From positions 1,426,001-1,490,000 of the forward strand of contig NZ_CP149817.1 in the NCBI RefSeq assembly GCF_037935975.1: 64,000 nt of DNA, in the 5' to 3' direction. A program made the position numbers and the translations under genes. The notes beneath the pieces were generated by a model that saw only the letters and a list, made by a program, of their open reading frames with translations, was not told the DNA's origin and ran no database searches. Position 1 is the first letter of the stretch; each line of letters begins with the position of its first letter. The DNA is from Teredinibacter turnerae (GTDB taxonomy: Bacteria; Pseudomonadota; Gammaproteobacteria; Pseudomonadales; Cellvibrionaceae). Of the stretch, positions 1 through 64,000 are shown piece by piece.

Positions 1-1
1 G

Positions 2-331
2 CTCGACTCTAATGACGGCGTTTATGCCGCTTTACTTTCCAGTACTGATGGGCATGCCATCGCGAGTAAAGCTCGGGGTGATCTAACCGACTCAAAATTA
101 GCTGCGATGACCAGCTCGTGCCTGGCGCTGGCTGAAAAAATCGCCTTGGAGGCGCATCAAAACAATTGCGATTTTGTGATTCTCCAAAATGAAAATGGTT
201 ACGTTGCTTTAAAACGTATAGGCAAAAAACTGGTGCTCAGCGCGTTGGCCAAAAAATCGGTAAGCCTGGGCCTGTTGTTATCGTCAACCCGTACGACAGC
301 GGAAAGTTTCCAGCGTGATATTGGTCTTTAG
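2..331 (+). CDS. Roadblock/LC7-like protein, 5' truncated by the window edge
   Basis: An open frame enters from the window edge and continues in phase to the stop, so this is the C-terminal part of a longer gene. The visible residues run through a Roadblock/LC7-like pattern: GVYAALLSSTDGHAIASK, then an amphipathic helix (LAEKIALEAH), then the strands FVILQNENGYVALKRIG and LVLSALA. Proteins of this fold (MglB, BLOC-like regulators) bind or regulate small Ras-like GTPases. Whether such a GTPase lies upstream cannot be seen. A second small protein of similar character begins 32 bp downstream, suggesting one transcription unit. An internal ATG at 107 is not needed, because the fold already starts upstream of it. 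The family call is by pattern only. Confidence 0.65.
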   Translation, partial: LDSNDGVYAALLSSTDGHAIASKARGDLTDSKLAAMTSSCLALAEKIALEAHQNNCDFVILQNENGYVALKRIGKKLVLSALAKKSVSLGLLLSSTRTTAESFQRDIGL

Positions 332-363
332 CGCCGTCATTTCGTTTTTATGAGGAAATATCT

Positions 364-771
364 ATGGCAGATTTGAATTCATCCTGTGCTGAACTGGTCG
401 GTAATGTTAACGATGCTCTCGGCGCGGCCGTTGTCGACCTGAGCTCCGGTTTATTGTTGGCGGCACACCACACGGTTCCTTATTTTACGCAAAGTTATCT
501 GGATGCTGTGGCCGCCGCCGCCGTCGATATGTTTCGCGGCAAAACCATCACCACTGTCGAACAGCTTCTCGCCAACCAGCGAGGCACGGCGGTGCAGAAC
601 TCCATTAAAGAGGTTCAAATGAGTACCGAACACACTTATCATTTTATGAGTGTGATCCCGGGCAAGGAAAACTGCTTACTGGTACTTATTACCGGGCGCA
701 AGGCGAACTTGGGCATGGGGTGGTCGTCATTGCGAACCGCGTTGCCGAATGTCGCTTCCATGTGCCCTTAG
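364..771 (+). CDS. Small Roadblock/LC7-like protein
   Basis: A 135-residue protein starting at an ATG with an upstream GAGGAA ribosome-binding site. The segment LGAAVVDLSSGLLLAAHH followed by a helix and the closing NLGMGWSSLRTALP resemble Roadblock/LC7 domains, where the 'NlGm' strand is common. No signal peptide or membrane segment is seen. It follows another Roadblock-like gene after 32 bp, so two such subunits may form a heteromeric regulator of a small GTPase. Position 720 has a plausible alternative reading frame, but the frame ending at 771 gives the more family-like C-terminus. Family assignment is moderately sure; the function is unknown. Confidence 0.6.
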   Translation: MADLNSSCAELVGNVNDALGAAVVDLSSGLLLAAHHTVPYFTQSYLDAVAAAAVDMFRGKTITTVEQLLANQRGTAVQNSIKEVQMSTEHTYHFMSVIPGKENCLLVLITGRKANLGMGWSSLRTALPNVASMCP

Positions 772-916
772 CAAGTTGGGCGAACGCATTGGCGGCGGTT
801 CCAAACCTATATTGCATATTCCCGGCAGTGCATTTCCTGCATCGCCAATGTGGTAGATGTTGCGCTGCGCCTGCGCAACATACGAGCCCTCGCTTTTGTA
901 CAGCCAATAAATTGCG

Positions 917-2491
917 ATGTTAACTGTTATTGGTAGTTTGAGTGGTAGCGAGCCCATCGCTGTCTCAGATATCGCCGCCACTCTGCAGCAGCCCCAGGAG
1001 CTACAGCACAACACCCTGTTTACCGGGCGCCCCGCGACACAATTGTTTGTGGCGAGCCGCTTTGTCGCCAAGTTACGTACGGATTTCGTTTTTCAGCCAC
1101 AGGACGCAGAAAAGCGCGCATTAACTGCTATAGCGCTGGATCGTCAATTGAATGCATACCACCCGGAAAAAACATGGTTTGTGTGGCACACCGATGACCA
1201 GATATTTATTGGTAATATCGCTCCCCGGATACATACCTTTCACAGTACGCTTCCTGAGTTATTGCAAAAAAAACCTGCCCAGGCACTTACGTTATTGGCG
1301 CAGCTATGTCGTTTGTACTTTTCGGTTGCTCACGAGAGTGGCTTCCGGTTGGACGAGGGACTATCCAATTTCGGCTGGACCGACGCCGGAGCGGTGTATT
1401 ACCTCGATGACGATCGCTACCAGTGGGACCTCTTCACCAGCTTTGCCAGTATTCTGGCCGTGTGGATCCGCCAGCTCGCAGAGTTTAGTTCTGAGCACGC
1501 CGATATTTTCGGGCAGTCATTGTGTGGCATTTTATTAGACGTGTTTCAATCGCCCCATAAGATTCAGGTGTTGCTTGGACAGCTGCGGTATTGCATTGCG
1601 GTGGGGGGGCGCGAACAACAGTGCTTGAATACCATTTCTGCACGCTTGACTAAAGCCGCCTATCCCCGCAGGTCAGACCCGCAGCGCGCGATTTCTGTTG
1701 GACCTAGCCAACGGGCTGCTGCAGACATATCAGCCAGTTGTGATGCGAATGTGGCATCGCCCCTGGCGATCTTGGCAGACATTCACGCGAATTTATTCGC
1801 TTTGCAGGCCGTACTCGCAGAGTTGCGTGTGCGGCAGATATCGAGAATTTTGGTGTTGGGGGATATCGTAGGATACGGGCCGCATCCGCGTGAGTGCATC
1901 GAAGTATTAAAGCAGCAGAACGCAATTATCATCCAGGGCAATCATGATTATGCCGCTGCGTCGGGAGATGTGAGCACCGGCTTTTCCAAGCTCGCCTGCT
2001 GGGCGATTGATTGGACGCGCGGGGTTCTAACACAAGACGATATGCGTTGGCTGGCTGAGTTGCCACCCTACTTTCAGAGTGACGCCTGGTTGGCGGTGCA
2101 CGGTGCGCCTATGGACAAAAATTATTTTTACGGTTACGTCTACCACATGACCTACGAAGCGAATCTCGATTGGCTGGTACAGCATCAAATCGCCTTGGCA
2201 TTCCATGGGCATAGCCATGTCGCCGGCGTATACCGCCGTGAGGCGACAGGTGATTCGCGTTGTGACAGTGCGCTTCAGTGCTTTGCTTCCGCACGCTGTG
2301 CGCTTGCGTGCCCCGGTTCTGTAGGTCAGCCCCGAAATGGAAAAACCGCAGCAGAGTACGGTATTTTTCGGCCTGCTGATGCGACCTTTGAATTACTTAG
2401 CGTCGATTATGATTACCAGCGTACAATGGATATCATGCGTGCAGCCAGCTTCCCTCCAGCTCTTTATGAGCGGCTCGCGCAGGGTAGATAA
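917..2491 (+). CDS. Two-domain protein: kinase-like N-terminus fused to a metallophosphoesterase
   Basis: The C-terminal half (about residues 275-490) is a calcineurin-like metallophosphoesterase. It shows ADIHAN, then LGDIVGYGPHP, then GNHDYA, and later HGHSH, the standard metal-binding series for a binuclear centre. Domains of this YfcE-like type cleave phosphodiesters or phosphoproteins. The N-terminal 250 residues carry patterns such as TWFVWHTDD and LDEGLSNFGWTDAGAVYYLDDD, reminiscent of the C-lobe of lipopolysaccharide-kinase-like folds, but with no clear catalytic loop; it may be a pseudokinase. There is no signal peptide. It lies 145 bp after two Roadblock-like genes and 18 bp before the monooxygenase-fold gene. 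The ATG has no strong ribosome-binding site, and no better start is visible. Confidence 0.75.
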   Translation: MLTVIGSLSGSEPIAVSDIAATLQQPQELQHNTLFTGRPATQLFVASRFVAKLRTDFVFQPQDAEKRALTAIALDRQLNAYHPEKTWFVWHTDDQIFIGNIAPRIHTFHSTLPELLQKKPAQALTLLAQLCRLYFSVAHESGFRLDEGLSNFGWTDAGAVYYLDDDRYQWDLFTSFASILAVWIRQLAEFSSEHADIFGQSLCGILLDVFQSPHKIQVLLGQLRYCIAVGGREQQCLNTISARLTKAAYPRRSDPQRAISVGPSQRAAADISASCDANVASPLAILADIHANLFALQAVLAELRVRQISRILVLGDIVGYGPHPRECIEVLKQQNAIIIQGNHDYAAASGDVSTGFSKLACWAIDWTRGVLTQDDMRWLAELPPYFQSDAWLAVHGAPMDKNYFYGYVYHMTYEANLDWLVQHQIALAFHGHSHVAGVYRREATGDSRCDSALQCFASARCALACPGSVGQPRNGKTAAEYGIFRPADATFELLSVDYDYQRTMDIMRAASFPPALYERLAQGR

Positions 2492-2509
2492 CAGGTTAAG
2501 GATTCATCT

Positions 2510-2827
2510 ATGGAACAAATCGCGCGAACACCCTCGCCCCCGTATTACGCCGTGATTTTTACCAGTTTGCGCACGTCGTTAGAGTCTGGTTATGACGATA
2601 TGGACAAACGCATGGTTGAACTGGCGCTGGCGCAACCAGGTTTTTTGGGGGTGGAATCGGTGCGCGAGCAACTGGGTATCACAGTGTCCTATTGGCGGAG
2701 CTTGGAAGATATTAAAAACTGGAAGGAAAACGCCGAACACAGGATTGCACAGCAATACGGCCGTGAACAGTGGTATTCCCAGTTTAAAACCCGAATCGCA
2801 CTGGTAGAAAGAGACTACAGTTTTTAA
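2510..2827 (+). CDS. Antibiotic biosynthesis monooxygenase (ABM)-fold protein
   Basis: A 105-residue dimeric α+β-barrel type protein. Visible features are YYAVIFTSLRT (strand 1), a helix with MVELALAQPGFLGVES, and SYWRSLEDIKNWKENAEH, which is the typical ABM helix containing W and H. The family includes haem-degrading, quinol-oxidising and stress-related enzymes, so the substrate cannot be told. It follows the phosphoesterase gene after 18 bp and converges on mnmH with a 3-bp gap. The size matches the family norm. Confidence 0.8.
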   Translation: MEQIARTPSPPYYAVIFTSLRTSLESGYDDMDKRMVELALAQPGFLGVESVREQLGITVSYWRSLEDIKNWKENAEHRIAQQYGREQWYSQFKTRIALVERDYSF

Positions 2828-2830
2828 TTG

Positions 2831-3919
2831 TTAGGTCGTATGTGATGACAGAAACTCAGTGACTTCCGCAGGCGAGCCGCGAAATATAACCCGGTGTTTT
2901 TTCTTTTCCATTTGGAAGTTGTACATCGGGTCGTAGTAATCGCGCAACAGAATTTCGATCCAGTGCTGGTGACTGCTGTTGTCCCCCAAGCGGTGCTGTG
3001 CAAGCGCGTTGTCGAGTATCCCGCTGAGTTCTGCATAGCGTTGGCCGCCCAGGCGTCGCTGAATATTTTTCATCGCTTGGCGCAATTCACTCGCGAAAAG
3101 TTCAAATCCTTGGTCTCGTCCTTGTTGCGCCTCATGCTCAGCGAGGTTGAGCAAGATATAGTTGTGAAAAGAGTGCTCCACTCGCTCACGCAGCTCTGTT
3201 TGCACGACCACGATTGGCGAAGACTTCATCGCGTTTTCTAACTCCAGCGGCAATGCGCATCGTCCGATTAAGTGGCTTTCATCTTCAATTACTATCGGTG
3301 TGTCGCCGCGTCGGGCGTCGGCTTTGAACAGTTCGATAAAGGTGCGATTCTCGAATGTGGTTTGTGTTGGCTGGCCGCCGAGCCGTTTACCAAAAGCGCT
3401 GCCGCGATGATGAGCGAGTTGCTCCAGGTCAACACTGGTTGCCACGGTTTTAAGCAGCTCTGTTTTGGCTGAACCGGTATGGCCGGCGAGAATAACAAAC
3501 GGACGCTGTTGGCAGATACGTTGGTTTGTATCAATTAAAAAACGTCGCATGGCTTTGTAGCCACCTTCCACTCGAACGCAGTCAACTCCCACATCAGCCA
3601 GCCATTGCTGACAGGTTTGCGAACGCAACCCCCCTCGCCAACAAAACAATACGCAGTTCGGGTTGGCCTTGATGTACTCGGCCCAGGCGGTAACGCGTTT
3701 GTTTTTAGTTGCTCCGTTAACTAATTGGTGGCCCAGGGTAATAGCCTCAGCCTGCCCTTGTTGTTTGTAGCAGGTACCGACTTGTGCGCGCTCACTATCT
3801 GTCATTAGCGGCAGGCTTACCGAGTTCGGGAAGTGGCCCTTGCTGTATTCGCCAGGCGAGCGGGTATCGATAGTCGGAACGTCGTGCAGGAAAATCTGAG
3901 CGTATTGTTTGGTAATCAT
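2831..3919 (-). CDS. mnmH: tRNA 2-selenouridine synthase
   Basis: This protein replaces sulfur by selenium in 2-thiouridine at wobble position 34 of certain tRNAs, using selenophosphate. The N-terminal rhodanese domain (about residues 1-125) has DTRSPGEYSKGHFPNS and the active cysteine in FCWRGGLRSQ. The C-terminal P-loop domain carries AGHTGSAKTELL. The start at 3919 (MITKQYAQ) is chosen because a longer frame to 3994 would overlap the selD stop, whereas this start leaves a 22-bp gap. It forms an operon with selD upstream, the enzyme that supplies its substrate. Length (about 362 residues) is normal. Confidence 0.95.
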   Translation of the reverse strand: MITKQYAQIFLHDVPTIDTRSPGEYSKGHFPNSVSLPLMTDSERAQVGTCYKQQGQAEAITLGHQLVNGATKNKRVTAWAEYIKANPNCVLFCWRGGLRSQTCQQWLADVGVDCVRVEGGYKAMRRFLIDTNQRICQQRPFVILAGHTGSAKTELLKTVATSVDLEQLAHHRGSAFGKRLGGQPTQTTFENRTFIELFKADARRGDTPIVIEDESHLIGRCALPLELENAMKSSPIVVVQTELRERVEHSFHNYILLNLAEHEAQQGRDQGFELFASELRQAMKNIQRRLGGQRYAELSGILDNALAQHRLGDNSSHQHWIEILLRDYYDPMYNFQMEKKKHRVIFRGSPAEVTEFLSSHTT

Positions 3920-3941
3920 TGTTGTAACAGGTGGTTTTGGT

Positions 3942-4982
3942 TTACGGCTCAATAACGACGCGTGGACCGCTGTTCCAGGGGGTGAGCTCGCCAATGCGGT
4001 GAATAGGGGTGTTATTAGCCTTTAGGCAGGCCTCGACGGCGTCTACTGCGTCCGGGTTGACTGCGATCAGCAGGCCGCCGCTGGTTTGCGGGTCGCAGAG
4101 GATATGTTTTTGCGGCTCGTTCAGTGGCGACAGATCTTCCCCATAGCTGTCAAAATTACGTTGCGTGCCACCTGGAATACAGCCCTGATTTAGATAATAC
4201 GCTGCTTGTGGAATTACCGGTATGGCATCGAACGTCAGCTGGGCAACCAAACCGCTAGCGACGCATATTTCACTAAGGTGTCCCGCCAGGCCAAAACCGG
4301 TGACATCCGTGAGCGCGCTTACCCCATCAATTGTCGCCAGCCGGCTGCCAACCTTGTTTAGTACGCACATTAGATCGCGCGCGATAAATGCGTCTTCTTC
4401 CGCGAGCTTTTTCTGCTTTTGTGCCGTAGTGAGAATACCGATACCCAATGGCTTGGTCAGATACAGCTGGTCACCGGCGTTAGCCGATGCATTGCGGCGT
4501 AAATTGGCTTTGGCAGCTCTACCGGTTACAGCAAGGCCAAAGATGGGCTCTGGCGAGTCAATGCTGTGACCACCGGCAAGTTGAATGCCGGCTTCGTGGC
4601 AAACCTGGCGACCGCCTTCAATAACTTGCGCAGCGACGTCTGCGGGGAGAATGTTTACCGGCCAGCCAAGAATGGCGATTGCCATTATGGGGTCGCCCCC
4701 CATTGCGTATATATCGCTGATGGCGTTAGTGGCAGCAATGCGGCCGAAGTCGAGTGGATCGTCGGCGATAGGCATAAAAAAATCGGTGGTGCTTAAGATA
4801 ACGTCGCCATTGCCGAGATCGTAGGCCGCGGCATCGTCCTTGGTGCTGTTACCCACCAACAGGAAAGGATCGGTAAAATCACTGCTGGTATTGCCGATGA
4901 TTTTTTCCAGCGTCGCCGGAGAAATTTTGCAGCCACAGCCGGCGCCGTGGCTATATTCAGTGAGCTTGATGCTGTCTGGCAT
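3942..4982 (-). CDS. selD: Selenide, water dikinase (selenophosphate synthetase)
   Basis: Makes selenophosphate from selenide and ATP. The N-terminal [13 protein letters not shown] matches the E. coli-type active site with cysteine, not selenocysteine, at the catalytic position. Further motifs are [26 protein letters not shown] and [10 protein letters not shown], all typical of SelD. The start at 4982 ([13 protein letters not shown]) gives the usual N-terminus; a longer frame to 5033 adds an unlikely Cys-containing leader. The operon partner mnmH follows after 22 bp. No selA or selB is visible in the window, so selenium may be used here for tRNA modification only. Confidence 0.95.
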
Positions 4983-5054
4983 TGTTGAGGTGCACGTGTA
5001 GTTAAAGCCGGTAATTGTGCAGCCAAACAGCAAACAAGTAAATCAGGGGCCTGT

Positions 5055-5705
5055 TTAGCGTGCCGCTCTCACCTTTCCCGAGCCGATAACGGTTTGCGCT
5101 AATGAGGGGTTGCCATGGTAGGTTACATCACCGCTACCTGCGATTTTGACGGCTAACTGATCTGTCGCATTGGTTTCGATATTGCCCGAACCAGCGATAA
5201 CAACGTTTGCCGATTTGGCTTCCAGCTCACCTGCTTCAATGTTGCCGCTGCCCGCAATTTTCATCGCCAGGGTTTCTGTAGTGCCAGCAGCTTTTACCGA
5301 ACCAGATCCAGCAATCTTAATGCTGAAGCTATCACTGTCCACGCCGTTGATGTCGATATTGCCTGAACCTGCTGCAGCAACAGATTTTATTGCTGGGAGG
5401 GTCAGCTCGATTCGGATGGGAGAGCGAAAGTTGTAGTCGTCGTCATCGTCGAAGCTGCCGATATTTAAATCAGTTCCCTCTACACTCCATTTAATATGTT
5501 CTCTTTGCTCATCATTGGTGTGGATAACCAGAGCGGGGGCTCCCTGCGTGATGTTGACATCAGCGGGTAATGCAATACGCAGACTGTCGACGCCTGTAAG
5601 TTCAGTGTTGTCGATTTCTCCAGCTGCGTTGTGGGCGTCGGCATTTGAATCGCAGCCAAGCATTGTGAGTGATAAAAATATCAGAGCTAAAATTCGTACT
5701 TTCAT
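5055..5705 (-). CDS. GIN-domain (DUF2807-type) lipoprotein
   Basis: Residues 1-18 form a lipoprotein signal peptide ending in the lipobox LTMLGC, so the mature protein is probably lipid-anchored in the periplasm or outer membrane. The rest is a β-solenoid of repeated IAGSGNIE / AAGSGNID units (at least six copies), the pattern of the 'putative auto-transporter adhesin head GIN domain' family. An acidic DDDDDY stretch lies near residue 83. The function of the family is not established. It is separated from selD by 72 bp on the same strand. A normal ATG start with an upstream GGGAGC is present. Confidence 0.85.
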   Translation of the reverse strand: MKVRILALIFLSLTMLGCDSNADAHNAAGEIDNTELTGVDSLRIALPADVNITQGAPALVIHTNDEQREHIKWSVEGTDLNIGSFDDDDDYNFRSPIRIELTLPAIKSVAAAGSGNIDINGVDSDSFSIKIAGSGSVKAAGTTETLAMKIAGSGNIEAGELEAKSANVVIAGSGNIETNATDQLAVKIAGSGDVTYHGNPSLAQTVIGSGKVRAAR

Positions 5706-6247
5706 TGGTGCTCCCTACTGTTTAGAGGTCTAATTTTTAATGGATTGTTATGAAATAAGTGGATGTTTTGTAATTTTTTAAACGCCGGCTCGCTTCATTG
5801 TTGTTACGGCATATCATTTACCATGCCAAGAGTGAACCAATTATAACCTGTTGAAATATAAAGGGAAAAAATATCGCTCCTTATTGGTTGCTATTTCTGG
5901 TATGAGTGATCCTCACGAAGCCTTCGCGGATTTCGCCAAATGCTGAAGATATTTGCCACAGATTAAACCGGCGTGAAAAAAATCGGTTTTGTGAGATTCG
6001 CGTGTTCAATTTATTTGACGCTGTGGCAAAATGTGCTCGGGTATTTACAGCCCGATTATGCTTTCAGAGGTTCCTATACCTTAAGCGCACACAAGTGGGT
6101 TCTGCCCACCAAAAATAATAAAGCGCACCCAGACAGAAAAAGTAACGAGTTTCATATTACGTGTGAAGTGCAATTGTTAGCACTTTAGTCGTTCTCACGT
6201 GGTTTCCTGTTTCGATAAGTCCAATAAATACAATGGGAGTTTTCGCT
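5706..6247. other. Intergenic region between divergent genes, no gene seen
   Basis: About 540 bp between the GIN lipoprotein (minus) and the GH45 cellulase (plus). Both promoters must lie here, but I see no convincing boxes or palindromes. Short open frames near 5906-6188 have no ribosome-binding site or recognisable product. The ribosome-binding site GGGAG at 6235-6239 serves the cellulase. Confidence 0.6.
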
Positions 6248-7825
6248 ATGTTGACACATCCAAGAAGGAAGATCGCATCGCTGGCGTTTGCCGCTGTGTG
6301 CGCACTGCTCGGCAGTGCGTCGCAGGCAGTAACGTCCGGCGCTGGCGAGGCAACAATCGATGTAAATAACAACTGGGGCAGCGGTTATTGCGCAAATGTC
6401 GTTATTGCCAATAACGGTACGGCCAATATCACCAACTGGACAGTCGGGCTCGCGTTGAACGGCTCCAGTATAAATAACCTGTGGGGCGGCCAGCGCAGCG
6501 GCAGTATTGTTACCCCAGAAGCGTACAACGCAAACATTGCTCCTGGAGCGTCGGTATCCTTTGGCTTTTGTGCGACCGGATCGAGTGTTGCCTCCATCGG
6601 TACATTTTCAGTAACTGGCGGTGGTACCGGTTCATCGACATCGTCTACCAGTTCCTCAAGCAGCTCGTCTTCCAGCAGTTCGTCCAGCTCTTCGAGCAGC
6701 TCCTCGAGTTCCGGCGTGGCGTCATCCAGTTCGTCTTCGTCCAGCAGTAGTTCATCGTCGAGCAGTTCCTCCTCCAGCAGCAGTTCGAGCTCCAGTGGTT
6801 CAGGCCAGTGTACTCAGATGTGCCAGTGGTACTCTGATGAACCGCGCCCGCTTTGTCAGAATACCGATGATGGTTGGGGTTGGGAAAATCAGCAGAGCTG
6901 TATCGGTATCAACACCTGTAACAGCCAGAGTGGTGGCGGTGGGGTGATCAGCTCCTGTGGCGGTGGCTCATCCAGTTCGAGTTCATCCAGCAGCTCGTCG
7001 TCCAGCTCCAGTAGTTCTTCGTCCAACGGCGGTTCCAGTAGCTCCAGTTCATCAAGCTCTTCCTCCAGCAGTGGTTCACTACCCACTTGCACCGGCTATG
7101 CAACGCGTTATTGGGATTGCTGTAAGGCGCACTGTAGCTGGACTGGCAATGTGCCTAGTGAGGTTGAGCCGCTGGGTTCCTGCTCCGCGAGTGACCAGCC
7201 TTTGCCCGATCCGGACGCTGTAAGCAGCTGTGATGGTGGTGATGCGCATATGTGCCACAGCATGGCGCCGTGGTCGGTGAATGACAGCCTGTCGTACGGT
7301 TTTGCTGCTACCTCTAGCGGCGATGTCTGTGGACGCTGCTACGAAGTGATATTCACTGGTGAATCTTACAACGGTGGTGCAGATCCAGGTGCGGCGGCAC
7401 TGGGCGGCAAACGCATGATTGTCCAGGCAACCAATATTGGTTTTGACGTGGGCGGTGGCCAGTTTGACATACTGGTACCCGGAGGCGGTGTGGGTGCCTT
7501 TAATGCCTGTTCGGATCAATGGGGTGTTTCCAACAGCGAGTTGGGCGTGCAGTATGGCGGCTTCCTGGCAGCGTGTAAAAACGAGCTGGGCTGGAATGCG
7601 TCGCACGATTCCTATAAAAACTGTGTTGCACAACGGTGTGATGCCGTATTCGGCAGCCGTGGCCTGACAGAGCTTTACGAGGGTTGTATGTGGTTCGTCG
7701 ATTGGTTCCAAGCGGCGGACAACCCCTCGCTGCGCTATCGCGAAGTGGCTTGTCCTACCGAAATCATCAGCCGCTCAGGTGTTGATCGCGGTTGGTTGAA
7801 TGACGTTAGTACCGCCTGCAACTAG
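6248..7825 (+). CDS. Secreted GH45 endoglucanase with CBM2 and CBM10 modules
   Basis: Hydrolyses internal β-1,4 bonds of cellulose outside the cell. Order of parts: signal peptide (1-26), CBM2 (about 30-122, NNNWGSGYCANVVIANNG), poly-serine linker, CBM10 (about 186-237, CQWYSDEPRPLCQN...GWGWENQQSCIG), second poly-serine linker, GH45 catalytic domain (about 278-525). GH45 markers are TRYWDCCKAHCSW, with the catalytic-base Asp, and GQFDILVPGGGVGAFNACSDQWG split around its acid Asp in FDILVPGGG. Many cysteines fit a disulfide-rich fold. The start at 6248 is favoured over the ATG at 6233 because GGGAG sits 8 bp before it. It stands alone and is followed by a strong terminator. Confidence 0.95.
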   Translation: MLTHPRRKIASLAFAAVCALLGSASQAVTSGAGEATIDVNNNWGSGYCANVVIANNGTANITNWTVGLALNGSSINNLWGGQRSGSIVTPEAYNANIAPGASVSFGFCATGSSVASIGTFSVTGGGTGSSTSSTSSSSSSSSSSSSSSSSSSSSSGVASSSSSSSSSSSSSSSSSSSSSSSSSGSGQCTQMCQWYSDEPRPLCQNTDDGWGWENQQSCIGINTCNSQSGGGGVISSCGGGSSSSSSSSSSSSSSSSSSSNGGSSSSSSSSSSSSSGSLPTCTGYATRYWDCCKAHCSWTGNVPSEVEPLGSCSASDQPLPDPDAVSSCDGGDAHMCHSMAPWSVNDSLSYGFAATSSGDVCGRCYEVIFTGESYNGGADPGAAALGGKRMIVQATNIGFDVGGGQFDILVPGGGVGAFNACSDQWGVSNSELGVQYGGFLAACKNELGWNASHDSYKNCVAQRCDAVFGSRGLTELYEGCMWFVDWFQAADNPSLRYREVACPTEIISRSGVDRGWLNDVSTACN

Positions 7826-7872
7826 TGCATCGATCTCACCGCCGGGAATTCACCCGGCCCTGTGAGACAATA

Positions 7873-7906
7873 AAAAACCCCGCTCTGTTTCAGGCGGGGT
7901 TTTTTT
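7873..7906 (+). terminator. Rho-independent terminator of the GH45 gene
   Basis: Stem CCCCGC (7878-7883) pairs with GCGGGG (7894-7899), extended by A/T pairs, and ends in a run of T. It lies about 50 bp after the cellulase stop. The A-run on the left could let it act for the converging SemiSWEET gene as well. Confidence 0.9.
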
Positions 7907-7956
7907 ATGTGCAATACCAAGTGTCGACTACTGAGGGTCGCCGTTCAGGATAAGAA

Positions 7957-8253
7957 TCAGGCGGGTTCCGCATTCGCTGTGCCGGTGTTCTGGGCACGTT
8001 GGAAGAACGCATTCTTGACGATGAAGAAGAACACAATGCCAGCAAAGATTGCGGTGACTGCATTGGCCAGGATCAACGCGGTGTTGCCGAGCATAATGCC
8101 GTAAAACAGCCAGAGCACGACACCCACTACGAACGCGGCGTACATCACCGGGGAAAGGTCTCCGGTACGCTGGGTTCGCATAACCTTCAGGGCCTGGGGA
8201 AGAAAGGCGAAGGTTGTCAGGCAGGCTGCGATTAAGCCGATTACTTCAGTCAT
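7957..8253 (-). CDS. SemiSWEET-family sugar transporter
   Basis: A 98-residue membrane protein with three predicted transmembrane helices (about 5-25, 36-57, 62-82), the size of bacterial SemiSWEETs, which dimerise to move sugars down a gradient. The first helix has FLPQALKVMRTQRTGDLS, the PQ-loop signature of the MtN3/SWEET family. The second helix includes VLWLFYG. It sits between two secreted glycoside hydrolase genes, so uptake or release of glucose, xylose or oligosaccharides is plausible. The start ATG is the only reasonable one. Confidence 0.9.
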   Translation of the reverse strand: MTEVIGLIAACLTTFAFLPQALKVMRTQRTGDLSPVMYAAFVVGVVLWLFYGIMLGNTALILANAVTAIFAGIVFFFIVKNAFFQRAQNTGTANAEPA

Positions 8254-8724
8254 TGCTCTGTTATCTCTCAGTATTGGTTGATTTGTGCGCAGTGTAACCT
8301 AAGGTAACGTTTTGGTCTACATTATTTTGTTTAAAATCAAAAAAAGTTGATAGTTACGCCAAAAATCTTCATATATTATTGATTTTAAAGGGTTTAATTT
8401 TATTTGTGGCCTGCCTTTTTTTGTTACCCTGGGTTACATGGGGCTTGCCTAGCCGCTCGTGTATCAACCAGCCCCAGTCGACTGGTTGTTTCCTGGGTTG
8501 TTTCCTGAGAGTGTTGGTTCCGGGCTGCTATGGGGTGAATCGCGCTAGCACGCTAATCAACAGAGGGGGCAGCTAACGACATAGCCCGGTTCAACAGCGA
8601 ACTGAGTGTTCGGCGCACCCTCGACGCCCAAGGCGGGAGCGTAGGCTGTTTCCCGCCAGCCTGCTAAAATGTGGCGAGTTATACCTGTTCATGCACAAAA
8701 CAATAATTTAAGAGTCTTTGCCTT
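8254..8724. other. Intergenic region upstream of the GH10 xylanase
   Basis: About 470 bp, A/T-rich at 8320-8410. It must hold the divergent promoters for the SemiSWEET and xylanase genes. A hairpin-forming inverted repeat GGCGGGA...TCCCGCC lies near 8634-8661. No gene is supported; a short frame at 8379 lacks a ribosome-binding site. Confidence 0.5.
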
Positions 8725-9870
8725 ATGATGCGCGTTTTCGCAATTTCACTGCTGCTTCTCCTTTCCTCACTACCACTCACACTGAATGCTGCTCCAGCAG
8801 ACTCTCTTCAACAGGCCTATCACGACGCCTTCAAAGTGGGAGTGGCGGTAAACCCCAGTATCACAAGCGGTGGTGACAAGGCGACCCAGTCGATTGTACT
8901 GACCCAGTTCAATAGTATTACCGTCGAAAACGCGTTGAAGGCCGCCCCGATAAACCCCGAACCCGGTGTATTTGAGTTCGGTCCGGCCGACGATTACGTG
9001 GCGTTTGGCGAAGAGCACGGGATGTTTGTTGTTGGTCACACCCTGGTGTGGCACAACCAGACGCCAGGCTGGTTTTTTACCAACGCTGATGGCGAACCCA
9101 ATACTACGAAGCAGCAACTGGCGCGTATGGAAAGCCATATAAAAACCGTTGCCGGTCGTTATGCCGGGCGGATTCACGCGTGGGATGTGGTCAACGAAGT
9201 GATCGATAACGATGGTTCTTACCGGCCGACAACCTGGGTTAATGGGGTTGGCGATGGCGACCTTATGGTCAAGAGTGCATTCAAATACGCTGAAAAATAT
9301 GCGCCGAATGCAGAATTGTATTACAACGATTTTAACGCCTGGCGCCCGGCTAAGCGCGATGGCATTGTGCGCATGGTGAAGATGTTACAGGCCGAAGGGA
9401 TTCGGATTGATGGCATAGGGATTCAGGCCCACTGGGGGCTCAATTTTCCGAAAACGGAATATATTGAAGCGGCGATTGAGGCTTACGCCGCCCTGGGCGT
9501 GAAGGTCATGATCACTGAATTAGATGTGGATGTGCTACCGTTGACCCGAGAGGGGCAAATAATTGGCCAGGGGATGATGCACCCGCAGTTCCAATTGGAA
9601 GAGTTCGAGTCTTATCTCGACCCGTATAAGCAAGGGTTGCCTGCCGATGTTGAGCAGGCGCTGAGCGACCGGTACGCAGCGTTGTTTCGTTTGTTCTACA
9701 AGCATCGCGAGGCCATAGACAGGGTGACCTTGTGGGGCGTACACGACCCTATGTCCTGGAAAAACGACTATCCGGTGCCGGGGCGCACCAATTACCCGCT
9801 GCTGTGGGACAGGAACAAACAGCCTAAGCCTGCGCTAAAGGCTGTTTTGGCCGTGCCCTCGGAAAAATAA
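8725..9870 (+). CDS. Secreted GH10 endo-β-1,4-xylanase
   Basis: Cleaves the xylan backbone. A signal peptide (about 1-23) is followed directly by a GH10 TIM barrel filling the rest of the 381 residues; unlike its neighbours it has no carbohydrate-binding module or serine linker. Markers: FNSITVENALK, GHTLVWHNQTPGWFF, the acid/base Glu in WDVVNEVID and the nucleophile Glu in MITELDVDVLP. Absence of a CBM suggests action on soluble xylan or oligosaccharides, perhaps in the periplasm. Two adjacent ATG codons exist at the start; either works. Confidence 0.95.
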   Translation: MMRVFAISLLLLLSSLPLTLNAAPADSLQQAYHDAFKVGVAVNPSITSGGDKATQSIVLTQFNSITVENALKAAPINPEPGVFEFGPADDYVAFGEEHGMFVVGHTLVWHNQTPGWFFTNADGEPNTTKQQLARMESHIKTVAGRYAGRIHAWDVVNEVIDNDGSYRPTTWVNGVGDGDLMVKSAFKYAEKYAPNAELYYNDFNAWRPAKRDGIVRMVKMLQAEGIRIDGIGIQAHWGLNFPKTEYIEAAIEAYAALGVKVMITELDVDVLPLTREGQIIGQGMMHPQFQLEEFESYLDPYKQGLPADVEQALSDRYAALFRLFYKHREAIDRVTLWGVHDPMSWKNDYPVPGRTNYPLLWDRNKQPKPALKAVLAVPSEK

Positions 9871-9917
9871 AGCGCCGCTGACTTTACTGACAGTTGGGGA
9901 TCTTGCCGTGGGCGATG

Positions 9918-10421
9918 TTAGGGGAACTCGCGGTCTGTATTGATCGTTTTTTGCCAGTAGCCGACATCGACCCACTGGCCGTGCTTGCGCCCGACGTCTT
10001 TGAAGTGTGCGACTTTTTCGAATCCAACCTTTTCATGCAGAGCAACACTGGCCGCGTTGGGCAGTGCAATTCCTGCGACAAGAACCCGGCAGTCTACTGT
10101 GACCAGGGCATCGAACAGGGCTTCGTAGAGCGCTTTACCGAGGCCGCGCCCGGTATGTCTGCGGTTGAGGTAGACTGTTGTTACAAGTGAGTGGCGATAG
10201 GCGACGCGTTCCTGCCATAGCGCGACATAGGCGAAGCCAAGGATTTCACCGTCCTCTTCGGCAACCAGCCAGGGGTAGTTGGCGGAAATCTTTGCGATAC
10301 GTTCTGCCATCTCGGCTTCGCTCAGCGGCGTTTGTTCAAACGAAATCACTGTTTCGTTGATATAGTAGTTGTAAATATCAGCAATAGCGCCAGCATCGGC
10401 TGGGCGGCAGGCTCGTATCAT
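9918..10421 (-). CDS. GNAT acetyltransferase, phosphinothricin N-acetyltransferase-like
   Basis: A 167-residue GNAT-fold enzyme that moves an acetyl group from acetyl-CoA to an amine. IRACRPADAGAIADIYNYY and ISFEQTPLSEAEMAERI match the Pat/Bar/YncA subgroup. The acetyl-CoA binding loop is RRHTGRGLGKALYEAL. The C-terminal HEKVGFEKVAHFKDVGRKHG is also typical. The substrate may be methionine derivatives or another amino acid. The start at 10421 (MIRACRPAD) is preferred to a longer frame to 10487, whose extra N-terminus is unlike the family. Confidence 0.9.
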   Translation of the reverse strand: MIRACRPADAGAIADIYNYYINETVISFEQTPLSEAEMAERIAKISANYPWLVAEEDGEILGFAYVALWQERVAYRHSLVTTVYLNRRHTGRGLGKALYEALFDALVTVDCRVLVAGIALPNAASVALHEKVGFEKVAHFKDVGRKHGQWVDVGYWQKTINTDREFP

Positions 10422-10633
10422 GATTGAATATCCAGTTACAGCGTGGCGGTGAGCGCACAAAATATCTGCCGTTTTGGATACGCGCAAGTGGAATACATCA
10501 ATCTGAGTTAAAACCGCCGATAGAAAGCGCGTAGCGGGCGGACAGATTTGCAGTTTTCTTTGCGCTGATTTTTGTAGAATCCGTGGCTGCTATGCCCCGT
10601 ATCTTTAACCTGTGAAACCTGATGGAGGTTCTC

Positions 10634-11506
10634 ATGCGAAAGCTGTTACTCAGTGCAGTAACCTTATGTTTCTTTTTGACCAGTTATGCCAATACGGCTG
10701 AAATCACTTTCAAAAATACCAGTGTTGGCGATGGTCTCTATGTGCTGCAAGGGGTTGGCGGTTTTGCCGGCGGAAATATTATGCTGTCTGTGGGCGATGA
10801 CGGTGTGGTGATGATTGATGACAGTATGCCTCCGCTGCTGACTAACCTGAAGAAGGCGATTAGTGAAATCACTCCCAAACCGATCACATTTTTGGTAAAC
10901 ACCCACGTCCATAAGGACCACACCGGAAACAACGCGAGTTTTGGTGGCGAAGGCGTGCATATTATCGGTCATGACAACTTGCGTACGCGATTGCAGGCGC
11001 CTGCTGATGACGGTAGTGCTACCCCGACAGATGCACTGCCGGTTATCACATTTCCCAGCGAGATTACATTTCATTTGAATGGTGATGACGCGCGTGTTTT
11101 CCACCTGGAAATGGCCCACACAGATGGTGATGTGGCGATTTATTTCAAAAAAGCGAATGTCCTGCATACCGGCGACGTGCTGTTTAACGGGCTTTTTCCG
11201 TTTATCGATACCAGTAATGGTGGCAGTGTGCAGGGCTATATTGCGGCGCAAAAACTGTTGTACTCAATTGCAGACGAGAATACGGTTATCGTGCCAGGCC
11301 ATGGCCCCCTCGCAAAACGCGCTGACCTGAAAACCGCGCTGGACATGCTTGAAGATTCCGTGAAGCGCGTCGCCAAGCTGCATAAAAAAGGGATGACCGA
11401 AGACGAAGTGGTCGCGAAAAACCCGCTTAAGAAATATCACGAGAAGTGGAACTGGGGCTTTATTACCACCGAAAAAATAACCCGCACGATTTACCAAAGT
11501 TTATAA
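10634..11506 (+). CDS. Secreted MBL-fold metallo-hydrolase
   Basis: A metallo-β-lactamase-fold hydrolase with signal peptide (about 1-21). The zinc motif is NTHVHKDHTGNN (HxHxDH), with further ligands in EMAHTDGDVAIYF, HTGDVLFNG and VPGHGPL. This arrangement resembles subclass B-like and quinoprotein relay-type MBL proteins found in the periplasm; the true substrate is unknown. GGAGG at 10624-10628 sits 5 bp before the ATG at 10634, which decides this start over an ATG at 10622. It ends at a bidirectional terminator. Confidence 0.9.
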   Translation: MRKLLLSAVTLCFFLTSYANTAEITFKNTSVGDGLYVLQGVGGFAGGNIMLSVGDDGVVMIDDSMPPLLTNLKKAISEITPKPITFLVNTHVHKDHTGNNASFGGEGVHIIGHDNLRTRLQAPADDGSATPTDALPVITFPSEITFHLNGDDARVFHLEMAHTDGDVAIYFKKANVLHTGDVLFNGLFPFIDTSNGGSVQGYIAAQKLLYSIADENTVIVPGHGPLAKRADLKTALDMLEDSVKRVAKLHKKGMTEDEVVAKNPLKKYHEKWNWGFITTEKITRTIYQSL

Positions 11507-11524
11507 TTATTTTATACCGTTCAT

Positions 11525-11551
11525 AAAAAACCGGCCTGCGCCGGTTTTTTT
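11525..11551. terminator. Bidirectional terminator between MBL hydrolase and tag
   Basis: The stem CCGGC/GCCGG (11531-11535 and 11540-11544) is flanked by six A on the left and seven T on the right, so it can end transcription from both converging genes. Confidence 0.9.
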
Positions 11552-11598
11552 GTCAGTGTGTATGCCAGTGCCCACGGTGCTGGCTTGGTCGCACTCTG

Positions 11599-12180
11599 TT
11601 ACGCGAGCGATTTACATACTGCATGCCTGTGGCAGCTGGTAACGTGGTCGTTCACCATGCCTACAGCCTGCATAAAGGCGTACACAATTGTCGGCCCAAC
11701 AAAGTTAAAACCTGCCTTTTTAAGTGCTTTGCTCATGGCTTCGGACTCCGTTGTAGCGGCGGGGATATCGGCCATGGTTTTACGCCGGTGTTGGAGGGGC
11801 GCACCTCCGACAAAATCCCAGAGAAAACGGCTGAAATCGTCGGTTTCCTGAATTGCAAGGTAGGCGCGTGCATTTTGTCGCGCACTATTAATCTTAAGTC
11901 GGTTGCGCACGATATCAGGATTTTGCATCAGCTTTTCCAGCTTTTTATCGGTGTAGCGGGCCATTTTTTCTGGATCAAAATTGTCGAACGCTTTGCGGTA
12001 TCCCTCGCGTTTGCGCAGGATGGTAATCCAGGACAACCCGGCTTGAGCGCCATCTAACACGAGCTTTTCAAAAAGCTCGCGGCTATCCCAAATAGGCACC
12101 CCCCACTCCTCGTCGTGGTATTGTTGGTAGAGAGGGTCGTCTCCGCACCAGCTACAGCGTTTCACCTGTGCAATGGTCAT
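11599..12180 (-). CDS. tag: DNA-3-methyladenine glycosylase I
   Basis: Removes 3-methyladenine from alkylated DNA in base excision repair. Clear family markers: RCSWCGDDPLYQQYHDEEWG, ELFEKLVLDGAQAGLSW and FVGPTIVYAFMQAVGMVNDH. The zinc-binding set appears intact: the N-terminal Cys in CSWC, His in YHDEEWG, and the C-terminal His and Cys in NDHVTSCHRH. Length 193 is usual. It overlaps the end of manA by 4 bp (ATGA), so the two are translationally coupled although their functions are unrelated. Confidence 0.95.
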   Translation of the reverse strand: MTIAQVKRCSWCGDDPLYQQYHDEEWGVPIWDSRELFEKLVLDGAQAGLSWITILRKREGYRKAFDNFDPEKMARYTDKKLEKLMQNPDIVRNRLKINSARQNARAYLAIQETDDFSRFLWDFVGGAPLQHRRKTMADIPAATTESEAMSKALKKAGFNFVGPTIVYAFMQAVGMVNDHVTSCHRHAVCKSLA

Positions 12181-13337
12181 GCAATATTCCTCGCACGAAA
12201 AACCTGGAAGTGCTCACCATTCAGCGACACCGTATGCCCAGGCCAAAGCAGTACCGCTTCGCCTTTTTCACAGACGATTGCAGAGCCGGAAACGGTGTCT
12301 GTGAGTGTCGCGGTGCCGTCAAGACAAAGCAATATCTCCGGCTGCTCCACTGGCCATTGCGGTGCTGCCAACTGATCTGCGTCCCAGTAGCTCAGTTCGA
12401 AATCAGGAAACGGGGTAGGGTAGCGCAACTCGCCCTGTGCGGTAGACTCGGTGTTAATAATAAATTCCGCGGGTGGGGTGCTGTTGAAATTGGCAATTTT
12501 CATGAGCTCTGCAACGTCAATATGCTTTGGGGTTAGCCCTGCGCGCAGAACGTTGTCAGAGTTGGCCATCAACTCGATGTTTTGCCCTTCCAGATACGCA
12601 TGCAGCAGACCGGAGGGCTGAAATATCGCCTCACCTGGAGCGAGATGTACCAGATTCATAAACAGCACGGTAAGTATGCCGTTAGGCGTTTGTGGATTGT
12701 TGCGTAACCACTGTTGCACCCAGAATAGAATATCGGTTTTAGCATACTGCTTATCCACGATATCGGCGGCAAGTGCCTGATGTATGTGTTGAGTATCCGG
12801 GTTGCCTGTATCAAGCGCCAGTCGAAATGCGGCTTCAGTATCGCCCTTCATATACGCGTGCAGTAACGGCTGCAAATACTCTGCACGGTTTAACCGAGAA
12901 ATAATTTGCTCGTCGTTGGCGATACCGTGCAGTAACCAAAAATCACTGAGCGCAACCGCCAGTTCCGGTTTATCGCTGTTATCTTTGTAGTTGCGATGGC
13001 TTGCCGTGGGAGGAATGTCTGCGGCGTTCTCGCGGGTGAACCCCTCTTCGGCCTGTGCTTTGGTGGGGTGGACCTGAATGGAGAGCATGTCTCGCACGTC
13101 CAGAACTTTAAATAAAAACTTAAGTGCAGGAAGCTGATTGCTGGCGAGGTACTCCGCGAGCGCTGTTTCCTGCTCGCTGCCAGCGGCATCGATGACGGTT
13201 GAGGGGGCGGACGAGTGAGTACCCAGCCAATATTCTGCACACGGTGTTTCGGGGCTTTGTGCTTGCCCCAGCAGCTGGGGTATATAGCGGTGGCCGCCCC
13301 ATGCGTAGTGTTGTATCCGGCCCCGGATTTTTAGCAT
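12177..13337 (-). CDS. manA: Mannose-6-phosphate isomerase, class I
   Basis: Interconverts mannose 6-phosphate and fructose 6-phosphate. Family motifs: QHYAWGGHRYIPQLLG, LSIQVHPTKAQAEEGF with metal-binding Gln and His, and the second metal site around FQPSGLLHAYLEGQNIELM. A C-terminal cupin tail is present. The start at 13337 (MLKIRGRIQHYAWG) gives the standard N-terminus; the frame extends to 13427 but the extra 30 residues do not look like the family. Downstream tag overlaps by 4 bp. In this context it could feed mannose from hemicellulose into glycolysis or supply GDP-mannose synthesis. Confidence 0.93.
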   Translation of the reverse strand: MLKIRGRIQHYAWGGHRYIPQLLGQAQSPETPCAEYWLGTHSSAPSTVIDAAGSEQETALAEYLASNQLPALKFLFKVLDVRDMLSIQVHPTKAQAEEGFTRENAADIPPTASHRNYKDNSDKPELAVALSDFWLLHGIANDEQIISRLNRAEYLQPLLHAYMKGDTEAAFRLALDTGNPDTQHIHQALAADIVDKQYAKTDILFWVQQWLRNNPQTPNGILTVLFMNLVHLAPGEAIFQPSGLLHAYLEGQNIELMANSDNVLRAGLTPKHIDVAELMKIANFNSTPPAEFIINTESTAQGELRYPTPFPDFELSYWDADQLAAPQWPVEQPEILLCLDGTATLTDTVSGSAIVCEKGEAVLLWPGHTVSLNGEHFQVFRARNIA

Positions 13338-13484
13338 ATGCAAGTTTCCATTCGCTTGATAATGAGTTGTTGTGACTCTGGTAAGGTCGGGGCGCAGCAT
13401 TGTTGTACAAGGCTGCAGTGGATGCAACCCGTAGTATCCACAAGCCGTGGGGCCTGTTTGCGTTAATCAGAGTCATTCTGAGGT

Positions 13485-14759
13485 TTACATTGTAATCGTC
13501 AAATGCACCGCCGCGCCGCCGAGGCTTTTCGACCGCAAAATCCGCAAGTCAGCTCCCAGCCATTCGGCAATGCGTGACACAATTGCCAGGCCCATGCCAT
13601 GGCCTTTGCGTTTGGTGCCTTGTTGGCCGCGCCAAAAGGGCTTGGTTACGTGTTCGATCTCTTCGCTAGCAATGCCTGCGCCATCATCTTCAATTTCTAT
13701 GTGGAGACGTGTTCCCCGCCGCCGCAAACATACCCGAACCCGACTGCTGGCGTAACGGGATGCGTTGCTCAGCAGATTGTTGATCAGCATTGAAAAATAG
13801 CGCTGATCACTGTGTATTGTCATGGGGCTGTTTGGGCAGTCAAACACAAACGCGAGGTCGTCGCGTTCGTAGCTTTCGATAAGAGAGTGTACTAGCGGCG
13901 CTACATCGAACTCTTCGCGCTGAATCTGGATACGATTTTCATCGAGACGTGCGTATTGCAATAAGGTGTTAATCAGTGACTCCATTTCTTCCATATCGCG
14001 ATTGACGCGTATCGCATAGCGCGCGCGCTGAGTGGCATCACTGGTATCGGTAAGTGCATCGAGACCAAAACGCAGGCGAGCGAGCGGCGTTTTTAAATCG
14101 TGCGACACGGCGCGGGTGAGCAATTTATTGTCATTGAGCAGCGATTCGATTCTGTCGGCCATACGATTAAACTCAATTTCGATCTCTCGAATGTAAGAAA
14201 CCCCGACAACGTTGACGCGCGCGCTGAGTTCACCTTTACCAAATTTTCTGGCGGCGTCGCTGAGGCGCAGCAAGCGGTGGATTAACGGCCAAACCCAGAG
14301 CAAAATAATGACGGTAACGCCGCCATAAAAACTGAGCGTGAGTATCAGCTCTAATTTGCCATCGGATTCCGTGAACGCGTGTGCCGGCCAGGTGATCGCA
14401 AGCACCTCGAGCCCATCGTCCAACGCGTAATGGGCGCCTACGCCCTCGCCAGATTCGAGTATCAAACGTTCGCCCTGATCAAAACTTGCCGCGAGGGTGT
14501 CGGGCAGCGGGAAATCTTCCCGTGGCAGTAGCGCGAGCTGGATGTGGCTGTGCCGATTCCAGTTTTGGATGAACTCTACCCGCAGCGGCGAGTTTGCAAG
14601 GCTGCTGTACAAATCATCACTGAATGCGAGGTAAGCGGCGTAGGCGGAACGACCGGGGTCATCCCCGCGAGTTTGAATATAAATTCGGTTGAGAACCCAG
14701 CCGAGTGAAATAATGGAAACGACGACTACTGCGATCAGAGACAGGCTTAGCTTGCGCAT
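13485..14759 (-). CDS. Membrane sensor histidine kinase, RstB-like
   Basis: A 424-residue sensor kinase. Two transmembrane helices (about 5-25 and 140-160) bracket a periplasmic sensor of roughly 110 residues. They are followed by HAMP (about 162-213), the phospho-acceptor His near 220 in AVSHDLKTPLARLR, and an ATPase domain with N-box LINNLLSNASRYA, DDGAGI and GHGMGLAIV. It starts immediately after the stop of the response regulator gene (TAA then ATG, no gap), so the two are one unit. The architecture and partner resemble E. coli RstB; the signal sensed is unknown. Confidence 0.92.
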   Translation of the reverse strand: MRKLSLSLIAVVVVSIISLGWVLNRIYIQTRGDDPGRSAYAAYLAFSDDLYSSLANSPLRVEFIQNWNRHSHIQLALLPREDFPLPDTLAASFDQGERLILESGEGVGAHYALDDGLEVLAITWPAHAFTESDGKLELILTLSFYGGVTVIILLWVWPLIHRLLRLSDAARKFGKGELSARVNVVGVSYIREIEIEFNRMADRIESLLNDNKLLTRAVSHDLKTPLARLRFGLDALTDTSDATQRARYAIRVNRDMEEMESLINTLLQYARLDENRIQIQREEFDVAPLVHSLIESYERDDLAFVFDCPNSPMTIHSDQRYFSMLINNLLSNASRYASSRVRVCLRRRGTRLHIEIEDDGAGIASEEIEHVTKPFWRGQQGTKRKGHGMGLAIVSRIAEWLGADLRILRSKSLGGAAVHLTITM

Positions 14760-15452
14760 TTACCACGCGTCTCCGGCGAAAAGATAACCCTTGCCGCGGA
14801 TGGTTTTGATTTTGGCTGGGTTGCTCGGGTCGTCGCTGAGTTTCTTGCGAATTCGACATACGCGAACATCGACAGATCGATCGAAACCATCGTACTCAAT
14901 GCCACGTAACTTGCTAACCAAATCATCACGGCTGATAACCTGTCCGGCGCTTTCGGCCAGCAGCCAGAGCACTTCGAATTCGTTTGAGCTAAATGGAATT
15001 GTGTTGTTTTGCAATTTCACGGATTTCGACTTTTTATCCAGCACCAGGTCGCCAAATATCAGCCTGTGTCCGGCCGCATCCATTTCAGTGCGACGCAGCA
15101 GCGCTTTGATTCTCGCGAGTAAAATTCTGGGCTTCACCGGTTTGTTAACATAGTCATTGGCGCCGAGCTCCAGCCCCAAAATCTCGTCCGCGTCTTCGCT
15201 GCAGGCGGTCATCATTAAAATGGGCTTGCTATAGAAGGCGCGGGCCTCGCGGCACACCTGAAAACCGTCTTTTTCTGGCAGCATAATATCCAGCAGCACT
15301 AAATCTGGCGTGTCAGAACGAATTAAATCGACGGCGATATCGCCGCGGTTAGCGACAGTAACCTGATACCCGTTGTCGATAAGGTAGTCTGAAATCCACT
15401 CGGCGAGAGAGGTATCGTCCTCCACCACCAATATATTCTCTTGCTGCTGCAT
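14760..15452 (-). CDS. OmpR-family response regulator, RstA-like
   Basis: A 230-residue DNA-binding response regulator. The receiver has acidic VVEDD, phospho-acceptor Asp near 55 in LVLLDIMLPEKDGF and the Lys in DYVNKPVKPRILLARI. The last segment is shared with RstA-type regulators. The C-terminal winged helix (about 130-228) has SNEFEVLWLLAESAGQVISR and RKKLSDDPSNPAKIKTIRGKGY, with the small variant FDRSVDVRVCRIRKKL. It is the first gene of a two-gene operon with its kinase. Targets are unknown. Confidence 0.95.
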   Translation of the reverse strand: MQQQENILVVEDDTSLAEWISDYLIDNGYQVTVANRGDIAVDLIRSDTPDLVLLDIMLPEKDGFQVCREARAFYSKPILMMTACSEDADEILGLELGANDYVNKPVKPRILLARIKALLRRTEMDAAGHRLIFGDLVLDKKSKSVKLQNNTIPFSSNEFEVLWLLAESAGQVISRDDLVSKLRGIEYDGFDRSVDVRVCRIRKKLSDDPSNPAKIKTIRGKGYLFAGDAW

Positions 15453-15908
15453 TACTTCCGTCTCCTGCTTTTACCTGTCTCTTGCTCCTGCCACGGGCTC
15501 AACCGAGTTGCCGCCGCTTTGCGCTTACCACCTGCACTCTCGGTGGCTATAAATCCGCACATATTAAACGGGATGGCCAGTGTTTTGGGCTGTTACAGTA
15601 TGTTAAATGGAGTATGTCAGTGTCAGGGTATACGGCAGCAGCCCTTTGCGCCTGCCCAATGGTGACTGCGAGATTTTACATGGCTGCTCAGCGGCGCTGA
15701 GTTTAAATTTGGCGCCTGGTGATGGCGTGAAATAAACATTTTGCAAATGGCGCCATCGTATAAGTCTGTGCACGCTTATTGCGTTACAGACTAAGAATGC
15801 GAATACTTTGTATTCAAATGAGAAACGCAAGCAATGGATGCACTTCTCTGCCGCCACCCCTCGGACTCTTAGAGCGGTTCCGCTAAATCCAATTTTTTTG
15901 GGGGCTAC
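15453..15908. other. Intergenic region between divergent genes
   Basis: About 455 bp between the response regulator (minus) and a small plus-strand gene. It includes a short inverted repeat AGCGGTTCCGCT near 15872-15883 followed by a T-run, which could act as a weak terminator-like element. Open frames on both strands here show no recognisable product. Confidence 0.45.
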
Positions 15909-16274
15909 ATGACTTACACGAAACCTATGATAGACCTGATGCGTGAGATCAGACGTCGAGTACCGGCCGACGACAAACCGTCGATCAAACTGGCTAACCC
16001 GGATGTACTCAGTGAGCTGATTCCCATATACCGTGCGACGTCCGACAATATTTTGCGTGCCTTGGTCCGCGATCTTATGGCCATGGCCGGGGCAGATTGG
16101 AGTACTCGCCTGGAGGTGGATGTTAGCCCGCCGGTGGAAAACAAAGAACGGTTTATTACTCGAGTTTACCGCGGGCAAACGACGCTTGTGGAGGCCATGG
16201 GTGGGAGCGGTGAATCCGAAGAACGGCGACAGGAACGACGTAAGCGGGTATATCGAGGGCAGGTTATTGCCTAG
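15909..16274 (+). CDS. Small basic protein of unknown function
   Basis: A 121-residue protein that I do not recognise. A GGGGG ribosome-binding site lies just before its ATG. It begins MTYTKPMIDLMREIRRRVP, has a helical middle (IYRATSDNILRALVRDLMAMAG) and ends with a very basic tail, EERRQERRKRVYRGQ. A repeated element, RVYRGQTT and RVYRGQVI, occurs near residues 86 and 114. There is no signal peptide or membrane helix, so it is probably cytoplasmic. The good ribosome-binding site and codon use support it being real. An opposite-strand open frame over the same region looks like a shadow. Confidence 0.65.
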   Translation: MTYTKPMIDLMREIRRRVPADDKPSIKLANPDVLSELIPIYRATSDNILRALVRDLMAMAGADWSTRLEVDVSPPVENKERFITRVYRGQTTLVEAMGGSGESEERRQERRKRVYRGQVIA

Positions 16275-16591
16275 ATTGGCGCGCAATATTGGTGCAAATA
16301 ATGAAATTTGCGCCGCACGGAGGCTCTGCCAGTAATGATATCCTTAGTATATAAAGGGTGTATTTCCCGATTGGGCCAATAATCGTTCTGTTCCATAAAG
16401 GCGTGCACTGTTATGATACGGTGTATCAACCGTGCGGTGTTATCCGAATGTAATGAGCCTTCTCAACTTTAGGGCGCTATCAGCCGGAAAGCCTGGATCG
16501 CGGTAAACTTTCGCGGCTTGTGGACGAAGAGGTAACGGATTGAATCGGTATACTCTGGGTTCAGCCCGCGTATGCGTCCTCTGGAGAGCCT
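16275..16591. promoter_or_regulatory. Upstream region of the Fur-family gene with an inverted repeat
   Basis: This 317-bp gap contains TGATAC (16414-16419), three bases, then GTATCA (16423-16428), a perfect inverted repeat flanked by GTTA and ACC. It could be an operator for the Fur/Zur-type regulator encoded just downstream, but it does not clearly match a published Zur or Fur box. Nothing else is seen. Confidence 0.3.
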
Positions 16592-17047
16592 ATGCCCGAC
16601 ATCGATGTAAATAGAATCTTGACCCGTGCAGACCAGCTGTGCTCTGGTGCAGGTGTCCGTCTTACCGAAAAGCGCAAACGCATTCTCGAATTATTAGTGG
16701 AGTCAGGTGCGCCGCTTTCCGCCTATGAAGTGGCGGAAGCCTATAATCGCAGCACGGAAACAAGTATGCCTGCAATGTCGGTTTACCGGATCCTCGATTT
16801 TCTTGCCAGCGAGCAGTTGGTTCATAAGCTGGCATCCCATAATAAATATATTGCATGTGCTCACATCGCGTGTGATCACCCACACCAGATACCACAGTTT
16901 CTGATTTGCCGTAATTGCAAAGCGGTAAAAGAGATCGGCATCGAGAAAAGCCTTGTGGACAACCTTTCCCGGCAAGTGTCCAAAGCGGGTTATACCCTAT
17001 TGGATAGCCCGCTGGAGCTTGACTGTTTGTGCGCGAATTGCAGCTAG
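16592..17047 (+). CDS. Fur-family transcriptional regulator, Zur-like
   Basis: A 151-residue metal-responsive repressor. The N-terminal winged helix (about 10-85) has LTEKRKRILELLVESGAPLSAYEVAEAY and MSVYRILDFLASEQLVHKL. The C-terminal half holds histidine-rich metal ligands (CAHIACDHPHQIPQF) and two CxxC pairs, CRNC near 107 and CANC at the end, the structural zinc site of Zur/Fur. The pattern (CDHPHQ, ICRNC, IEKSL) is closer to Zur than to Fur. It is monocistronic, with a hairpin after the stop. Zinc response is inferred, not shown. Confidence 0.85.
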   Translation: MPDIDVNRILTRADQLCSGAGVRLTEKRKRILELLVESGAPLSAYEVAEAYNRSTETSMPAMSVYRILDFLASEQLVHKLASHNKYIACAHIACDHPHQIPQFLICRNCKAVKEIGIEKSLVDNLSRQVSKAGYTLLDSPLELDCLCANCS

Positions 17048-17065
17048 CCGCACTCTAATCACCAG

Positions 17066-17104
17066 CCGCCACATCGAGATTTACACCTCAAGTGGCGGTC
17101 TTTT
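17066..17104 (+). terminator. Probable terminator after the Fur-family gene
   Basis: CCGCCAC (17066-17072) pairs with GTGGCGG (17092-17098) and is followed by TCTTTT. The loop is long (19 bases) and the T-run short, so strength is uncertain. Confidence 0.6.
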
Positions 17105-17353
17105 CGAATACTGCAATCGGTTGTTTTTTTCTACCGTTTCACATTTTGCAAAAAAATTCGACGCCAGATTTCAATTTCCCCGCCGCCTTTTAATTGGGAT
17201 AATTCAGCGTGATCACGGTCGCAGACAGACCGTGCTGTTAGTTGCTGCATGTGTTTTGCCTTAAACCACCAGGGTAACGCGCTCAACTTTCATTAGCCAC
17301 GGATTGGAGACGCAACCGGAAGACATTAAAACAATATGAAGGCTAGGAATACC
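17105..17353. other. Leader region of the protease gene
   Basis: About 250 bp with no gene. An AGGA motif ends 6 bp before the ATG at 17354. Promoter elements are not obvious. Confidence 0.4.
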
Positions 17354-19372
17354 ATGAAATCACGCTTCACTTTCCTGTCAGTGCTATTGCTACTGACGCT
17401 CGGTGCCCATATGAGTCGCGCCGCTGTAAAACCAGACCATCCCCGCTCGCAATCTCCGGAAATTGTGCCCTACATTGTTGGTGGCGGAAATGCGGAAGCT
17501 GGTGTCTGGGGGTTCACGGTGGCGTTAATGCGCAACGCCAGTTCGCCGTTTGAAGGTTATACCTGTACGGGCACTCTGATTGGTCCAGACGTGGTTTTGA
17601 CCGCAGCCCATTGTGTCGAAAATGCCTCTGCTGAGAGCTTGCAGGTTTACGCGGGTTCTTATGATTTGAACAACCGCAATGGCGATGGTCAGCTAATCGA
17701 TGTGCGCAAGATTCGCATCCATGAGGAATACAACACCCGCACGTTGGTAAACGATATCGCCGTGGTATTTTTGGCTGACCCCGTTGATCTGCCGACGGTG
17801 AAACTTATTTCTGCGCAAGCGTTAGCGGCACTTGTACCAGGTACCAGCTTATCTGTTGCGGGATGGGGTAGCACCCGACCAGTGGGTGACCGCTATTCAC
17901 CTACGTTAAAATCCGTGGATGTTAATTACGTCGACAATGCGACCTGTAATACTGCCTTTGACGGTGCCGTGACCGACGAGATGATGTGTGCTGGCGTTGC
18001 TGAAGGTGGTAAAGATGCCTGCGATGGTGACAGCGGCGGTCCGCTGGTGATGGAACTTGATGGCACTCGCTACCAGGTAGGTATTGTTAGCTCTGGTGCC
18101 TCTGAATGCGGCCAGGCCGGGTTTTATGGGGTGTACACCCGCTTGTCGGTTATGGAAAGCTGGATAGAAAAAGCTGTTACCGAGTTAATTACACTCAACA
18201 CGGTTGATGACCAAAACCTGCAAGCGTGTATCGAGCAGACAGCCTTGTCGCGCGGTTGGACGCGTATTGATGAAGTCTCTGAAGTGATTTGTGAAAATGC
18301 GAATGTAACGTCGCTGGATGGCTTGGCCGTGTACACCCAGTTGCGCACGCTCGGACTCGCCGGTAATCCGTTACAGGATTTAACCGTGCTGCCTGAATTA
18401 TCAAATTTACAGCAACTGGATCTTGCCAATACGGCGATTGCTGATTTAGGAACACTTGCAGAAATGCCCTGGTTGAGTTCGGTATCGCTGTCGGGGCTTG
18501 ACCATATTACCTGCGTGGACGTGAACAGCGGCCCATATAGCTACGGCGAACTTGCCGACGCAGCGTGCTTCAACAATGTGCTCGGCATTGAACTGGCAGA
18601 CGCCGCACTTGCTTCCTGCATCCGCAATATTGTTTTGGAAGATGGTGTTACTGCGCCGGATCAAATTGAACTGGTCAATTGCAGCAATAAAGGAGTCGCC
18701 TCGTTGCAGGGGTTACAGGCGTTTACAGGTTTGCGCAGCCTCCACGTGCTGGGTGGCCAGATTTCCGATGTGTCGCCGTTAACTAATCTGGTTGAGCTGC
18801 GTCAGCTTACCTTGTTTGCCAATAACGTGAGCGATTTAAGCCCGCTGGCGGGTCTGGTCAATCTTTACTGGTTGGATATTTCAGATAATCAGGTATCCGA
18901 TTTATCGCCACTCGTGAACCTGGTTAATTTGTCCGCCTTTTTTATTGAAGGAAATTCCGGTATTACCTGCATGCCGGTGAGTGGCAGGCAGTTGGCTTAC
19001 GATGATATTCCGGCGAGTTGTTTTTCTACCGAGCCGACGCCAGACCCTGAAGAAATCGACAGCGATGGCGATGGTATTATCGATGCCGAAGATAATTGTC
19101 CCGGCCGCGCAAACCCGGATCAGCGCAATAGCGACGACGATGAGCGCGGCGATGCCTGTGACCATGATGACGACAACGATGGCTATTCGGATCGCGCTGA
19201 AAGGGATGCGGGCTCGAATCCGCGCAACCCCTATTCGACACCGGAAACCATTCATCAAGACGCGGATGGCGACGGCATCCTGGACGCGGAAGATAATTGC
19301 CCGCTGGTGTATAACCCAGGCCAGATCGATCGCGATGGTGACGGTATTGGCAATGCCTGTGATGCGCGTTAA
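17354..19372 (+). CDS. Secreted trypsin-like serine protease with LRR and thrombospondin type 3 repeats
   Basis: Parts in order: signal peptide (about 1-24); an S1 protease domain (about 40-265) with YIVGGG at the activation site, TAAHC (His), NDIAVVFL (Asp) and DACDGDSGGPLV (Ser); a leucine-rich repeat region (about 275-555) with units such as LSNLQQLDLANTAIADL and LVNLYWLDISDNQVSDLSPL; then calcium-binding thrombospondin type 3-like repeats (about 565-672) with DSDGDGIIDAEDNCP and DADGDGILDAEDNCP. The Asp before DSGGP (D in DACDGDSGG) suggests trypsin-like cleavage after basic residues. The repeats probably bind partners or the cell surface. The start at 17354 is chosen for AGGA spacing; an ATG at 17336 is also in frame. 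Confidence 0.92.
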   Translation: MKSRFTFLSVLLLLTLGAHMSRAAVKPDHPRSQSPEIVPYIVGGGNAEAGVWGFTVALMRNASSPFEGYTCTGTLIGPDVVLTAAHCVENASAESLQVYAGSYDLNNRNGDGQLIDVRKIRIHEEYNTRTLVNDIAVVFLADPVDLPTVKLISAQALAALVPGTSLSVAGWGSTRPVGDRYSPTLKSVDVNYVDNATCNTAFDGAVTDEMMCAGVAEGGKDACDGDSGGPLVMELDGTRYQVGIVSSGASECGQAGFYGVYTRLSVMESWIEKAVTELITLNTVDDQNLQACIEQTALSRGWTRIDEVSEVICENANVTSLDGLAVYTQLRTLGLAGNPLQDLTVLPELSNLQQLDLANTAIADLGTLAEMPWLSSVSLSGLDHITCVDVNSGPYSYGELADAACFNNVLGIELADAALASCIRNIVLEDGVTAPDQIELVNCSNKGVASLQGLQAFTGLRSLHVLGGQISDVSPLTNLVELRQLTLFANNVSDLSPLAGLVNLYWLDISDNQVSDLSPLVNLVNLSAFFIEGNSGITCMPVSGRQLAYDDIPASCFSTEPTPDPEEIDSDGDGIIDAEDNCPGRANPDQRNSDDDERGDACDHDDDNDGYSDRAERDAGSNPRNPYSTPETIHQDADGDGILDAEDNCPLVYNPGQIDRDGDGIGNACDAR

Positions 19373-19663
19373 TGTCATTTGCGCCGTTGAAATACTGGAA
19401 GCTCATACACGCAATCCGGTATTTTATGGGCGTCCGATTAAATAGCGTAGAGGGATCTATTTAATTGCCGAAATGCTGCGAAATGCTGCGAAATGCTAAA
19501 AAGATAAAACGCAGATTCGCAATAGGTAAGATAAAGAGCGGCAGTCTGCGCCGCTCCGCACTGTCAGTGGTATAGCAGAGCCAGTGGTAAAGCCGAGCCA
19601 GTGGTATCCCTGATCGTCACAACGGGCGCGAGTGCTTAGCGCTCGTTGTGACATTGCTAAATT
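19373..19663. repeat. Convergent intergenic region with short tandem repeats and a hairpin
   Basis: The 10-bp unit CGAAATGCTG is repeated almost three times at 19469-19498. The 12-bp unit GAGCCAGTGGTA occurs twice near 19578-19606. A long hairpin follows at 19616-19652. No gene is seen. Confidence 0.7.
19616..19652. terminator. Hairpin between converging protease and pectate lyase genes
   Basis: GTCACAACG-GCGC pairs with GCGC-CGTTGTGAC with one mismatch. It lies 12 bp beyond the pectate lyase stop. There is no proper T-run on either side, so it may stop transcription weakly or protect the 3' end. Confidence 0.5.
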
Positions 19664-21559
19664 TTAATAGCCCACGCTCTGCGCATAACTCAGCAGGCGC
19701 TCGCCATAGTCACCACCCCAACTGTACCCGTTGCGACGCTCTTCGGAGATTTGCATGAGGTCGTAAACTTTGCGGCTGTCACGATCACTAAAGAAACCGC
19801 GATTGGTATTCAGGTCATAAAAGCGATACCACATCCGACTGCCCGGTGAGTACACAATCTTTTCTTCCACATTTTTATCGTACCGGTAGTCTTCCAAAAT
19901 CGTGTTGGGGCTCCTAAACCACGCGAGAGCAGCTTTCACCGCAGCTTCGACAGCTGGCGTTTGAGGTTGCGTCATCAAAAATGCGGCTATTTCCACTGAC
20001 TCACTGCCACTCAGGCTTTCGAGTTCGTAAGCGCGGGCCATTTTCGGCGCGTAATCATAGGCGCCATGCTGGGCACACCAAACGGTCAGCACGCCGTTTT
20101 GTCGCCATTGCGATTTGAGAATGTAATCTACGCCTTGGCTAACCGCTGCTTTCATCGCGTTGCGGTCGCTATCACTGAAAATATTGCCGGTGAATGGCGA
20201 TTTTGATTCGACTGCATTGTGCAACACAGTAAGTGCACTGGCCATGGCGTTATCGTTGAAGGTCGCGTGATCGTGATAACCACCGGTGAGTGGATAAAAC
20301 TGCGGCCAGCCGCCAGACGAGTACTGGGCTTCTAACAGATAATCCATCGCTTTGCGCACGGCATCACGATATTTGGTTTGCCCGGTGTTTTGGTACACCT
20401 GTGCAAGATATACCAATTCGGTGACCGTGGCGCCGTTGTCGATAGTCGCCTCGCCGACACCGCTACCACCACTGCCTGTGGAATCGTAGTCCTGATTTTT
20501 CGGCCAGCCGCCGTTATCGAACTGGTGGGAAAGGATGATGTCCGCTTGGCTTTGCGACCATGCTGTTTTGGCGTTGTCGAAGCGGCGTTGCGCTGGGTTG
20601 CCATCTTGCGGTAACACCGGCCCAGTACCACCGGTTGTTGGGCAGTCTGCGGCTTCTGCTTGATTTCCGATCACCGTCAGAGCATCGATGTTGGCCAAGC
20701 CTTCGTTGGTGGTCGACACCAGCTCGATGGTGTTCTGCCCTTGTTCAAGCCCGACTACCACACCCGCGGATGTCCAGCTTGTCCATGCGCCTGTAGTGTC
20801 GAAATCGACACTCCCCGTACTGTTTCCGTTTACTCGTATGCTCGCGGTTCTGGGGTTGGACGATCCGTTTGCGTAACGCCAATCCAGTTGATAGCTGCTG
20901 CCATACGGGCTTGCCACACTCCAGCGAATAGCCATGCCATTTGCATTGGTGGTGTTAGCAAAGCCAGCGCCGGTGTAGCCGGTATTGTTGTTGTCGATAC
21001 TGCCGTCGACGCCGCAAAAGCCGGGCGCTTCCTCTTGAATAACAATCTGGCTTCCCGATCCAGAGCTGCTGCTGGATGACGAGCTGGTACTGGAAGAGGA
21101 GCTGCTACTGGAGGAGGAACTGCTCGACGAGCTGGAACTTGTAGAGCTGGACGATGTTGAGCTTGAAGAGCTCGTGCTCGAGCTGCCTGTACCGCCGGAG
21201 TCGCCAGTGCACGTCGGCATCACGAAGTTACCATCGTGTGTACCTTGAAAGCCGAAGCTTGTGCTCTGGCCTGCAGCAAGGTTCCCGTTCCAGGAAATAT
21301 TGGACGCAGTGGTAATGTTGCCGATTGTGGTTAGCTCCGTATTCCAGCTGCCGCTGATGCCCGGGGGTTGATTAAATGCCAGCTCGACATGCCAATTGGA
21401 CACTGGCGTCGTGCTGTCGTTTAACACGTTAACCTGAAGAACGTAACCGCTGTTCCACACATCGGCTGTCGTTGAGCAAGTGATCGCGTGACTAAAATTG
21501 GCAAGTGTGCAAAGCCCGATAAACGCAGCACCGTAGAGTGTTCTCTTTCGTATTCGCAT
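19664..21559 (-). CDS. Secreted PL10 pectate lyase with CBM2 and CBM35-like modules
   Basis: Cleaves polygalacturonate by β-elimination. Order: signal peptide (1-25), CBM2 (about 26-122, with WNSGYVLQVNVLND), poly-serine linker with occasional threonine (about 125-167), CBM35-like β-sandwich (about 170-310, with GYTGAGFANTTNANGMAIRW and WTSWTSAGVVVGLEQGQNTI), and a PL10 (α/α)3-barrel domain (about 325-631). PL10 features are QFDNGGWPKNQDY, DNGATVTELVYLAQVYQ, GGWPQFYPLTGGYHDHATFNDNA in two parts, and SRMWYRFYDLNTNRGFFSDRD near the end. A CBM35 of the same kind occurs in the PL11 protein of this window. It is monocistronic. Confidence 0.95.
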   Translation of the reverse strand: MRIRKRTLYGAAFIGLCTLANFSHAITCSTTADVWNSGYVLQVNVLNDSTTPVSNWHVELAFNQPPGISGSWNTELTTIGNITTASNISWNGNLAAGQSTSFGFQGTHDGNFVMPTCTGDSGGTGSSSTSSSSSTSSSSTSSSSSSSSSSSSSSSSSTSSSSSSSSGSGSQIVIQEEAPGFCGVDGSIDNNNTGYTGAGFANTTNANGMAIRWSVASPYGSSYQLDWRYANGSSNPRTASIRVNGNSTGSVDFDTTGAWTSWTSAGVVVGLEQGQNTIELVSTTNEGLANIDALTVIGNQAEAADCPTTGGTGPVLPQDGNPAQRRFDNAKTAWSQSQADIILSHQFDNGGWPKNQDYDSTGSGGSGVGEATIDNGATVTELVYLAQVYQNTGQTKYRDAVRKAMDYLLEAQYSSGGWPQFYPLTGGYHDHATFNDNAMASALTVLHNAVESKSPFTGNIFSDSDRNAMKAAVSQGVDYILKSQWRQNGVLTVWCAQHGAYDYAPKMARAYELESLSGSESVEIAAFLMTQPQTPAVEAAVKAALAWFRSPNTILEDYRYDKNVEEKIVYSPGSRMWYRFYDLNTNRGFFSDRDSRKVYDLMQISEERRNGYSWGGDYGERLLSYAQSVGY

Positions 21560-21951
21560 TAGGTGGTCTCCAGTAGGGGGATTATTGTTATTACTACTCA
21601 GGAAAAGTTAAGGTGGTTACCAAGTGTTCTTATTGGTAAGACCAATAATATCCGAACTGGCAACCTAATGTTGCGGGTTCTTAAGAAGGATTTGCACTAA
21701 TGAGTAGCTTGTTGTCTGGGTAATGCGACGGGGTTGTTGTATTTATGAGGCTTGCTGCACAAGCAGGAGCGAAGAATCTGTGTACACGACAGTGGTGACT
21801 CGGCAGACCCATGAGCGTTTTAGCTAATCAAGCTGCGAAATACTTAGGCAATCTATGCGCTGCGCCCGTGGGGAGGGGGAGTGCGTGAGTGAGTGGTTTA
21901 GATGGAGATACCAGCCTCACTGAGGCTGGTATCTCCTGTGGGGCTGGAGGC
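21560..21951. other. Intergenic region with a long perfect palindrome
   Basis: About 390 bp upstream of the pectate lyase and downstream of the rimK operon. It contains the palindrome described separately and, near 21635-21655, TTGGTAAGACCAA, a small inverted repeat that could be part of the pectate lyase control region. No gene is supported. Confidence 0.5.
21904..21936. terminator. 33-bp perfect palindrome at the end of the rimK operon
   Basis: GGAGATACCAGCCTCA (21904-21919) is the exact reverse complement of TGAGGCTGGTATCTCC (21921-21936). It lies 15 bp beyond the last stop of the minus-strand operon. No T-run follows in that direction, so a Rho-independent terminator is not certain; 3'-end protection is an alternative. 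Confidence 0.55.
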
Positions 21952-22392
21952 TTAGTTCTCAACGCTGCCGGGGGTAGTGACAAAGGTGGCGGAAGGATCT
22001 ACAAGTACCCGATTCCCCATGCCTTCGCGGCCAAGAAGCATGAGGTATGTCATATCGGAACGGTTGCTGAGGGTGATATCAATTGGCCAGGTTTGGCCAC
22101 CCAGGTCAATGGTCGTGCGAATGACATAGCGCTGCTGGGATTCGCCGTTGGACGATTTGATGCGACGAATGTCATGCACCGGCGATTCACAGCGTACGAT
22201 GTCGTCGGTGTTGTAAAGATCCGGGTGTAAATCGAAACATACCCAAGGGCGCCCGCTGCGCTGAATGCGTTTGAGGTTATCCACGTGCAGGGAAGAGGAT
22301 TGTGCGCCCGTGTCGATGCGCACTTGTAAATCGCGAATACCCAGGTCTGGAAGGTGGATAGTTTCCAAGTTACCAATTATCAGTTTATTCAC
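21952..22392 (-). CDS. rimB: RimK-associated retropepsin-like protease (Zn_protease family, RimB-like)
   Basis: A 146-residue member of the 'ATP-dependent zinc protease' family, now considered retropepsin-like. RIDTGAQSSSLH contains the aspartyl-protease-type DTGA signature, and the C-terminal LMLLGREGMGNRVLVDP is the paired glycine-rich flap/strand motif. In pseudomonads this protein, with RimK, controls removal or addition of glutamates on ribosomal protein S6. Translation starts at GTG (22392) that overlaps the upstream gene's stop by 4 bp. It is the last gene of a coupled three-gene operon. Confidence 0.85.
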   Translation of the reverse strand: MNKLIIGNLETIHLPDLGIRDLQVRIDTGAQSSSLHVDNLKRIQRSGRPWVCFDLHPDLYNTDDIVRCESPVHDIRRIKSSNGESQQRYVIRTTIDLGGQTWPIDITLSNRSDMTYLMLLGREGMGNRVLVDPSATFVTTPGSVEN

Positions 22393-23435
22393 AAAGGTTC
22401 ATCTCCAATGGGGGGAACAATACCGTCCGCGAGCAATGTGTCCTGCATTTTTTCAATGTGTTCTGCCACGTCCTCATCAGCTTCGTTGAAAAATGCCAGA
22501 TGGAACATGGCTTCGCCTTCCTGCACGAGCGGAATATTCTGTTTGCCGATGATAATCCCATCCCGGTCGGCGCGCACCGCGACAACGGTTTCTCCGAACG
22601 GGGTGCCAATTTCCGCCAACAGGTCGCCCGTGCAAACTTGATCGCCCAGATTTTTATATACGCGCACAATGCCGCTGTCTTCTGCGCGAATCCATGCGCT
22701 TTTTCGCGCTTCGAACGGTTCGACTTTTGGCCGTCGCGTGGCCTTCTTGGGCGGGAGCATGTTCAGGTGCGAGAGTACATTGTGAATGCCGCGTACCCCT
22801 GCTTTGATGGCAAGCTCGTCAAAGCGCAGTGCTTGACCCGCCTCGTAGAGCAATACCTTTACGCCGGACTTCACCGCCGCTTCGCGCAGTGATCCTTCGC
22901 GCAGTTCTGCATTCAGCAGCACGGGCACACCAAACGCGTGAGCGAGCGCACGGGTCTCTGGATCAGTCAGGTCTGCTCGCACTTGCGGCAGATTAGAGCG
23001 GTGGATCGCACCGGTGTGAAGATCGATCCCGTAGTCGCACTTCAGCACGATCTCATTGAGAAACCGATCTGCCACACGCCCCGCGAGTGCTCCTTTGGGG
23101 GAGCCTGGGAAGCTGCGGTTGAGATCGCGTCGGTCTGGCAGGTAACGGCTCTGGCTTAATACGCCATACACGTTGACCATGGGTACGGCGATAAATGTGC
23201 CTGCCGTCAGCTTGAACGATTTGGTGTGTATCAGGCGCCGAATAATCTCGATGCCATTTAATTCATCGCCGTGGATCGCCGCACAGGCAAAGACACAGGG
23301 GCCCGGTTTCCTGGCTCGTGTTACATAGACGGGCATTTGCATTTCGGTGCCGGTGTATAAATCGGCAACGGGTAACTCGAGGTGGGTCGTGGAGCCCGGT
23401 TTGATACTAATCCCATTAATTACCAGTTCTTCCAC
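22389..23435 (-). CDS. Succinylglutamate desuccinylase/aspartoacylase-family zinc hydrolase
   Basis: An M14-like metallo-hydrolase of 348 residues. The zinc motif AAIHGDELNGIEIIRRL (HxxE) and the later DLHTGAIHRSNLPQ provide ligands. The C-terminal β-domain (about 265-348) resembles a biotinyl/lipoyl-like hammerhead (IRAEDSGIVRVYKNLGDQV). Members cleave N-acylated amino acids; the substrate here is unknown. It starts at GTG (23435), sharing one base with the rimK stop, and overlaps rimB by 4 bp. Its position between rimK and rimB suggests a role in the same glutamylation or related peptide chemistry. Confidence 0.88.
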   Translation of the reverse strand: MEELVINGISIKPGSTTHLELPVADLYTGTEMQMPVYVTRARKPGPCVFACAAIHGDELNGIEIIRRLIHTKSFKLTAGTFIAVPMVNVYGVLSQSRYLPDRRDLNRSFPGSPKGALAGRVADRFLNEIVLKCDYGIDLHTGAIHRSNLPQVRADLTDPETRALAHAFGVPVLLNAELREGSLREAAVKSGVKVLLYEAGQALRFDELAIKAGVRGIHNVLSHLNMLPPKKATRRPKVEPFEARKSAWIRAEDSGIVRVYKNLGDQVCTGDLLAEIGTPFGETVVAVRADRDGIIIGKQNIPLVQEGEAMFHLAFFNEADEDVAEHIEKMQDTLLADGIVPPIGDEPL

Positions 23436-24340
23436 TAGCCTTTGCCTCGTGTTTTAGTGCGGTGGGGACGCGCGTTTTTTTCAATGAACTCGATGATCAT
23501 ACCGGCGACGTCTTTGCCTGTGGCGCACTCGATACCTTCGAGGCCTGGTGATGAATTAACCTCCATCACAACGGGCCCTCGCGTGGCCCGCAACACATCG
23601 ACACCGCACACGTTCAACCCCATAATTTTGGCAGCATCAACCGCTGTAGCACGCTCCTCCTTGGTGAGTCTAACCAGTTCCGCACTGCCGCCGCGGTGGA
23701 GGTTCGAGCGAAATTCGCCTTCGGCTCCCTGCCGCTTCATGGCGGCGATAACGCGACCGCCGACCACCAGACAACGAATATCTGCACCGCCAGCCTCTTT
23801 AATAAATTCCTGTACCAGGATGTTTGCCTTGAGGCCCATAAACGCCTCGATCATGGCTTCTGCTGTTTTCGGGGTTTCTGCCAATACAACCCCGATTCCC
23901 TGCGTACCTTCCAGTAATTTGATAACGACGGGTGCGCCACCAACGTTGCGGATAAGGTCTTTAATATTGTCTGGCTTGTTGGCGAACCCCGTGCGTGGCA
24001 AGCCAATGCCTTTGCGCGATAAAAGCTGCAGCGAGCGCAGTTTGTCGCGCGAGCGACTGATCGCCACAGATTCGTTTACCACAAAGGTTCCCATCATTTC
24101 GAACTGGCGTACAACAGAGGTGCCGTAAAAAGTAATTGACGCGCCGATGCGCGGAATAACCGCGTCGAAATAAGGGAGTTCTTCACCGTCGTATCTCACT
24201 GCGGGTTTGCTGCTTGTAATATCCATGTAGCAGTGGAGTGTGTCGATAATATGGACCTCGTGGCCACGTAACTCCGCAGCTTCTTTCAAACGGCGTGTGG
24301 AATACAGGGCTGGACCACGAGATAAAATGGCAATGCGCAT
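23435..24340 (-). CDS. rimK: RimK-family ATP-grasp ligase (S6 modification)
   Basis: Adds glutamates to the C-terminus of ribosomal protein S6 and makes poly-α-glutamate in relatives. At 301 residues it matches E. coli RimK in length. Features: [41 protein letters not shown], the ATP-grasp core [36 protein letters not shown] and [14 protein letters not shown] (metal-binding Glu and Asn). First gene of a tightly coupled operon with an aspartoacylase-like gene and rimB. Confidence 0.95.
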
Positions 24341-24724
24341 AGCTTCTCCGAAATAGCTTTTAAAATACAGACGCTGTAACTGGGGTTAAGTTGCCCATCG
24401 GAATGTGGTGAGTATGAAAGAAAGATAGCTGGAAGTGACCGAAAGGGTGAGGGTGTTGCGTGTTTGTTTATCCCATGCGTGTGTGCGCCAAGTTTACACC
24501 AGTACTGGCTTAATGAAATGCCAGCAAGGTGTGCTCTCGAAAAATAAATTAGAAGTAGCGCTCTACCACTCGCAACTGCGCTCACTTACTTAAGACCCTT
24601 CTCAATCGCCAAGCTTAACGCGACTGCTCAGCGTAACGCTGTCAGCAATTTCACGGGGGCGAACGCCAGACTCGGCGTTGTGCTCAGCCTGATTTCAGTC
24701 AGCAGTTGATGTTTCCGTCAGGTA
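24341..24724. other. Intergenic region, no gene seen
   Basis: About 385 bp between rimK's start and the end of ectR, all on the minus strand. It should hold the rimK promoter. I see no convincing motif. Confidence 0.5.
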
Positions 24725-25261
24725 CTAATCTTTTTCGTGTCCAGTCGATGTGCGGTGGAGCACGCCGATATCAAGCACGGGGGAGGCGTCGATATGCTCT
24801 GCGTCCATCATTTGCGCAACCCGTTGCAGGGCTGAAATGATCATTGTTTTTTCCCACTCGTGGAGGGCGTCGAACTGTCGTGTGAATTGTTCCTGCAAAG
24901 GGGTTGGCGCTTCCTTCAATACTTCCTGGGCCTCATCGGTCAACAGTGGATACACCTTGCGTTTGTCGCTGTGAGATCGCTGCCGATACACCAGTCCACG
25001 CTTTTCCAAGCGGTCGATAATGGTTGTCACTGTGGCCTGGCTCAAGCTCATGCTACTGGCGATTTCGCCAATGGTTTGGTCTCCGCCTTCTTTGATGGTT
25101 TGCAGTAACAGGATCTGCGGGGCGGTTAGCCCGGTTGTTTTTGCCAAACGCTTGGAATGCAGGTCGGTGGCGCGTATTACCCGTCGCAGCGCCACCAGTA
25201 CTTCGTCAATCGTGTTCAATTCCAGTTCTCTAATCAGCTCTCTTTTGGATAAGGCTCGCAT
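24725..25261 (-). CDS. ectR: MarR-family regulator of ectoine synthesis
   Basis: A 178-residue MarR protein. The winged helix includes LTAPQILLLQTIKEGGDQTIGEIA, SLSQATVTTIIDRLEKRGLV and the wing RQRSHSDKRKVYPLL. Long helices at both ends would form the dimer. It is divergent from ectA with a recognisable EctR-type operator between them, so a role as osmotic-stress-responsive repressor of the ectoine operon is likely. In halotolerant methanotrophs EctR plays this part; here it is inferred from context and operator similarity. Confidence 0.88.
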   Translation of the reverse strand: MRALSKRELIRELELNTIDEVLVALRRVIRATDLHSKRLAKTTGLTAPQILLLQTIKEGGDQTIGEIASSMSLSQATVTTIIDRLEKRGLVYRQRSHSDKRKVYPLLTDEAQEVLKEAPTPLQEQFTRQFDALHEWEKTMIISALQRVAQMMDAEHIDASPVLDIGVLHRTSTGHEKD

Positions 25262-25341
25262 AAAAATGCCTTTAGGTCGCGCATTTTAGGCGCCGGCGCT
25301 TGGCGTCCAAAATACTTTTGGGGTTTGAAGTGAATTTGAAA

Positions 25342-25366
25342 TATATAATACTTAGTGTACTATATA
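25342..25366. promoter_or_regulatory. EctR operator overlapping the ectA promoter region
   Basis: TACTTAGT-GT-ACTATATA at 25349-25366 consists of two 8-bp half-sites around GT. From memory it differs at one base from the pseudopalindrome reported for EctR1 of Methylotuvimicrobium alcaliphilum (TATTTAGT-GT-ACTATATA). A wider inverted repeat, TATATAATAC (25342-25351) and GTACTATATA (25357-25366), also exists. A possible -10 box TATAAT at 25344-25349 touches the site, and the reverse strand reads TATTAT toward ectR, so one operator could control both directions. Confidence 0.75.
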
Positions 25367-25512
25367 AATCACTTTTTTGAGATTGCTCAATATTTGTACA
25401 GATATTCCTGTTTTGTGGGTCTGTTAGGGTTTTTGTCTCAAAAAATGACCTAATATATGTTTAGACAACGAAATATTAGAGAACAAACTAAAAAGCTGTG
25501 TTGGAGTACCCT

Positions 25513-27317
<1,805 letters not shown>

Positions 27318-27359
27318 TTATTTGACCTCATAGGTACGTTTAGAAAGACAGGATAAATT

Positions 27360-27758
27360 ATGATAGTTCGCAACTTAACTGAAGCACGTGATTCAAATCG
27401 TACGATCGTTTCGCCCGACGGCAACTGGGAAAGCACCCGGATGTTGTTAAAAGACGACAAGATGGGCTTCTCGTTTCACATTACAACCATTTATAAGGGT
27501 GCTGATTTCCGAATGCACTACCAAAATCATCTGGAATCGGTATATTGCGTTCGCGGCCGTGGTGAAGTGGAAACCCTGGCCGATGGTAAAAAATACCCGA
27601 TTGAGCCTGGCACGCTTTACATACTTGATAAGCACGATGAGCATATGCTGCGCGCGTTCGAGGAAATGGAAATGGCCTGTGTGTTCAACCCGCCCCTAAA
27701 CGGCACCGAAGTGCATAACGCTGAGGGCGCGTACGAGTTGGATGCAGAGGCGCTGTAA
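27360..27758 (+). CDS. ectC: L-ectoine synthase
   Basis: Cyclises N4-acetyl-diaminobutyrate to ectoine. A 132-residue cupin with the EctC sequence: [48 protein letters not shown] and [16 protein letters not shown], containing the metal and substrate residues. No ectD (hydroxylase) follows, so hydroxyectoine is not expected from this cluster. AGGA sits just upstream of the ATG. A 184-bp gap separates it from ask, larger than other gaps in the operon. Confidence 0.97.
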
Positions 27759-27942
27759 GTTGGCAAGGCCTGCAGAGCGCAAGTTCGCGCCGCGCAGGCC
27801 GAACATACCGCTGAGTGATCTCGTCTGAGAAGCGCTTAGCGAGCAGATTGATAATTGCACTGGGAAGCGATTCAGCGGTTCGGGCTGTCTGGGTTTCCCA
27901 ATAACAATATTCTGAGTCGACACTACTTCTTGGGGAAAGAAT

Positions 27943-29373
27943 ATGCATACGGTAGAAAAAATTGGTGGCACATCCATGAGTGACTACCAGGCGGTTAGGG
28001 ACAACATCATCTTGAACAACGGCGGGTCACCCTACGGCCGTATGTTTGTTGTTTCAGCCTATGGCGGTGTAACCAACAGCTTGCTCGAGCACAAAAAGAG
28101 TGGCGAGCCCGGCATCTACACGTTATTTGCCAGTGCAATTGAAGACGATACATGGTTAAAGAAAACGGAAGAGTTAAAGTTAACGCTACATGGCATTAAC
28201 GCGCAGCTTTTCACCGAGGAGCATTCCCTCGCGCAAGCAAATGCATTCATTGATGAGCGCTTGACCAGTGCCAGAGCCTGCCTGCGCAATTTGCAGCGGC
28301 TGTGTCAGCACGGCCATTTCTCTCTGGCTTCCCACCTGGATACGGTCCGTGAGATGCTCGCCAGCATCGGTGAAGCACATAGTGCATACAATATGACGCA
28401 ACTGTTGCAGCGCGACGGCATTAACGCGCGCTTCGTCGATTTGACCGGGTGGCAGTCCGACGCGCACATCTCGCTCGATGAGCGTATCAAGCTCGCGTTG
28501 CAAGATATCGACGTGGAAAAGGAATTGCCTATCGTTACCGGGTACGCGCACTGCGACAGTGGTTTGATGTCGTCTTTTGATCGTGGCTACAGCGAAATGA
28601 CTTTCAGCCGTCTCGCTGTACTGAGTGGTGCCAGTGAGGCGATTATCCACAAAGAATTCCATCTGAGTAGCGCAGACCCGCGCCTGGTTGGAGAATCGAA
28701 CGCCGTGCCGATTGGTCGGACCAACTACGACGTGGCCGACCAGCTCGCGAACCTGGGTATGGAAGCGATTCACCCGAAAGCGGGGCGGGGACTACGAGAA
28801 CAGAAAATTCCTCTGCGAGTCAAAAATACGTTCGAGCCAGAGCATGCGGGTACGCTGATTACTACCGATTACGTGAGCGATCGCCCCTGCGTCGAGATCA
28901 TCGCCGGTGCAAAGGGCGTACATGCCGTTGAGGTGTTTGATCAGGATATGACCGGGAGTGTGCACAAGTACGATACCGAGATCCTAAGCGTAATCAAACG
29001 CTTTAAAGCGCATATTGTTTCCAAAGACATAAACGCCAACACGGTAACGCATTACCTGTCGACAAATTTGAAGACGGTTAAGCGAATTTGTGCTGTACTT
29101 GCAGAAAAGTTTCCGGAAGCGGAAATCAACCAGCAAAAGGTGGCTGTAGTGTCGGCAATTGGTAGCGATTTGAAAATTCCGGGCATGTTAGCTGAAACGG
29201 TGCGCGCCATTGCGGCCGAGAGTATCAGTGTACTGGCGATCCACCAGACCATGCGTCAAGTGGATATGCAATTCGTCGTGGCCGAGGATGACTACGAAAC
29301 AACGGTTAAAAGTTTGCACCAGGCGCTGGTGGAAGTTCATCAGCATGGTCGCGCAATATGTCTCGCCTCTTAG
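27943..29373 (+). CDS. ask: Ectoine-operon aspartate kinase
   Basis: Phosphorylates aspartate to supply aspartyl phosphate for ectoine. A 476-residue aspartokinase of the group linked to ectABC (Ask_Ect). Motifs: VEKIGGTSMSDY (nucleotide Lys), VVSAYGGVTNSLL, GYAHCDSGLMSSFDRGYSEMT in two parts, LGMEAIHPKAGRGL, then two ACT-like domains (about 320-476) ending VDMQFVVAEDDYETTVK. Ask_Ect isoforms are thought to escape the usual lysine/threonine feedback. Its last 16 bp overlap the next gene. Confidence 0.93.
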   Translation: MHTVEKIGGTSMSDYQAVRDNIILNNGGSPYGRMFVVSAYGGVTNSLLEHKKSGEPGIYTLFASAIEDDTWLKKTEELKLTLHGINAQLFTEEHSLAQANAFIDERLTSARACLRNLQRLCQHGHFSLASHLDTVREMLASIGEAHSAYNMTQLLQRDGINARFVDLTGWQSDAHISLDERIKLALQDIDVEKELPIVTGYAHCDSGLMSSFDRGYSEMTFSRLAVLSGASEAIIHKEFHLSSADPRLVGESNAVPIGRTNYDVADQLANLGMEAIHPKAGRGLREQKIPLRVKNTFEPEHAGTLITTDYVSDRPCVEIIAGAKGVHAVEVFDQDMTGSVHKYDTEILSVIKRFKAHIVSKDINANTVTHYLSTNLKTVKRICAVLAEKFPEAEINQQKVAVVSAIGSDLKIPGMLAETVRAIAAESISVLAIHQTMRQVDMQFVVAEDDYETTVKSLHQALVEVHQHGRAICLAS

Positions 29374-30233
29374 CGTGTTTTATCTGTTTGATGGTAGCCC
29401 TGCCGGTGTGCCGGGCTGCCGATGTCCCCTCCGAAGAAAAGCGTGCAGAAGCGGTTGTTAGCGAACTGAACGCACCTCTCTACACACCATTTATTGAGCG
29501 TTACGTACTTGATGAATTAAAAAGCCTGCGCACGGAACAGGCCGCTACCAAGCAGGAATTGCTGCAAAAAATATTGGATCGGGAGCACAGTTCTGTCGAT
29601 CGCGCGGTCAGGTACGCTACCGATACGGTAACTTACTTTTTTTATCTGATTGCCGGGGTGAGTTCTGTGCTGGTCTTAGCGGGGTGGACCTCGATACGGG
29701 ATATCAAAGACCGAGTGCACTCCCTCGCTGATGAAGAAATTTCGAAAGTGGTGGCGGAATACGAAAACCGGCTTGCGGCCATCGAAGCACAGTTGCAGCA
29801 GAAAACGCTGCATATTGAGGAAAACCGCGAGGAGATTGAGCTCACACAGCAGGTGCAGTCGCTTTGGTTGCGCGCGCAGCAGGACTCCTCTCCCGCGGGC
29901 AAAATTGCGGTGTACAACCAGATCCTCAAGATTAAGCCTGCCGACTGTGAAGCACTGACCTACAAGGCAGACGCCGTGTTGGAGCTAGGCGAGCCGCAGT
30001 GGGCTATTGATCTCTGTCACCGAGCGCTTGAGATTACGCCCGACAACGGTTTCGCCCATTATCAACTTGCCTGTTCCTATGCTCAGCTGGCAATGCCAGA
30101 TGAGGCGCTGGTCTCCCTGGCGCGGGCGATATCGATTCGGGGCCTCTACGCCAAGGAAGCATGCGAAGACCCGGCGCTTCAGCCACTAAAAGACCGTGAA
30201 GAATTTATCGCAATGGTGCAGGGGGCTGTTTAG
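29358..30233 (+). CDS. Membrane-anchored coiled-coil TPR protein coupled to ask
   Basis: A 291-residue protein not recognised by name. It has a signal peptide or first membrane helix (about 1-20), a periplasmic-looking stretch, one strong transmembrane helix (about 94-115, YFFYLIAGVSSVLVLAGW), a coiled coil (about 120-170, rich in EEISKVVAEYENRLAAIEAQLQ) and tetratricopeptide repeats (about 185-260, with ADCEALTYKADAVLELGEP and NGFAHYQLACSYAQLAMPDEAL). Its ATG lies inside ask, 16 bp before the ask stop, so it is coupled to the ectoine operon. A scaffold or osmotic sensor role is possible but unproven. Confidence 0.8.
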   Translation: MSRLLACFICLMVALPVCRAADVPSEEKRAEAVVSELNAPLYTPFIERYVLDELKSLRTEQAATKQELLQKILDREHSSVDRAVRYATDTVTYFFYLIAGVSSVLVLAGWTSIRDIKDRVHSLADEEISKVVAEYENRLAAIEAQLQQKTLHIEENREEIELTQQVQSLWLRAQQDSSPAGKIAVYNQILKIKPADCEALTYKADAVLELGEPQWAIDLCHRALEITPDNGFAHYQLACSYAQLAMPDEALVSLARAISIRGLYAKEACEDPALQPLKDREEFIAMVQGAV

Positions 30234-30283
30234 CTTTGCCGTGATCCCCAGTACACTGCGCGTTTTACATGGGTCAGTTGTAA

Positions 30284-31123
30284 ATGCTCAGTTATCGCCA
30301 TGCCTTCCACGCCGGCAACCACGCCGATGTACTCAAGCACCTTTGCCTGTCGATGGTGCTTGAAAAGCTTATCGAAAAAGACAAACCGCTCACCTACCTC
30401 GAAACCCATGCGGCCGCTGGTGTCTACGATTTGAATACGGCGATGCCCCAGAAAAATCGTGAGTATATGAGCGGTATATCGCCTTTACTGGCGAGCGACG
30501 ATAGAGGCAAAGCGTTAAGTCGCTATAAGGCGTTGGTCGCACGCTACTTTACCGACTACCAGTACCCCGGGTCACCAGCGGTCGCGGCATCCGTGTTGCG
30601 CGATCAGGATAAGCTTGTGCTGATGGAGTTGCACAATACGGAATTTGAAATGCTGCGAAAAAATATGCGGCGCGACAAGCGGGTGACCTTGCATCACCGC
30701 GATGGCATCGAAGGTGTGATGGCACTTAGTCCACCGACGCCCAGGCGCGGCATTGTGCTGATCGACCCGCCGTACGAGCAGCCCTTGGAGTACGAGCGAA
30801 TTGCTACGCTGATCGCGCAGCTTCATCGCAAGTGGCCCGTTGGGGTAATTGCGCTTTGGTACCCGCTGCTTGCGCAAGAACGCAATCGCGCACCGGCAAT
30901 GCTCGACGCTATAGCACGGTCTCAACCTGCGAGTCTTTTTACTGCGGAACTCTGGGTAGCGGCGCAGGCATCAGACTATGGTATGTATGGCAGTGGCATG
31001 GCCTTTATTAACTTACCCTGGACTGTGGACGAAAAAATTGCCACGGTGCTGCCTGAACTACAGCAAATTCTCGCCCCCGATCAAGGTGGGTTTAGTCATC
31101 GTTGGGTGCTAAGCCCGAGTTAA
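30284..31123 (+). CDS. rlmJ: 23S rRNA (adenine2030-N6)-methyltransferase
   Basis: Methylates A2030 of 23S rRNA. Begins MLSYRHAFHAGNHADVLKH, the invariant RlmJ N-terminus, with LTYLETHAAAGVYDL (SAM-binding) and the N6-adenine motif LIDPPYEQ. The 279 residues are normal. It starts 50 bp after the TPR gene and is followed by an rRNA methyltransferase gene without a real gap, so the two rRNA modification genes form a unit. Confidence 0.95.
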   Translation: MLSYRHAFHAGNHADVLKHLCLSMVLEKLIEKDKPLTYLETHAAAGVYDLNTAMPQKNREYMSGISPLLASDDRGKALSRYKALVARYFTDYQYPGSPAVAASVLRDQDKLVLMELHNTEFEMLRKNMRRDKRVTLHHRDGIEGVMALSPPTPRRGIVLIDPPYEQPLEYERIATLIAQLHRKWPVGVIALWYPLLAQERNRAPAMLDAIARSQPASLFTAELWVAAQASDYGMYGSGMAFINLPWTVDEKIATVLPELQQILAPDQGGFSHRWVLSPS

Positions 31124-31138
31124 GTGAAAAGGTTTTTT

Positions 31139-32338
31139 GTGAACGAACAAATCGCAGGCGCTATTCGCCTAAAAAAGAATGAAGATCGCCGCCTGAAGGC
31201 TGGTCATTTATGGATCTACAGCAACGAAGTGGATGTTGCTCAAACCCCGCTGAAAAATATTCTGCCCGGGTCCCAACTTCGGGTGGAAAGTGCCAGTGGG
31301 CAACTGCTCGGCACCGCGTATGTAAATCCGCATTCCCTTATTTGCGCACGCATGGTAACCCGTACCGATCAGCCCCTGGATCGTTCGTTACTGGTACACC
31401 GCATAAAAATCGCTCTTAGCTTGCGCGAGCGGTTTTTCCCCGAGCCTTTTTATCGTTTGATTTATGGCGAGAGCGACCTGTTGCCTGGGTTGGTCGTGGA
31501 CCGTTTTGGCGAACATTTGTGCGTGCAAACAACGACTGCCGGTATGGAGTTGATGACCGACGAGATTATTGCTGCGTTGGACAAAGTTCTTCGTCCGAGT
31601 TCGATTTTGCTGCGCAACGACAGCAGTGCACGCGAATTCGAAAACCTGCCTGAGCAAGTGGTTGCCGCTCTGGGTGAGCCGCCGGCTGAAGTCGAGCTGA
31701 TAGAAAACGGTGTTCGTTTTATTGCGCCGTTGCACGATGGTCAGAAAACCGGATGGTTCTATGACCAACGTCCAAATCGGGCCTGGTTAAAGGGGCTTGT
31801 TGAAGGTAAGCGCGTATTGGATGTATTTAGTTACGTGGGTGCCTTCGGCGTGCAGGCGCTGGCCTGGGGCGCGAAGGACGTATGGTGTGCGGACGCCTCA
31901 GCGAGAGCCTTGGATGTTGCGCAAAAAAACGCGCAGCTGCAGGGTGGGGGCGATCGTTTTACCGCACTGGAAGGGGACGCATTTGCTTCCTTAAAAGCAC
32001 TGAAAGAAAATGATGAGCGCTTTGATGTGGTGATCGTGGATCCGCCGGCATTTATCAAGCGCAAAAAAGATCTGGCCGCGGGTACTCAGGCCTACCGGCG
32101 CATTAATGAATTGGCGATGCGATTGCTCGACCGTGATGGATTGTTACTGGCTGGTTCCTGTTCCATGCACTTACCGCGTGAGAGTCTGCACGATATTTTG
32201 CGGGCCAGCGGCAGACACTTGGATCGCCATGTTCAGGTATTGGCGGAGGGGATGCAGGGCGCGGATCATCCCGTCCACCCGAGCATTCAAGAGACGCGCT
32301 ACTTGAAGGCGTTCCTCGCCCGCTCAGTCAGGGTCTAA
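31139..32338 (+). CDS. RlmI-like SAM-dependent rRNA (cytosine-5) methyltransferase
   Basis: Related to RlmI (YccW), which makes m5C1962 in 23S rRNA. An N-terminal PUA-like domain (about 5-85, RRLKAGHLWIYSNEVD) and a central EEHEE-like part (IYGESDLLPGLVVDRFG) precede a Rossmann methyltransferase with KTGWFYDQRPNR, VLDVFSYVGAFGVQALAWGA and VIVDPPAFIKRKKDL. The catalytic Cys lies in GSCSMHL. The GTG at 31139 is preferred because AAAAGG is 6 bp upstream; a GTG at 31124 is also possible and would almost touch the rlmJ stop. Its end overlaps the converging cupin gene by 4 bp. Confidence 0.9.
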   Translation: MNEQIAGAIRLKKNEDRRLKAGHLWIYSNEVDVAQTPLKNILPGSQLRVESASGQLLGTAYVNPHSLICARMVTRTDQPLDRSLLVHRIKIALSLRERFFPEPFYRLIYGESDLLPGLVVDRFGEHLCVQTTTAGMELMTDEIIAALDKVLRPSSILLRNDSSAREFENLPEQVVAALGEPPAEVELIENGVRFIAPLHDGQKTGWFYDQRPNRAWLKGLVEGKRVLDVFSYVGAFGVQALAWGAKDVWCADASARALDVAQKNAQLQGGGDRFTALEGDAFASLKALKENDERFDVVIVDPPAFIKRKKDLAAGTQAYRRINELAMRLLDRDGLLLAGSCSMHLPRESLHDILRASGRHLDRHVQVLAEGMQGADHPVHPSIQETRYLKAFLARSVRV

Positions 32339-32844
32339 TCGATCGCGTCCTCGTAAGTCAGGGCTCTGATAAGTGCTGTATGTTGCGGGAAGGCTGCGGT
32401 CAGATTCTCTCGCTTGCCCAGTTCGGAGTCCTGGTAATCGAAACCAGGACTTACCGCCTCCGATATCAGGCTAAAACCATTGATGCCATTTGCCTGCAGT
32501 TGGCTGGCCTTCCACCATCCACCGGGAACGACCAATTGCAGTTGTTCTCCGCGGGCAAGGTTAGTTCCCATCACCACTCGTTCGAGTTTGCCCTGTGGGT
32601 CGATGAGAAAATATTCGACCGGATCGCCCAAGTGAAAATAGTGAACAATGTCGGAGCGGTTGCGATGGAAGTGCCCACGTGGTCGCTCGGAACTCAGCAG
32701 ATAATAGATCGACGTAAGTGAAAAGCGTTCTCCGTTTGGTGTGATCACCCGTGGTTGATCACCTGCCTCGTAAGTTCTGCGAAAAAAGCCGCCCTCTCTA
32801 TGAGGCTCAAGCGACAACCTGGCTATAATCTCAGTGGCGTCCAT
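32335..32844 (-). CDS. Cupin of the DUF985 family
   Basis: A 169-residue single-domain cupin. Family-specific segments: LEPHREGGFFRRTYEA, TSIYYLLSSERPRGHFHRN, DIVHYFHLGDPVEYFLI and VPGGWWKASQL. The histidines in GHFHRN and VHYFH could bind a metal. Function in bacteria is uncertain. The gene runs toward the methyltransferase gene, overlapping 4 bp at the 3' ends. The ATG start gives a standard N-terminus. Confidence 0.88.
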   Translation of the reverse strand: MDATEIIARLSLEPHREGGFFRRTYEAGDQPRVITPNGERFSLTSIYYLLSSERPRGHFHRNRSDIVHYFHLGDPVEYFLIDPQGKLERVVMGTNLARGEQLQLVVPGGWWKASQLQANGINGFSLISEAVSPGFDYQDSELGKRENLTAAFPQHTALIRALTYEDAID

Positions 32845-33000
32845 AAACTTCCCCGGTGGTGGCTATATAGACCTCATATTAGCTATTTTCACCACGTACT
32901 ATTCGTTGTCTATTAATAAAGTCATTATAAATCAATGGGTTACATGTTGGCACGTATTCTGTAATAGCGATTGCACTGTTCACTTACGACTGAGGATACA

Positions 33001-33408
33001 ATGGAAAAGAACGACTCGCACTCGATACTTATGGGTTACCTGGCTTGGATATTTGGTTTTATCGGCGCTCACCGCTTTTACTATGGTAAGCCTGTTACAG
33101 GTACCATTTGGTTTTTCACGTTCGGCCTGTTTTTTATTGGCTGGATCATCGACCTGTTTTTGATTCCTGCGATGGATCGCGAAGCAGATAACACGTTTAT
33201 TATGGGTGACACCAACTACAGCGTCACTTGGGTTCTGCTGTTTTTCCTCGGCGTGTTTGGTGTACATCGCATGTACATGGGTAAATGGCTTACCGGGTTA
33301 CTTTATCTGTGCACTTTTGGCCTGTTTGGGCTCGGGCTTCTGTTCGATTATCTGACCCTGAATAACCAAATTGACGAAATTAACAGTCGCCACTCAGCGT
33401 GGGCTTAA
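33001..33408 (+). CDS. Protein with two TM2 domains
   Basis: A 135-residue membrane protein containing two tandem TM2 units. The first is AWIFGFIGAHRFYYGKPVTG with FGLFFIGWIIDLF, and the second is LLFFLGVFGVHRMYMGKWLTG with FGLFGLGLLFDYL. Each unit forms two transmembrane helices, giving about four helices in total. The molecular function of TM2 proteins in bacteria is unknown. The ATG at 33001 follows GAGGA; an in-frame upstream start at 32971 lacks such a site. Confidence 0.88.
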   Translation: MEKNDSHSILMGYLAWIFGFIGAHRFYYGKPVTGTIWFFTFGLFFIGWIIDLFLIPAMDREADNTFIMGDTNYSVTWVLLFFLGVFGVHRMYMGKWLTGLLYLCTFGLFGLGLLFDYLTLNNQIDEINSRHSAWA

Positions 33409-33445
33409 AACCGCGCTTTTTACCCTTACCTCGGAAAGGGGTTAT

Positions 33446-33710
33446 AGGAACCTCTGATCAATCTAGTGATTCCTCTGGCTTACAGGAATTTAACATGAGT
33501 AGGCGCGTGAGCGAGGCGTGCTGGTTGCACGGCGAACGAGCGCAACACCCTCATGTTAAATTCCTGTAAGCCCCGTAGGGCACGGCCTGCGGCAATCATT
33601 TGTGGCGTTGCCTTTCTTATTAAGGACTAAGGCCATTAATTGCGAAAGGCGCCTAACAACTAATCGCCGCAGGTCGCGCAGAGAAATTACTAGGTTGATC
33701 AGAGGTTCCT
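33446..33710. repeat. MITE-like structured repeat, copy 1
   Basis: A 265-bp element bounded by near-perfect terminal inverted repeats of 26 bp: AGGAACCTCTGATCA at the left and TGATCAGAGGTTCCT at the right. Inside is a perfect 23-bp inverted repeat (33477-33499 with 33550-33572), and the right half folds as a second imperfect hairpin (CCTGCGGC ... GCCGCAGG). TATA flanks both ends, possibly a target duplication. No coding potential is evident. A second copy lies at 63500-63826. It sits upstream of the TonB receptor gene. Confidence 0.85.
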
Positions 33711-33894
33711 ATACCTTTTTGTTAGCTTTATTTGCTCAGTTATGTAGAAATACGCGATAAACCTGCTATAACACTACATGGCGCAATGCGGATATACCAA
33801 ATGGTAGATTTGTTTGCGCAGGCACGTTGTATAACCTCCTGGTCCGGACAGGAGGCAAAAGTCGCTATCTCACAGGTTTTATCGGGGCGTTAAC
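33711..33894 (+). promoter_or_regulatory. Leader of the TonB-receptor gene with a hairpin
   Basis: CCTCCTG near 33836 pairs with CAGGAGG about 7 bases later, a compact hairpin 40 bp before the start codon. I looked for a cobalamin or TPP riboswitch pattern and did not find one. A role in controlling translation or transcription is possible. Confidence 0.35.
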
Positions 33895-36051
33895 ATGGTA
33901 ACTGGCAGTACACGAGCAGCAATGATGCGCTCGTTATTTCTTGGTGTTCTTTCAGCAGTTACCAACAACGTCGTTGCGGCCGCTGAGCAAGAGCCAAGCG
34001 ACGCCATCTTCAATCTCTCGCTCAAGGAATTGGGCGAACTCAAGGTTTCCATCGCGACCGGTACCCCCAACTCGGTGGCGAATGCTCCGGCGGTAACATC
34101 GGTAATCACCGCCAGCGATATCGCCAACCTGGGCGCGCGCACTCTGGATGAGGTGCTGCAAACCGTTCCGGGGTTGTATGTTAGCTTGTCGCACGCCAAT
34201 CGTCTGGATACGGTCTACTCCATGCGCGGGCTGCACTCCAGCAACAGCCCTCATGTATTGCTACTGCTTGACGGCAACCCTGTGCAGTGGGCGTTGACCG
34301 GCGGGCGACCATTTTTGTACCGCCTGCCGGCAAATATCGTTGAGCGCATTGAAGTTATCCGCGGGCCGGGCTCTGCACTCTACGGTTCAGATGCATTCTC
34401 CGGTGTAATTAATGTCATCACTAAAACAGCGACCAACGAAGACGCTGCTGAAATGGGCGTGCGGGCCGGATCATTCAATAGTCGTGACGTAATGCTGAAC
34501 TATTCCCGTCAACTCGGGGCCTGGCGGGTGTCGACCCTTTTTTCTTCGCTGGCCACAGATGGCGATGATCGCCGCGTGATTCAGGCAGACACGCAAACCC
34601 TTTTGGATTACGCCTACGGCACCGATGTATCGCAAGCGCCTGGTCCCCTGCAGACTGGCTACCACGTGTACGATTTTCATTTGAAGGCCAGTAGCGAAAC
34701 CGTGAGTGCCAAGTTTTGGTATTGGACCTCCCGCGATACCGGCAATGGAAGCGGGGGGGCCCAGGCGCTCGACCCTTACACGAAAGAGCAGTTCAATTCC
34801 TATTTTGTCGATCTCCAGTATGCACCGGTGCAGCCTGTATGGGGGTGGCAAAATCGTATCAAGGCAAGTTACTTCAACCATGAAGCAGCCAGCAATTTTA
34901 CACTGCTGCCCGCAGGGGCCAGAGTGCCTATAGGCGCGGATGGCAATATTGATTTCGCCAACCCTGCGGGGGTTACCCTGTTTAGTGAGGGGGTTATTGG
35001 TAAACCGAGTGGTGTTAGCGAAGATGTTTTTCTGGATTGGATAACCGAAAAATCCTTTTCCTCTGGGCACGCGCTGCGTTTATCTGGCGGTTATCGCAAG
35101 CAATCGCTGGACAGTCGTGAATGGAAGAATTTTGGTCCTGGTATATTGGATGGCACGCAAGAAATCGTGGACGGAAGTCTGGTCGATGTATCCAATACTG
35201 AATACGTTTTTTTGCCCGATAGCGAACGTGAAATCTACCATCTTACATTTCAGGATGAGTGGCAACTCAGTCAGAATTTAACGTTTACTGGTGGGGTGCG
35301 ATATGACAACTACTCGGATTTTGGCAGTACCACCAATCCCAGGCTCGCTCTAGTCTGGGATGCTAAGCAGGCGTTAACCGCGAAGTTACTTTACGGCAGC
35401 GCGTTTCGCGCTCCATCGTTCGGTGAACTGTTTTTTCAAAACAACCCGTCGAATATTGGTAATCCGGATCTGGAGCCAGAAAAGATAGATACGCTGGAAT
35501 TGGCGATGAGCTATCAGGTAACGGAGCAACTGCAAACATCGCTAAACATTTATCGCTACACAGCGGAAAATTTGATCGAATACATAACGACCTTACGTGG
35601 TGCGCAAGCAAGCAACGCACGTGACCAAAAGGGTGAAGGTATCGAATTCGAGCTGAGCTGGCACCCGGGCAGCCGCTTCAATGTAAGTTTAAATGGCGCG
35701 TGGCAAAAATCTTACGATGCTGATACTGGCTACAAAATTGCCGGTGCGCCCGCTCGGCAAGCGACATTGCTCGTAAACTGGGCCATCGCCAAGCAATGGT
35801 TATTGAATGTGAATACCCGTTGGATAGCGGGCCGCGGGCGCATAGCGACAGATACGCGCCCGGAAATAGACGACTATTCCCTGACTGATCTGCATTTGGT
35901 ACGTACTGATGTTGTCCCTGGACTTGACCTGGGGCTTCGAATTACCAATGTATTTGATAATGATGCGCGCGATCCCAGCATTGATCTTATGGCGGAAGAC
36001 TTCCCGCTAGAGGGTGATGCTGTGTGGCTCGAAGCATCTTACAGGTTGTAA
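33895..36051 (+). CDS. TonB-dependent outer-membrane receptor
   Basis: A 718-residue outer membrane transporter that imports ligands using TonB energy. Signal region at 1-31; plug domain (about 45-165) with LDEVLQTVPGLYV, MRGLHSSNSPHVLLLLDG and IERIEVIRGPGSALYG-type sequence (VERIEVIRGPGSALYGSDAFSG, split here); then a 22-strand barrel ending in the aromatic C-terminus VWLEASYRL. The substrate cannot be read from the sequence; plug features suit a siderophore, cobalamin or carbohydrate receptor. It lies 380-600 bp upstream of the ThDP/citrate-synthase-like operon. An alternative start is the MM pair near 33922. Confidence 0.9.
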   Translation: MVTGSTRAAMMRSLFLGVLSAVTNNVVAAAEQEPSDAIFNLSLKELGELKVSIATGTPNSVANAPAVTSVITASDIANLGARTLDEVLQTVPGLYVSLSHANRLDTVYSMRGLHSSNSPHVLLLLDGNPVQWALTGGRPFLYRLPANIVERIEVIRGPGSALYGSDAFSGVINVITKTATNEDAAEMGVRAGSFNSRDVMLNYSRQLGAWRVSTLFSSLATDGDDRRVIQADTQTLLDYAYGTDVSQAPGPLQTGYHVYDFHLKASSETVSAKFWYWTSRDTGNGSGGAQALDPYTKEQFNSYFVDLQYAPVQPVWGWQNRIKASYFNHEAASNFTLLPAGARVPIGADGNIDFANPAGVTLFSEGVIGKPSGVSEDVFLDWITEKSFSSGHALRLSGGYRKQSLDSREWKNFGPGILDGTQEIVDGSLVDVSNTEYVFLPDSEREIYHLTFQDEWQLSQNLTFTGGVRYDNYSDFGSTTNPRLALVWDAKQALTAKLLYGSAFRAPSFGELFFQNNPSNIGNPDLEPEKIDTLELAMSYQVTEQLQTSLNIYRYTAENLIEYITTLRGAQASNARDQKGEGIEFELSWHPGSRFNVSLNGAWQKSYDADTGYKIAGAPARQATLLVNWAIAKQWLLNVNTRWIAGRGRIATDTRPEIDDYSLTDLHLVRTDVVPGLDLGLRITNVFDNDARDPSIDLMAEDFPLEGDAVWLEASYRL

Positions 36052-36432
36052 TTGGCAAGGCATAAAATAATTTAAATCTATCAATTCTAAAAAAATATTG
36101 CGCACAATAAATACGCGAAAATAAATTTTTCTTCGAGCTTGGTGCATAGTCTGCGCTATTGCTTATTTAATGGCTGAATAGTTGTGCTTTTTATAGTAGC
36201 GGGATGCGTACGCATTTTTTTTGATATTTTGTGCACAGTCTTTAAAGATGTCCTATGACATTTCTTCCTTTCTTTTATTTCGATATGTTCGCAGTTCTGT
36301 TGCGGATTACAGAAACTCCTTGATTGCCCCTTCAGATAAAACCACAATGCTTAACCTGTGACGCTTGAATCTACCTGATTTAAGTAAATATAATTTGTTA
36401 ACCCGGTAATAATTTAGCGGGAGGTGAAAGTT
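36052..36432. other. A/T-rich intergenic region
   Basis: About 380 bp between the TonB receptor gene and a possible small gene. It probably contains the promoter of the downstream operon, but no box or operator is convincing. Confidence 0.45.
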
Positions 36433-36606
36433 ATGCAGGGATGCGTCGCGAACTCTATCCGAGTCTGCGAAACCTGTGAAATTTGTGGCATGTATACGGT
36501 TACAAGGTTTGGCGGGCGACCTGTTTATGATTCTTGGAATTTTATTATTTGGTCGGATGAACAGTTCACATCAACGATAAGGAGAACGTACACGAGGAAG
36601 TGGTAA
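36433..36606 (+). CDS. Possible small cysteine-motif protein
   Basis: A 57-codon frame starting at ATG with an unusually good ribosome-binding site, GGGAGG, 8 bp upstream. The product begins MQGCVANSIRVCETCEICGMY, where CETCEIC (CxxCxxC) is suggestive of metal or iron-sulfur binding, and ends with a basic RRTYTRKW tail. It precedes the ThDP enzyme gene by about 60 bp. I know no family for it. It could be a real small gene, a leader peptide, or chance. Confidence 0.35.
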   Translation: MQGCVANSIRVCETCEICGMYTVTRFGGRPVYDSWNFIIWSDEQFTSTIRRTYTRKW

Positions 36607-36666
36607 CAGCAGCCCGATGTTGAACTCACGGTTATTCCTGATTTCGTTTAAGTGGAGCTTTTTTCT

Positions 36667-38499
36667 GTGAGCACTGAGTTACCCGCAGTATCCAACACTA
36701 CAACACTTTCGTCGCCCGAATTTGAAGCGGCCGATCTCATTATTCATTATTTGGAAGCCATTGGGGTAGACCATATTTTTGGTGTGCCTGGTGGTGCAAT
36801 TGAACCAATCTACAATGCGCTTGCCAGGAGCGCCCGGCGAGGTTCTGTGGCAGCCGTAGGGGCGTGTCACGAAGCGGCGGCCGCCTACATGGCCGATGGT
36901 TATTTTCGTGAATCCGGTAAGTTGGGTGTGTGTGTGGCGACATCCGGGCCTGGTGCAACCAATCTTATTACCGGCGTTGCCTGCGCGTACGATAATAATA
37001 TCCCTATGCTGGTGATAAGCGGGCAGCCGACTATTACGTCGTTCGGAAAAGGTGCGTTGCAGGAATCATCCTGTACTGGTGTAAACGTGATGGGCATGTT
37101 TCGACATTGCACTAAATACGATTCACTGGTCTCTCATATCAATCAATTAGAAACAAAATTGGTAACGGCGATTTTGCAGGCCCTGCAGTCACCGCAAGGC
37201 CCCGTTCACCTTTCTATCCCTGTCGATATTTTGCGCGCGCCAGTCGCAAAACCCCTACGCGCTGTTCAGGTGAAAAATCAAATTGAATATCAAAACCGGA
37301 GCTTTGATGAAAGCGCCGTAGAGGCGTTGTTTGACGAGTTAATGAACGATCCGGAACCGCTGTTTTTTGTGGGGAATGGTGCGGCGGGCGCGGTAGATAA
37401 AATTATGGAACTGGTCGATATCTGTGGTGCGCGTTTTATTTCTGCACCCGATGCAAAAGGATTGGTAAATATTCGCCATGCGTCCTATCGCGGGGTATTT
37501 GGTCTCGGTGGCCACGCTAGTGCGGTACAGGCGATTCACGAGCATGCCAGCAGCATAGTCGCATTTGGTACCGGGTTTGGTGAATTTACCAGTGGAGGCT
37601 GGGACGACGCATTGCTCAGCGACCGCTTGATACACGTGGACCAGAGCACCGCAAATTTGGTGCAGTCGCCGATGGCAAAGCTTCATGTTCAAGGGCATAT
37701 TCCTACGCTGTGCCGCAAATTACTGCAAAAACTCGCGGCTGCGGGCAGGGTCGCTGATCCTAACCCGCGTTATTACGAAAAAACGAACCCGAATGTCACG
37801 GTACAGGACGCCAGTAAATATCACTCAGACGAGGTTCCGATTAAACCTCAACGTTTGATGAAATGCCTGTCTGAGAGTTTTCCTGGACACACCCGATTTG
37901 TTGCTGATGCGGGTAATAGCATGATGTGGGCACCCCATTACCTGCAACTTATTGATCCGCGTCAACGACTAAATCCCGCTGCTGCAAGCCCAGCGAATTC
38001 CGGAAACGAGAGGCGCAGAAAACAGAGTAACTGGCTGCAACTGACACTGAATTTTGCCCCCATGGGGTGGGCGATAGGTGCAGCGGTGGGAATGTCACGC
38101 GCAAACCCCAGAGCGCCGGTGGTATGTATTACCGGAGATGGTTCTTATTTAATGAGCGGGCAGGAAATCACCGTTGCAGCAAAAGAAAAATTGCCGGTCA
38201 CCTTTGTTATTCTCAATGACAGCGTCTATGGCATGGTTATGCACGGGCAGCGACTGGCGGGCGCTGAACCGATCGGATTTGAGTTGCCGACAATCGATTT
38301 CGCGAAACTTGCAGCATCGATGGGTATTCGCAGCCACGTCATCCGATGCGCGCAAGATTTCGAAAAAATCGCCGGAGGTTTCAGAGCGCTCGACCAGGGC
38401 CCGTTACTCCTGGATGTGAGGATTGATAAAGAGGAAGTCCCGCCCATGATTAATCGCTTAAAAGTGTTAGGTACCGCAAAGGAGACCACCGAAGTATGA
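36667..38499 (+). CDS. Thiamine-diphosphate enzyme, acetolactate-synthase-like
   Basis: A 611-residue ThDP enzyme with the three-domain plan of acetolactate synthase, oxalyl-CoA decarboxylase and relatives. The PYR domain has FGVPGGAIEPIYNAL and the ThDP-activating Glu in GACHEAAAAYMADGY. The PP domain has the ThDP motif ITGDGSYLMSGQEI ... ILNDSVYGMV. It carries a short insertion (about residues 435-455, NERRRKQSN). The GTG at 36667 is preferred: GGAG sits 9 bp upstream. It overlaps the next gene by 4 bp. The reaction is unknown; operon partners are two citrate-synthase-like proteins, so condensation or cleavage of 2-oxo acids is plausible. Confidence 0.88.
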   Translation: MSTELPAVSNTTTLSSPEFEAADLIIHYLEAIGVDHIFGVPGGAIEPIYNALARSARRGSVAAVGACHEAAAAYMADGYFRESGKLGVCVATSGPGATNLITGVACAYDNNIPMLVISGQPTITSFGKGALQESSCTGVNVMGMFRHCTKYDSLVSHINQLETKLVTAILQALQSPQGPVHLSIPVDILRAPVAKPLRAVQVKNQIEYQNRSFDESAVEALFDELMNDPEPLFFVGNGAAGAVDKIMELVDICGARFISAPDAKGLVNIRHASYRGVFGLGGHASAVQAIHEHASSIVAFGTGFGEFTSGGWDDALLSDRLIHVDQSTANLVQSPMAKLHVQGHIPTLCRKLLQKLAAAGRVADPNPRYYEKTNPNVTVQDASKYHSDEVPIKPQRLMKCLSESFPGHTRFVADAGNSMMWAPHYLQLIDPRQRLNPAAASPANSGNERRRKQSNWLQLTLNFAPMGWAIGAAVGMSRANPRAPVVCITGDGSYLMSGQEITVAAKEKLPVTFVILNDSVYGMVMHGQRLAGAEPIGFELPTIDFAKLAASMGIRSHVIRCAQDFEKIAGGFRALDQGPLLLDVRIDKEEVPPMINRLKVLGTAKETTEV

Positions 38500-39296
38500 G
38501 TAATTCTGCCGCGCGCGAAGTAAAGCGCAGAGACGATGTATTTGTTGAAAAAACACAGACGAAGATCTGGCTGGAAAAGCCAAGCGAAAGCAATCCCTAT
38601 ATCGCCGAGACATCCTATTGTCACGGTTATGAAATTTTCGACTTGATGAAAAACTGCAGCCTGGTAGAGGTTATTTATCTGCTGTTTAAGGGGGAGTTGC
38701 CGACAGAGGCTCAGAAAACACTGCTTGAGCAATTAATGATTGGCCTTATTAACCCGGGGCCCCGACACGCAGCAACACGGGCGGCTATGAATACGGGTGT
38801 TGGTAAAACCAATCCTGTGCACATTTTACCTATTGCAGCGATAGTGATGGGGGGCGAGCGCGATTGCGGTGGCGCCATCGAAGATACCATGCGATTTTTT
38901 CGTAAAAACTTTCGCCAGCCTGCGGAGGATGTTGCCGAGCAAATCATGGCAACTGAGAACGTGGAAGACTGGCCTGGTTTTGGTCAAATTTATGGCGGTC
39001 GTGATATTCAAACAACGCGCCTCGCAGAGACCTTGCTTGCGCTGGAGGGGGCAGGGGATATTATGCAGTGGGCGGCGAATTATGTCGTGGCGCTGGCAAA
39101 GGCCAATGCGGGATGGCTGCCCGTTGGTTTGGCCGCAGCTGTCTTTGCGGACCTCGGGTTTCACCCGAAACTTGGCGGGCCCGTGTATCAAATGATTACT
39201 GCACCGGGGTTGATCGCTCACGGATTCGAACTCTATACGAAACCGCTAACATCCATGCCTTACGTAAAAGATGAAGATTATGAAATCAAAAACTGA
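38496..39296 (+). CDS. Short citrate-synthase-like protein A
   Basis: A 266-residue protein of the citrate synthase superfamily, much shorter than citrate synthase (about 430). Small-domain signature at SYCHGYEIFDLMKN and LLFKGELPTEAQ. Comparing motifs by eye: the GPLHGGANE site reads ERDCGGAIE (His to Cys), the GFGHRVYK site reads PGFGQIYGG (His to Gln), and NVDFYSG reads NAGWLPVG (Asp to Gly). The three canonical catalytic residues are therefore missing, although GLIAHGFE keeps the family shape. It overlaps its neighbours on both sides (4 and 17 bp), implying coordinated expression. It may be a divergent lyase or a non-catalytic subunit. Confidence 0.8.
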   Translation: MSNSAAREVKRRDDVFVEKTQTKIWLEKPSESNPYIAETSYCHGYEIFDLMKNCSLVEVIYLLFKGELPTEAQKTLLEQLMIGLINPGPRHAATRAAMNTGVGKTNPVHILPIAAIVMGGERDCGGAIEDTMRFFRKNFRQPAEDVAEQIMATENVEDWPGFGQIYGGRDIQTTRLAETLLALEGAGDIMQWAANYVVALAKANAGWLPVGLAAAVFADLGFHPKLGGPVYQMITAPGLIAHGFELYTKPLTSMPYVKDEDYEIKN

Positions 39297-40107
39297 AGCT
39301 GAAATTATTGCGGAACTGGATGGCCGTCGAAATAAAATTGTTTCCCATAACGGTGGTTGGTTGCCCGGCAAAGGTGTATTTATTCATGGCCATCGCTTGC
39401 TGGAAGATCTGGTGGTGAATGAATCTTACATGCAAATTGTGGTGCTCAATGCAACGGGTAAAAAAGTGAGTACGGAGTTGGGTCAGTGGATGGAAGCTAT
39501 TTTCGGCTGCATGAGTTGGCCAGACCCGCGAATCTGGTGCAATCAAATTGGCGCACTTGCTGGTGAAACCAAAGCGTCTGTATCAGCTGCAACGGTTGCA
39601 GGCACCCTCGCCGGGGACTCGCGCGCATACGCTCAGGGCGCATTGATTAAAGGCATGGATTTTATTCGAGCCGCGATGGCAAAAGTCGAATCGGGTATGA
39701 CTCCGCAGGAGGTCACTGATACCGAGGTGAAAGCCAACCGGGGCAAGCCGAATATTATGGGGTTTGCACGGCCCTTGGCCCAGGGTGACGAACGCGTGAG
39801 CGCGCTGGAAAAACTCACAGCAAAATTAGGTTTTGCAGTGGGCCCACACCTGCAGCTCGCTTACGATATTGAGGAGGCGCTATTTGCTCGCTTCGGAGAA
39901 AGTATGAATATTGTAGGTTATATGTCGGGTTTCCTTGCTGATCATGGTTTTACGGCGGAAGAGGTATACCGGGTATATGCGGTATCGGTAATGAGCGGTG
40001 TAACCGGATGCTATGTGGAATATGCCGATCAGCCAGCAAATCAGTTTTTACCGCTGCGGTGTGACGACATTGATTACGTTGGCGTAGGTATACGCTCAGT
40101 GCGCTAG
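39280..40107 (+). CDS. Short citrate-synthase-like protein B
   Basis: A 275-residue protein, also citrate-synthase-like but distinct from protein A. Fold markers are VSAATVAGTLAGDSRAYAQGALIKG (where GPLHGG would be), IMGFARPLAQGDERV (GFGHRVYKxxDPR region), NIVGYMSGFLADHGF (NVDFYSGxLL region) and a C-terminal FLPLRCDDIDYVG like the family's RP-x-x-x-x-G-x-x-x-R-x-Y tail. The canonical His, His and Asp are not at their places. The ATG at 39280 is chosen; an ATG at 39271 is in frame. It probably pairs with protein A as a heteromer. It ends shortly before a converging chemoreceptor gene. Confidence 0.78.
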   Translation: MKSKTEAEIIAELDGRRNKIVSHNGGWLPGKGVFIHGHRLLEDLVVNESYMQIVVLNATGKKVSTELGQWMEAIFGCMSWPDPRIWCNQIGALAGETKASVSAATVAGTLAGDSRAYAQGALIKGMDFIRAAMAKVESGMTPQEVTDTEVKANRGKPNIMGFARPLAQGDERVSALEKLTAKLGFAVGPHLQLAYDIEEALFARFGESMNIVGYMSGFLADHGFTAEEVYRVYAVSVMSGVTGCYVEYADQPANQFLPLRCDDIDYVGVGIRSVR

Positions 40108-40117
40108 AAGGCCGTGT

Positions 40118-41761
40118 TCAGCGGATCGCTTTGTAGCCGATTCTAAATCCGCCCCAGTGCTTTCCATTCACATAGATAGGGGCGGAAAGATCATGAATAA
40201 CCTCGCCGGTATCGCGTTTGTAGGTTTGCAGTAGAAAAGGTTTGGTATTACTCCCGCAGCGGGCACCGGTGCGATCGTTAAATATTCGTTTGGTGCGGTT
40301 GTTAACAAGATCAGCCTCGAAATTACCTGTCAGGGGCTGTGCGTAGCGTTTGTTGTGTGTCGGGAAATAGCCATTGTTGTCCACTGCTCCGGCGAACAAT
40401 ACAAATTCCATCGCGGATAAGATAGGCTCTTGCACGGCAGGCAGTACCTTGTCTGTGAATGCATCAAAGCGGGTATTGAATTTTTTGGGGTTGGTATTTT
40501 CGATAGGTTTGTAGTCGCGATCAAACAGGTCTGACTGGGATATTTTTCCCGCGCGAACCGCCTCTTCAAACATTGCCCCAATTTTTTTCGCCGTGTCAAT
40601 GGCCGTAGTGCGTATCTGATCGTGGCGTTTTCCCAGAGTAAATTGTCCCAAGCTGCCAAGAATATCTTCTGCGAGCTCAGCGAGCTTAACGCCGTCGTCC
40701 GCTGCACGGGTGACGTTTTTCCGGGAGCTGTTAAGTTCGTGGCTAATGGAGTCGATTGCAGAAAAAACGGCGTTACTGGCATTGACCTGCTCGTGCACCG
40801 CATCAATGATGGCGGTGACCTGAGTTTTAGAGCTTTGCGCCCGCTGTGATATTTGCTGCAATGTGGTGCCAGTACTCTGTACTTTTTCAACGATGCTTGC
40901 GGTCGAGCTATTGAGCGCTGTCATTATGCCCGCCACCCGTTCTGCCTGGCCCCGGTTTTTACCTAGCATATCCTCAATTTCGCTGGTCGCTTTTGTGGTT
41001 TGATTAGCCAAACCGCGAACCTCATCGGCAACCACAGTAAAGCCGCGACCATAGTCGCCGGCGCGAGCCGCCTCAATGGCGGCGTTCAGGGCCAGGAGGT
41101 TGGTTTGCTCGGCAATATTGTTAATGACCTGGGTGATGCCCTGAATGCTTTGCGATTGTTGTTGCAGAGATACGAGTGCCTGACTGACCTCGTCCACGGT
41201 GCGGCCGATGGCGTTTATATCGCTCACCAATGCAGTTGCTGCATTCGCACCCAGGTTACTTTGTTCCCAGGTTTCGTTCGCGGCAGCACCCGCTTGTTCT
41301 GCGTTTTCTGCCACGGCTTTAACGCTGTCGGCCATTTGCCGGGCTACAGAGCTTATCTCCTCTGCGCGTTGGTATTGGGCGTCGATAGAGTTGCGCAAGG
41401 TATCAATAAAGCATGAGATATCGGCGGTGCGAACCGCTTGTCGGTCGACCTTACTGGCCAGTTCCTCAAAAATGCCTTTGCGGGAAATCTGGCACTCAAT
41501 CAGCGACTTTACCAGTTGATTGTCGGTGTGGGCGTGGGGGGCCAGTTGGCTTATCTCACTATGCGCGACTTGCTCAAGCGCAAGGTAGGTCCGCTTTATG
41601 AATGCCCGGTGAAACAGCCACAGGCCCATGGCGCCAGTGGCGAGACCGATGATTCCCGTAGCGATGGGGGTGAACTGCGAATCCGCCAGGAGCAGGATTG
41701 CAAGCACTCCAATTAGGAATATCGTTATCGAACCGGCAGAGCCGAGAATGCGGTTATTCAT
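40118..41761 (-). CDS. Methyl-accepting chemotaxis protein with C-terminal sensor domain
   Basis: A 547-residue receptor. Two closely spaced N-terminal membrane helices (about 7-28 and 32-52) leave almost no periplasmic loop. A cytoplasmic signalling domain follows with the hairpin tip [21 protein letters not shown] and [15 protein letters not shown]. The last about 160 residues, with [32 protein letters not shown] and [11 protein letters not shown], resemble a Cache/PAS-like sensor domain placed after the signalling module. The sensor is thus probably cytoplasmic. No HAMP is obvious. The gene is single and converges on the citrate-synthase-like operon. Confidence 0.9.
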
Positions 41762-42989
41762 GGTTGTGCCCGAAAAATATTAGATATAACAAGTACTTCT
41801 TTCTATTAGCATTGGAAATAAATATCTCTGTGTCGATAAAAAAGAGCTCTCGGACGACATTCGTAGGGTATTGATCAGTGGCTAGCACAATCATGACTAA
41901 ATGATAGACGACGGATACCCGATGTGTGCAACTGATCTAAAGGTGGACGCCGTAATTAATGCGCCGGTGCAGCCTGGCCTTTTAGCATCGCGGGAGTCCC
42001 GGCTATCTAGATATGGTTGGATGTTCTCAGGCGCATGCGCAGGAGTCGCAGGCTGTAGGCTAATGACTTCGGCCACCCATACAAGCCTTGTGGGTACGAC
42101 TATCGGCGAAGCAATTAATCCGTACCGGCATACATTTGTGTTCGGTATTTTTATGCATTTATATATGAATAATCTGTTAACTAAAAAATAATGTTTCTGC
42201 GTTTTCGATACTTGTCGCGAATTGGGTGTGTATTGGCGGTCGTAAAACTTGTTATTTTTTCTTTGTGAAATCAGTCAAAAAAAATTGCCACGAATATTTC
42301 GTATATTTTTAATGAGTATTTAACGAAGTCATGGCAAGATCTAATTTACTTTCAGCGAGTGTGACAGGTTATTGGGTGGTTCCGATATCTATTGTTAACG
42401 TTCACGAGATAGCCCGATGAAAGACCTCGTTGAAATCTGCGGCCGAAAACGGAAGTTTACGGTCGGCTGAATGTAGAAAATTTTATCGACAAGGAAATCT
42501 AAGTCGATAGTCATTTCCCCGCATTATTCTCTGTAGCGGCCTTTGCGAGACTAAAATATTTGCTCATCAGTTGGACCGCTGTGCTGTAAATCAGCCCCCT
42601 TCTAAGGGGGCGGGTAGCAAATACGAAGATTGTCTGATGCGTAATTCCCCTTGAAATCAAATCCAGGCCGCTGATCAGAAAGGGGCGCTTTGGGGCGTGA
42701 GTGGATTAAATTGTTAACGGGCTGGTAATTTCCCGGAGCTGGCGTTACAGCTTGGAACAGGGAAAGGTCGTGAATTAGTGTTTAGCGTTAACAACTGTTG
42801 CATGAATTTTTGGAATGGACGCCTTGCCGTATACGTTATAAACGGCAAAACCCGAAGCGCTTAAATGAGTGTAAAGGCGCAGAAGGTGGTAGAGCCCGGT
42901 CAGGGAAGAAACGGGAGTCTGCTGAAAAAGAGAAGCAAGGTAAAACTCGCAACTAGTGGTATCAAAAATTAACCTTTGGAGACCGTACG
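41762..42989. other. 1.2-kb region without a convincing gene
   Basis: This holds a perfect hairpin GCCCCCTT-CT-AAGGGGGC at 42594-42611, and otherwise A/T-rich sequence around 42240-42340. A 96-codon frame at 41901-42191 has no ribosome-binding site or recognisable product. The GGAG before 42990 is the ribosome-binding site of the lipase gene. A degraded gene or RNA may exist but is not evident. Confidence 0.45.
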
Positions 42990-43862
42990 ATGAAAAATCG
43001 ATTGGTAAGAGCATTTGGGGCCTTTGTGCTCACTATGCTTTTTGGTGGCGCCAGCAGCGCATTTGCTGCGACAGGCGTGGCGCTGGTACATGGCACGGGG
43101 AATCAAACTGACGCATACAACGATTATTGGCAATCCGGCATGGTGGAGTCTATCCGCCAGGGCCTGCCCAACAGCAACAATTTGTTGGTGGTGAACTGTC
43201 AGTTTGAGGAATACATGTGGACATCGGGTGCCTCTGGCTGCCTGGCAACTCAGCTCTACAATTTTATTACCAGTAAAAATATCGATGACTTGGTGGTAAT
43301 AACTCACTCTAATGGCGGCAATGTGATGCGCTGGATTTTGTCTAACCCAACTCAGGACAGCCGCTATCCGACCATTATTAACGCCATTCGTTGGGTGAAT
43401 GTCATTGCGGCCAGCAGTGCAGGTACGCCACTGGCTGATGCTGTTATTTCTGGCAACCAGTTCGAGGCGGCTGTTGGCTGGCTGCTCGGCTATGAAAACG
43501 ACGCAGTACGCATGCAACAAACCAGTTGGATGGCCAGTTATAACCAGACCTCGCTGCTGGGTACTGCAGGTCGCCCCGCCTTGCCGGTGCCGTTTTACAG
43601 CATTGTTGGCACTGATGTAGAAACGGCAATCTGGGACTCGGACAGCTATTGCGGTGGGTATGCACAGAACCTTGGTCTGGAGGTAACCCAAGCCTGGCTG
43701 GACAGCTGCTCTGACGGTTTTATTAATTGCAGCTCCCAATCTGCAGCGGGAAGCGTTTGGTTCTATGATACCAGCCGCACCAAAGGTAAAGAGCCTCTGA
43801 GTCACAATCAGAGCCGACGCAAGTGTTTTAACCTCGACGTTATTTTGCGAAACGACATTTAA
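42990..43862 (+). CDS. Secreted lipase/esterase-like α/β-hydrolase
   Basis: A 290-residue secreted protein with signal peptide (about 1-26). The start of the fold is GVALVHGTGNQTDAY (oxyanion-type HG). The nucleophile elbow is THSNGGN, a variant of GxSxG in which His precedes Ser, as in some triacylglycerol lipases. IGD-like SIVGTDVE is near 205, and a terminal His occurs in PLSHNQSRR. Several cysteines suggest disulfides. Substrate unknown; esters of plant cell wall or lipids are possible. GGAG lies 9 bp before the ATG. The next gene starts 10 bp later, so they are an operon. Confidence 0.8.
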   Translation: MKNRLVRAFGAFVLTMLFGGASSAFAATGVALVHGTGNQTDAYNDYWQSGMVESIRQGLPNSNNLLVVNCQFEEYMWTSGASGCLATQLYNFITSKNIDDLVVITHSNGGNVMRWILSNPTQDSRYPTIINAIRWVNVIAASSAGTPLADAVISGNQFEAAVGWLLGYENDAVRMQQTSWMASYNQTSLLGTAGRPALPVPFYSIVGTDVETAIWDSDSYCGGYAQNLGLEVTQAWLDSCSDGFINCSSQSAAGSVWFYDTSRTKGKEPLSHNQSRRKCFNLDVILRNDI

Positions 43863-43872
43863 GGTGGGTGAA

Positions 43873-45027
43873 ATGATGAATATAAAAAATATGGTTGCTG
43901 TCGCCTCACTGTTGGTGGCGTCTGTAGCAAACGCGCAATCGGAATCACGCGAAACAGTTACTTTTGCTCAGGTATTAGAGCCGGAGAGCGCGATTTCCCT
44001 TTATGAGCAAGGGCAGAAGCAAAGCAGTAAAGCATTTTTTCGCACAGTTTCTGGGGCAGATTTAAAAAAGGGTGTATCGTTTATTACTGACGGCGATAGC
44101 GCTGTTATTCAGTTATCGCCTTTAGATTCTGTTGTCGACGGAAAGCGTCAACAAAAGCTCTCAGTGCCACGTAATATGACGCTCTCTCACGCAGGGAAAT
44201 CATTCGATGTGGAAAGCGATGAAATTGCATTACACCGACGCTCGCAAGCGTTAAAAGAAGCCTACCCTGAAATGTACGGCCGCGCACACGTGATGCAAAT
44301 CCCTGCGAACCTGGGTGCAGGCGAATTTTCACTAAAGGCAGACGCTAGTGCGCACGACAGCGATCGTTTTGTTCTCTACGTGCTCGATAGAAACAGTGAT
44401 ATCAGTCTGGAGGTGGCAACGGCTGCATCTGGTATTGCTGCAGGCGAAGCTTTCCAGTTTGACGCTGCAATTGCGGCTGAGCAACGTGCATCTATGCAGG
44501 GCGTCCGCGCAGAGCTGGTTGCCCCGGATGGTTCAATTTATCCGCTGAAAGGCCAGCGCAATAAGGGCCGCTTCTCCAGCCAGTCGGCACTGAACGTAAA
44601 AGCGGCCGGTCGCCCTGGTGAATTGTGGACGTTGCGTGTAAACGCAAAAATCCGCAATGCAGCGGGTGAGTTGGTGGAACGCATCACTCGGGTCGCCGTT
44701 AACGTGCACGAGACAACGGCGTCTCTTGCGGCGGTTGATGCCGATGTTGCCGGGCTGTCGTTAGGTTTGAGCGTTGCACGGGAAGGGCGCTACGAAATCC
44801 GCGCGTTGGTATTTGGTCGCGACTACGACGGTGAACAAAAACCGGCGGTTTTGGCGTTTCAGGCACAATGGCTGAAGGCTGGTGATCAAACCCTGAAAAT
44901 GGCTATTGATCAGGATAAGCTGAAAGCGTCTGGCCTCAGCGCGCCTTATACGGTGAAACGCGTGAAGTTGATGGATCAAGGCCGCATGGCGGTGTTGGAA
45001 AGTCGCGTCGGTGAGTGGGCGATGTAG
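43873..45027 (+). CDS. Secreted DUF4785-like protein
   Basis: A 384-residue exported protein (signal peptide about 1-21, ending VANAQ) with mostly β-structure. It resembles DUF4785 proteins, which often neighbour secreted hydrolases. The middle has FVLYVLDRNSDISLEVATAASG and a possible immunoglobulin-like domain (about 190-290: FQFDAAIAAE, VRAELVAPDGSIYPL, GELWTLRVNAKI). Function is not known; a chaperone or partner role for the lipase-like gene just upstream is a guess. The ATG at 43873 follows AAGGTGGG. Confidence 0.7.
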   Translation: MMNIKNMVAVASLLVASVANAQSESRETVTFAQVLEPESAISLYEQGQKQSSKAFFRTVSGADLKKGVSFITDGDSAVIQLSPLDSVVDGKRQQKLSVPRNMTLSHAGKSFDVESDEIALHRRSQALKEAYPEMYGRAHVMQIPANLGAGEFSLKADASAHDSDRFVLYVLDRNSDISLEVATAASGIAAGEAFQFDAAIAAEQRASMQGVRAELVAPDGSIYPLKGQRNKGRFSSQSALNVKAAGRPGELWTLRVNAKIRNAAGELVERITRVAVNVHETTASLAAVDADVAGLSLGLSVAREGRYEIRALVFGRDYDGEQKPAVLAFQAQWLKAGDQTLKMAIDQDKLKASGLSAPYTVKRVKLMDQGRMAVLESRVGEWAM

Positions 45028-45095
45028 GCTTCAACCTGCATGCATCCATGCACCACCTATTAACGTCGCAATTTTCATTGCCAGTTTAATAGGTG

Positions 45096-45129
45096 AAAAA
45101 AGGGCAGCGTTGAGCTGCCCTTTTCTTTT
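45096..45129. terminator. Bidirectional terminator between DUF4785-like gene and GH5 gene
   Basis: GGGCAGC (45102-45108) pairs with GCTGCCC (45114-45120); A-run to the left and TTTTCTTTT to the right allow termination in both directions. Confidence 0.92.
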
Positions 45130-45168
45130 GCGCGTGTAATAACGAGTATTGAGAGGGTGCCGCAAATA

Positions 45169-47148
45169 CTACTGCGCGGCGTCCACACCATCATTTAACG
45201 CGTTCATTGTTTGCGTGTCGAATACCGTATTGCTATCGCGGTCGAATATGCCAGATGAGTGATTATTCAAGCCGCCGGCATCCCAGTAGAAAGGCATCAG
45301 GCCGTGTTCAATCGCCGATTGGGTAACATATCTGTGCCAGTAAGCACGAGACTGCAAGTGTAACTGCAAGTTGTCGCCAGACAATTGGTCGGTGCGTCGC
45401 ATTGCAGAATATTCGCCGAGGACTACGGGAATCCCGTTATCCACGAACTGACTTTGCATCATCGCAAACAGTTCATCGACAAACGACTCTTCGCCCCAGG
45501 TTGGGTTGTGCGCTGTGTCGGTCGCTGAATGATTGCCTGACCCCCAGTAAAAGAACTGATTGCCCCAACCCGCATCTTCACCCATGAGAGTGAACTGGTA
45601 GGGTGTATAGAAATGGACTTCTGCCATAAGGCGTCCGGCAACAGTATCGGAAGGCATGCTGGACATCAGCTCGTAAGTGCGCTCGATATCGGTGTTGGGG
45701 CCTTGGATAACCAGAACACGGAAGGCGTTGCGACCACCGGTTTCACGCACGGCGTCTACGAATGTTTGGTGGTAGCTCATGAGCACCGCCATTTGTTCCG
45801 CACTGTCCACGTTGGGCTCATTCGCACTGGCGAACATCAGGCGGCCGTCAAAATCGCGCATTTCGGTGGCGATCTGCTGCCAGAAGGCGCGTTGCTTCGC
45901 ATTGTTCGCCGCCTGCATTTCTGGCGTAATGTTGTTTTCCAGCCAACCGCCGTCCCAATGGATATTGAGGACTACCGGCATGTCATTATCGATACACAGT
46001 TGCACAACGTCTTTAACGCGCGCCAGCCAGGCGTCGTCAATTTCCGCGGTGGCCTGATTTGCGTATTGATCCCAGGAGGCTGGAATGCGGATCGCGTCGA
46101 AGCCACTTTGCTTAACGAGTTCAATAAGCTGATTGTTAACCATCGGATTACCCCAGGCGGTTTCCCCGCCGATGGCTTCTAGCGTATTGCCAATATTCCA
46201 GCCCAGTGATATTCGGCTCGCCAGAGTTACGGCGTCAGCTTCCATCCCTGTCATGTCTGGAGCAATAGCGCTGGTGTTGTAGTCGGGATACAAGCCACCG
46301 GAACTGCTGGAGCTAGATGAACTCGAGCTGGACGAACTTGAGCTTGAGCTTGAACTCGAACTCGAGCTCGAGGAAGAACTTGAGCTGGAAGAACTTGACG
46401 AGGATGAACTGCTCGCACCGCTCGAGCTGGAGGAACTGCTTGAACTTGAGCTGGAGGAACTGCTCGACGTTGTACTGCCATTGCCACACTCGACACCGCC
46501 ATCGCCCCATTGTGCATTGCAGGTCTCGGCACCGATACAGCTTGCGTTATCTTCCCATCCCCATCCGCTGTCTTGATTCGCGCAAACCGCGTAGGTCGTG
46601 CCGTACCAATTACAAACGCACGCTTGCGTGCTGCCTGACGAAGAGCTTGACGAGCTCGAGCTGCTGGATGAGCTGGAACTGGATGAACTAGAGTTCGAAG
46701 AGCTACTGGAGCTTGAGGAACTTGAAGAACTGCTCGAGCTTGAAGAGCTGCTGGAGCTCGATGAAGAGCCGGTCTGGCCGTCAGCCGTGCACGCGGTGAT
46801 AGTTGCACTGGCGTCGTCACCGTTACCTTGCAGGCCAAAACTTACCGAGCCGCCTGCAGGAATCTGGCTATTCCAGCTCAAGGGCGTTGCGGTGTAGGGG
46901 TTGTTGCCGGATACCGTCGCAGACCAGCTACTGCTGACGCTGGTACCGTTATTGTGTTCCCAGCTTACCGCCCAGTTGCTTACGGTCGACGGGCTGTCGT
47001 TGGTGATCGTTATACTGGCGGTAAAACCACCGCCCCAATCGTTACTGATGTCGTAGTCACAGGTAAGTGCCAAAGCATTTTGCGCGCACAGCCAGGCTGC
47101 CACACAAGCGCCCAGGCGCAAAAGTGGGTTTCGCAGTCGAGTCAACAT
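45169..47148 (-). CDS. Secreted GH5 endoglucanase with CBM2 and CBM10
   Basis: Endo-acting β-1,4-glucanase. Order: signal peptide (1-27), CBM2 (about 28-125, CDYDISNDWGGGFTASITI), poly-serine linker, CBM10 (about 174-222, CVCNWYGTTYAVCAN ... GWGWEDNASCIG), very long poly-serine linker (about 226-284), GH5 barrel (about 290-659). Catalytic Glu residues are seen in SANEPNVDS (acid/base) and VVLGEYSAMRR (nucleophile), with NIHWDGGWLENN also typical. The domain order is like the GH45 protein, but the catalytic family is different. It could be processive or not; sequence alone does not say. Confidence 0.95.
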   Translation of the reverse strand: MLTRLRNPLLRLGACVAAWLCAQNALALTCDYDISNDWGGGFTASITITNDSPSTVSNWAVSWEHNNGTSVSSSWSATVSGNNPYTATPLSWNSQIPAGGSVSFGLQGNGDDASATITACTADGQTGSSSSSSSSSSSSSSSSSSSSSSSSNSSSSSSSSSSSSSSSSSSSGSTQACVCNWYGTTYAVCANQDSGWGWEDNASCIGAETCNAQWGDGGVECGNGSTTSSSSSSSSSSSSSSSSGASSSSSSSSSSSSSSSSSSSSSSSSSSSSSSSSSSSSSSGGLYPDYNTSAIAPDMTGMEADAVTLASRISLGWNIGNTLEAIGGETAWGNPMVNNQLIELVKQSGFDAIRIPASWDQYANQATAEIDDAWLARVKDVVQLCIDNDMPVVLNIHWDGGWLENNITPEMQAANNAKQRAFWQQIATEMRDFDGRLMFASANEPNVDSAEQMAVLMSYHQTFVDAVRETGGRNAFRVLVIQGPNTDIERTYELMSSMPSDTVAGRLMAEVHFYTPYQFTLMGEDAGWGNQFFYWGSGNHSATDTAHNPTWGEESFVDELFAMMQSQFVDNGIPVVLGEYSAMRRTDQLSGDNLQLHLQSRAYWHRYVTQSAIEHGLMPFYWDAGGLNNHSSGIFDRDSNTVFDTQTMNALNDGVDAAQ

Positions 47149-47565
47149 AGAGGTGTCCTCGTTGAAGAGTTAAGAGTCGTTATTCGTTGTTGTGAAGCCC
47201 GGCGGTGATTCACACATTCAGGCTGTGCGCAAGGTACTGAATCGGGAGAAAAGGCTCGTAGCGGTTTTTCAAATTTCTCTGCTAAAGCGCGAAAAGTGAA
47301 AAAATTTTTGCCAAAAATGACAGTCAGTTTCTATACGTGCTATCTGAAACCAAAGCTGGATAGAACTCGCAGAAATATAATGTATACCCTGAAGTTTCTA
47401 ATACTCATTCAACAGAATGAATTGAATGAGTGTTAACAGGGCCCAGGTTTCTCTTGCAGCAATTTTTTTATATTAGGGTGTGAGAGCTTACTTTAGAAAG
47501 AGCTGTCGGGCGTTGCTCTCGGGCCTGCGTGGCCAGGGCCAATGGCAAGTGCGTGCGGCTTGGGC
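47149..47565. repeat. Intergenic region with a palindromic repeat
   Basis: At 47399-47435, TAATACTCATTC and GAATGAGTGTTA form an inverted repeat around AACAGAATGAATT. Closely similar elements are at 52881 and 58751. The rest is A/T-rich; promoters of the GH5 gene probably lie near 47150-47300. Confidence 0.6.
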
Positions 47566-48723
47566 TCAGCCGTCGTCGCTGTACGACTGCTTAAACACCT
47601 TGGGTGTACAGCCATACTCGTTTTTAAAGAGTTTATTGAAATAGGGTACATTTCTGTATCCCACGGAATAGGCTATTTCCGCTACACTGATATGTTTTTT
47701 CTCCGCTAACAGGCGCGCTGCTTCGGTGAGCCGAAGCTTGTTAAGATAAGCGCTGAATGTATAACCCAACTCGGCTTTTAACACGTCGTTTATCTTGGTG
47801 CGGCTAACCGCGAGCGAGGATATAGCGACGTCCAGATTTAGTTCCGGGTTCGCGTACTGGGTTGCCATATAACGCAAAATATTCTCTTTTTCCCTGTCTT
47901 TCTGTGGTTCGAGGGAGAGCTGTTTATAGGCGATCAACGGCCGGTCTTTTTGCATTTTTTCCTTGAGTGACTGAATCAAGGTTTTGGTATGCAGCCGTGC
48001 GACCCAGACACCAAACGAGATCCAGCACAAGGCCAGCAAAGCGATATAGCTATAGAAATACCCCCAATTACGGCCATGCAGGGTTAATTCCGCAACACGA
48101 ACTTCACTGTTTACATCGAGTGGGCTCTGGAACGAGTTACCGAAAGTGAAGCGGGGGACCTGGCTCAAATCGTAGCCTTGCTGCGAAAGCTCCAGGCCGT
48201 AGAGACTGAACCACCACTGGGGGGTCTCGAGCCGGGTGAGATCAATACTGACAGTGGACCATTGCTCATGGCAGGAAAAAAACGTGGTGGGCAGGCGGTA
48301 GGTGGAAATATCGTCGGGGTTGGAGACTTGCGGGTCAATAGTGAACAGCGCAAAGGTCAGTACATTTTCCCGAGAACATTGCACGCTGAATGTCAGGTGG
48401 CTATAGGGGCTCAGGTTTAAATAGCGATCCAGTTCACCCGTAGGAGCAAACACCAGCGCAAATGCGGTGTAGGGAAACTCAGCACCCTGTTTCAGGAGAA
48501 AGTCAAACACCAGGCTAAAGTGAGTTTCCTGAATGGCAATATGGGAGTTGCCTCCTTGCAGCTCGTCAGAAACCGCCTCTACGCTCCAGGGAGTGAAGCT
48601 GCGATTGTGGGGCAGCAGGGGGGCATGCCTGAAGGTGTAGCGCGCGCATAGCAGGCCGGTCAGTGCGCTAAACACCAACATACCAACCAGTGCGATGGCA
48701 ACTTTCTTATAAAAATTCAGCAT
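47566..48723 (-). CDS. Membrane-bound AraC-family regulator
   Basis: A 385-residue one-component regulator. Transmembrane helices are near 7-29 and 222-244, enclosing a periplasmic domain of about 190 residues of β-rich character. A cytoplasmic linker follows. The C-terminal AraC/XylS DNA-binding domain (about 285-385) has LAVSRTKINDVLKAELGYTFSAYLNKLRL in two parts, and ISVAEIAYSVGYRNVPYFNKLFKNEYGCTPKVF. A membrane sensor joined to AraC is a design seen in regulators of polysaccharide use. It lies between a cellulase gene and the PhoX-like gene; targets are unknown. Confidence 0.88.
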   Translation of the reverse strand: MLNFYKKVAIALVGMLVFSALTGLLCARYTFRHAPLLPHNRSFTPWSVEAVSDELQGGNSHIAIQETHFSLVFDFLLKQGAEFPYTAFALVFAPTGELDRYLNLSPYSHLTFSVQCSRENVLTFALFTIDPQVSNPDDISTYRLPTTFFSCHEQWSTVSIDLTRLETPQWWFSLYGLELSQQGYDLSQVPRFTFGNSFQSPLDVNSEVRVAELTLHGRNWGYFYSYIALLALCWISFGVWVARLHTKTLIQSLKEKMQKDRPLIAYKQLSLEPQKDREKENILRYMATQYANPELNLDVAISSLAVSRTKINDVLKAELGYTFSAYLNKLRLTEAARLLAEKKHISVAEIAYSVGYRNVPYFNKLFKNEYGCTPKVFKQSYSDDG

Positions 48724-49153
48724 TTTTTATTATATTTTAAGTGAATTTGACATGAGTAAGTTTGGGCTGCGGGGCACATACAGCTCAGACTGTTAACTTG
48801 CAGGTAATTCACACGTATAGCGTATGTGTATAGTATCGCACACGCCTTGCGCCTGCCATCGTACAAACTAATCGACACCCCTCCGTGCCTCCTGGTCAGC
48901 GAAAATCCTATCCATTAGAGAGAGGTAAATGGTAGTCCCTTCGTCCTACCATTGTTTTCCTCGTATTGGCGCCACTTTAGCGCCTAGTGTCGTCAAACCT
49001 TAATGTTTTTGTCACAAATTTAGCATTTTCGAGAAATATTACCCCTGCAAGATATGCGGTCACGAAAAACCCTAAAGCGTTGCTCAAACTGTGAACACAT
49101 GCACGGGTTTTTTATGAAACCTCCACAGACTCGTGACCTAACAGGTGAAATCG
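48724..49153. other. Intergenic region upstream of the PhoX-like gene
   Basis: About 430 bp between divergent genes. TGTCGTC (48988-48994) and TGTCACA (49010-49016) are spaced by 22 bp, two turns of helix, which recalls the 11-bp phasing of PhoB sites but is a weak match. No gene. Confidence 0.35.
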
Positions 49154-50986
49154 ATGAAAAGAAAAGCACTATATCTGGCTATGATGGCCATTTGTTCAGC
49201 CACCCTGATCGCATGTAGCGGCGACGACGGTAAAGACGGCGTTAACGGTACCGACGGCACCAACGGTCAGCCTGGCCAGGACGGTAAGGACGCGTACACC
49301 AACGACATCACCTTCTACGAAGTTGCGCCTGCAGTTACAGATACTGAAAAGAACACCATTCGCACCTCGACTAAATTAACGGTTGGTGGCGAGATGCAGA
49401 ATATTGATTACAGCACTTTGCTGTATACCGGTGATGAGGATAACGGCGAAGTCTATGGTCGTGTAAAAGACTACCAGGATAACGTAATCAAATATGAAGA
49501 TGAGTCCGACTACGTCTGTAACGGAACTGACGGCGGTGTAGGTTCTGGTTTGGATCACTTCAGTATTCTGCAGAAGAACGACAAACTCTACATGGTTTCT
49601 CAGTTTGAATGTTCTGTCGGTGCCATGTACATCAACGAACTAGAACAAGACGCGAATGGCGAGCTGAGCGCGAAAGAGGGCACCCTGCAATATGTGAGTC
49701 AGGCTGCTGAATTCGGTGGTTTCACCCATTGTGCGGGTATGACTACACCTTGGGAATCGCACCTGGGTTCCGAAGAATACGAACCAGATGCACGTAACCC
49801 TGGCGGCAAGTACTACGATGAAGTCAGCAACTACTTTTGGGCGGGCGATGCCAGTAAAAACAGCCCTTACTACTACGGTTGGACGCCAGAAGTACAGGTT
49901 AACGATGCTGGAGAAGCGGTTTATATGAAGCACTACTCGATGGGCCGTTTTGCCCATGAGCTTGCTTACGTCATGCCGGACGAGAAAACAGTCTATTTGT
50001 CTGATGACGGCACCAACGTTGGTTTGTTTATGTTTGTTGCCGATGAAGCTAAGGACTTGAGTGCCGGTACATTGTATGCCGCCAAGTGGTCGCAGGTTTC
50101 TGCTGAAGGTCTCGGTGATGCGGTTATCAGCTGGATCGATATGGGGCATGCTTCCAACGATCAGGTGCGTGCGGTTGTTGCAGCTCAGCCAGCGTTCTCC
50201 GACGTTTTTGATGTTGAAGATCAAGTGGATGGCGCTTGTGCCACCGCTGGCTTTACTCCAGTAACAACGGCTACTGGCTCAGAGTGCTTGAAGTTGAAAG
50301 ATATCGACGGATCGGGTGCGGTTGATGCGACTGACGGTGCACTAGCAGCACGCCTGGAAACGCGTCGTTATGCCGCAATGATGGGCGCAACAACTGAATT
50401 CCGTAAAGAAGAAGGTATTACCTTTAATGCGCGTGATAACAAGCTCTACGTTGCCATGTCTGATATTTCGAGTGGTATGGTTGACGACGAGGGTGATATT
50501 CAGGTTGAAACCAATCGTTGTGGTGGTGTTTATTCCATGAGCGTTGCTTTGGATGAGACCATCGGTTCAGCGTATGTGGCTTACAACATGAAAGGCTTGG
50601 TTGCTGGCCAATCTGCTGATTACACCGGAACCGCGTTAGAAGGCAATAGCTGTGATGTTGATGGTATAGCGAGCCCGGACAATGTTGCATTCCTAGAAGG
50701 TACCGACATTCTGGTTATCGGTGAGGATACGAGCTCCCACCCGAACGATATGGTTTGGGCTTACGACATCACTAAGAAGTCTTTGGCTCGCATCGCGACC
50801 ACGCCTTATGGTTCAGAAACCACGTCTCCATACTGGTACAAAGATATTAATGGCTTCGGCTACCTGACTCTGACCACTCAGCACCCATTTGGCGAAGTTG
50901 ATGATGATTACCAGCGTCCAGAAACCGTTGATATCCGTTCAACCGCAGGTTATGTAGGTCCTTTCGACTTTTCCAAACTCAAATAA
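49154..50986 (+). CDS. PhoX-like (DUF839) lipoprotein phosphatase
   Basis: A 610-residue lipoprotein: lipobox LIACS near residue 21, then a short collagen-like G-x-y stretch (GKDGVNGTDGTNGQPGQDG). The remainder is a PhoX-type β-propeller. Motifs similar to the family: FGGFTHCAGMTTPWESHLGSEEY (two parts; PhoX has GGxTPWGTxLxxEE), MGRFAHELAYV and VYLSDDGTNVGLFMFV, with EEGITFNARDNKLYVAMSD later. PhoX enzymes are alkaline phosphatases with iron and calcium. The match is partial, so a non-phosphatase relative is possible. The ATG at 49154 has AGGTGA upstream; a GTG at 49145 is in frame. A dihaem lipoprotein gene follows. Confidence 0.82.
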   Translation: MKRKALYLAMMAICSATLIACSGDDGKDGVNGTDGTNGQPGQDGKDAYTNDITFYEVAPAVTDTEKNTIRTSTKLTVGGEMQNIDYSTLLYTGDEDNGEVYGRVKDYQDNVIKYEDESDYVCNGTDGGVGSGLDHFSILQKNDKLYMVSQFECSVGAMYINELEQDANGELSAKEGTLQYVSQAAEFGGFTHCAGMTTPWESHLGSEEYEPDARNPGGKYYDEVSNYFWAGDASKNSPYYYGWTPEVQVNDAGEAVYMKHYSMGRFAHELAYVMPDEKTVYLSDDGTNVGLFMFVADEAKDLSAGTLYAAKWSQVSAEGLGDAVISWIDMGHASNDQVRAVVAAQPAFSDVFDVEDQVDGACATAGFTPVTTATGSECLKLKDIDGSGAVDATDGALAARLETRRYAAMMGATTEFRKEEGITFNARDNKLYVAMSDISSGMVDDEGDIQVETNRCGGVYSMSVALDETIGSAYVAYNMKGLVAGQSADYTGTALEGNSCDVDGIASPDNVAFLEGTDILVIGEDTSSHPNDMVWAYDITKKSLARIATTPYGSETTSPYWYKDINGFGYLTLTTQHPFGEVDDDYQRPETVDIRSTAGYVGPFDFSKLK

Positions 50987-51025
50987 GTTGTTTGGTTAGT
51001 TATCTCCACTTATTCGTGGAGCAGA

Positions 51026-51060
51026 AGCGGCGGGGTTTTCCTGCCGCTTTTTGTCTTTTT
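51026..51060 (+). terminator. Terminator-like hairpin between PhoX-like and dihaem genes
   Basis: AGCGGC (51026-51031) pairs with GCCGCT (51043-51048), followed by T-rich sequence. It may partly separate the two genes' expression; read-through could still occur since the next gene starts only 29 bp later. Confidence 0.8.
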
Positions 51061-51088
51061 ATTTCGACTTATATTTTTAGGTAGCACC

Positions 51089-52849
<1,761 letters not shown>

Positions 52850-53159
52850 AAGTTTATGCAGAGCGCATAACTAAGATATTTAGGGCCTGCTGACACTCTT
52901 TCGATTCATTCTGTTGCGGCTAAAATTTCGCTATCAAGTGATGCGGACCCCCGACGTTTGTAGTGTAGATTGTTTGGCATATCCCTATGCCTCACCCCTG
53001 CGGCGTTACACACTAAAACGCTCCCGGCGTTTTAGTGGTTCTTCCAAATGAGCGACACACAACGCTGAGAGCGGGATTTTAACCGCAACCCGCAGGACTG
53101 AGCCTGTATTTCAATGCTAATGCGTTATTTCTCGCTCATTTAGTTCGCTAAACAACAAC
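52850..53159. repeat. Region with a repeat end and a hairpin before the IS1380 remnant
   Basis: GGGCCTGCTGACACT...TTCGATTCATTCTGTTG at 52883-52916 resembles half of the palindrome at 58751-58800. Near 53010-53038 CACTAAAACGC and GCGTTTTAGTG form a perfect hairpin. Both could be part of an insertion element's end. Confidence 0.55.
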
Positions 53160-53869
53160 TTTAAATGCCCGGGTGGCGCTCAGCTTCCGTATCTTTTAAT
53201 CCACTATTTCGCAGTGGCTCCATTAGCGTATAAGCAAGACTCGAAAGCAACAGCCTGAATTGATTCGGCCATCAGTGTTGGCAACTGCTGCAATCGATGA
53301 ACAATCATTTTCGTTCTTTGATCTTATTTTCCATATCATCCCGTGCACAAGAGTGATCGCGGTAAAGTGCTTCCATTTCATAACCCAGGCGGGTTAAAAC
53401 AAAGCGTGCGTGATGAGCGGCGGCGAACAATTCGTACTTGCCAATCAATTGATATGCTTGTTTCCCCGCTACGAGCCTGATACTCATGAATTTCGATAAA
53501 ACACTTTTGGTTATCCTGTAAGTACTCAAAAGTTTCCCGCGTACATTCCTTCAGCTCAGCAACAGTCCCCTGCTTTTTCAGTGTTTCGTTTATGCTGTAA
53601 CCTACTAAGAAATCCACATCAGCCGCATCACACCATTGAATGGCGTGAGGATGATAAACCCCACTATCGCCCCGATAAATAATAGGTGAGGCCACGTCGG
53701 GCACAAACGTTTTACCCGCGACTTGAGCACAAAATATCTTAGCGGCGTACGTATGGATCTGCGCGGGGGGAGCCGGGTGCTCGGCTTCTCTGCCGTAAAT
53801 TAATGATGTATCGCTCAGCGTGAGAATGTACATCTTCATTTCTTTCATTTTTTTCCACTGTGAGTTCAA
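53160..53869 (-). pseudogene. IS1380-type transposase remnant A
   Basis: A broken transposase gene read on the minus strand. Blocks in order: IIYRGDSGVYHPHAIQWCDAADVDFLVGY (two parts, catalytic RxDSG region), NETLKKQGTVAELKECT, FNPPGL, then after a frame change RFVLTRLGYEMEALYRDHS and DDMENKIKERK, then past stops NQFRLLLSSLAYTLMEPLRN. These match the C-terminal half of IS1380-family DDE transposases. At least one frameshift and internal stops make it inactive. The N-terminal half is absent or unrecognisable. Confidence 0.85.
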
Positions 53870-54976
53870 TAACCCGCCATGAACTGAAAGTTCATACGAG
53901 CCCTAAAAAGTCAGGATTTTCGCACAAAGCTGCCAGATTTTTAGGGCGACTGCAAAATAGATTAGGAAGATCTATTTTGCCGCCGGGTTGATAGTATACG
54001 GCGAGCTACGTCATACAGTGTGTTCTCAGAACGTGTGTTTGATGTTCTTTACATTATTGGAATAGCTGGCTGTTCGTCGAACTGAGTCAACTGTGTGTGA
54101 TTGACGCCTCGCTATATGTGTTTTAGGTGTGGCTGGCTGATCAGGTCGTAGATGGAAAATATCGCTCCTGCGCGTCTAACTCTGTTAAAAACGATAACTT
54201 TTTCTGTTAACAGATTTATTGTTACTTCCAATCAACTGTTGCGTCCAGCGTCTAAATAGGTTTTTCCGCAATAGACTGAACTATTGTTGAGTAGTGTTAT
54301 TTTTGTCGCAAAGCTAACATCATAGAAAAACCGTGTGTAGTAATGAATCGATTCACGTTAAATGACGGTAGGGTGTGCCGCTAATTTCGGAACTATATAG
54401 TTTTCATCTTTTTAAATTTCTAATTCGTATTTACACTATTTTTCTTCGCGTCGTCGTAAGCTTTTTTATAGTAGACCTTCTCTTGACGCTCACTCTTTGA
54501 GCAACTTATACTCGACACGAACGATTCAACATCTTGAATCGTTCGTAGAGTGTTTTGGGAGTGGTTTTTTTATAATATAAAATATAGAGGCTTATAGTCG
54601 GTTACCCGTCTTTTCTAATAATAAATATAATGGCTGGCGTAATACTTCCGATCAGTTCCCGTGTTATAGAATCATCAGCATTAATCAGGACTCTTGTGTA
54701 GCGCAATGAGAGATTGATTTTTTTCAATGATAGACGCGTAGGCATTATGACTGGAACGTCATGATTTGCATGATTTTAGTGTCTTTCTAATATCCCTCGA
54801 TGTTTAAAGACAGACGGCCATAGGGCATATGTGCTTAGCGAAAGTGGCGTATCGTCGCGGGGGGAGATTTGCTATGCACTTCAACTGTTGTGAGCAACAC
54901 ATGAGGCTTGTTTTCTTTTATACCTTTTCAATTGTTAACAATTAACGCAAATAATTTAAAACATATAGGTATTATT
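53870..54976. other. 1.1-kb A/T-rich region without a gene
   Basis: No coding sequence is supported. It includes a perfect 12-bp stem hairpin, ACGAACGATTCA (54517-54528) with TGAATCGTTCGT (54535-54546), followed by T-rich sequence. This region leads into the G8-protein gene and may hold its control elements. Confidence 0.45.
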
Positions 54977-57900
54977 ATGACTAGACAACTCACGCAGCGA
55001 CTAACCGCTGTAACGCACCTGTTGCGCTTGCAGTTATTTCAGGCTGGCAGAGGTATTACGGCTGGAGTTATTTCCCTTCTTCTTTTGTGCAGCGAGTACA
55101 ACCTCGCGCAAACTAATTGCGCCGGTGTCAATGAATATCCCGATTGGACCGCGCGGGATTGGTCCGGTGGGCCATACAATCATGCTGAGTCTGGTGATCA
55201 GATGGTGTATCAGAATACCCTATATCGTGCTAACTGGTACACCACCACGGTTCCGGGTAGCGATGCGTCTTGGACGAGCCTGGGCGCGTGTGGTGGCAGC
55301 AGCTCAAGTACGAGCTCTAGTTCCGGGTCCAGTTCCAGCAGTTCGAGTGGCGGCAACCAATGTGAGGAATATTGCCAGTGGTATCAGGATGCACCGCGTC
55401 CATTGTGCGAAAACACCGACACTGGTTGGAGTTGGGAAAACGGCGAAACCTGTATTGGACGCAACACCTGTGAAGCCCCTGAGAATCCGGGCGGTATTGT
55501 CAGCAACTGTGTCAGCTCGAGCAGCTCGAGCAGCTCGAGCAGTTCGAGTAGTTCGAGTAGTTCGAGTAGTAGCAGTTCCAGCAGCTCCAGTAATTCAACC
55601 AGCTCCAGCAGTACCAGCGGTTCGAGCAGCAGTTCTGCTAGTTCCTCCAGCAGCGGAGGAAATGCGTGGTCCAACCCGGCTATGTGGCCGAACGGAAATG
55701 TACCGACTGCCGGGGCCCGAGTCGTAATACCCCAGGGAACTAATATTGTGTTGGATGTTAGCCCTCCGCCTCTGGCCGGTATAACGATTGAAGGTTCGCT
55801 GACTTTTGCGAATCAGGACTTAACGCTCACCACTGAGTGGATTTTACTTCGCGGGCTTTTGCAGATTGGTACAGAGGCTCAGCCTTACACGAATAACGCC
55901 ACGATTACGCTTACCGACAATACCCCGAATGAATCAGTGGATGGTCTGATGGGCGACCGCACCATTTCAGTGATGGGTGGAACTCTGGAATTGCACGGCA
56001 ACCGTACTCACACCTGGACCAAACTCGCCGCAACCGCAAATGCCGGCAGCAGTACGATTCAGGTTCTCGACGCATCGCAATGGCAGGTGGGTGACGTGAT
56101 TGCCTTAGCGTCGACAGATTTCGAAGCTGATCAAGCGGAGCAAAAAACCATCGCCGCAATCAGTGGCAACAGCATCACTCTGGACAGCGCCCTGCAATAC
56201 ACGCATTTTGGCGAGATAACCTACGATGTGGATCAACGTGGTGAGGTGGGGCTGCTCAGTCGTAATATTTTAATTCAGTCCAGCAGCGATTCTGAAAATA
56301 ATTACAAGGGTGGCCACGTTGCGGTCATGAATCCCGGACAGATGTATATCTCCGGCGTTGAATTTTATCGCATGGGGCAACATTTGGGGCTGGGACGTTA
56401 TCCGGTTCACTGGCATATTTATGGCGACGCCACCGGCCAGTATGTAGAAAATTCTTCCATGCACCGCAGTTACAACCGATGTGTTACGGTACACGGCACG
56501 CACAACGTAAGAGTCGAAAACAACGTAACTTACAATACTGTTGGTCATTGTTTCTTTTTGGAAGATGGTGTTGAAACAGGCAACCGTTTTATCGCGAACC
56601 TGGGCATACTGACCAAATGCCACCCCACCCGCGCTTGCCAGCCTTTTAATCAGGGTGCGGACGATATTTTACTGCCGTCAGACAACAGTGCGTCTACTTA
56701 TTGGATTACCAATCCGGATAATATTTTCAGGGACAACGTCGCCGCAGGTGCGGAAGAAGTCGGTTTCTGGATTGCATTGCCGGAACGGCCCACCGGTCTT
56801 TCCGCGGATACGCCAGAGGCGCAACAAACCTGGCCGCGGCGAACTAATATTCGTGAATTTGTGGGTAATGTTGCGCACTCCAATTACGACGGCATGATGT
56901 TCGACCGCGGTCCGGAGGCAGACGGTACATTTGCCATTGCTGGCAATGACCATACCGCCTATGCCGACCCCACCAATACCGACAGTCAGGTGCTCACTAC
57001 GCGCATGTCCGATTTTACCGCGTATAAAAACCGTAACAACGGTGTGTGGGCGCGGGGCGGGAGTCACGAGTTCAGTAATTTTCGTTTAGCGGATAATGCC
57101 ATTGGTTTCACCCACGCCGATTCTGGTAGTCTTTTACTGGACTCTCTGTTTGTTGGTGAATCCGATAATATGGGTAATCCGAACACTTCCGCGGAAATCA
57201 ATTACGGCCGCAGTTTACCGCGCGAAGCGGACTACCCTGTGCGCGGTTTTGAATTTTACGACTTCACCAACCGACTGCGCAATGTCACCTTCCGTAACTA
57301 CACCGATAACGCCACGCGCAACACCGGCGCTATTTCATATCTGTTATATTCCGACTTTCCCATCAGTACCGCCAACTCGGTGGAAGGTCTGACCTTTGAA
57401 AATGCCAAGCCGGTATTTTTCCCGGAAATGCGAGATGCCTGGGCGTTTGAAAACAGTGGCAAAGACGGTTATCGGGGGGCAATATTTGAAGATGTGGACG
57501 GTTCGATTGGTGGCTTGCCGGGGGCTTATGTGGTGATCGATAATCCGATACTCACCGATCAGAACGCCTGTGATTATCAACCCAGCTGGAATGCAGCGGT
57601 ATGTCAGGGTGATTACGGCAGGCTGGGCTTTAACTTTTTCGGTTCCAGTGGTGGCGAACCTGGTACGATCACTCTTAGTCGCACCGGCGTTGGTGGCTCG
57701 GTGATTGTGAATGGTTTCCCCTTCGCTTTCGGGGGTTTTAGTGGCAAAGAAACCACAGTGCGGCTCGGTACTGAAATAGAAATCAACACCCAAAATGCGG
57801 TAAGCTCGCTGAGCATATCGCTACGCGAAGGCACACCTGGGTCTTCCATTATAATGCGCGTGTTTGGTTTCAATAGCGCTACTACTGGCTCGCAACAATC

Positions 57901-58015
57901 CAGCTTACAGGCCCTGCGCAACAGTGGCTCTAACGCGTGGTACGCGGCGAATGGCTCTGTGTACGTGAAACTGTTTGCGACTAGCGGTTTTGGTGCGTTT
58001 GTAACGGTGAATTGA
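54977..58015 (+). CDS. Secreted CBM5/12-CBM10-G8 domain β-helix protein
   Basis: A 1012-residue exported protein. Parts: long-n-region signal peptide (about 1-44); chitin-binding-like CBM5/12 (about 47-101, WTARDWSGGPYNHAESGDQMVYQN in two parts, LYRANWYTT); short serine linker; CBM10 (about 128-178, CQWYQDAPRPLCEN ... GWSWENGETCIG); poly-serine linker; G8 domain (about 229-330, NPAMWPNGNVPTAGARVVIP); then a parallel β-helix (about 340-900) with HWHIYGDATGQYVENSSMHRS (two parts), ARVENNVTYN-like repeats and DILLPSDNS. G8 plus β-helix occurs in animal CEMIP/TMEM2 hyaluronidases. A polysaccharide lyase or hydrolase role is likely, but the substrate is unknown. The ATG at 54977 is preferred to TTG at 54908. 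Confidence 0.85.
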   Translation: MTRQLTQRLTAVTHLLRLQLFQAGRGITAGVISLLLLCSEYNLAQTNCAGVNEYPDWTARDWSGGPYNHAESGDQMVYQNTLYRANWYTTTVPGSDASWTSLGACGGSSSSTSSSSGSSSSSSSGGNQCEEYCQWYQDAPRPLCENTDTGWSWENGETCIGRNTCEAPENPGGIVSNCVSSSSSSSSSSSSSSSSSSSSSSSSSSNSTSSSSTSGSSSSSASSSSSGGNAWSNPAMWPNGNVPTAGARVVIPQGTNIVLDVSPPPLAGITIEGSLTFANQDLTLTTEWILLRGLLQIGTEAQPYTNNATITLTDNTPNESVDGLMGDRTISVMGGTLELHGNRTHTWTKLAATANAGSSTIQVLDASQWQVGDVIALASTDFEADQAEQKTIAAISGNSITLDSALQYTHFGEITYDVDQRGEVGLLSRNILIQSSSDSENNYKGGHVAVMNPGQMYISGVEFYRMGQHLGLGRYPVHWHIYGDATGQYVENSSMHRSYNRCVTVHGTHNVRVENNVTYNTVGHCFFLEDGVETGNRFIANLGILTKCHPTRACQPFNQGADDILLPSDNSASTYWITNPDNIFRDNVAAGAEEVGFWIALPERPTGLSADTPEAQQTWPRRTNIREFVGNVAHSNYDGMMFDRGPEADGTFAIAGNDHTAYADPTNTDSQVLTTRMSDFTAYKNRNNGVWARGGSHEFSNFRLADNAIGFTHADSGSLLLDSLFVGESDNMGNPNTSAEINYGRSLPREADYPVRGFEFYDFTNRLRNVTFRNYTDNATRNTGAISYLLYSDFPISTANSVEGLTFENAKPVFFPEMRDAWAFENSGKDGYRGAIFEDVDGSIGGLPGAYVVIDNPILTDQNACDYQPSWNAAVCQGDYGRLGFNFFGSSGGEPGTITLSRTGVGGSVIVNGFPFAFGGFSGKETTVRLGTEIEINTQNAVSSLSISLREGTPGSSIIMRVFGFNSATTGSQQSSLQALRNSGSNAWYAANGSVYVKLFATSGFGAFVTVN

Positions 58016-58499
58016 TGTAATTCACAACGATTAACATCCCAAGGCCGGTTTATGAAGGGGTTTATGAAAGGGCCTTGGGATTTTCGTCTTTTTATTCTGA
58101 TTGCTCATTGTATTTCAATAACATCAATCTGACCGGATCCCGTTTAATCTGCTTCTACATAGATACCTTTGACCTCTCAACCGGGTATGTCATCCCCGCA
58201 AAATTTCGTCGTAAAATAGCTACCCAATAAGCATATATGATTAAAAAAGCTGGTTTACACGGAATTATTTTTTACTGCATCATATTGTTTGCAATGTTAA
58301 ACAACAATAATTCAGAAAGGTAATCGGGCATGTTGTGTTTATGATATCAATTGTATTCATCTTTTTTTGGTGAGTTTATTCTTCTCTGATGTTGTTGGCG
58401 CAGGTGAACACCGAAGCTATGAAATTGAGAATACGAAAGTAATCGATATTAAGTCGTCAATTAATGGAAAAAAATGTGAAATTTAAGTGAGGTTGACCC
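58016..58499. other. Intergenic region after the G8 gene
   Basis: Contains the terminator listed below. The rest, to 58499, is A/T-rich with no gene. Confidence 0.5.
58036..58092 (+). terminator. Terminator of the G8-protein gene
   Basis: ATCCCAAGGCC (58036-58046) pairs with GGCCTTGGGAT (58071-58081), followed by TTTTCGTCTTTTT. It is strong despite a 24-base loop. Confidence 0.88.
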
Positions 58500-59110
58500 T
58501 TACGTACAGCGTAATGTCAAAATCCTACTATCCAGTAATTTCTTGAGCAATACACCTAAGTACTCAAATGCTTCCCGTACATGCCTTCAACTCAGCAACA
58601 GTCCACTGCTTTTTCTGTATTTCGTTTACGCTGTAACCTATTAGGAAATCCACATCAGCCGCATCAAAGTCCAATATCAACGCTTTTGGCGGATGATCAT
58701 TGCTATCGATAAACTGCTGAATAAGTATTGCATGAATAGCTTTTTTTAGAGGCTGTTAACACTAATTCAACAGAATGAATCGAATTAGTGTTAACAGGCC
58801 CTAGTACGTTGCGATAAAAACACTGCATGGTTGTGGTGCATGCGATTGTGTTCCGGTTCTCAATCGCTGCTTGAATCGCAATAGCGTGGCGCAGATCGTT
58901 ATGGTCATTCAGGTCTTCTAACCGCAAATCAATGCGTAAACTCGCTGGCGAAGTAACTGTTCGGTCTTGTGTTGAAACTTTCTGGAATCTCGATGATCGG
59001 GTAAAACAGCCACGACCTCTCGCGTCAACTGAAGCTGCTTGTGGATGCTTCGCAGTAACAGCGCTCCAGCATTATCGGTAATACAACCGCCATTGAGTCA
59101 AAATCAATAA
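58500..59110 (-). pseudogene. IS1380-type transposase remnant B, rearranged
   Basis: Minus-strand pieces of an IS1380 transposase: LLLRSIHKQLQLTREVVAVLPDHRD near the start, LLRQRVYALICG, then after a frameshift LEDLNDHNDLRHAIAIQAA, then AIHAILIQQFIDSNDHPPKALILDFDA fused directly to ADVDFLIGYSVNEIQKKQ (strings here shown in parts). In remnant A the last block follows WCDA, so the catalytic middle has been deleted between two copies of a 'DA' codon pair. A palindromic repeat (58751-58800) interrupts the N-terminal part. It is not functional. Confidence 0.82.
58751..58800. repeat. Palindromic repeat inside IS1380 remnant B
   Basis: GGCTGTTAACACTAATTC and GAATTAGTGTTAACAGGCC flank the spacer AACAGAATGAATC. 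The spacer nearly equals that of the repeat at 47399-47435, and the right arm plus spacer recurs at 52883-52916. Confidence 0.75.
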
Positions 59111-59337
59111 GCTGGCGTTTAAGGGGTGGGAAGGCGTTTATGGTCACGGTACTATTTGCTTACGATGGTGGTTCTTGACGTTCTGATGTAGCGTATTGAA
59201 TTCTAAAGGATTATCGCCGTTCCTTCTTCGTCGTGAGGAATGCAGGCTAGGCAAACAGATGCAGTACGGCACCTGTCTGCCTGTTTATCAATTGCTGCTT
59301 GCTCTCTCATGGTTTAACGCATTTACACCCGCTACTC

Positions 59338-60114
59338 TTACTTGTAGACGAGTGCATTTTCTGCCTGGAACCCGCCGCGCTCAGATTTAATTTTGTCAAA
59401 TTCAATAACCGCATTGTTCGAGGCTAACGCAGAAAATCGGTCGTTGCTTACACCGATCCCGTCTTCTGCTAGCTGAGAGATATGGCAAAATATGCCCGAC
59501 TCGATATCGGTCAACTGGTAGCCGGTCCTTATCGATAAGAAGCCAAATCCTTTCTCTTCGTTGACATAGTCCAATACACCGCGATGGCGGATTTTTTTTG
59601 GATCATTTTTTATTGGCAGTAATCCGGGAATGGTCGCGCCATGAAAATAATAGTCGACCTCTCGCCGCAGTTCACCGCTGACATTGTGTATTGCAACTGC
59701 ATCGACACGCTTACCTTTACTTTGTAACGCGCGGACTAAGCGGAGGAAATCGCCGTCGCCCGTTCCCAACAGGATGTAGTCCAGGTTTTCAGCCTGGAGC
59801 ATGGCATCAACGGCGAGGTCGAGATCAGCATTGGCTTTGATGTTCTGAGTCCCGTCGGCGTTGGTAAAGCGACGAATTTCTTTTTCAACAATATGGAATC
59901 CCGCGAGCCGCATTTTGTCCCGTCGAGCCTGCGCCTTTTCCCGGTACTCGAAATCGTATTTTTCCCGGGCATTATCTACTGCGATATAGACGTTGGCGCG
60001 GAGAACGGTTGTTCCCTGGGCTTCCACAAGCTTGCGAATCACGTCGAATCGCATCCCCCAGCCGCCATTCATATTGAGATTTTCCATATCCAGAAATATC
60101 CCTGCTTTCAGCAT
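59338..60114 (-). CDS. NYN-domain (LabA/DUF88) nuclease-like protein with cold-shock-like domain
   Basis: A 258-residue protein. The NYN/PIN-like domain (about 3-165) has AGIFLDMENLNM (first acidic site), KANADLDLAVDAML and LLGTGDGDFLRLVRALQSKGK, the conserved Asp residues of the LabA/DUF88 group that are expected to bind metal for RNA cleavage. The C-terminal 80 residues (HRGVLDYVNEEKGFGFLSI ... GIFCHISQL ... NNAVIEFDKIKSERGGFQAENA) resemble a cold-shock nucleic-acid-binding domain. RNA metabolism is inferred. The ATG at 60114 has GGAG upstream. Confidence 0.85.
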   Translation of the reverse strand: MLKAGIFLDMENLNMNGGWGMRFDVIRKLVEAQGTTVLRANVYIAVDNAREKYDFEYREKAQARRDKMRLAGFHIVEKEIRRFTNADGTQNIKANADLDLAVDAMLQAENLDYILLGTGDGDFLRLVRALQSKGKRVDAVAIHNVSGELRREVDYYFHGATIPGLLPIKNDPKKIRHRGVLDYVNEEKGFGFLSIRTGYQLTDIESGIFCHISQLAEDGIGVSNDRFSALASNNAVIEFDKIKSERGGFQAENALVYK

Positions 60115-60191
60115 GCGATGAGTCTCCAAATAGACCTGGCTGCCTCGGTCTGTGGGTTTTCACCACATTGAAAGAGGTAAGCGCAGTTGCT

Positions 60192-60225
60192 AGAAATAAA
60201 AAGCCCGGCTGCTGCGCCGGGCTAT
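60192..60225 (-). terminator. Terminator of the PL11 gene
   Basis: AGCCCGGC (60202-60209) pairs with GCCGGGCT (60216-60223). On the minus strand it is followed by TTTTTATTTC. It lies about 130 bp beyond the PL11 stop. Confidence 0.9.
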
Positions 60226-60356
60226 TGAAGTTGAGCGGATGTTGTCGCTGGGCTATTGCCAATCGGGGTTCAAGAACTGATCTTTACCCCTGCGCAAATA
60301 GCCATGTATTGACGTGACAACATCACATCTCCTGACTACTGCATTATAGTGCTTGC

Positions 60357-63071
60357 TCAGCGGTTCGCACAAAAACCAACGGACTCAATGCTTTGGCCTG
60401 GTTGAAGGACACTATTCCAACCAACACCGGACAACAGAAGTTGAGTGCCTACCTGCTCCCATTCGGCGTTCCAGGCCGAGCTGACGGTACCTTCAACACT
60501 AACGCCGACCTCCCAGGTTACAGGGCCGGACGCGGTATTTTCGAGGAGTACAGAGGCGCAGTAGCCGCCGCCCCAATCGTTGTTAATATTAACTGTTGCG
60601 GTGACATCGCTGCCAGTACCCCCTGAGCTAGAACTGCTGCTGGAGCTGGACGAGCTGCTTGAGCTGGATGAACTGCTCGAACTGGAAGACGACGAGCTGT
60701 TCGAACTGGAGGAATTGCTGGAGCTCGATGAACTGCTGGAGCTAGAACTAGAACTGCTGGACGACGAACTGCTGGTGCCTTGATTACAGTCTGCAGCTAC
60801 GGCGGCTTCGCTGTCGATCGCAAAGTAATCGATATTTCCGAGTCCGCTGGATGTTGTGGCTTCGAGGCGGGCGCGATAGGTGCCTGCGCTCAGCCATACA
60901 CTGGTGCCGTCAGACGACCAACTGGTCCAGGAAGAGGTCGGTGAAAATGCGATTTCTTCAATACTTGTGTTGTTAAGTAATAAGCGTGCTCCACGGGCAT
61001 CAGCGCTACCGTTAGCATAGCGCCAGCGCAATGGATAGTTGTCGGCGCTGGTCACGGTAAACTGCCATTCGATTGCACTGCCGAGAACATTGTCGGTGTT
61101 TGTGAAGCCTGCACCACTGAATCCCCCGTTATTGGCATCGACGGTGCCATCGTATGCGCAGAACCCGGTACCAAACTCCTGAATAACGGTACCGGTAGGC
61201 TCGACCGGTGGTTCACCGCCAACAATTTCAATATCCGGCTGAGGCGGGAATGACATACCGTCGCCGAGGAAAAAGCCTGGGTGAGGCGGTTGGTTGTAAC
61301 CGACATTCTGCCAGGCAATTGCGACACGGTATTGTGGATCGTGCATCAGCGTGCGCAGGCGGTAGTTAGTTTCGTAGGGTGTCGTAAACACCAGAAGCTC
61401 GGAATTATTGCTGTTGCGCCAAATCACCTCTTCGCGCCAGTCACCCAGGATATCCGCAGAAAGACCAGGGTTCGATTTGGTACCGTTATTCGAGCTGGCA
61501 CTGTAGTTTCCGCCGCTTAACAAGCGTGTCGTGTTGTAACTGGTGTAGTTCCACTTGTTGATGAAATTGCTATCGAGAATTTCCCTCAGCAAATCGCCAT
61601 CCCACCAGATACCAAAGTTGATTTGCGAAGGCCGGCTGGAGGAAATAGTCTGGCCAGTTGCACTGAACAGTCCGCCGCGAGAGGCCCATGCCTCGTAACC
61701 TGGGTATCGCGGGTCGATATCCATCGCCAGACCGCGCCCGACATCGTCGCCGTCGCCACTGTAGCTCCACAAAATCTGGCTGCTATCAGCGGAGTGCATT
61801 TCCACACCGCGATTGTTATAGCAGGAGGGGGATTCGTGCACCATGAATACTTCCAGGCCTGGATTATTGGGGTTCATGTCGGACAGATGGAGCGCGTCCC
61901 CGTGACACAATCCGGTGTTGCTTAACACGGTACCATTGTCGTCGATGGTCATCGCGCCGAAAACAATCTCTTGCCGGCCGTCGCTGTCAACATCACCAAT
62001 CGTCAAACTGTGCGCACCTTGCCCTCGCGTTGCGCTGCCTGCATTGTTGGAATCGAATACCCAGCGCTGGTGAAATTGATTGTTGTACCAGTCCCAGGCG
62101 GCGATGACTGTACGCGTATAGTAGCCGCGCGACATGATAAGGCTTGGATTTTGGCCGTCCAGGTAAGCGACGCCACCGAGGAAGCGGTCGACGCGATTGC
62201 CGTAATTGTCTCCCCAGCTGGAAACGCTGCCGCGAGCGGGAACATAATCGATCGTTTGCATGGCGGCCCCGGTTTCACCATTGAACATGGTAAGGTATTC
62301 AGGGCCAGAGAGAATGTAGCCGCCGCTGTTGCGATAGTCTGCATTGGGGTCGCCGATAGTATTGCCGAGCCCATCGCGGGTGCCGTCAGCGGTTTTCACA
62401 GCGAGTTCAGCGCGGCCATCGCTATCAAAGTCGTACACCATAAATTGGGTGTAATGCGCACCTGCACGAATATTTCTGCCGAGATCGATTCGCCACAAGA
62501 ACGAGCCATCGAGCTCGTAGGCATCTATATAAACGTTGCCAGTGTAGCCGCTTTGCGAGTTGTCTTTTGCGTTTGACGGATCCCATTTTACCAGGATCTC
62601 ATACTGCCCATCGCCATCCAGGTCGCCCACGCTCAAATCGTTGGGGCTATAGCTATAGCTGCCACTTTGGTTGCTGCCCCCCGCCGGACGTTGCAGCGGA
62701 ACACGCTGCATCGTACTGTTCCATACGGTTACGGACGACTTGTTTTGTGCTGCACCGTTAATTACAGGCTCAAGCTCGTAAGTACTACTGGCAGAGCCAT
62801 TGGTATCGACCCAATTGGTTTGACCTGTAATTGGATTTACATTTAATTTCACACCGTTGCGATACAAATTAAAAGCAGTATCGTCCGGATCCTGCCCGAG
62901 CCAGCGCCAACTCACCAGTACACTGCCATCGTCTCTGACGGCGGCCAAGGCGCCGCGGTCGAGATTTTCCATTTTAAATTGGGCGTGTACTGAAGGCGCG
63001 ATGGCCGTAAAAACCGGTAGCGCTGCTGCACAACACAGTGTGCGCAGAAGCTGTTGGGGAGATAAAGGCAT
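60357..63071 (-). CDS. Secreted PL11 rhamnogalacturonan lyase with CBM35-like and CBM2 modules
   Basis: Cleaves the rhamnogalacturonan I backbone. Order: signal peptide (about 1-31), PL11 β-propeller (about 32-625) with FKMENLDRGALAAV, WRWLGQDPDDTAFNLYRNG, repeated DLDGDGQYEI/DVDSDGRQEI calcium loops, ADILGDWREEVIWRN and HDPQYRVAIAWQNVGYNQPPHPGF (two parts). A CBM35-like module (about 640-770) follows, then poly-serine (about 772-820) and a C-terminal CBM2 (about 825-904, NNDWGGGYCASVLL). CBM2 at the C-terminus is opposite to the other enzymes here. It is monocistronic. Confidence 0.95.
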   Translation of the reverse strand: MPLSPQQLLRTLCCAAALPVFTAIAPSVHAQFKMENLDRGALAAVRDDGSVLVSWRWLGQDPDDTAFNLYRNGVKLNVNPITGQTNWVDTNGSASSTYELEPVINGAAQNKSSVTVWNSTMQRVPLQRPAGGSNQSGSYSYSPNDLSVGDLDGDGQYEILVKWDPSNAKDNSQSGYTGNVYIDAYELDGSFLWRIDLGRNIRAGAHYTQFMVYDFDSDGRAELAVKTADGTRDGLGNTIGDPNADYRNSGGYILSGPEYLTMFNGETGAAMQTIDYVPARGSVSSWGDNYGNRVDRFLGGVAYLDGQNPSLIMSRGYYTRTVIAAWDWYNNQFHQRWVFDSNNAGSATRGQGAHSLTIGDVDSDGRQEIVFGAMTIDDNGTVLSNTGLCHGDALHLSDMNPNNPGLEVFMVHESPSCYNNRGVEMHSADSSQILWSYSGDGDDVGRGLAMDIDPRYPGYEAWASRGGLFSATGQTISSSRPSQINFGIWWDGDLLREILDSNFINKWNYTSYNTTRLLSGGNYSASSNNGTKSNPGLSADILGDWREEVIWRNSNNSELLVFTTPYETNYRLRTLMHDPQYRVAIAWQNVGYNQPPHPGFFLGDGMSFPPQPDIEIVGGEPPVEPTGTVIQEFGTGFCAYDGTVDANNGGFSGAGFTNTDNVLGSAIEWQFTVTSADNYPLRWRYANGSADARGARLLLNNTSIEEIAFSPTSSWTSWSSDGTSVWLSAGTYRARLEATTSSGLGNIDYFAIDSEAAVAADCNQGTSSSSSSSSSSSSSSSSSSSNSSSSNSSSSSSSSSSSSSSSSSSSSSSSSSGGTGSDVTATVNINNDWGGGYCASVLLENTASGPVTWEVGVSVEGTVSSAWNAEWEQVGTQLLLSGVGWNSVLQPGQSIESVGFCANR

Positions 63072-63499
63072 GGTGAGTGTCCTCGTTCTTATGCTCTAGT
63101 TGGAGGCGATTTAAGGGGGTGAAAGATTTGATTCGTCGAAACGTTGTCTGCAAATTTTGGAGCGGCCTACGCTGTAAAGTAGATTGTGCTTGTTATTACA
63201 GACCGCTTCGGTTTGCGCATTTTACAAACTTTAGTATTAATAAAATGACAGCAAATATTACGGACCGCGTTATACGACCGCATCATAGCCGTAGTTTTCT
63301 AAGGTTTCTATTAACAGAGCGCCAAAATAGGTGTTAACGAGTGCCACTAACCGAAATAATTCTATGTTTTTTCGTTGCGACAGAAATTTGATGTCTGAGA
63401 TTTGATAACTAATTCAAATTGGAAATAAGTCCTCAGATATAGATTTCGAAATGTGATGCGCATCATTCTTATTGTTTTTATGGCTTGTGCATGAAGTAG
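63072..63499. other. Upstream region of the PL11 gene
   Basis: About 430 bp, A/T-rich from 63180 to 63480. It should hold the PL11 promoter. No gene or convincing motif was found. Confidence 0.5.
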
Positions 63500-63826
63500 A
63501 GGAATCTCTGGTCAACCTAGTGATTCCTCTGGCTTACAGGAATTTAACGTGAATAGGCGCGTGAGCGAGGCGTGCTGGTTGCCTACATGGACGTAGGTAA
63601 GTAGCGTGAGCAGGAGCGGAAGCTTTGCACGGCGAACGAGCGCAACACCCTCAGGTTAAATTCCTGTAAGCCCCGTAGCACCCAAGGGCATAAAGGCGCG
63701 GCCTGCGGCGATCATTTGTGGCGTTGCCTTTCTTATTAAGGACTAAGGCCATTAACTGCGAAAGGCGCCTAACAACTAATCGTCGCAGGTCACGCAGAGA
63801 AATTACTAGGTTGATCAGAGGTTCCT
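63500..63826. repeat. MITE-like structured repeat, copy 2
   Basis: Same family as 33446-33710 and in the same orientation, but 327 bp long. The terminal inverted repeats are AGGAATCTCTGGTCAACC at left and GGTTGATCAGAGGTTCCT at right. It keeps the internal arm GGCTTACAGGAATTTAAC with its partner GTTAAATTCCTGTAAGCC. It carries about 48 extra bases near 63575-63625, bounded by TTGC at both sides, and a smaller extra stretch near 63680, both missing in copy 1. Confidence 0.85.
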
Positions 63827-64000
63827 AAACTCTTGGTATCCGGTTCCGAACCGGAGTAAATATGTACCCATAATACTTAACCAAGCGGGATTGATACTTA
63901 GCTGAGTACCTAAAAAAGTATTATGGGCAAACAAGAAAAGGTATTTAACTAGTTAAATACCTGCGGGTTGGGCAGGCCCTTTTGGGAGAGCCTGCTCGAC
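63827..64000. repeat. Cluster of hairpins at the window end
   Basis: Three perfect inverted repeats lie close together: TCCGGTT/AACCGGA (63839-63855), CCCATAATACTT/AAGTATTATGGG (63867-63878 and 63916-63927) and the palindrome GGTATTTAACTAGTTAAATACC, split here as GGTATTTAACT/AGTTAAATACC (63940-63961). GCAGGC/GCCTGC at 63972-63995 is a fourth. No gene is seen; the region runs off the window. Confidence 0.6.

Follow-up and report, generated by a model that had tools for sequence, protein, structure and literature searches.

A conserved ThDP enzyme and citrate-synthase-fold gene trio in Teredinibacter turnerae: a candidate chemical-signal system

Three overlapping genes in a 64,000-nucleotide stretch of the Teredinibacter turnerae genome (hereafter the window) encode a ThDP enzyme and two different citrate-synthase-fold proteins, A and B, and belong to a conserved unit that is accompanied by a TonB-dependent receptor (Table 1) and, in most relatives, by sensor and c-di-GMP genes. 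We tentatively propose that the trio is a small biosynthetic module, that the TonB receptor would detect or import its product, and that the information would pass to two-component and c-di-GMP proteins; such a candidate chemical-signal system, autoinducer-like in character, we regard as plausible without being confident of it. That the product is a signal sensed via its own receptor is something we infer from the association of the genes. In line with an earlier sequence-only reading, which knew of no described pathway with this trio, none combining a ThDP enzyme with A and B was found in the open-access literature (subscription papers were outside the scope).

Table 1 Coordinates of the trio and of the associated receptor in the window.
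Feature	Position	Strand	Description	Basis
ThDP enzyme gene	36667..38499	+	acetolactate-synthase-like; alternative in-frame GTG at 36652	Pfam, nearest structures, alignment
Protein A gene	38496..39296	+	citrate-synthase-fold protein without the catalytic His-His-Asp set	
Protein B gene	39271..40107	+	second citrate-synthase-fold protein; start at ATG 39271 or 39280	
TonB-dependent receptor, 718 aa	33895..36051	+	Pfam Plug and barrel	

The ORF coordinates confirmed three overlapping plus-strand genes in the order ThDP enzyme, A and B, with an overlap of 4 bp between the ThDP enzyme and A and of 17 bp between A and B if B starts at ATG 39280. GTG 36667, which is preceded by GGAG approximately 10 bases upstream, is the likelier start of the ThDP enzyme over GTG 36652. 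Two further candidates in the surrounding sequence were rejected: a 57-codon ORF at 36433–36606 with a strong ribosome site contains stops in the near-identical locus L034, and a downstream MCP gene (40118–41761, minus strand), weighed as a possible partner, adjoins B in L034, but an SDR-like gene occupies that place in L035 and L036. No Rfam matches were obtained at the gathering threshold in the 30–46 kb portion of the window.

A neighbourhood search for the trio, which the sequence-only reading had suggested, recovered 41 loci from 39 genomes (G032 and G052 contribute two apiece; the window and L034 are near-identical) and showed a conserved unit: 40 of the 41 loci have A immediately preceding B on the same strand, and the remaining contig ends inside B. 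A ThDP enzyme ortholog (E ≤ 1e-90) is present in all 28 B-bearing genomes and in 4 of the 89 others; it lies outside the locus, elsewhere in the genome, in the case of L031, L032, L043 and L053, while in L025 ThDP-A-B is duplicated in tandem as a single block. Genes missed by ORF picking (A in L027, L049 and L082; ThDP in L052 and L082) were recovered by a second search. B itself was detected in 28 of 117 relatives including its own genome (E ≤ 1e-5), and among 398 phylum-wide genomes there were 10 with strong matches (E below 1e-70), again including its own, and 15 more with weak ones. It occurs in a Gallionellaceae MAG and in Catenovulum agarivorans and is missing from 3 of the 7 other same-genus genomes searched (G001, G004 and G006); the window B shares 54% identity with the Gallionellaceae protein and only 28% with that of the same-genus G007. 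This patchy distribution fits either transfer or differential loss, and relatives of B were not found in plasmid, phage and viral collections.

The ThDP enzyme carries all three TPP_enzyme domains (N, M and C) in Pfam, and its score against TIGR00118, the biosynthetic acetolactate synthase equivalog, was 292.3 bits, below the cut-off of 538.35; it likewise fell under the cut-off for all of the 25 NCBIfam models listed, of 60 matched. The nearest solved structures are BbmA (8x3x) and CsmA (8x3z), on which no papers were found in the open-access literature. In an alignment of 27 sequences, E74 is invariant and G495-D496-G497 and N522 are nearly so; we take the former to be the ThDP-activating Glu and the latter to form the cofactor motif, completing the family features of three TPP domains, catalytic Glu and GDG...N motif. 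The enzyme matches one PHROGs family, of unknown function, and neither A nor B matched any.

Protein A matched Pfam Citrate_synt (E 1.3e-9), while no Pfam family was matched by B at E 0.1, and the best NCBIfam citryl-CoA lyase scores were below the cut-offs for both (A, 102.7 bits vs 212; B, 57.5 bits vs 245). Profile matches to the citryl-CoA lyase structure 6hxp were clear (A, E 1.2e-27; B, E 3.3e-17), the A and B profiles recognise one another, and on sequence profile both proteins have the citrate synthase large-domain fold. These profiles make A and B distant relatives within the citrate synthase fold, closest to 6hxp; AlphaFold models built from the sequences of the window, L003 and L004 were of low quality (mean pLDDT 48.6 and 45.4) and too weak to confirm the fold. 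In a tree rooted on citrate synthase, A and B each form one clade (support 0.99 and 0.94). A grouping of the two as sisters apart from the citryl-CoA lyase-like (CCL) group was not supported, as the smallest clade containing both also contains CCL sequences.

Citrate synthase and 2-methylcitrate synthase share the catalytic residues H274, H320 and D375 (pig numbering), and their columns were inspected in an alignment of 37 A, 40 B and 5 CCL-like proteins with 6hxp and the genome's own citrate synthase, whose first His fell one column off, both columns being counted. The set is absent from A as from B. The first site has His in 6 of the 37 A sequences and lacks it in 31, the second has none in the column itself (7 of 37 within 3 columns), and no A has Asp within 3 columns of the third; in B each of the three is found in 0 of 40. 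The sequence-only reading had reported the residues of the window A as Cys, Gln and Gly and those of B as also replaced, and of this the loss holds while the exact residues are not meaningful, because the positions vary among relatives. Aligned pairwise to 6hxp, the window A has C124 and Q164 at the two His, whereas in the multiple alignment the first His corresponds to R122 and the second to a one-residue gap, and the Asp position is occupied by V210, the Gly reported earlier being the next residue. In the window B the three sites fall on A119, on a gap that separates A166 from R167, and on V215. The Cys of A at the first-His site is not conserved among relatives and, given the variation in the replacements, Cys-Gln-Gly does not constitute a new triad. 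Nor is the loss peculiar to A and B, since the CCL-like controls also lack residues (first His and Asp missing in 4 of 5; second His and both Arg columns kept in 5 of 5).

Conservation elsewhere in both families is strict. Invariant positions include E27, R90, G161 and F162 in A (37/37) and R87, W89, N91, R167, P168, R175, N213, C247 and P261 in B (40/40), with R175 and N213 representing the DPR-motif Arg and the NVD-motif Asn. The NCBIfam family names would suit ordinary acetolactate and citrate metabolism in which two copies of citryl-CoA lyase are mis-annotated or decaying, but the strict invariants across 37 A and 40 B sequences, the lack of any signs of decay in these sequences and a complete citrate synthase encoded elsewhere in the same genome leave this explanation highly improbable, and the conservation of A and B disfavours it in particular.

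A and B have also diverged closely in step. The correlation between their divergences was 0.91 and remained at 0.80 when ThDP and receptor were controlled for (25 loci), compared with a partial r of −0.17 for A and ThDP once B and the receptor were accounted for. These values derive from 30 loci with A, B and ThDP and 25 loci with all four genes; excluded from both were the duplicated locus L025, L026, whose ThDP contains a masked stretch, and L034, a near-identical counterpart of the window. Tight co-divergence is as expected of heteromer partners and supports such a pairing indirectly; the earlier suggestion that A and B form a heteromer thus gains from the specificity of the co-divergence and from the fixed gene order, and we treat the A-B complex as a prediction.

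A pointer to the role of the pair comes from five related loci in which the ThDP gene adjoins a gene for a KASIII-like protein rather than A and B (ThDP next to KASIII-like gene in 5/5). At E ≤ 1e-50, three of the 117 relatives (G014, G039 and G045) have the KASIII-like gene, all among the four that have ThDP without B, and a search of 390 genomes from the order at E ≤ 1e-60 added two more; the fourth of these relatives, G028, has the ThDP gene and yielded neither B nor a KASIII-like gene. It is absent from the window and was not found in the window's own genome (E ≤ 1e-50). A B profile search of the five KASIII genomes gave only weak matches, to citrate-synthase-sized frames of G039 and G620 (G736 is 87% complete), and BLAST of the five loci detected no A. 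The KASIII-like protein falls into the KASIII group by Pfam and NCBIfam, with scores under the FabH cut-offs, and Cys, His and Asn motifs, which we take to be KASIII-type, are readable in 3/3 sequences. Two kinds of KASIII locus otherwise have the same genes as A+B loci. L114, L115 and L118 have receptor, binding-protein-like and GGDEF-EAL genes like the A+B loci L044 and L046 in a different order, the ThDP enzyme of L114 being 71–72% identical to those of L044 and L046; L129 has ThDP, KASIII, receptor, binding protein and kinase-GGDEF on one strand and matches the binding-protein type. On the 12-kb contig of L130, ThDP (in two overlapping frames) and KASIII were seen and no receptor or sensor.

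This exchange suggests that A and B replace the KASIII step, and the product in KASIII genomes may differ from that of A and B. A precedent is offered by carbazole biosynthesis, where the ThDP enzyme CqsB3/NzsH works with the KASIII-like CqsB1/NzsJ and CqsB1 joins the ThDP product to acyl-CoA or acyl-ACP with loss of CO2 (PMC7466098). The KASIII exchange and the carbazole analogy make likelier, without establishing, the earlier proposal of a novel chemistry in which a ThDP product is linked to an acyl thioester; use of acyl thioesters by A and B we infer from the fold and the KASIII exchange.

The same loci bear on two other readings. The genes could serve uptake and breakdown of a nutrient, the receptor importing it, A and B cleaving a CoA ester like citryl-CoA lyase, the ThDP enzyme taking the released 2-oxo acid and the kinases sensing the nutrient: the closest structure to A and B is a lyase, nutrient sensing is equally compatible with a receptor and sensors, and by eye the CCL-like sister genes adjoin CoA-transferase-like genes. 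Against this, the lyase residues are missing in every B and the third-site Asp is seen in no A, a KASIII-like condensing enzyme replaces A and B in five loci, and the neighbours of two loci point to synthesis (an acyl carrier protein and an adenylating ligase in L080; an FkbH protein and an SDR in L081), and we consider breakdown improbable. Slightly less probable still is a pair of pseudoenzymes that regulates or scaffolds the ThDP enzyme in the manner of acetolactate synthase small subunits, which would account for the missing catalytic set in both families and suits the 4-bp overlap of ThDP and A in the window, but which sits poorly with the strict conservation of R175, N213 and R167 of B on or beside the active-site columns, with a KASIII-like replacement whose motifs are readable and with the lack of A–ThDP co-divergence noted above.

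The suggestion of the sequence-only reading that the upstream TonB receptor hints at uptake or a secreted product was right, and more strongly than it supposed. Of the 117 relatives, 31 have an ortholog of the receptor (E ≤ 1e-60), including 26 of the 28 B-bearing ones, and five genomes carry it without B. The next-best receptor in the window's own genome scores 72 bits, compared with 414 bits for the cluster receptor of G013 (39% identical); by these orthology searches the receptor is specific to the cluster. Its nearest solved structures are CirA and BtuB, which, together with cluster specificity, are compatible with an alternative in which the trio makes a siderophore-like metal chelator, the receptor returns the metal complex and the kinases report metal uptake. 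α-Hydroxy ketones can bind iron, TonB/ExbD-like genes lie near the receptor in L050–L052 (sequences judged by reading), transporter-like genes lie near L004, L037 and L041 (by eye), and an ABC-ATPase-like family (F6) occurs in 5 loci. F6 is nevertheless the widest such family, so that no transporter family is a constant partner, no Fur-box-like site occurs in the window at ≤3/19 or ≤2/13 mismatches and, to our knowledge, kinase and c-di-GMP partners are atypical of siderophore loci. A chelator is unlikely in our assessment, if worth keeping in view.

The sensor and c-di-GMP genes of relatives lay outside the view of the sequence-only reading, which is borne out in part overall. In 33 of 41 loci, signalling-type genes are found no more than three genes away from the cluster (in L031 and L085 a binding protein alone), as counted from BLAST labels with selected examples domain-tested by Pfam, and the other 8, including the window, have no flanking signalling gene. 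The Pfam-tested examples comprise PF04392 binding proteins, HAMP-HisKA-HATPase kinases, a DUF4154-kinase fusion, RR-PAS-GGDEF-EAL proteins and a Ser/Thr-kinase-HATPase giant. Linkage is closest in L083, L084, L086 and L087, where receptor, A, B, ThDP, binding protein and kinase (type assigned for L083) are six abutting or overlapping same-strand genes. Eighteen of 117 relatives have an RR-GGDEF-EAL ortholog, and 14 of these 18 also have B (Fisher p 1.5e-7, not corrected for phylogeny); in 10 of the 14 the ortholog is within 1 kb of B, an SDR gene lying between in G002. G004, G006, G014 and G039 have the sensor pair but no B. In the window's own genome, orthologs of the DUF4154-kinase and GGDEF-EAL genes adjoin at G000:C1:3585197-3589980, 2.1 Mb from the trio, and are 47% and 61% identical, respectively, to the cluster-flanking copies in the same-genus G002. 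The sensor type varies by clade (DUF4154 kinase; binding protein and kinase; giant Ser/Thr-kinase type), which leaves it uncertain whether the signal is shared. In LuxP-LuxQ sensing, a periplasmic binding protein likewise acts with a histidine kinase.

In the biosynthetic and signalling scheme that we propose, the ThDP enzyme would act first and A and B next, in the place of KASIII. The A-B heteromer would join the ThDP product to acyl-CoA or acyl-ACP with loss of CO2, as CqsB1 does in carbazole biosynthesis, at a condensation site that would be a rebuilt citrate-synthase pocket with Arg and Asn contributed by B. The released compound would re-enter through the TonB receptor, and its periplasmic capture by a PF04392-type binding protein or a YfiR-like (DUF4154) domain would control a histidine kinase that sets c-di-GMP via GGDEF/EAL proteins. 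The fuller claim, that a new class of condensing enzyme (a citrate-synthase-fold heteromer without His-His-Asp doing the work of KASIII) makes signals that re-enter by a TonB receptor and control c-di-GMP, is rather unlikely as it stands. If true, the citrate synthase fold would have evolved a second, heteromeric way of forming C–C bonds, interchangeable with a ketosynthase, and scattered Pseudomonadota would have a chemical signal of which no description was found in the open-access literature. The KASIII exchange offers a direct route to testing the role of A and B, and the linked sensors a ready read-out of the product.

Among known systems, BbmA and CsmA are the closest solved relatives of the ThDP enzyme. 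With citryl-CoA lyase (6hxp; NCBIfam PRK06224 group) and the matching ATP-citrate lyase module, A and B have in common the profile fold and a length of approximately 270 residues, but they lack the catalytic His, His and Asp set and are encoded by two distinct adjacent genes. The likeness to carbazole CqsB3 and CqsB1 would lie in a ThDP enzyme with a condensing partner, which is KASIII-like in five relatives of the cluster, whereas in the window the partner would be two proteins of predicted citrate-synthase fold, and the gene set further includes a receptor and, in most relatives, sensors. Systems of the LuxP-LuxQ type resemble the clusters in the binding protein and histidine kinase genes, which in relatives stand beside a synthase-like module; the trio clusters differ from them in apparently adding a TonB receptor, a PF04392 binding protein and c-di-GMP output domains.

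Additional tailoring-type genes adjoin the trio in five loci of relatives (L027, L048, L053, L080 and L081), encoding asparagine-synthase-like, sulfotransferase-like and carbamoyltransferase proteins in the L027/L048/L053 group, an acyl carrier protein and an adenylating ligase in L080, and FkbH and SDR proteins in L081. The entire ThDP-A-B block is tandemly duplicated in a further locus (L025:5256-12497), where a single receptor gene adjoins.

The sensor-pair genes found beside the trio in relatives have orthologues in the window's own genome (G000), where they are not linked to the window. Two other genomes of the genus (G004 and G006) also carry the sensor pair, and ortholog searches of these genomes recovered none of ThDP, B or the receptor; their sensor pairs may represent listeners without a synthase, or else remnants. 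The short ORF between receptor and trio is probably not a gene, as its reading frame is broken in the near-identical relative L034.

Coordinates of features in the window and in the genome carrying it (G000; locus L111)
Feature	Position	Orientation	Basis
Glycoside-hydrolase-like protein, secreted, long poly-serine linkers	window 45169-47148	-	sequence read by eye
57-codon ORF in the receptor-trio interval, with a strong ribosome site	window 36433-36606	+	
DUF4154-histidine-kinase-receiver and RR-PAS-GGDEF-EAL type genes	G000:C1:3585197-3589980 (L111:9198-13981)	convergent	

Among the sister sequences used as controls, the citryl-CoA lyase-like proteins of L089, L091, L093 and L097 are adjoined by genes resembling class III CoA-transferases, and in L093 also by LeuC/LeuD-like genes. 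Their lyase annotation looks doubtful: of the citryl-CoA lyase residues, the alignment shows the second His and the two Arg columns intact in these proteins, but the first His and the Asp are missing.
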